From contig JAUXFG010000095.1 of NCBI GenBank assembly GCA_030620115.1, forward strand, positions 1-14,904: 14,904 nt of DNA. Direction: 5' to 3'. Below, one piece after another: positions 1 through 14,904 of this stretch (position 1 is the stretch's first letter; every line of letters starts with the position of its first letter). Source of the DNA: Candidatus Fermentibacterota bacterium. GTDB lineage: Bacteria > JAFGKV01. The notes beneath the pieces were generated by a model. That model searched no databases. It saw only the letters and a list, made by a program, of their open reading frames with translations, and had not been told where the DNA came from. A program made the position numbers and the translations under genes.

Positions 1-1
1 C

Positions 2-709
2 TCGTGCCTCGCCCCCCTCACCCCCGCACCCCCCCGCGGCGATTCTCACCCCGACGCTTCTGTCGCACGCGCCAATTCGTTCCTCTGCGGTCGAAATCCA
101 TGAAAGGATCCGGCCGGGCTCGACTGACGGCTTCGGACCACCGCTGAGAGTTTCATAGGTTTTCCTCAAGAGGACGGTGGGTTGCGTGCGGTTGAGCAGC
201 TCTGCCACAGCCCATCGCTGAGTGCTTCTGCCATCGAACCCCGAAAATGATGTGGTACGTGCCAGGAGCCCGGAGGCCAAATCAGCGGCAAAGGCGATCA
301 CCGCCAGGCTATACAATGCCGTGCGGGGAGCAGGCATACGCCCCTTCCAGGCCGAACAGACTGCCGAGAGGAATGCGACCGCCCACATGGCTTCCGGCAT
401 GACAACTGTCCAGATCACCGCCGGAAGAAGAAGCGCAAATCCTAGCCTGCCCGATGTGAGCAAAAGCAGGAGCGAAGCCCCCCCTTGCATGAGCCCCTGC
501 CACCCTCCATGGTTCCCCGTTGATGAGCAAGCCAGGAGCGTTCCGGCCATCAGCATGGTGACCACGCGGGCCACACGATCCTGGAACCGGGAAGCCCACA
601 GAACGCAAACCAGGAGGATGATGGAGGGCCCGATTCCCAGGCGCCCCGGAGAGGGCAGAAGCCACGATAATACGATGAACACGCATAGGAACTGACTAAG
701 CAATTTCAC
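2..709 (-). CDS. Partial integral membrane protein of unknown function, translationally coupled to the upstream polysaccharide gene
   Basis: I do not recognise the family. The reading frame is open from a GTG at 709-707 to the window edge (236 codons, no stop), so its C-terminus is missing. The GTG overlaps the TGA stop of the upstream gene as GTGA (709-706), a classic coupling arrangement. The first ~150 residues are strongly hydrophobic, with segments such as FLCVFIVLSWLLP, SIILLVCVLW, SLLLLL and FALLLPAVIWTVV, so I infer about four to six membrane helices. Then comes a more polar stretch containing RWAVAELLNRTQPTVLLRKTYETL. The hydrophobic pattern in exactly this frame argues it is real rather than the antisense frames here. 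Being coupled to an O-antigen ligase/polymerase-type gene, it may serve the same surface-polysaccharide pathway (inference). The last ~15 codons cross long G runs at the window edge and may be unreliable. Confidence 0.7.
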   Translation of the reverse strand, partial: MKLLSQFLCVFIVLSWLLPSPGRLGIGPSIILLVCVLWASRFQDRVARVVTMLMAGTLLACSSTGNHGGWQGLMQGGASLLLLLTSGRLGFALLLPAVIWTVVMPEAMWAVAFLSAVCSAWKGRMPAPRTALYSLAVIAFAADLASGLLARTTSFSGFDGRSTQRWAVAELLNRTQPTVLLRKTYETLSGGPKPSVEPGRILSWISTAEERIGACDRSVGVRIAAGGCGGEGGEAR

Positions 710-3573
710 TTCGGATCTTTCTCCGCTCTCTCGATGAGATCGAGCTCCTGTTGCGCATCCGTGACCCAACCCGGGCCGGCAGACCTATCCTCGATGACAG
801 AACGAAGATGTCTCCTGGCCTGTTGCCGCCTTCCCATGCGTCGCAATAACCTGCCGGCGAGAAGATTGAATCCGGGATTGCGGGGAGACCTCTCCAGTCC
901 TTTCCGTGCCCATCTGAACGCTTCCTGCGTCCGCCCCTCTGATTCAGCCCAAACGGCAAGCTCCCAGAAGGGAAGCACAGAGGTGGGGTAGGAATCAGCA
1001 AGCCTGACCAGAAGGGCACGAGCCCTCCGGGTGCTGCCCGAACGACGCTCCGCCTGAGCCATACCCATGCCGGCAGACAGGGAATCAGCACCATGCTGCA
1101 ATGCAGTACTGAACGAAGTGCGCGCCTCAGCCGCCCTTCCCAGCTCAAGCAACGTACGCCCCAACAGCAGCCATACTGCACCATCGTGCGGCCGCCGATC
1201 AACCAGCCGTCTGCACTGTTCATGAGCGTCCCTGTTCCTACTCCCAGCAAGAAGCGCCTCCACGAGTGACCATCGAGTCTGATCGGATCCACCACTTTGA
1301 ACCACGGCCTGCGAAGCAAGCGAGATTCCTGCGTCAATGCTCCCGGAGGCGAGCGCAACCTTGCTCCCAAGCAATAGCATTCGCCAGTCGTCGCGATCCA
1401 ACTCTGGAGCAGTCTTCAGCTTCCACTGGGCCATCACCAATCGACCGGCGCGGAGATCGCGCTCGACTGATTCACGGAGCTTGTCGAACACATCGAGAGC
1501 TTTTTGCTGTCCCGCGACTTCATTTGCCTTATCGTCGGAACGAATGGGCGATATTCTCGCCAGGGTTCGGCGTAACTCCGAGTCTGACGTCTTCACAAGC
1601 CATGCCACCCTCAGACTTTCGGCGGCCACACGGTCACCTCGCAGAATCCAATAGTTGATTGCGCCGAGGGCTATTTCGGAGTCCCGCTCTTCCCACCGCA
1701 ATCCGTTCTGGATCCTTGACGCTCCTCCCGCTTTGCCACGTTCGGTGGCGATCATGGAAAGGTACACTCGTGCTCTGGCTCCCCCGTAGGGTACGACCCC
1801 GCGAGGATCCAGTTCCAGAGCCTTGTTCAGAAGTCGCCTTGCCTTGCCAAGCCTATCTTGTCTCAGGAGCTGCTCTACGATGCGAACCATCTCGGGAACA
1901 TAGCCCGGATATTGAAGACTCCCGTGCAGCGGAGCGTCCAGGAATCTCTGCTCCGCCGCGTCTGCAAGCACTCCCTCGAGGGTTGGATTGTAACCGCCGA
2001 TCCACGTCGCGACCTTGGCGGCCGTGCGAGCCTTCTCTCTATCGCCGCTCCGCAGAGCCGTATTGCTTGCCAGAGCCAATATGTTGGCCCCCCATGTGAC
2101 GGCGAGTGCCGCGACCGGGATGATCATGGGCCACGGACATTTCTTGGACTCGCCGACCTGTCCGTGAAGCGAAATCAGGGATGACCCAGCCAGGAATCCA
2201 CTGACAAGGACCATTATGGGCGAGAGAATAGACATATCTGCCGCATTATGAATCCATACAAACAGGAAGCCATAACCTGCGAGGGCTCTCGGCGACATCG
2301 ATCCTGCGGCGCGCGTACGTCGAGCCCATAGAACCACAAGTACGAGAAGCACGATGGCGCCTGCCACACCGATTTGTTCGGCAACATGTAGCAGAAAGTG
2401 GTGCGCGTGCTGCATCATCCTCCCTGAGATCACATCGAGCTCTGCCCTTGGCTCTACCGTTCCGAGGGCCATGGGATGAATGAGGCCGAGGCCCCCGCCG
2501 AATGGTTTTCTCATGAGGAATAAAATTCCGCTCTTCCAGTGGAACTGCCGCGCAGAAACCGATAGGGCGAGCTCACCTGGAAGTCGGGGCGGCGGTAAAA
2601 ATCCAGCAAGCAAGACGAGCAACGGAAGGGAAACCAACGTCCATCGTGCGAACTGCTGTGCTTTCCCTCGTGGAATCAGTGAGACTGCAACGATCATGAT
2701 GCCGCAGAGAAGCGGCCACGTGCTGCCAAGAACGGCCATAAGAGCCAGCGCCAAGAGACCAGTCACCAATGTCAGCCGTCGCGATCGGGATCGCGCCAGC
2801 ATCACAAGAAGCAGGAAGCCAAGCCCTCCCTGAGCCGCAAGAAGATTGATATTGAGTCCCCAATCATTGCGGATGGTTTGCAGTCCACCATGACGCGCCA
2901 CGGTAGTGACGAGACCCAACGCGATGGGGGCGATCAGTGAACCCGACACCAACGTGAGGTCCCTTCGAGTCACTCGTGTATCGCGCCCCAACATGAAGCC
3001 TGCGAGGAAAAGAACGAACTGCGTCAGGAGATCCCCCCACCGGCATGCTGATCCCGCACGGACAAACTCGAACCCCCACCACGCGTACACGCCCAACCAT
3101 AGCCAATTGCGCCTCGTCCAAGGCAGACCCTCGGTGCCGGCAAGAATCAAGAGAAACACCGGGAAGCACGCCCAGAAGAAACCCGGTGGTACAAACAACA
3201 GAGAGACGAGCATGACAAAAACAGCAGGATGGCGAGACCAGGCCACTGACCGGGCAACAAGGATCATCAAGCTCGTTGCGACGGCCACGGCAAACACCTT
3301 CCAGGTACCTGCCATCGGGACGGAATCCGCCGCGGACCAGAGAAGATCCGACGTGGCCATGCGTTCCATCAGGATAAGCATCGAAACACCAAAAACCCAG
3401 AATGACAGCCTCTCTGCCCGCCCAATGCGTCTCAAGAAGTAGGCGAACAAAACCGCTGCCGCTCCCCAATAGCCGATCCGTTCCGAAACAGAGGGAAACA
3501 ACGCGTGGACTAGAGCGACCACGGCAAGGGCGTAGACGAATAGAACCCAATCTCTGATCTTCCAAGCTCGCAT
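706..3573 (-). CDS. O-antigen ligase/polymerase-type membrane protein (Wzy/WaaL family) with C-terminal TPR region
   Basis: Proteins of this superfamily (Wzy_C, PF04932) sit in the inner membrane and polymerise or transfer lipid-linked glycans on the periplasmic side. Numbered from the GTG at 3603, the first ~490 residues are a chain of hydrophobic helices. The family's periplasmic His-rich motif appears as QHAHHFLLHVAEQIGVAGAI around 398-417, followed directly by a membrane helix, as is typical. From ~500 to 955 the protein is soluble and helical with TPR-like repeats, clearest at ~785-950 (AVWLLLGRTLLELGRAAEA, VLPFWELAVWAESEGRTQEAF). At ~955 residues it is about twice the size of simple Wzy or WaaL proteins because of the TPR part. 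Start: I prefer ATG 3573 (GAGTGAG just upstream) over the in-frame GTG 3603, which has no Shine-Dalgarno. Polymerase versus ligase cannot be settled from sequence. The next gene overlaps by four bases. Confidence 0.85.
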   Translation of the reverse strand: MRAWKIRDWVLFVYALAVVALVHALFPSVSERIGYWGAAAVLFAYFLRRIGRAERLSFWVFGVSMLILMERMATSDLLWSAADSVPMAGTWKVFAVAVATSLMILVARSVAWSRHPAVFVMLVSLLFVPPGFFWACFPVFLLILAGTEGLPWTRRNWLWLGVYAWWGFEFVRAGSACRWGDLLTQFVLFLAGFMLGRDTRVTRRDLTLVSGSLIAPIALGLVTTVARHGGLQTIRNDWGLNINLLAAQGGLGFLLLVMLARSRSRRLTLVTGLLALALMAVLGSTWPLLCGIMIVAVSLIPRGKAQQFARWTLVSLPLLVLLAGFLPPPRLPGELALSVSARQFHWKSGILFLMRKPFGGGLGLIHPMALGTVEPRAELDVISGRMMQHAHHFLLHVAEQIGVAGAIVLLVLVVLWARRTRAAGSMSPRALAGYGFLFVWIHNAADMSILSPIMVLVSGFLAGSSLISLHGQVGESKKCPWPMIIPVAALAVTWGANILALASNTALRSGDREKARTAAKVATWIGGYNPTLEGVLADAAEQRFLDAPLHGSLQYPGYVPEMVRIVEQLLRQDRLGKARRLLNKALELDPRGVVPYGGARARVYLSMIATERGKAGGASRIQNGLRWEERDSEIALGAINYWILRGDRVAAESLRVAWLVKTSDSELRRTLARISPIRSDDKANEVAGQQKALDVFDKLRESVERDLRAGRLVMAQWKLKTAPELDRDDWRMLLLGSKVALASGSIDAGISLASQAVVQSGGSDQTRWSLVEALLAGSRNRDAHEQCRRLVDRRPHDGAVWLLLGRTLLELGRAAEARTSFSTALQHGADSLSAGMGMAQAERRSGSTRRARALLVRLADSYPTSVLPFWELAVWAESEGRTQEAFRWARKGLERSPRNPGFNLLAGRLLRRMGRRQQARRHLRSVIEDRSAGPGWVTDAQQELDLIERAEKDPK

Positions 3574-3603
3574 ATTCTCACTCGGTGATGGTATTCCGCT
3601 CAC

Positions 3604-3835
3604 TGAAGAACACGTGCAGTGGAATATGCCGACACGTCATTCGAATGCCAATCGGATTCACGAGAAAGGCGATGTATTACTGGGACACAGAGTTGGCATT
3701 TTTTATTCGTCACCCGAATAGGGAGAATAGTCCATGTCCCGGTTCCGCAGTCCCATGCCATGCCCAGGTCCTCCGAGAAGGATACGCAGCCGCAGAAATC
3801 CACTTGTTTGATCTCCAGGAACCACCTTACTTCCC
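3604..3835. other. Intergenic stretch between divergent genes, no gene seen
   Basis: Together with the repeat at 3836-4022 and the spacer 4023-4189, this makes a ~590-base gap between the minus-strand polysaccharide gene and the plus-strand methyltransferase. It contains the candidate promoter at 3623-3651 and a short A/T tract near 3700. Open frames here are either built from the adjacent repeat or lack recognisable domains. A 13-mer, GTGATGGTATTCC, lies at the start of the polysaccharide gene (3585-3597) and recurs at 4086-4098. I found no clear promoter for the methyltransferase in 4023-4189; a TATTAT at 4157-4162 has no matching -35. Confidence 0.5.
3623..3651 (-). promoter_or_regulatory. 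Candidate sigma70-type promoter for the O-antigen ligase/polymerase-type gene
   Basis: On the minus strand a -35 TTGGCA (3651-3646, 5/6 to consensus) is separated by 17 bases from a -10 CATATT (3628-3623, 4/6). The start site would lie near 3616, leaving ~40 bases to ATG 3573. That fits this start better than GTG 3603. Pattern match only. Confidence 0.35.
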
Positions 3836-4022
3836 CTATCCCGGACTTCTCACCGGCCTTCGTCCTGGAATGGCTGAGATGGCATTGCCCGCAAGGCTTG
3901 CGACCGAGGCCGGTCGAAGGCGTATCCTCTGCGATACGCCGAGGGCGACCGACAGAGCGTAACGAAGCAGGCGATGCCATATCCGCCGTTGTAGCAGAAG
4001 GCTGGTGAGAAGTCCGGGCTAG
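3836..4022. repeat. Structured dispersed repeat with terminal inverted repeats (MITE-like), copy A
   Basis: The two ends are inverted repeats of each other. The left 25 bases (3836-3860) contain CCCGGACTTCTCACC and the right 25 (3998-4022) contain GGTGAGAAGTCCGGG, with about two mismatches over the 25 bases. Inside, GGCGTATC at 3919-3926 and GATACGCC at 3933-3940 form a perfect 8-bp stem with a six-base loop, and CGACCG/CGGTCG at 3901-3916 can form another stem. The interior blocks GCAAGGCTTGCGACCGAGG, GGCGTATCCTCTGCGATACG and the GAGCGTAACG region recur in the copies at 13776-13958, so this is a family and not a one-off palindrome. There is no transposase frame; the open frames across it appear to be by-products. 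Size and ends suggest a MITE or REP-like element mobilised in trans (inference). Confidence 0.8.
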
Positions 4023-4189
4023 GACCTGCGAGGACAGGATTGAGCCCAAAGGAAAGGATGGCGACAACATGCGGCAAGAGAATGAGTGATGGTATTCCTG
4101 TGCAGTGAGATGCAGCGAATCTGCAGCCTGATCGGAGTCGGAGATATCAGTCTCCCTATTATCTCAGGTGGACAGCTCAAGACTGACAG

Positions 4190-5227
4190 ATGGAAGCCTA
4201 CATCCGATTGGCTCGCTGGCAGGACAGAATCCTGACGCCCGAAAAGGACAACTTGCCGGGTCTCTCTGGATCGATTCTCGTCCATCGCTACAGGCAGAAC
4301 TACGGCATCCCCGACGAAACAGAGATCACGGAAAACATGGTTGTCTCGCATTGGAAGCTAGAGATGCAACTCGCAAGAGGGCTTCTCGAGACAAATGAAC
4401 AAGATCGGTGGGTTGCATTCGAGCGGGCTTACGCGAAGCTCTATGATGAGTGTCCGTGGCTCAATTCAGCCGTTGGACAGATCAATGAGACAGCACCCGA
4501 GCGAAGATATCGTTCTTGGGTCAGGGCCATCGGTCCACCACCGAAGGATATATATGAAATCGGATCGGGAACCGGAACGATGATCGAATATCTTGCGTCT
4601 TTAGGATACCGATGCAAGGGAATAGAGATCACGAAACAACGAGGCGAAGTTCACGTGGGGGATCCGGTCCCTGGCCTCTCGTGGGGAATCTCCGATGGGG
4701 TGCATCTGGATCGATTAGAATCCCCCTCTTCCTATGATGTCATCATATCCGATCAGGTTATTGAACACCTTCATCCGGACGACCTTCAGACTCATCTCCG
4801 AGGCGCATTCGTCATTCTCAGATGTGGTGGATTCTATCTACTTCAAACACCTCACAGGTTTACCGGACCTCATGATATTTCTCGCGTTTTCGATTGCTCA
4901 GAAACGCGCGGCTTGCATCTCAGGGAATACACTTATGGTGAACTCCAAAGAACCGCCATTCAGGCCGGTTTTTCGTCGGTTCACTACATACTTCCGACTC
5001 GGGTCATACGGTACCTGAATAGTCCGGCGCGTGCAGGCCTACCTCGCGCAGATTGGGGCATGTGGTACTTGAAGCTTCTCCTGTCGGTTGAGCGTGTACT
5101 AGGGGGGATCCACGATGCATCAAAGAGGGCCAAGCTATCACGGTTCCTTCGGTCCGCTTTTGTGTTCCGTGACAACATCTTCCTCTGTCTTCGAAAGGAC
5201 CACGAGCAGACTCAATCGACACGCTGA
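4190..5227 (+). CDS. Class I SAM-dependent methyltransferase
   Basis: A 345-residue protein with a Methyltransf_11/23-type Rossmann core. Motif I is E123-IGSGTG (124-129), which binds S-adenosylmethionine. The motif II acid is in GIEITKQ (~144-150). The post-motif DVIISDQVIEHLHPDD (183-198) and the strand GGFYLLQTPHRFTGPHD (213-229) are typical of methyltransferases acting on small molecules, sugars or lipids. The ~115 residues before the core and the basic tail are not diagnostic; the substrate is unknown. ATG 4190 is the earliest start because an in-frame TGA ends four bases upstream. No good Shine-Dalgarno precedes it; M50 (4337) is a weaker alternative because the segment before it looks protein-like. 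By eye the gene is AT-richer than its neighbours. It lies between a full repeat element and a possible solo repeat end, so acquisition as an accessory glycan-modifying gene is possible (inference). Confidence 0.85.
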   Translation: MEAYIRLARWQDRILTPEKDNLPGLSGSILVHRYRQNYGIPDETEITENMVVSHWKLEMQLARGLLETNEQDRWVAFERAYAKLYDECPWLNSAVGQINETAPERRYRSWVRAIGPPPKDIYEIGSGTGTMIEYLASLGYRCKGIEITKQRGEVHVGDPVPGLSWGISDGVHLDRLESPSSYDVIISDQVIEHLHPDDLQTHLRGAFVILRCGGFYLLQTPHRFTGPHDISRVFDCSETRGLHLREYTYGELQRTAIQAGFSSVHYILPTRVIRYLNSPARAGLPRADWGMWYLKLLLSVERVLGGIHDASKRAKLSRFLRSAFVFRDNIFLCLRKDHEQTQSTR

Positions 5228-5251
5228 TTCAAGCAGCATCTCGGGGGAATC

Positions 5252-5268
5252 GAGAAGCCCGGGTTAAG
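5252..5268. repeat. Possible solo end of the dispersed repeat family
   Basis: GAGAAGCCCGGGTTAAG closely matches the right ends of the family: GAGAAGTTCGGGTTAAG at 14109-14125 (two differences) and GAGAAGTCCGGG at 4007-4018 (one difference). No partner left end or interior was seen nearby. A 17-base match could be chance. Confidence 0.35.
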
Positions 5269-5317
5269 CCTGTCAGATGTGCGTTCTCCCGTCTTGAATG
5301 ATCTGTGGGAGATATGA

Positions 5318-5339
5318 GCCATTCGCATGATCGAATGGC
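5318..5339. other. Perfect hairpin between convergent genes
   Basis: GCCATTCG at 5318-5325 and CGAATGGC at 5332-5339 form an 8-bp stem with a six-base loop. It lies 3' of both the methyltransferase and the receptor gene, where a bidirectional terminator would be expected, but no T tract follows on either strand. Intrinsic termination is therefore not demonstrated. Confidence 0.4.
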
Positions 5340-5370
5340 ATAGGCCGAGATGCACGCTGCAGACGATCGT

Positions 5371-7527
5371 TTAGAACCAGGAGGTGATGCCCACTCTCCA
5401 GCGTCGCCCCGGGAGCGGATACCCCCATTGATCGTTTCCGGATTGATCCAGCACATTGTCCACCTGGAAAAGCAAAGAAGGCAAGGAGCCTCCACCGAGC
5501 TCCCCCCATACCCTCATGTCGGTTCTTCCCCCTTCGGCTCTTGCATTTGCTCGGTCGAGATAGAACGAGCTCTCGCTGGTCACGCCAATGCCGACACGGG
5601 ATCTCTGCGCAATGCGGAAGATCATATTCCCTCCCCCTCGCCAGGAGGGACAGCCAGGGAGATCTTTGCCCCGATAGTACGGCGCCGGGGAACGATCCTC
5701 GGTCTCCTGGTATGCGCCATACAATCGCACCGAGAGATAATCGTTCCAGAGACCACCAAAACGAACGCTGATCTCGACCCCCTTCATTCGGACCTCACCG
5801 ATATTCTCAGCGATGACGACACGAGGCGATCTCAGCCAGTAATGAATCAGATTCTCCGCGTCACGGACATAGGAGGTAAGCCTGAGTGTGCCGTCCCACA
5901 CATCCAGAATGGCTTCCATCTGCCTGGCCTTTTCAGATACCAATGCGGGATTGCCTCGAACACTCCCCTGATCGCCAAACTTCTCCAGAAGCGTAGGCTG
6001 ACGACCGCGCATGGCCATGGTCAGAAGACATGTCACATCGTGAAACGGCTGAAGCTCCAGGGCTAGCCGGGCTGTCGCCAGATCACCTGTGGAGGCGCCG
6101 CCATGCTCATCGGTATCTCTGAACCAGGTAAGTGCAAGCTCTCCCCTCCCCCTGCTCCAATTCACGGGCCGCACTTCGATACCTCCGCCAGCGCTTCCTG
6201 TGAGCCGCCGCTGGGTGGATGCATGGCTTTGTCTTGCATCGGTTTCCGCACGAAATCGCTCGAGGCGTGTCTCTATGCGAAGATCCTGGCCCACGAATGA
6301 GCTTCCTCGGCGGCTGTGGAAGAGCCGCGCTCCGGTACTGGTGCCTGTTTCAGTTCTGGTCGATGGGTAATGCCTGAGCTCCGCCCGAGGATCGCTCACC
6401 TTGCTGGAGAACCATTCCTGATAAGCAGTGATCTCGGTGATCGTACCACCACCGGAATCTGCCATATGTTTCACTGCAAGCCGTTCCTCCCATGCACGAT
6501 GGCGTGCCTCGCGAATCGGATTTGCGCCGGGACCGGGTACCCCTTCTCGCCTCCAACTGCCCAATGAAGTAAAGAGGAATCGCTGATGAGGATCAAGCCG
6601 CAGCTCTGACTTGAGAAGCACGTTCACCACGTCAATGGCGTTGTTTGCCCTCGTTCTGAGGGTATCATCCGTCGCATTCAGGGGTGTCGTATTATCATCG
6701 GTATAAACAAAATCATTCTCCTGCGACAAGAGTTCCACATCAGCCCATGTCCATCCCGATCTGAAACGCGAACCGAAGGCCACCCCCCCCTCCCGGCGGC
6801 CAAGGCCGCCTCCGCCCACCCGGGCACGAACGCCGGCTCTTGGTGCGGATTGAGCCGACAGCTCCACACCCCCACCAATGGCGGATCCACCCAGCCGAGG
6901 AGGAGTCCATCCCTGGTACACATGCAGCCGCTCGATAACACCGGGAAGGATGCCCTCCGCCTTGGCTGTCCCAAAGCGCGCGCCTGATAGCGGTACGCCG
7001 TCCAGCCACATCTCGGTCTGCTGAGAAGATGACCCCCTGATGCATATCGCCCCAGCCCCTAGCCCTGTGCCGACCTGAGCCGCCCTCACACCCGGCACTT
7101 CGTCCAGTGCCTGTGAAACAGTGGATGCACCCGGATCCACCGAAATCGAGACCACGCCAGAACTCCACTCACCTGGTCTCTCGGCGATGTCGTCTATCTT
7201 GACAGCCGGCATTGGCGTCGGACGTGGATGCATGGAGATGATCCAGCAACCAGCGCCGGACACCAATGTCGTATCCACCCGCGCATAGCCAGTCCGAACT
7301 AACGACACATCAATCGGCATCGTAAGATCGTTGGGCAATGTTACAGAGCCATCAGTACCGGTGACCGCCATCCACGGCGCTCTGCCTCTCAATTCGACGC
7401 GGACATCAGCGATACCTTCTCCCGTTGACGCATCGAGAATCGTGACCAGAGGCGGGCCGTCCTCCAAGCCCGCCGCCGCTATCTGAAGGACCAGAGACAG
7501 GAAACAAAGAACCGTAAAGCTCTTCAT
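5371..7527 (-). CDS. btuB: TonB-dependent outer-membrane receptor, probable cobalamin transporter BtuB
   Basis: Outer-membrane beta-barrel that imports a ligand using TonB energy; cobalamin is inferred from the riboswitch upstream. Counting from ATG 7527 (718 residues): signal peptide 1-20 (MKSFTVLCFLSLVLQIAAAG); a carboxypeptidase-regulatory-like beta domain at ~25-102 (VTILDASTGEGIADVRVELRG...TDGSVTLP); a plug at ~135-224 with STVSQALDEVPGVR, ICIRGSSSQQTEMWLDGVPL and IERLHVYQG...GGSAIGGGVEL; then the barrel, ending in the terminal aromatic sequence RRWRVGITSWF. Domain order and length match the family. No clear TonB box is visible; PAVKIDDIAE before the plug is the only candidate. I prefer ATG 7527, preceded by GAGAG at good spacing, over an in-frame TTG at 7551. 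It follows the propeller gene by ~50 bases with no terminator seen, so the two are likely cotranscribed. The ligand is inferred, not read from residues. Confidence 0.85.
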   Translation of the reverse strand: MKSFTVLCFLSLVLQIAAAGLEDGPPLVTILDASTGEGIADVRVELRGRAPWMAVTGTDGSVTLPNDLTMPIDVSLVRTGYARVDTTLVSGAGCWIISMHPRPTPMPAVKIDDIAERPGEWSSGVVSISVDPGASTVSQALDEVPGVRAAQVGTGLGAGAICIRGSSSQQTEMWLDGVPLSGARFGTAKAEGILPGVIERLHVYQGWTPPRLGGSAIGGGVELSAQSAPRAGVRARVGGGGLGRREGGVAFGSRFRSGWTWADVELLSQENDFVYTDDNTTPLNATDDTLRTRANNAIDVVNVLLKSELRLDPHQRFLFTSLGSWRREGVPGPGANPIREARHRAWEERLAVKHMADSGGGTITEITAYQEWFSSKVSDPRAELRHYPSTRTETGTSTGARLFHSRRGSSFVGQDLRIETRLERFRAETDARQSHASTQRRLTGSAGGGIEVRPVNWSRGRGELALTWFRDTDEHGGASTGDLATARLALELQPFHDVTCLLTMAMRGRQPTLLEKFGDQGSVRGNPALVSEKARQMEAILDVWDGTLRLTSYVRDAENLIHYWLRSPRVVIAENIGEVRMKGVEISVRFGGLWNDYLSVRLYGAYQETEDRSPAPYYRGKDLPGCPSWRGGGNMIFRIAQRSRVGIGVTSESSFYLDRANARAEGGRTDMRVWGELGGGSLPSLLFQVDNVLDQSGNDQWGYPLPGRRWRVGITSWF

Positions 7528-7576
7528 TCCAGCTCTCTCGTTATGCCTCAAAAACAGGTTTCAGAAGAGGCCATGG

Positions 7577-8953
7577 CTATCTATTCACCACCACCACATG
7601 TGTTTCCACACGGCCTGTTTCCCTTACCTTCAAGAGGTACACCCCAGAAGCAAGGGGCTTCCCTTGGGGGCCAATGAGCCCGAGTGATCCACCGAACTCT
7701 GAAAGCAATGCGGAGGAGATCTTCCGACCTGCCAGGTCCGACAGCTCCATAAAGAGAGACGATTCCCTTGGGGATATGGGACGAACATGCACCACATCCG
7801 CAGCAGGATTGGGCCAGACCATATAGAGGATCCGCTCCTCGGCCAGCACAGGCCCCTGGTCCGCACCCAAAGGCGCCACCACTGCTCCGTTCGTGGGGGG
7901 GAGACCCGTCGCCACGGGCCCGCAGATCAGCGTATCGACAGTTGCGTCAAAGAGCAGCAGGCCCGCCAGCTCCGGGTTCTCCCACGTGCCCTGATCAGCC
8001 ACATAGAAGATACTGTCGTGGACAAGAGCATAGGGCAAGTAGCCACCGCTGGAGCCGGGAAAGGGTTCGGAGATCGTTGCCGTGGGTAGATCGAATGCTC
8101 GAATCGAATTGACCCAGGTCTCATCGGAGATGATGAGGAAAACCCTATCCTCGAATGCGGCAACATGCGTCAGATTGCCCCCTAGCTCATCTTCGGTCAC
8201 GAGCACTTCTGGTTCCTCTCCGCCGGCCAGATCCAAGAGAACAAGGCCACCATCAGTGTAAGAGCTCCAATTGGCTGTACACCCGACAAGCAGGCAACTT
8301 CCGTTCCACGCCCACGATGTGGGATTCTCAAGGGGCAACCAGATCGGATCCAAAGCTCCGGTGGACGGGTCGGCGTCTACTATGGTGTCAGTGGCGGGAT
8401 CGATGATCGCCATACACCCCGGGCCCGCCGGATCCATCATGGCGGTATTACGGTCGAGCCTCTGGCAAACCACGAGAACCTTATCACCCCAACGGATCAG
8501 ATCGGTCATTTCTGGTATGCCATCAGAGCTGTCGGCAACCGAGGAGAGATCGATAGATCCCAGATGCTCCCCGGTCAAGGGATCCACAATAAGGAGTCCG
8601 CTCATCTCAAAAAGCGTCACATATGCTTTGTGATGATCGATCAGAAGAATATCCTGAGGATTGCTTCTGTTTCCCGTGGAGAACTGAATGAGGGGCGTCT
8701 CGAGATCATTCGCAGTGAGGACCGTGATATTGTCATATCCTAAACGATTGATGACAAAGATGTACCCGTCCTGGGAACGCACCACCGCATCTCCCGAGAC
8801 TGGTAAGGAGAGCACCGTGGTTTCACATGCGCCCGCGTCCTGACGGGCCATCCCACCACTGGAGAAATCACTAGTCACCCAGACCAAGAATTCCTGCGAA
8901 GAAGCTGGTGGGGTGATGAGTACGAGAAGAATAAGAAACAGGATTGCACGCAT
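7577..8953 (-). CDS. Secreted beta-propeller protein, BtuG-like cobalamin-binding candidate, with C-terminal sorting-type domain
   Basis: 458 residues. Signal peptide 1-20 (MRAILFLILLVLITPPASSQ) with an AxxQ-like signal peptidase I site and no lipobox Cys. Residues ~23-370 are repeated propeller-type blades: GDAVVRSQDGYIFVINRLGYDNITVL, KAYVTLFEMSGLLIVDPLTGEHLGSIDLS, GIPEMTDLIRWGDKVLVVCQRLDRN, MAIIDPATDTIVDADP and more. This resembles the surface beta-propellers that partner BtuB; BtuG of Bacteroides is known to bind B12 very tightly. Residues ~376-458 (VWPNPAADVVHV...LSDLAGR...GVYLLKV...VVVVNR) match the type A sorting/FlgD-like Ig domain pattern of type IX secretion substrates. ATG 8953 is set by a strong AGGAGGTG at 8966-8958. 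It is first in the operon, below a cobalamin riboswitch and terminator, with the receptor next. B12 binding is inference from family resemblance and context. Confidence 0.8.
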   Translation of the reverse strand: MRAILFLILLVLITPPASSQEFLVWVTSDFSSGGMARQDAGACETTVLSLPVSGDAVVRSQDGYIFVINRLGYDNITVLTANDLETPLIQFSTGNRSNPQDILLIDHHKAYVTLFEMSGLLIVDPLTGEHLGSIDLSSVADSSDGIPEMTDLIRWGDKVLVVCQRLDRNTAMMDPAGPGCMAIIDPATDTIVDADPSTGALDPIWLPLENPTSWAWNGSCLLVGCTANWSSYTDGGLVLLDLAGGEEPEVLVTEDELGGNLTHVAAFEDRVFLIISDETWVNSIRAFDLPTATISEPFPGSSGGYLPYALVHDSIFYVADQGTWENPELAGLLLFDATVDTLICGPVATGLPPTNGAVVAPLGADQGPVLAEERILYMVWPNPAADVVHVRPISPRESSLFMELSDLAGRKISSALLSEFGGSLGLIGPQGKPLASGVYLLKVRETGRVETHVVVVNR

Positions 8954-9034
8954 AGAACACCTCCTAAAGGCGCGCAGTGTGGAGATGTCCCGAGGCAGGA
9001 TTGTTCCAAGGAGACGGAGGGAGGACGTTCGTCA

Positions 9035-9065
9035 AAATGAAGAAAGCTCCGGCTCCCGGAGCTTT
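9035..9065 (-). terminator. Intrinsic terminator in the cobalamin leader (riboswitch expression platform)
   Basis: The arms 9065-9056 (AAAGCTCCGG) and 9052-9043 (CCGGAGCTTT) form a perfect 10-bp stem with a three-base loop, followed on the minus strand by CTTCATTTTG, a U-rich tract. It lies between the aptamer and the propeller gene start (8953), the right place for B12-dependent premature termination. Confidence 0.7.
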
Positions 9066-9110
9066 GGGGTTCTCAACCCACTTCCCGGCCCCGGGGAAGA
9101 CAACGGTCGA

Positions 9111-9269
9111 GCAAGGCAGGCAGGTTTTCTGGCTCCCGGATCATCCTAATTCCCGCGCCTTCCCGCCATTCGGCAGTGGCTCCTGCGGGTTTCGTACCCG
9201 GTCACAGCGGCGGCCCCGCGACGGCTTCGCACCGTCTTCCCTTTTACCCGTAAGGGGCACCTGTCTTGC
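9111..9269 (-). ncRNA. Cobalamin (adenosylcobalamin-class) riboswitch aptamer
   Basis: Reading the minus strand, the conserved cobalamin-element blocks appear in order. First is the closing arm GCAAG (9269-9265), which pairs with CTTGC (9115-9111). Then come AGGTGCC, AAGGGAAGACGGTGCGAAGC, GGGGCCGCCGCTGTGACCGG and GCCACTG (9180-9174). These are followed by GGCGGGAAGGCG, TTAGGATGATCCGGGAGCC and the B12 box GAGCCAGAAAACCTGCC (9135-9119), close to the classic AGCCAGGAGACCTGCC. A full set in the right order over ~160 bases is strong evidence. It controls the downstream propeller gene and TonB receptor: B12 binding should favour the terminator at 9065-9035 and shut the operon off. No transcription start could be identified confidently, so readthrough from rpsT is possible. 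Confidence 0.95.
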
Positions 9270-9275
9270 TCTCCT

Positions 9276-9386
9276 GCAACGCGCGATGGCGTTGCTCTTA
9301 CGTGGAGACGGAGTACAACTCCGTGCTCCACCATATGCACGCCGACACGTAATCCCGTACCCCTATCTCGTCAAACACGAGAGGGG
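9276..9386 (-). other. Three consecutive stem-loops between rpsT and the riboswitch
   Basis: The spacer below rpsT holds three hairpins. At 9360-9386 CCCCT-AT-CTCGT pairs with ACGAG-AGGGG around a five-base loop, with a two-base bulge. At 9304-9329 GGAG-ACGGAGT pairs with ACTCCGT-G-CTCC, 11 bp with one bulge and a three-base loop. At 9276-9295 GCAACGC pairs with GCGTTGC, 7 bp with a six-base loop. None is followed by a T tract on the minus strand. They may be the processed 3' end of the rpsT mRNA, or the 5' part of the leader; the third abuts the aptamer. Confidence 0.5.
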
Positions 9387-9416
9387 CGCCGGTCTATATG
9401 CCGCCGAACTCTTGAA

Positions 9417-9680
9417 CTACTGTTCTGAGCCTATACTGTTGGCAAACTTCGAAAGACGCGACTTATTCCTGTCTGCGGTACGCTTCTTGATGACGCCCTT
9501 CTTGGCTGCCCGGTCGATGACGGAAATCGCTTTGGGAAGAACTGTTGCAACCTCCTCAGCGCTGGAGGCGCTCCGCACCTTCTTCTTCATTGTCCTTACT
9601 TCGGACATCACTGCCCGATTTCGATTCCGCCTCTTCGCATCCTGGCGCAGGCTTTTGGCTTGCGACTTATGATGAGGCAA
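9417..9680 (-). CDS. rpsT: 30S ribosomal protein S20
   Basis: 87 residues, the usual S20 length. The N-terminus PHHKSQAKSLRQDAKRRNRNRA and the later AAKKGVIKKRTADRNKSRLSKFAN are the characteristic highly basic helical segments of this protein, which binds 16S rRNA early in small-subunit assembly. The start is TTG at 9680, giving the expected M-P-H-H-K-S; no ATG or GTG would. A purine-rich AAGGGGGTG lies about five bases upstream (within 9694-9685) and supports it. E. coli rpsT also starts with UUG, where weak initiation is linked to autoregulation. It stands alone here, as is common for rpsT, with a possible promoter at 9750-9722. The cobalamin leader follows ~150 bases downstream on the same strand. 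Confidence 0.97.
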   Translation of the reverse strand: MPHHKSQAKSLRQDAKRRNRNRAVMSEVRTMKKKVRSASSAEEVATVLPKAISVIDRAAKKGVIKKRTADRNKSRLSKFANSIGSEQ

Positions 9681-9721
9681 TAAACACCCCCTTCAATCCA
9701 TGACTTGTGTTTCTTGATTGC

Positions 9722-9750
9722 GATATATGAGAAAAACGCTCTAAGTGCAA
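9722..9750 (-). promoter_or_regulatory. Weak candidate promoter for rpsT
   Basis: Minus strand: -35-like TTGCAC (9750-9745, about 3/6) with a 17-base spacer to -10-like TATATC (9727-9722, 4/6). It would start transcription ~35 bases before the TTG start. Position is sensible but the match is poor. Confidence 0.3.
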
Positions 9751-9840
9751 TTCTGGCGGACCAACATGTCATGAGAGAAGCTCGTGGTCAAGACCTCCTT
9801 CTTGTTTGCCTTCCCACACAGATTCCAGCCGCACCGCCCC

Positions 9841-9869
9841 TTGACTCGGGCGAAACTGCCCACTACAAT
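9841..9869 (+). promoter_or_regulatory. Sigma70-type promoter for the sulfatase-like/epmA operon
   Basis: TTGACT (9841-9846, 5/6), a spacer of exactly 17 bases, and TACAAT (9864-9869, 5/6). The start site would be near 9876, about 45 bases before the GTG at 9923. This is the best promoter match in the window. It lies in the ~240-base divergent spacer between rpsT and this operon. Confidence 0.65.
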
Positions 9870-9922
9870 CTTCCTCCACCAACAACGGGCTGCCTCATTC
9901 GAAGCAAGGAAGGCGAACAGAC

Positions 9923-12289
9923 GTGGCCAAACGCTCATTGATCAGAACTGATCGACACCGCATCGATCTTGTGTGTGGCAGGCACTCGATATTTGGTTGC
10001 TTCCGATTCCTCCTTCCTGTTCTCGCGGCTGGATTTTTGGTCGCAGTGGCGTGTGAGAAGCATCGTGATGGACCAGTACGCCCTGGGGAGAGTCTCTTTG
10101 ACCTCCTCACCAGCGCTACGGTACGATCGTATCCCCAAACCACGTTGCCAGGGAAATTGAGAGATCATCTTTCAATGTCTTCGCATTTCAGACTGCGATC
10201 TAGTGTCTTGGATACCTCAGAATGGATGAATGCCGGGCCTCTCCCTCAACGATATAGAAAGGCCCTGGGCTCACAATCAGCCGTGGGATATTGGACCGCC
10301 AGGCCTTCTATTGCTCCCTCAGATAGATCTGATTCTGGCGTGATATACAGATTTGGGAAAAGAGTTCGTCCTTGGCGCGTCGATCACGATCCTTTCCCCG
10401 GAGCGCATATCTGGTGGGATTCAGCCAGCGCGGCTCTCCGTGCGTTGTCGCCTCGCCCTCCTCATGGCATATCCATGGAGTTCCTTGTCCCGCGCCATGC
10501 GGAGCTCGGAGCCTATGAGATCCAATGGAACTCCGCCCACGAGGGTCAACAACGAACCTGGCCTCGTCCGGGCGATCTTGTACGATCAGTGGAGATGCAG
10601 CGTGTGAGCAGGCGTGCTCTCTTCCTTCCTGCGCCGGGAGAAGTGACGATCCCCGTGGGGATCCTCTCATGCGACAGACTGGAGGTTTCGGTAGGCCTCA
10701 TTGATCATTGCTACGAGGTGGTAGGCGATCATGTGGCGCAGAGACAAGGATGCAGCAATGGGATGACATTCTCCATCAAGATCTCCGCGGGATGGCGAAC
10801 TTCGACTGTATGGCGACGTCACGTTACCCAGGACGAGATGGGCCGGTGGCTCCCGGAAGAATCCGTCGATCTGAAAGCCTTCTTGGGCAAGAAAGCCACT
10901 ATTCATTTGGTGACCGAGCCCACTCCGGATGGCAATTGCGACTTCGACTATGGGGTCTTTGCGGAACTCCGACTGGCCGGCCGGCCGAAGAGGGAAGTAG
11001 GTCGGCCCCACATCATCATGATTGACATTGACACGTTGAGAAGAGACCGCCTGGGTGTGTTTGGCTATGAGCGTGCCACGACTCCACGCCTCGATCGGTG
11101 GGCAACATCTTGTGCAGTAGCATTCGACAACTGCGTCGCAACCGCTTCATGGACACTTCCTTCCACGGCTTCGATGTTCACGGGGTTGGCCGTGCATCAA
11201 CATGGAATAGATCGTTTCTCGAAGGCGTTGTCGGTGGAGGATCGACCATTGCCGCTTCTCCTACGGGAGGCGGGCTACGAAACCTATGGAGTGGCCGAGG
11301 GCGGCTACGTGAGTGCGGATTTCGGATTTGCGATCGGTTTTGACCAGTATGACTGTGGCCGGCTCAAGAACCCCGGATGGAGTGATGTGCTCTCATGGCT
11401 GCGATCGAGACGGAGTGAACAGCCATTCTTCCTTTTTCTTCATACGTACATAGTCCACGCTCCCTACCCATTCGATGACCACTTCCTCGATCATTTAGAT
11501 CCCTATACCGGTCCGCTGCAAGGACACATGGTGGACTATCCGAATATCATCGCTCCCTATATGAGCGGTGAACTCGATCTCTCTTCCGAGGACCGGCGGT
11601 ACATCAGCGATCTCTATGACGCACAAGTCTATCGTATGGACAGTGCCGTAGGTGATTTCCTCGACAGTCTAGGGATGATCCTCAAGGATTCGCCCTACGC
11701 AGTGATATTCACCTCAGATCACGGGGAAGAGTTCTTTGAGCACGGACAAATGGGACACGGGCAATCCCTCTACAGCGAGCTCCTCAGGGTCCCCCTCATC
11801 ATCCGATTCCCCGCGCATGACAGCGGTCTGCAGGTTGGTCGCAGCTCAGCGCCTGTGTCACTGGTGGACATAGTGCCTACAATACTTGATATCGCTGGCC
11901 TGCCGGTCCCCGAGAGACTCCCCGGCCGTTCATTGCTGCATGCCATTCCTGAAGGACGCGTCAGAGTTGCCTCCCACTATGAGAGGGTCCACGGAATACA
12001 AAGCGGGAAGTACAAACTCATTCTTGGTCCAATTCCAAGCCTTCAAGGCCTTTCTCCCCCCCGACAGCTCTTCTGCCTCTCTGAAGACCCGGACGAGCGC
12101 GTCAATCTGGCTGACACCAAACCGGACATCGCGAAGATTCTCATCGAGAAACTCCACCGTTATCAACGGCAGCACGTAGCGAGAGAATATCCCAAGCCAA
12201 CACGTAGATCACCAAATACGCGGAGGGATCTTGCCAGGCTGAGAGCCCTGGGCTATGTACAAGACCAGGGTCCCTCGCAAGTTCAATGA
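9923..12289 (+). CDS. Sulfatase-superfamily (PF00884) lipoprotein hydrolase/transferase lacking the formylglycine Cys
   Basis: 788 residues. A long basic N-terminus leads into a hydrophobic segment, LLPVLAAGFLVAVAC, ending at a plausible lipobox Cys44, so it is likely exported and membrane-anchored. Residues ~45-360 show no domain I recognise. The alkaline-phosphatase/sulfatase fold starts at HIIMIDIDTLRRDRLGVFGY (metal ligand D370, possibly D368), continues with HTYIVHAPYPF, and has the late metal motif TSDHGEEFFEHGQMGHGQSLYSELLRVPLIIRFP (D599, H600, H612). Where sulfatases carry C/S-x-P-S-R, this has S409-W-T-L-P-S-T, so the formylglycine residue is absent and T411 would be the aligned nucleophile. 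That resembles phospho- or phosphoethanolamine-type members more than true sulfatases. GTG start with AGGCGA upstream. It lies 18 bases before the EpmA-like gene under the promoter at 9841. Substrate unknown. Confidence 0.85.
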   Translation: MAKRSLIRTDRHRIDLVCGRHSIFGCFRFLLPVLAAGFLVAVACEKHRDGPVRPGESLFDLLTSATVRSYPQTTLPGKLRDHLSMSSHFRLRSSVLDTSEWMNAGPLPQRYRKALGSQSAVGYWTARPSIAPSDRSDSGVIYRFGKRVRPWRVDHDPFPGAHIWWDSASAALRALSPRPPHGISMEFLVPRHAELGAYEIQWNSAHEGQQRTWPRPGDLVRSVEMQRVSRRALFLPAPGEVTIPVGILSCDRLEVSVGLIDHCYEVVGDHVAQRQGCSNGMTFSIKISAGWRTSTVWRRHVTQDEMGRWLPEESVDLKAFLGKKATIHLVTEPTPDGNCDFDYGVFAELRLAGRPKREVGRPHIIMIDIDTLRRDRLGVFGYERATTPRLDRWATSCAVAFDNCVATASWTLPSTASMFTGLAVHQHGIDRFSKALSVEDRPLPLLLREAGYETYGVAEGGYVSADFGFAIGFDQYDCGRLKNPGWSDVLSWLRSRRSEQPFFLFLHTYIVHAPYPFDDHFLDHLDPYTGPLQGHMVDYPNIIAPYMSGELDLSSEDRRYISDLYDAQVYRMDSAVGDFLDSLGMILKDSPYAVIFTSDHGEEFFEHGQMGHGQSLYSELLRVPLIIRFPAHDSGLQVGRSSAPVSLVDIVPTILDIAGLPVPERLPGRSLLHAIPEGRVRVASHYERVHGIQSGKYKLILGPIPSLQGLSPPRQLFCLSEDPDERVNLADTKPDIAKILIEKLHRYQRQHVAREYPKPTRRSPNTRRDLARLRALGYVQDQGPSQVQ

Positions 12290-12301
12290 GAGAGGGACCC
12301 T
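12267..12301 (+). promoter_or_regulatory. 10-bp inverted repeat spanning the sulfatase-like stop and the epmA leader
   Basis: AGGGTCCCTC (12267-12276) and GAGGGACCCT (12292-12301) are perfectly complementary with a 15-base loop that holds the upstream gene's TGA (12287-12289). The right arm ends six bases before the epmA ATG (12308) and includes the purine-rich GAGGGA. No T tract follows, so it is not a standard terminator. It could mask the epmA ribosome binding site until ribosomes finishing the upstream gene melt it (inference). Confidence 0.55.
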
Positions 12302-12307
12302 AGGTCG

Positions 12308-13654
12308 ATGAAGAGGACGCCGCGCTACGGGAGGTTTTTTACCAGCACATCTGGCCCGCGGCACATCGTCATACGAGGAAGAGTGGAGAGCGTTGAAAGG
12401 ACCCGCCTTATCATCCGTTCCGAGGGGGAGCTTGTTGCGGTGCACTTCCGGCAGGCTCCGGGATTGTATCGCGGGGATATCGTCGAGATTATGGTTCAGA
12501 AGTCAGATGAGCGCGTTGATTATCTGACACACAAGCTCCTTGTAAGACCGGCGGAGGATCCCGTCGGGGTACGACACTCGATGTATCACGAAATGAGATC
12601 AAAGTTCGAAAACCTCCACGCCCGTGCCCGCATGTGGTCTCGCGTGAGATCCTTTTTCCAGGAACGAGGCTTCCTGGAAATCCAAACCCCGAGCCTCGTG
12701 CTCTCGCCGGGCATGGAGCCGAGTCTCGGGTTTTTCACTACAACATACGTAGACCACCAGCAGAGACCCCACGTGTACTACCTGCCCACTTCACCGGAGT
12801 TTTCTCTCAAGAAAGCGCTCTGCGCCGGCTACGAGAGAATCTATGACATACGGCCCGTGTTCCGTAATTTTGGGGAACTGGGCCCACTCCATCATCCTGA
12901 GTTCACCATGCTTGAGTGGTACCGTGCATACGCTGACTACACCGCCATCATGCACGATACCGAAGAACTGGTCTCCCTCTTGGCTCGCGAGCTCGTGGGC
13001 AAGGAGCCGGTGCCCTTCAGAGGCATCAGGATTTCCTGGGAACCCCCCTACCCCCGGAAAAGCGTTCAAGAAGCGTGGAGCCAATTCGTTGGTATCGATC
13101 TCCTTGCATGCCTTCAGGACCCCACTTACATGCATGCACAGTGCCAGGAGGTCCTTGAGAGGACCCTGCCCGCTGACGAGGATCAGACGACTCTCTTCCA
13201 CCGCGTCATGCTGGAGATCGTGGAACCACAGCTGGGCCTCGATAAGCCAATGATCCTCTACGACTATCCCGCGGATCTGGCGGCACTTTCGGTGATAAAG
13301 CAGGGAGAGCCGTTGCTTTGCGAACGTTTTGAGCTCTATATCGCCGGGGTGGAGATCGCAAACGCGTTCACAGAATTGAACGACCCTCGTGAGATGGCGC
13401 TTCGCATTCGCCGGGATCGGGGATTGCAGATGTCGGCTGGTATCCCTCCAAGCCCGGTGGATGGCCAACTTCTCAGAGCTCTCCGGCAGGGAATGCCCCC
13501 GGCCGGCGGCATTGCCCTGGGCATGGATAGACTTCTCATGGCGCTTCTGGGAATCTCCACCATTGAAGAGGTAATCCCCTTTCCACTCTCTGACCTGACA
13601 TCTCACGAACAGCGACTGGGAAGGCTCGGCGAGGATAGGAATGAGGGTTGTTGA
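12308..13654 (+). CDS. epmA: EpmA-like elongation factor P lysyltransferase (GenX/PoxA family, LysRS paralogue) with N-terminal OB-like extension
   Basis: EpmA attaches (R)-beta-lysine to a conserved lysine of elongation factor P, helping ribosomes through polyproline stretches. From ~95 the sequence follows E. coli EpmA closely: YYLPTSPEFSLKKALCAG (158-174), class II motif 2 VFRNFGELGPLHHPEFTMLEWYR (184-206), FELYIAGVEIANAFTELNDPRE (341-362) and GGIALGMDRLLM (400-411). A403 matches the Ala that separates EpmA from lysyl-tRNA synthetase, which has Gly there. At 448 residues it is over 100 longer than E. coli EpmA (~325). The extra N-terminus (~18-80, HIVIRGRVESVERTRLIIRS...YRGDIVEIMV) is beta-rich and looks like a small OB fold, though it is much shorter than a normal LysRS anticodon domain. 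efp and epmB are not in this window. ATG 12308 has AGG five bases upstream. Target assignment is by family. Confidence 0.85.
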   Translation: MKRTPRYGRFFTSTSGPRHIVIRGRVESVERTRLIIRSEGELVAVHFRQAPGLYRGDIVEIMVQKSDERVDYLTHKLLVRPAEDPVGVRHSMYHEMRSKFENLHARARMWSRVRSFFQERGFLEIQTPSLVLSPGMEPSLGFFTTTYVDHQQRPHVYYLPTSPEFSLKKALCAGYERIYDIRPVFRNFGELGPLHHPEFTMLEWYRAYADYTAIMHDTEELVSLLARELVGKEPVPFRGIRISWEPPYPRKSVQEAWSQFVGIDLLACLQDPTYMHAQCQEVLERTLPADEDQTTLFHRVMLEIVEPQLGLDKPMILYDYPADLAALSVIKQGEPLLCERFELYIAGVEIANAFTELNDPREMALRIRRDRGLQMSAGIPPSPVDGQLLRALRQGMPPAGGIALGMDRLLMALLGISTIEEVIPFPLSDLTSHEQRLGRLGEDRNEGC

Positions 13655-13719
13655 CAGCGCAGTGCTTCGATATCACCTTCGTTGACTTTTCTCTTTGGAG
13701 GCTTCACCATTTCCGGGCA
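13655..13719. other. Spacer after epmA, no gene seen
   Basis: First part of a ~630-base gap between the EpmA-like gene and the aminotransferase. I see no clear terminator. CCGGG at 13713-13717 and CCCGG at 13724-13728 can form a short stem that runs into the repeat. The rest of the gap is the nested repeat (13720-14124), about 90 bases without recognised content (14125-14217) and the palindrome at 14218-14237. Confidence 0.5.
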
Positions 13720-14124
13720 TTAACCCGGACTTCTCACCGGCTTTCGAAGCGAAACGGCTGAGATGGTTCTGAATGCTAGCTCGGACTTCTCGCCGGCTTC
13801 CGTAGCGAGACAGAAGAGATGGTTGTGGCTGCAAGGCTTGCGACCGAGGCTCCCGCAGGCGTATCCTCTGCGATACGTCGAGGAAGCCGATAGAGCGTAA
13901 CGCAGCAGACGGAGCCATATCGGATGTCGCAGCCGAAAGCTGATGAGAAGTCCGGGCTCGGCTTGCGACTGAGGACCCCGGTTCTGTCAGGGCGTAGCCT
14001 GGCTCCGCCGTGGCGACCTGTCCCGGCGAAGCTCGAAGAGCGGAGACGGAAGCCCGAAGGCGTATCCTCTGTCCCGCGTCGGACGCGGGACTGCAGCCGT
14101 AAGTTGGTGAGAAGTTCGGGTTAA
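13720..14124. repeat. Outer copy of the dispersed repeat family, interrupted by an inner copy
   Basis: The outermost ends are inverted: TTAACCCGGACTTCTCACC at 13720-13738 and GGTGAGAAGTTCGGGTTAA at 14106-14124, with one mismatch. The left fragment (13720-13775) carries the family's first ~55 bases (ACTTCTCACCGGCTTTCG...GAGATGG). The right fragment (13959-14124) resumes with GGCTTGCGACTGAGG, the block that follows directly in intact copies, and includes GGCGTATCCTCT at 14059-14070. Between the two sits a complete second copy. The right fragment also holds a hairpin with 9-bp arms (GTCCCGCGT/ACGCGGGAC, 14071-14091), where other copies have the GCGATACG arm. It is longer than copy A because of extra sequence at ~13975-14050. 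Confidence 0.75.
13776..13958. repeat. Inner copy of the dispersed repeat family, inserted in the outer copy
   Basis: At 183 bases it is nearly the same length as copy A (187). Left end CTAGCTCGGACTTCTCGCC (13776-13794) and right end GATGAGAAGTCCGGGCT (13942-13958) are inverted repeats with a few mismatches. The interior matches copy A in order: GCAAGGCTTGCGACCGAGG, GGCGTATCCTCTGCGATACG, ATAGAGCGTAACG and GCCATATCGG. The hairpin GGCGTATC/GATACGTC (13858-13865, 13872-13879) keeps its stem with one G-U pair in place of G-C. Confidence 0.75.
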
Positions 14125-14217
14125 GTACGCAAGAAATGGAATGGTTAGGATTCGTGTAAGAGATAATTCGTGATCATGACGCACAGATTTGCGGCAGATT
14201 TGGTCTCCCCCATGTAG

Positions 14218-14237
14218 GGGCACGGCATGCCGTGCCC
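14218..14237. repeat. 20-bp perfect palindrome, REP-like
   Basis: GGGCACGGCATGCCGTGCCC is its own reverse complement and is preceded by CATGTAG. Very similar GC-rich hairpins (GTAGGGGCACGG...) are scattered in intergenic DNA of many uncultured and environmental bacteria, from memory. No T tract follows, so termination is not shown. It lies ~50 bases upstream of the aminotransferase. Confidence 0.6.
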
Positions 14238-14286
14238 ACCGGCCTGCCACGGGTCAGCCTTGGCGTAGACGGGAGCAATAGCATCG

Positions 14287-14904
14287 TTGATTAAGATAGC
14301 GACACCAGTTCTCGGCGAGGAAGAACTCGCCAATCTGGAGCAATGCATCAAGACCGGATGGATCTCTTCAGCCGGTCCGTTCGTCAGCGAGTTCGAAGAG
14401 CGGGTAGCTTGTCTCAGCGGCTGCGCCTTCGGCATCGCCACGTCGAGTGGCACTACTGCCCTTCATCTCTCATTGGCCGCCCTTGATCTCCAGCCCGATG
14501 ATGAAGTATTGGTGCCCTGCCTCACCTTCGTGGCAACCGCCAGTACCGTGCTGATGGTGGGGGCACGTCCGGTATTGTGCGATGTGGATCCAAGCACATG
14601 GTGTCTCGATCCTGCAGAGCTTGCGCGAAGATGTACCTCCAGGACAAAGGGTATCGTAGCGGTCCATCTCTATGGCCACCCCTGCGACATGAAACCCATC
14701 AACGACTTCGCAGAACAAAATGGCCTCTGGATCCTCGAGGATGCTGCCGAAGCTTTGGGTGCACGCTATCGAGACGAGCCAGTAGGGAGTTTTGGGAGGG
14801 CCGCGGTCTTCAGCTTCTTCGCCAACAAAACAATCACTACAGGTGAGGGTGGCATGATGGTTACCGGTGACGCGGAGCTGGCTGAACGAGCCCGGCTTCT
14901 ACGC
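14287..14904 (+). CDS. DegT/DnrJ/EryC1/StrS family PLP-dependent sugar aminotransferase, 3' partial
   Basis: These enzymes transfer an amino group from glutamate to a nucleotide-linked keto-sugar; perosamine synthases are well-known members and supply amino sugars for O-antigens and capsules. The visible 206 residues cover the N-terminal half: IKIATPVLGEEELANLEQCIKTGWISSAGPFVSEFEER, then GIATSSGTTALHLSLAAL (PLP phosphate region), VLVPCLTFVATASTVLMVGARPVLCDVDP, GIVAVHLYGHPCDM and WILEDAAEALGARY (the Asp that contacts the PLP ring nitrogen). FSFFANKTITTGEGGMM contains the lysine expected to form the Schiff base. The frame is open to the window edge. An in-frame TAG lies at 14266; the likely start is TTG 14287, giving M-I-K-I-A-T-P-V, with GGGAG a little far upstream. 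A stretch of the typical C-terminal half is outside the window. The sugar substrate cannot be read. Confidence 0.92.
   Translation, partial: MIKIATPVLGEEELANLEQCIKTGWISSAGPFVSEFEERVACLSGCAFGIATSSGTTALHLSLAALDLQPDDEVLVPCLTFVATASTVLMVGARPVLCDVDPSTWCLDPAELARRCTSRTKGIVAVHLYGHPCDMKPINDFAEQNGLWILEDAAEALGARYRDEPVGSFGRAAVFSFFANKTITTGEGGMMVTGDAELAERARLLR

What the first reader, a model, noticed from the sequence alone, without database searches (positions are those of the whole stretch)
5371..9269. B12 capture operon: cobalamin riboswitch, BtuG-like propeller with a sorting-type C-terminus, and TonB receptor
A clear cobalamin riboswitch leads into a signal-peptide-bearing beta-propeller protein and then a TonB-dependent receptor. 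In Bacteroides the propeller BtuG is a surface lipoprotein capping BtuB. Here the propeller has no lipobox Cys and instead ends in a domain resembling type IX secretion sorting domains. That implies a different way of placing a B12-capturing propeller at the surface, possibly in a lineage outside Bacteroidota. Riboswitch, signal peptide and domain order are seen; B12 binding and surface delivery are inferred.
Basis: partly seen in the sequence, partly recalled or inferred. Interest (0 to 1): 0.75.

Follow-up and report, generated by a model that had tools for sequence, protein, structure and literature searches.

The report
Vitamin B12 capture operon, T9SS-tagged lid
An uncultured bacterium of the phylum Fermentibacterota appears to catch vitamin B12 with a surface propeller protein related to BtuG of gut Bacteroides, but it seems to send that protein to the surface with a secretion tag instead of a lipid anchor; relatives in many other bacteria carry whichever anchor their secretion machinery allows.

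Summary
On the minus strand: a cobalamin riboswitch (9279-9102, 113.6 bits) with a terminator-like hairpin behind it, a 458-aa Sec-signal protein without lipobox that carries a C-terminal T9SS sorting domain (residues 379-457), and a TonB-dependent receptor. The phylum is Candidatus Fermentibacterota. A second genome of the family has the same order. The propeller family occurs in 18 further genomes outside the phylum. In all 20 genomes it lies in a locus with a cobalamin riboswitch, usually the only one reported in the genome; a receptor is beside it in 18. Profiles match BtuG alone among solved propellers (E 4e-9 to 1e-7; next hit 0.03) and BtuB1 first among receptors. The predicted fold is a propeller that fits BtuG but does not single it out. 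The T9SS translocon gene sprA is over the curated cut-off in exactly the 8 genomes whose propeller has a C-terminal sorting-type domain, and in none of the other 12 (Fisher p = 8e-6, ancestry not corrected). The genome also holds btuF-btuD-btuC and about 70 sorting domains. Best reading: a BtuBG-like capture pair whose lid reaches the surface by a T9SS-like route. B12 binding, surface location and complex formation remain inferred.

The parts
9102..9279 (-). Cobalamin riboswitch aptamer (RF00174), leader of the operon
   Evidence: cmscan 113.6 bits, E 2.5e-28, model 1-189 of 189; only one reported in the genome
9043..9065 (-). Intrinsic-terminator-like hairpin (10 pairs, loop 3, then CTTCATTTTG) between aptamer and first gene; likely transcription-termination switch
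   Evidence: pattern scan (3 hits against 0.3 expected in shuffles); the stem is in the predicted fold, though the whole leader folds no better than shuffles, z -0.79
7577..8953 (-). BtuG-like secreted beta-propeller protein, 458 aa
   Evidence: ORF; family profile hits BtuG only; propeller fold model
8897..8953 (-). Sec-type signal peptide, about residues 1-19, no lipobox cysteine
   Evidence: sequence MRAILFLILLVLITPPASSQEF; lipobox scan negative
7829..8896 (-). Propeller domain, residues about 20-375
   Evidence: alignments A1, A3; model
7583..7819 (-). C-terminal T9SS type A sorting domain, residues 379-457
   Evidence: TIGR04183 27.8 bits, cut-off 23; also 29.1 bits in the genome scan
5371..7527 (-). 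BtuB-like TonB-dependent receptor, 718 aa from ATG (possible TTG start at 7551)
   Evidence: Plug and barrel domains; TonB-B12 best NCBIfam model; family profile hits BtuB1 and BtuB first in the PDB

Best explanation
This is a B12-repressed corrinoid capture operon. When cell B12 is low, the riboswitch lets transcription pass the terminator and two proteins are made. The first is a BtuG-type propeller that enters the periplasm by Sec, is recognised through its C-terminal sorting domain by a type IX secretion (SprA/PorV) translocon, crosses the outer membrane, and is kept at the surface. The second is a BtuB-type TonB-dependent receptor. The propeller binds corrinoids outside, docks on the receptor and hands them over; BtuF-BtuC-BtuD, encoded elsewhere in the genome, finish uptake. 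Shown by sequence: riboswitch, terminator-like hairpin, signal peptide without lipobox, sorting domain, homology of both proteins to BtuG and BtuB, presence of sprA and porV family genes and of btuFDC. Inferred: riboswitch direction, secretion, surface retention, B12 binding, docking.
For: Riboswitch and terminator-like hairpin. Same architecture in a second genus. Propeller relatives picked by protein profile alone sit in RF00174 loci in 20 of 20 genomes, with one riboswitch reported per genome in 17 of them; a receptor is in the locus in 18 of 20, often with BtuF-like, ABC ATPase or cobalamin adenosyltransferase genes. The propeller profile gives nine PDB hits with E below 2e-7; those whose identity was checked are BtuG2, BtuG3 or the homologue 3DSM, and the tenth hit has E 0.033. 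The receptor profile ranks BtuB1 of B. theta first (219 bits) and E. coli BtuB next (178), ahead of siderophore receptors. Sorting domain in the window protein and its G001 homologue. sprA over cut-off in all 8 genomes with a C-terminal sorting-type domain on the propeller and in 0 of 12 others. Own genome: sprA on two contigs, 15 PorV-family matches, C25 sortase-like proteases, about 70 sorting domains, btuF-btuD-btuC.
Against: The window protein alone hits no BtuG, no DUF5074 and no propeller model; homology appears only through the family profile. The fold model is weak (mean pLDDT 58.5, N-terminal 80 residues under 50) and BtuG ties with unrelated propellers. The sorting domain score is modest (27.8 against 23; Pfam under cut-off). 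No PorU match passes its cut-off and no GldM match was found in any of 21 genomes (nothing rang in the controls either, so absence is not shown). B12-contact residues could not be mapped.
Confidence: 0.77

Rival explanations
1. B12 uptake operon, but the propeller stays periplasmic (or is released), helping the receptor or BtuF from inside; the C-terminal domain is only a folding or protein-contact module of FlgD-Ig or sorting-domain type.
For: Several relatives have a signal peptide with neither lipobox nor sorting domain (G189, G044, G099, G181). Some C-terminal domains score better as FlgD_ig than as sorting domain. No PorU or GldM over cut-off.
Against: The domain matches TIGR04183 over cut-off in both Fermentibacterota proteins; the genome holds sprA and PorV family; sorting-type domains and sprA co-occur 8 of 8 against 0 of 12, and no copy has both a lipobox and a C-terminal domain.
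Confidence: 0.15
2. The propeller captures something other than B12 (for example a siderophore, as XusB does) and the riboswitch is coincidental or regulates only the receptor.
For: XusB is also a surface propeller lipoprotein and appears among fold matches.
Against: XusB chains are absent from the listed profile hits with E up to 1 while BtuG chains reach 4e-9. The riboswitch stands directly before the propeller gene here and the association is 20 of 20 genomes. The receptor family matches BtuB over siderophore receptors.
Confidence: 0.04
3. Generic YncE or YVTN propeller carried along in the operon without a role in uptake.
For: Propeller folds are common and unrelated ones score as high in structure; the weakest relatives (G139, G181) look YncE-like and G139 hits TIGR03866.
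Against: Only BtuG, not YncE (E 0.11), is significant in the profile search. Conserved linkage across about 19 families is not expected of a passenger.
Confidence: 0.04

Closest known systems
BtuG (B. thetaiotaomicron BtuG1-3) with BtuB, PMC6143338, PMC10404256
   Same: Secreted propeller next to a BtuB-type receptor in a B12-riboswitch locus; significant profile match to BtuG and BtuB1.
   Different: BtuG is described as an N-terminally lipidated surface lipoprotein with lipobox and lipoprotein export signal, with no homologue found outside Bacteroidetes in 313 gut genomes (PMC6143338). Here no lipobox, a C-terminal sorting domain, another phylum, and the propeller gene precedes the receptor gene.
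E. coli BtuB-BtuF-BtuCD
   Same: Receptor and ABC transporter homologues present.
   Different: E. coli BtuB has no propeller lid (established knowledge); here btuFDC is at a separate locus, and the only riboswitch reported is in the window.
Type IX secretion system type A substrates (P. gingivalis, F. johnsoniae)
   Same: Sec signal plus TIGR04183 domain; sprA and PorV-family genes in the genome.
   Different: The T9SS was reported only in Bacteroidetes (PMC4793230); PorU over cut-off and GldM were not found here.
XusB xenosiderophore-binding lipoprotein (B. fragilis)
   Same: Surface propeller that binds a scarce nutrient complex; fold match.
   Different: Not among the family profile's listed hits; no siderophore context.

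Membership tests
BtuG | Sequence homology to BtuG | tested here: met
   Family profile hits BtuG3 at 3.6e-9, BtuG2 at 4e-8, 3DSM at 1e-7; next hit 0.033. The single sequence does not reach it.
BtuG | Seven-bladed propeller fold | tested here: inconclusive
   Low-confidence propeller model; BtuG Z about 17, rmsd 3.5-4.2, 249-272 residues, tied with other propellers.
BtuG | Gene next to a BtuB-type receptor in a cobalamin-riboswitch locus | tested here: met
BtuG | N-terminal lipobox cysteine (surface lipoprotein) | tested here: not met
   No lipobox in the window protein. So not filed as a BtuG lipoprotein, but as a BtuG-like protein that probably works like one.
BtuG | Corrinoid binding | not testable with these tools
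   Needs a binding assay or structure.
BtuB | Plug and barrel receptor closest to B12 receptors | tested here: met
   PF07715 and PF00593; BtuB1 and BtuB rank first for the family profile; TIGR01779 best but under equivalog cut-off.
T9SS type A substrate | Sec signal and C-terminal TIGR04183 domain over cut-off | tested here: met
   27.8 bits, cut-off 23, last 79 residues.
T9SS type A substrate | Translocon and shuttle (SprA, PorV) in the same genome | tested here: met
   sprA over cut-off, PorV family over cut-off.
T9SS type A substrate | Sortase PorU and motor GldL/GldM | tested here: inconclusive
   C25 proteases up to 218 bits against 420; GldM none, but no positive control rang; GldL not tested.
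Cobalamin riboswitch RF00174 | Match over gathering score, full length | tested here: met
   113.6 bits, cut-off 31.5, positions 1-189.

The most novel reading that the evidence does not exclude
BtuG-type corrinoid lids are a widespread device of diderm bacteria, not a Bacteroidota speciality, and the anchor is a swappable module: lipid anchor in lineages without a T9SS, T9SS sorting domain in lineages with SprA. In the latter the lid would be secreted folded and held by its C-terminal side, so its docking on BtuB must differ from the N-terminally tethered lid of Bacteroides.
Probability: 0.55. Interest if true: 0.72.

Novelty: new variant of a known kind. Interest (0 to 1): 0.62.

Why it matters
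BtuG was described as found only in Bacteroidetes and the T9SS was reported as confined to that phylum. Here both parts meet in one operon of another phylum, and the anchoring mode follows sprA across 20 genomes. That widens the known reach of surface B12 capture, suggests a vitamin-acquisition role for a T9SS-type signal, and offers a natural test of whether the lid must be tethered at its N-terminus to hand B12 to BtuB.

Tried and rejected
Single-sequence searches of the propeller against Pfam, NCBIfam and the PDB gave only the sorting domain or noise. AlphaFold2 on one sequence failed (mean pLDDT 43.5); with two sequences it improved to 58.5, and structure comparison alone could not single out BtuG. 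A genome-contig scan found only the second Fermentibacterota locus. A plasmid search with the receptor gave only two partial hits. The GldM search was empty everywhere, controls included, so it is no evidence. A tree of the propellers was too poorly resolved to count anchor switches reliably: 4 changes of the sorting-domain label, 11 of 500 shuffles as low, 11 of 18 inner branches open. XusB-like siderophore capture and a passenger YncE propeller were considered and rejected. Mapping of BtuG2 ligand residues was not done: the main text read names only a few and no coordinates were at hand.
Full report
OBSERVATION. On the minus strand the window holds a full-length cobalamin riboswitch at 9279-9102 (113.6 bits), a terminator-like hairpin at 9065-9043, a 458-aa ORF from ATG 8953 to 7577 and a TonB-dependent receptor from ATG 7527 (or TTG 7551) to 5371. 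The 458-aa protein has a Sec-type signal without a lipobox and a C-terminal TIGR04183 sorting domain over the curated cut-off (27.8 against 23); Pfam's model for the same domain falls short of its own cut-off (23.1 against 27).

ORGANISM. The window therefore lies in Candidatus Fermentibacterota, a phylum of which only three genomes are held.

CONSERVATION AND CONTEXT. In G001 the order riboswitch, propeller with sorting domain, receptor is repeated at 50% propeller identity and 39% receptor identity. A two-sequence profile searched over 193 genomes found the propeller in 18 further genomes outside the phylum (one more hit, G123, lay only in the sorting domain and was set aside). Extended loci were fetched. 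A cobalamin riboswitch lies in the locus in all 20 genomes, the window's included, and in 17 of the 20 it is the only one reported in the genome (the genome scan scores a limited number of candidates, so counts are minimum values). By chance a 13-kb stretch of a 4-Mb genome would hold its single riboswitch about 0.3% of the time. Hits were picked by protein profile alone, so this is not circular. A receptor is in the locus in 18 of 20; BtuF-like binding proteins, ABC ATPases or a cobalamin adenosyltransferase are frequent neighbours. The usual order is riboswitch, receptor, propeller, BtuF; riboswitch, propeller, receptor is found in the window, G001 and G099. The second propeller of G147 (L069) has no riboswitch in its 9-kb locus.

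HOMOLOGY. The window protein alone finds no known propeller. A profile of 17 relatives finds nine PDB sequences with E from 3.6e-9 to 1.1e-7. PMC10404256 identifies 8P97/8P98 and 8OKV as BtuG3 entries and 8BMX and 8BMY as BtuG2, and used 3DSM as its search model; the fold table titles 8BAI as BtuG2 and 8BMZ and 8BN0 as BT1954, one of the three BtuG loci of B. theta. The next hit has E 0.033, and YncE 0.11. A profile of 16 receptors ranks B. theta BtuB1 first (219 bits), E. coli BtuB next (178), then the BtuB partners of 8BMX and 8P97/8P98 and the colicin I receptor; siderophore receptors follow at about 100 bits. So both partners point to the BtuB-BtuG pair. The structure model (two sequences, mean pLDDT 58.5) is a propeller; BtuG entries are among the best matches (Z about 17) with the highest identities in the table (17-19%), but unrelated propellers tie. 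Fold alone is therefore inconclusive.

SURFACE ROUTE. The three Fermentibacterota genomes hold sprA over cut-off (in the window's genome on two contigs), many PorV-family proteins, C25 proteases of the PorU type under cut-off, and 56-72 sorting domains each. Across the 20 genomes, sprA over cut-off occurs in exactly the 8 whose propeller ends in a sorting-type or FlgD-Ig-type domain (G000, G001, G101, G137, G174, G027, G147, G139) and in none of the 12 others; Fisher p = 8e-6 without correction for shared ancestry. None of the 8 has a lipobox, against 7 of the 13 other copies by a strict pattern (two more, G084 and G151, look lipidated by eye). G147 has one copy of each kind. The tree is too weak to count independent switches. 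The FlgD-Ig type tails of G101, G137, G174 and G027 are taken as sorting-type by their position and weak TIGR04183 or PorU-tail similarity, which is an inference.

UPTAKE ACROSS THE INNER MEMBRANE. The genome has btuF, btuD and btuC in a row at C5, with BtuF and BtuC models as best NCBIfam matches, under equivalog cut-offs, and 21 matches to the B12-binding domain.

MECHANISM. Low B12 leaves the riboswitch unbound and transcription passes the hairpin; lid and receptor are made; the lid is exported by Sec and a T9SS-like translocon, binds corrinoids outside and passes them to the receptor; BtuFCD completes uptake. The steps from secretion onwards are inferred.

NOVELTY. PMC6143338 states that BtuG homologues are found only in Bacteroidetes (BlastP, 313 gut genomes); PMC4793230 found T9SS only in Bacteroidetes. 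A search for papers holding both BtuG and type IX secretion gave one, on the beta-barrel assembly machine. The system is a new variant of a known kind: same capture principle, another anchor, another phylum. The lipobox criterion of BtuG is not met, so it is filed as BtuG-like. The library holds only open-licence papers, so prior notice elsewhere cannot be excluded.

Noticed in passing
L032:2316-3323 (-) and L038:2286-3179 (+): Two secreted proteins of 336 and 298 aa near the propeller genes (G139, between riboswitch and propeller, with a FlgD-Ig/sorting tail; G130, after the propellers, no Pfam match) look alike by eye and may be a further accessory of B12 loci.
   Followed up: no
L063, L065, L072: Some loci hold two propeller genes in tandem or on both sides of the receptor (G042, G130, G139).
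   Followed up: no
G000:C28, G000:C277, and 20 other genomes: sprA-positive genomes here show no GldM match; the motor of a Fermentibacterota T9SS may be divergent or different. No control rang, so absence is not shown.
   Followed up: partly
12308-13654 (+): EpmA-like EF-P lysine aminoacylase (TIGR00462 over cut-off) with about 95 extra N-terminal residues that resemble an OB-type domain by eye, unlike E. coli EpmA.
   Followed up: no
706-3603 (-): 965-aa protein with a multi-pass membrane N-terminal half, O-antigen-ligase-like by eye, and a TPR C-terminal half.
   Followed up: no
9417-9680 (-): rpsT (ribosomal protein S20) lies directly upstream of the riboswitch on the same strand.
   Followed up: no

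Follow-up and report, generated by a model that had tools for sequence, protein, structure and literature searches.

The Correia/NEMIS elements of Neisseria are small and intergenic, occur in more than 100 copies with TA at their ends, have TIRs of ~24-26 bp and a stable stem-loop transcript, and vary in size, some variants carrying an internal module (PMC2229807, PMC10969869). RUP of Streptococcus pneumoniae is a ~107-bp MITE with ~108 copies at TA targets, for which a transposase acting in trans has been proposed (PMC2229807). ERIC/IRU is an intergenic imperfect palindrome with TA at its ends and a TIR listed as 7 bp (PMC2229807). For QMITE2 of Coxiella and Chunjie of Geobacter, the excerpted text of PMC10969869 gives lengths of ~190-235 bp and many truncated, size-varied copies. 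TA is the target of ISY100 and other IS630/Tc1-mariner elements, which duplicate it on insertion (PMC2170065), and the reference list of that paper includes a title that names a preference of IS630 for CTAG. The pneumococcal elements BOX, RUP, and SPRITE have already been reported to insert into one another (PMC3049150).

The window analyzed here is a stretch of 14,904 nucleotides from a Candidatus Fermentibacterota bacterium. It contains a repeat that is a MITE of ~183 bp, i.e. a lineage-specific, high-copy, non-autonomous DNA transposon. It represents a previously unseen family of a known kind, which resembles Correia/NEMIS, RUP, and ERIC in size, ends, TA target, copy number, stem-loop folding, and intergenic placement. 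The likeness to Correia/NEMIS lies in such features; the present MITE belongs to another lineage and differs in having several exchangeable palindromic cassettes and a probably mobile composite. RUP has a matching IS630 element (IS630-Spn1), whereas no IS630-family element whose ends could be compared with the MITE ends was found in this genome. ERIC differs in sequence and host. A nested composite, as seen here, is described for neither QMITE2 nor Chunjie in the excerpted text of PMC10969869. Duplication of a target TA is shared with IS630/Tc1-mariner elements, and the CTAG preference is near the YTAR context found here; unlike those elements, the MITE encodes no protein, and no cognate transposase was found.

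The genome searched was a metagenome assembly of 4.10 Mb in 296 contigs. The inverted ends of the MITE are TA-RCCCGGACTTCTCACCGGC, and the terminal sequence with its TA can also be written TA-RCCCGGACTTCTCACC. When the whole genome was searched with up to two mismatches, the 16-base end motif CGGACTTCTCACCGGC occurred 348 times as against 6 for a reversed-pattern control, from which we deduced at least ~170 copies in the genome; the number rises if degenerate right ends are included. Length variants among 94 extracted end pairs spanned ~50 to 290 bp. The commonest length was 183 bp with both flanking dinucleotides included (20/94), and short palindromic derivatives of 51-56 bp were also present. 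The ends are conserved across copies and form TIRs of ~27 bp; in copy A, a single un-nested copy within the window (Table 1), the arms measure 27 nt and are 93% complementary. No transposase ORF lies inside the MITE. Mechanical ORF calling placed 68 of the 69 well-formed copies between genes, without strong bias in orientation relative to the upstream gene (30 same, 33 opposite); relative to the downstream gene, 38 had the same and 23 the opposite orientation. Copy A was recovered by the repeat finder at 3835-4023. It lies (3836-4022) between a gene for a TPR protein on the minus strand and a methyltransferase gene on the plus strand, a divergent arrangement that makes this a likely promoter region. 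In a BLAST search of 41 genomes, copy A matched only its own; the 40 others included two of the same taxonomic family. Viral contigs, plasmids, and phages gave no match. The single, non-nested copies that the first-pass annotation had proposed to seek in related strains were abundant in the own genome but were not found in the 40 other genomes, including the two of the same family. Elsewhere in the window, a cobalamin riboswitch was detected at 9102-9279 on the minus strand (113.6 bits), followed downstream by genes for a secreted C-terminal-sorting protein and a TonB-dependent receptor.

The nested arrangement at 13721-14123 is real: a complete inner copy at 13777-13959 interrupts an outer MITE copy after the first ~55 bases of the latter. 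The first-pass annotation had described an outer copy that breaks after ~55 bases and resumes at the block expected next, with a complete 183-base copy bounded by its own inverted ends in between. This description was borne out, and its coordinates proved correct to 1-2 bases. The left arm is present in the sequence at 13721-13776, the outer copy restarts at G13960 with GGCTTGCGAC and ends on T14121, and excision of the insert restores the block order; the 183 bases of the inner copy count both flanking dinucleotides. The repeat finder paired the inverted ends of the outer copy (13720-13746 with 14098-14124) as well as those of the inner copy given in Table 1. The target duplication at the inner insertion, for which the annotation had also advised a check, was half kept, the left TA being present but TC standing in place of TA on the right.

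Table 1. Coordinates of the MITE copies and their parts in the window
Feature	Position	Strand	Remarks
Copy A, single un-nested MITE copy	3839..4019	+	flanked by TA at 3837-3838 and 4020-4021; neighboring genes divergent
Left TA, target-site duplication of outer copy	13721..13722	.	TTAA...TTAA at both sides
Outer MITE copy, left part	13723..13776	+	left TIR and subfamily arm ending ...GGTTCTGAATGC; element starts at A13723
TA left of inner copy, left target-site duplication	13777..13778	.	
Inner complete MITE copy	13779..13957	+	TIRs 13778-13802 and 13934-13958; 96% to solo C241 (L044)
TC in place of expected second TA	13958..13959	.	identical TC at 6/6 right junctions
Outer MITE copy, right part	13960..14121	+	GGCTTGCGAC..., extra palindromic modules, right TIR 14098-14121
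19-bp palindromic cassette TCCCGCGTCGGACGCGGGA within outer copy	14073..14091 (+/- 1-2 bases)	.	
Right TA, target-site duplication of outer copy	14122..14123	.	

A query with the whole nest showed that the outer left part, the inner copy, and the start of the outer right part were contiguous at C90 (96%), C17 (95%), C86 (88%), and C10 (85%). The left junction was found on seven contigs (C10, C17, C86, C90, C137, C239, and C263) and the right junction on six (C90, C99, C263, C10, C17, and C86), with both on five contigs, and the DNA flanking the nest differed at each locus. Because other contigs carry this nest between unrelated flanks, the composite may already have been what entered this locus, i.e. 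it may have arrived ready-made at 13721-14123. The nesting had been taken as direct evidence that the element moved as a unit; this holds for the insertion of an intact unit, but the nest itself may have been formed elsewhere.

Independent hits at each locus in an insertion hotspot of the outer subfamily would agree with the tree of whole elements, in which the six inner copies did not form one clade. The inner copies of C263, C17, and C90 grouped with solo C241 (97/96), and the interiors of C10, C86, and C99 were placed elsewhere in the same subfamily. Three observations nevertheless make such a hotspot unlikely. The inner left end reads TCTCG, with a derived G, at 7/7 left junctions, whereas the family has TCTCA and G was seen in 3/194 other ends (Fisher p 4e-10, in a count whose eighth case, a GAATG context unrelated to the nest, was scored as negative). 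TC replaces TA at every right junction. Finally, no un-nested copy with the exact inferred target GAATGYTAGGCTTGCG was found, nor one with GAATGYTAGG, and the required TA was present in none of the 100 listed of 117 matches. From the derived states common to both junctions we deduced a single nesting event followed by spread of the composite rather than repeated hotspot hits. The ~400-bp composite has thus in all probability reached several loci by moving as a single unit, as judged from these sequence comparisons. The scattered interiors of C10, C86, and C99 fit exchange between copies. C137 and C239 resemble internal deletion derivatives, and C99 has the right junction alone with a foreign left end.

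At the site of the inner insertion, the sequence of intact outer-type copies is GAATGCGAGG (also written GAATGCGAGGCTTGCG) or GAATGCAAGG. As the exact target is absent from intact copies, the inner insertion needs a prior change that created TA and a later change of TA to TC. The simplest account is that one change made the TA before insertion and that the right TA became TC afterward, before the composite spread. The C90 composite (L040 ~1490-1505) adjoins the right end of another copy as GGTGAGAAATGCGGG-TCA-GCCCGGAC, with a single TCA between the two, which suggests that the TA beside an older copy was the insertion target.

Paired MITE ends read NTA-RCCCGGAC...GTCCGGGY-TAN. TA was present at the left end in 47 and at the right end in 45 of 60 paired copies, and on both sides in 37. 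In these 37 copies the base before TA was C/T in 31 and the base after it G/A in 35. Agreement between their left and right flanks at position -1 was that of chance (16 versus 15.1 expected), position +2 showed a weak excess (22 versus 16.5 expected, p 0.036), and no convincing direct repeat was seen at other flanking positions. Because the left and right flanks are not clearly matched beyond TA, we take TA alone to be duplicated, within a YTAR context. Two other target types were considered and rejected. A 4-bp YTAR duplication of the IS5/IS701 type does not agree with the bases flanking TA, which were not clearly matched beyond chance. A TTAA target (piggyBac/IS1380) was excluded by the flank statistics, the TTAA of the outer copy being TA in a palindromic context. 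Another nest, which is independent of the first and occupies a different position in its outer copy, was found at C45:20808-21212 (L068). Here, intact copies read GGGCGTAGCCTGG, and the interrupted copy reads GGGCG-TA-[MITE]-TA-GCCTGG, a clean TA duplication; written out with the ends of the insert, intact GGGCGTAGCCTGGCTCC stands against GGGCG-TA-GCCCGG...CCGGGG-TA-GCCTGG.

A profile search of the genome (296 contigs) yielded no IS630-type DDE_3 transposase (PF13358). Matches were obtained for PF01797 (Y1_Tnp, 4), PF01609 (DDE_Tnp_1, 8), NF033545 (4, weak), and PF07592 (ISAzo13-type, 2), and in this fragmented assembly paired MITE ends surrounded none of the genes in these four groups. The two ISAzo13-type genes, the sole DDE_3/IS630-related transposases found, were without flanking MITE ends. 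Each of them (L191 749-2556, L192 722-2445) is preceded by a similar ORF of 253-254 aa that abuts it or shares a few bases with it; the two-gene arrangement is conserved. Because no transposase lay between paired ends, the mover was deduced from the target duplication alone. A putative cut-and-paste transposase of the IS630/Tc1-mariner-like kind, supplied in trans, would move the MITE into TA (YTAR) and duplicate the TA. The cognate transposase may be lost, plasmid-borne, or encoded in the unassembled part.

The four Y1_Tnp genes and the existence of the 51-56-bp palindromic derivatives would also suit a repeat of the REP/BIME type, moved by a Y1 (RAYT-like) transposase and not by a DDE enzyme. 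Y1 enzymes, however, produce no target duplication, and the C45 nest has a TA duplication. In addition, a TA accompanies both of the inverted ends of complete elements, and no Y1 gene was flanked by paired MITE ends. We therefore regard the REP/BIME reading as quite unlikely and retain a putative DDE-type mover that would insert the MITE at TA.

Slippage, i.e. a tandem or partial duplication in place, would leave two homologous copies in the same orientation, as are present here. The inner copy, however, was 96.2% identical to solo C241:8202 (L044) and 79.7% to its outer copy, and the outer copy minus the insert was 92-93.5% identical to solos of another subfamily over 185 aligned bases. Alignment of the outer copy after removal of the insert, as the first-pass annotation had advised, restored a normal copy. 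Because inner and outer copies belong to different subfamilies and each is closer to solos elsewhere, the second copy arose by insertion and not by slippage. The inner copy, moreover, has both ends, and the same nest occurs at unlinked loci, which makes slippage very improbable. A fusion of two repeat copies by metagenome assembly, conceivable with 296 contigs and several copies at contig ends, is just as improbable, the same junctions being repeated at several loci in the interior of contigs, where the substitutions are independent and the flanks unrelated.

As a whole, we consider it very probable that a TA-inserting MITE with a putative IS630/Tc1-mariner-like mover underwent nesting, spread as a composite, and was later reshaped. 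Sequence comparison shows that one MITE copy inserted into a copy belonging to another subfamily. The composite, which kept the outer ends as its boundaries, then moved as one piece to several loci, as the junctions and derived bases shared at unrelated flanks indicate. Deletions and inter-copy exchange would subsequently have reshaped C137, C239, and C99, as their alignment suggests.

The MITE forms a near-full-length imperfect hairpin. Copy A folds into such a hairpin with -114.9 kcal/mol (z -10.1). In the consensus, changes occurred on both sides in 14/52 pairs, and the fold (alignment A1, 24 copies) reached -54.9 on the better strand versus -28.0 on the other. The forward strand gave the better fold in 63 of 69 copies, the better-folding strand having G-U where the other has A-C pairs. 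This strand asymmetry hints that a transcript from one of the strands may be under selection; derived changes to G-U and to A-C numbered only 15 versus 6 in the pairs common to both strand models.

Within the MITE, palindromes of a smaller order were found. The 19-bp palindrome TCCCGCGTCNGACGCGGGA occurred 155 times in the genome (control, 0) and lay inside the MITE in 47 of 53 cases among the fetched loci, including all 8 loci that were retrieved with TCCCGCGTCNGACGCGGGA as query and had flanks long enough for a judgment; it is thus nearly confined to the MITE. Exactly 7 native bases give way to it at three slots (consensus 95-101, 130-136, and 157-163), and it also takes the place of other spans that begin or end at the same slot points; slot 1 holds a different palindrome, TCCGCCAGCTGGCGGA, in some copies. 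Examples are the cassette of the outer copy in Table 1, L166 1587, and L177 1478. A three-level palindrome system may be envisaged, albeit tentatively and with the odds against it, in which 7-nt slots are swapped for 19-bp or 16-bp (near-)perfect palindromes and a putative process moves the cassettes as the composites spread. Copying on a hairpin template would be one candidate for such a process, and a mobile unit of very small size another.

The MITE burst was sizeable and lineage-specific, amounting to an estimated 1% or so of the genome, and took place in a lineage of which few relatives have been sequenced. The evidence for nesting and for onward movement of the nest is unusually clear and internal to one genome. 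Nested copies act as built-in empty sites, from which the target, the boundaries, and the relative age of the MITE can be read without comparison strains. That a nested composite keeps moving explains how larger mosaics can arise from small bacterial repeats.
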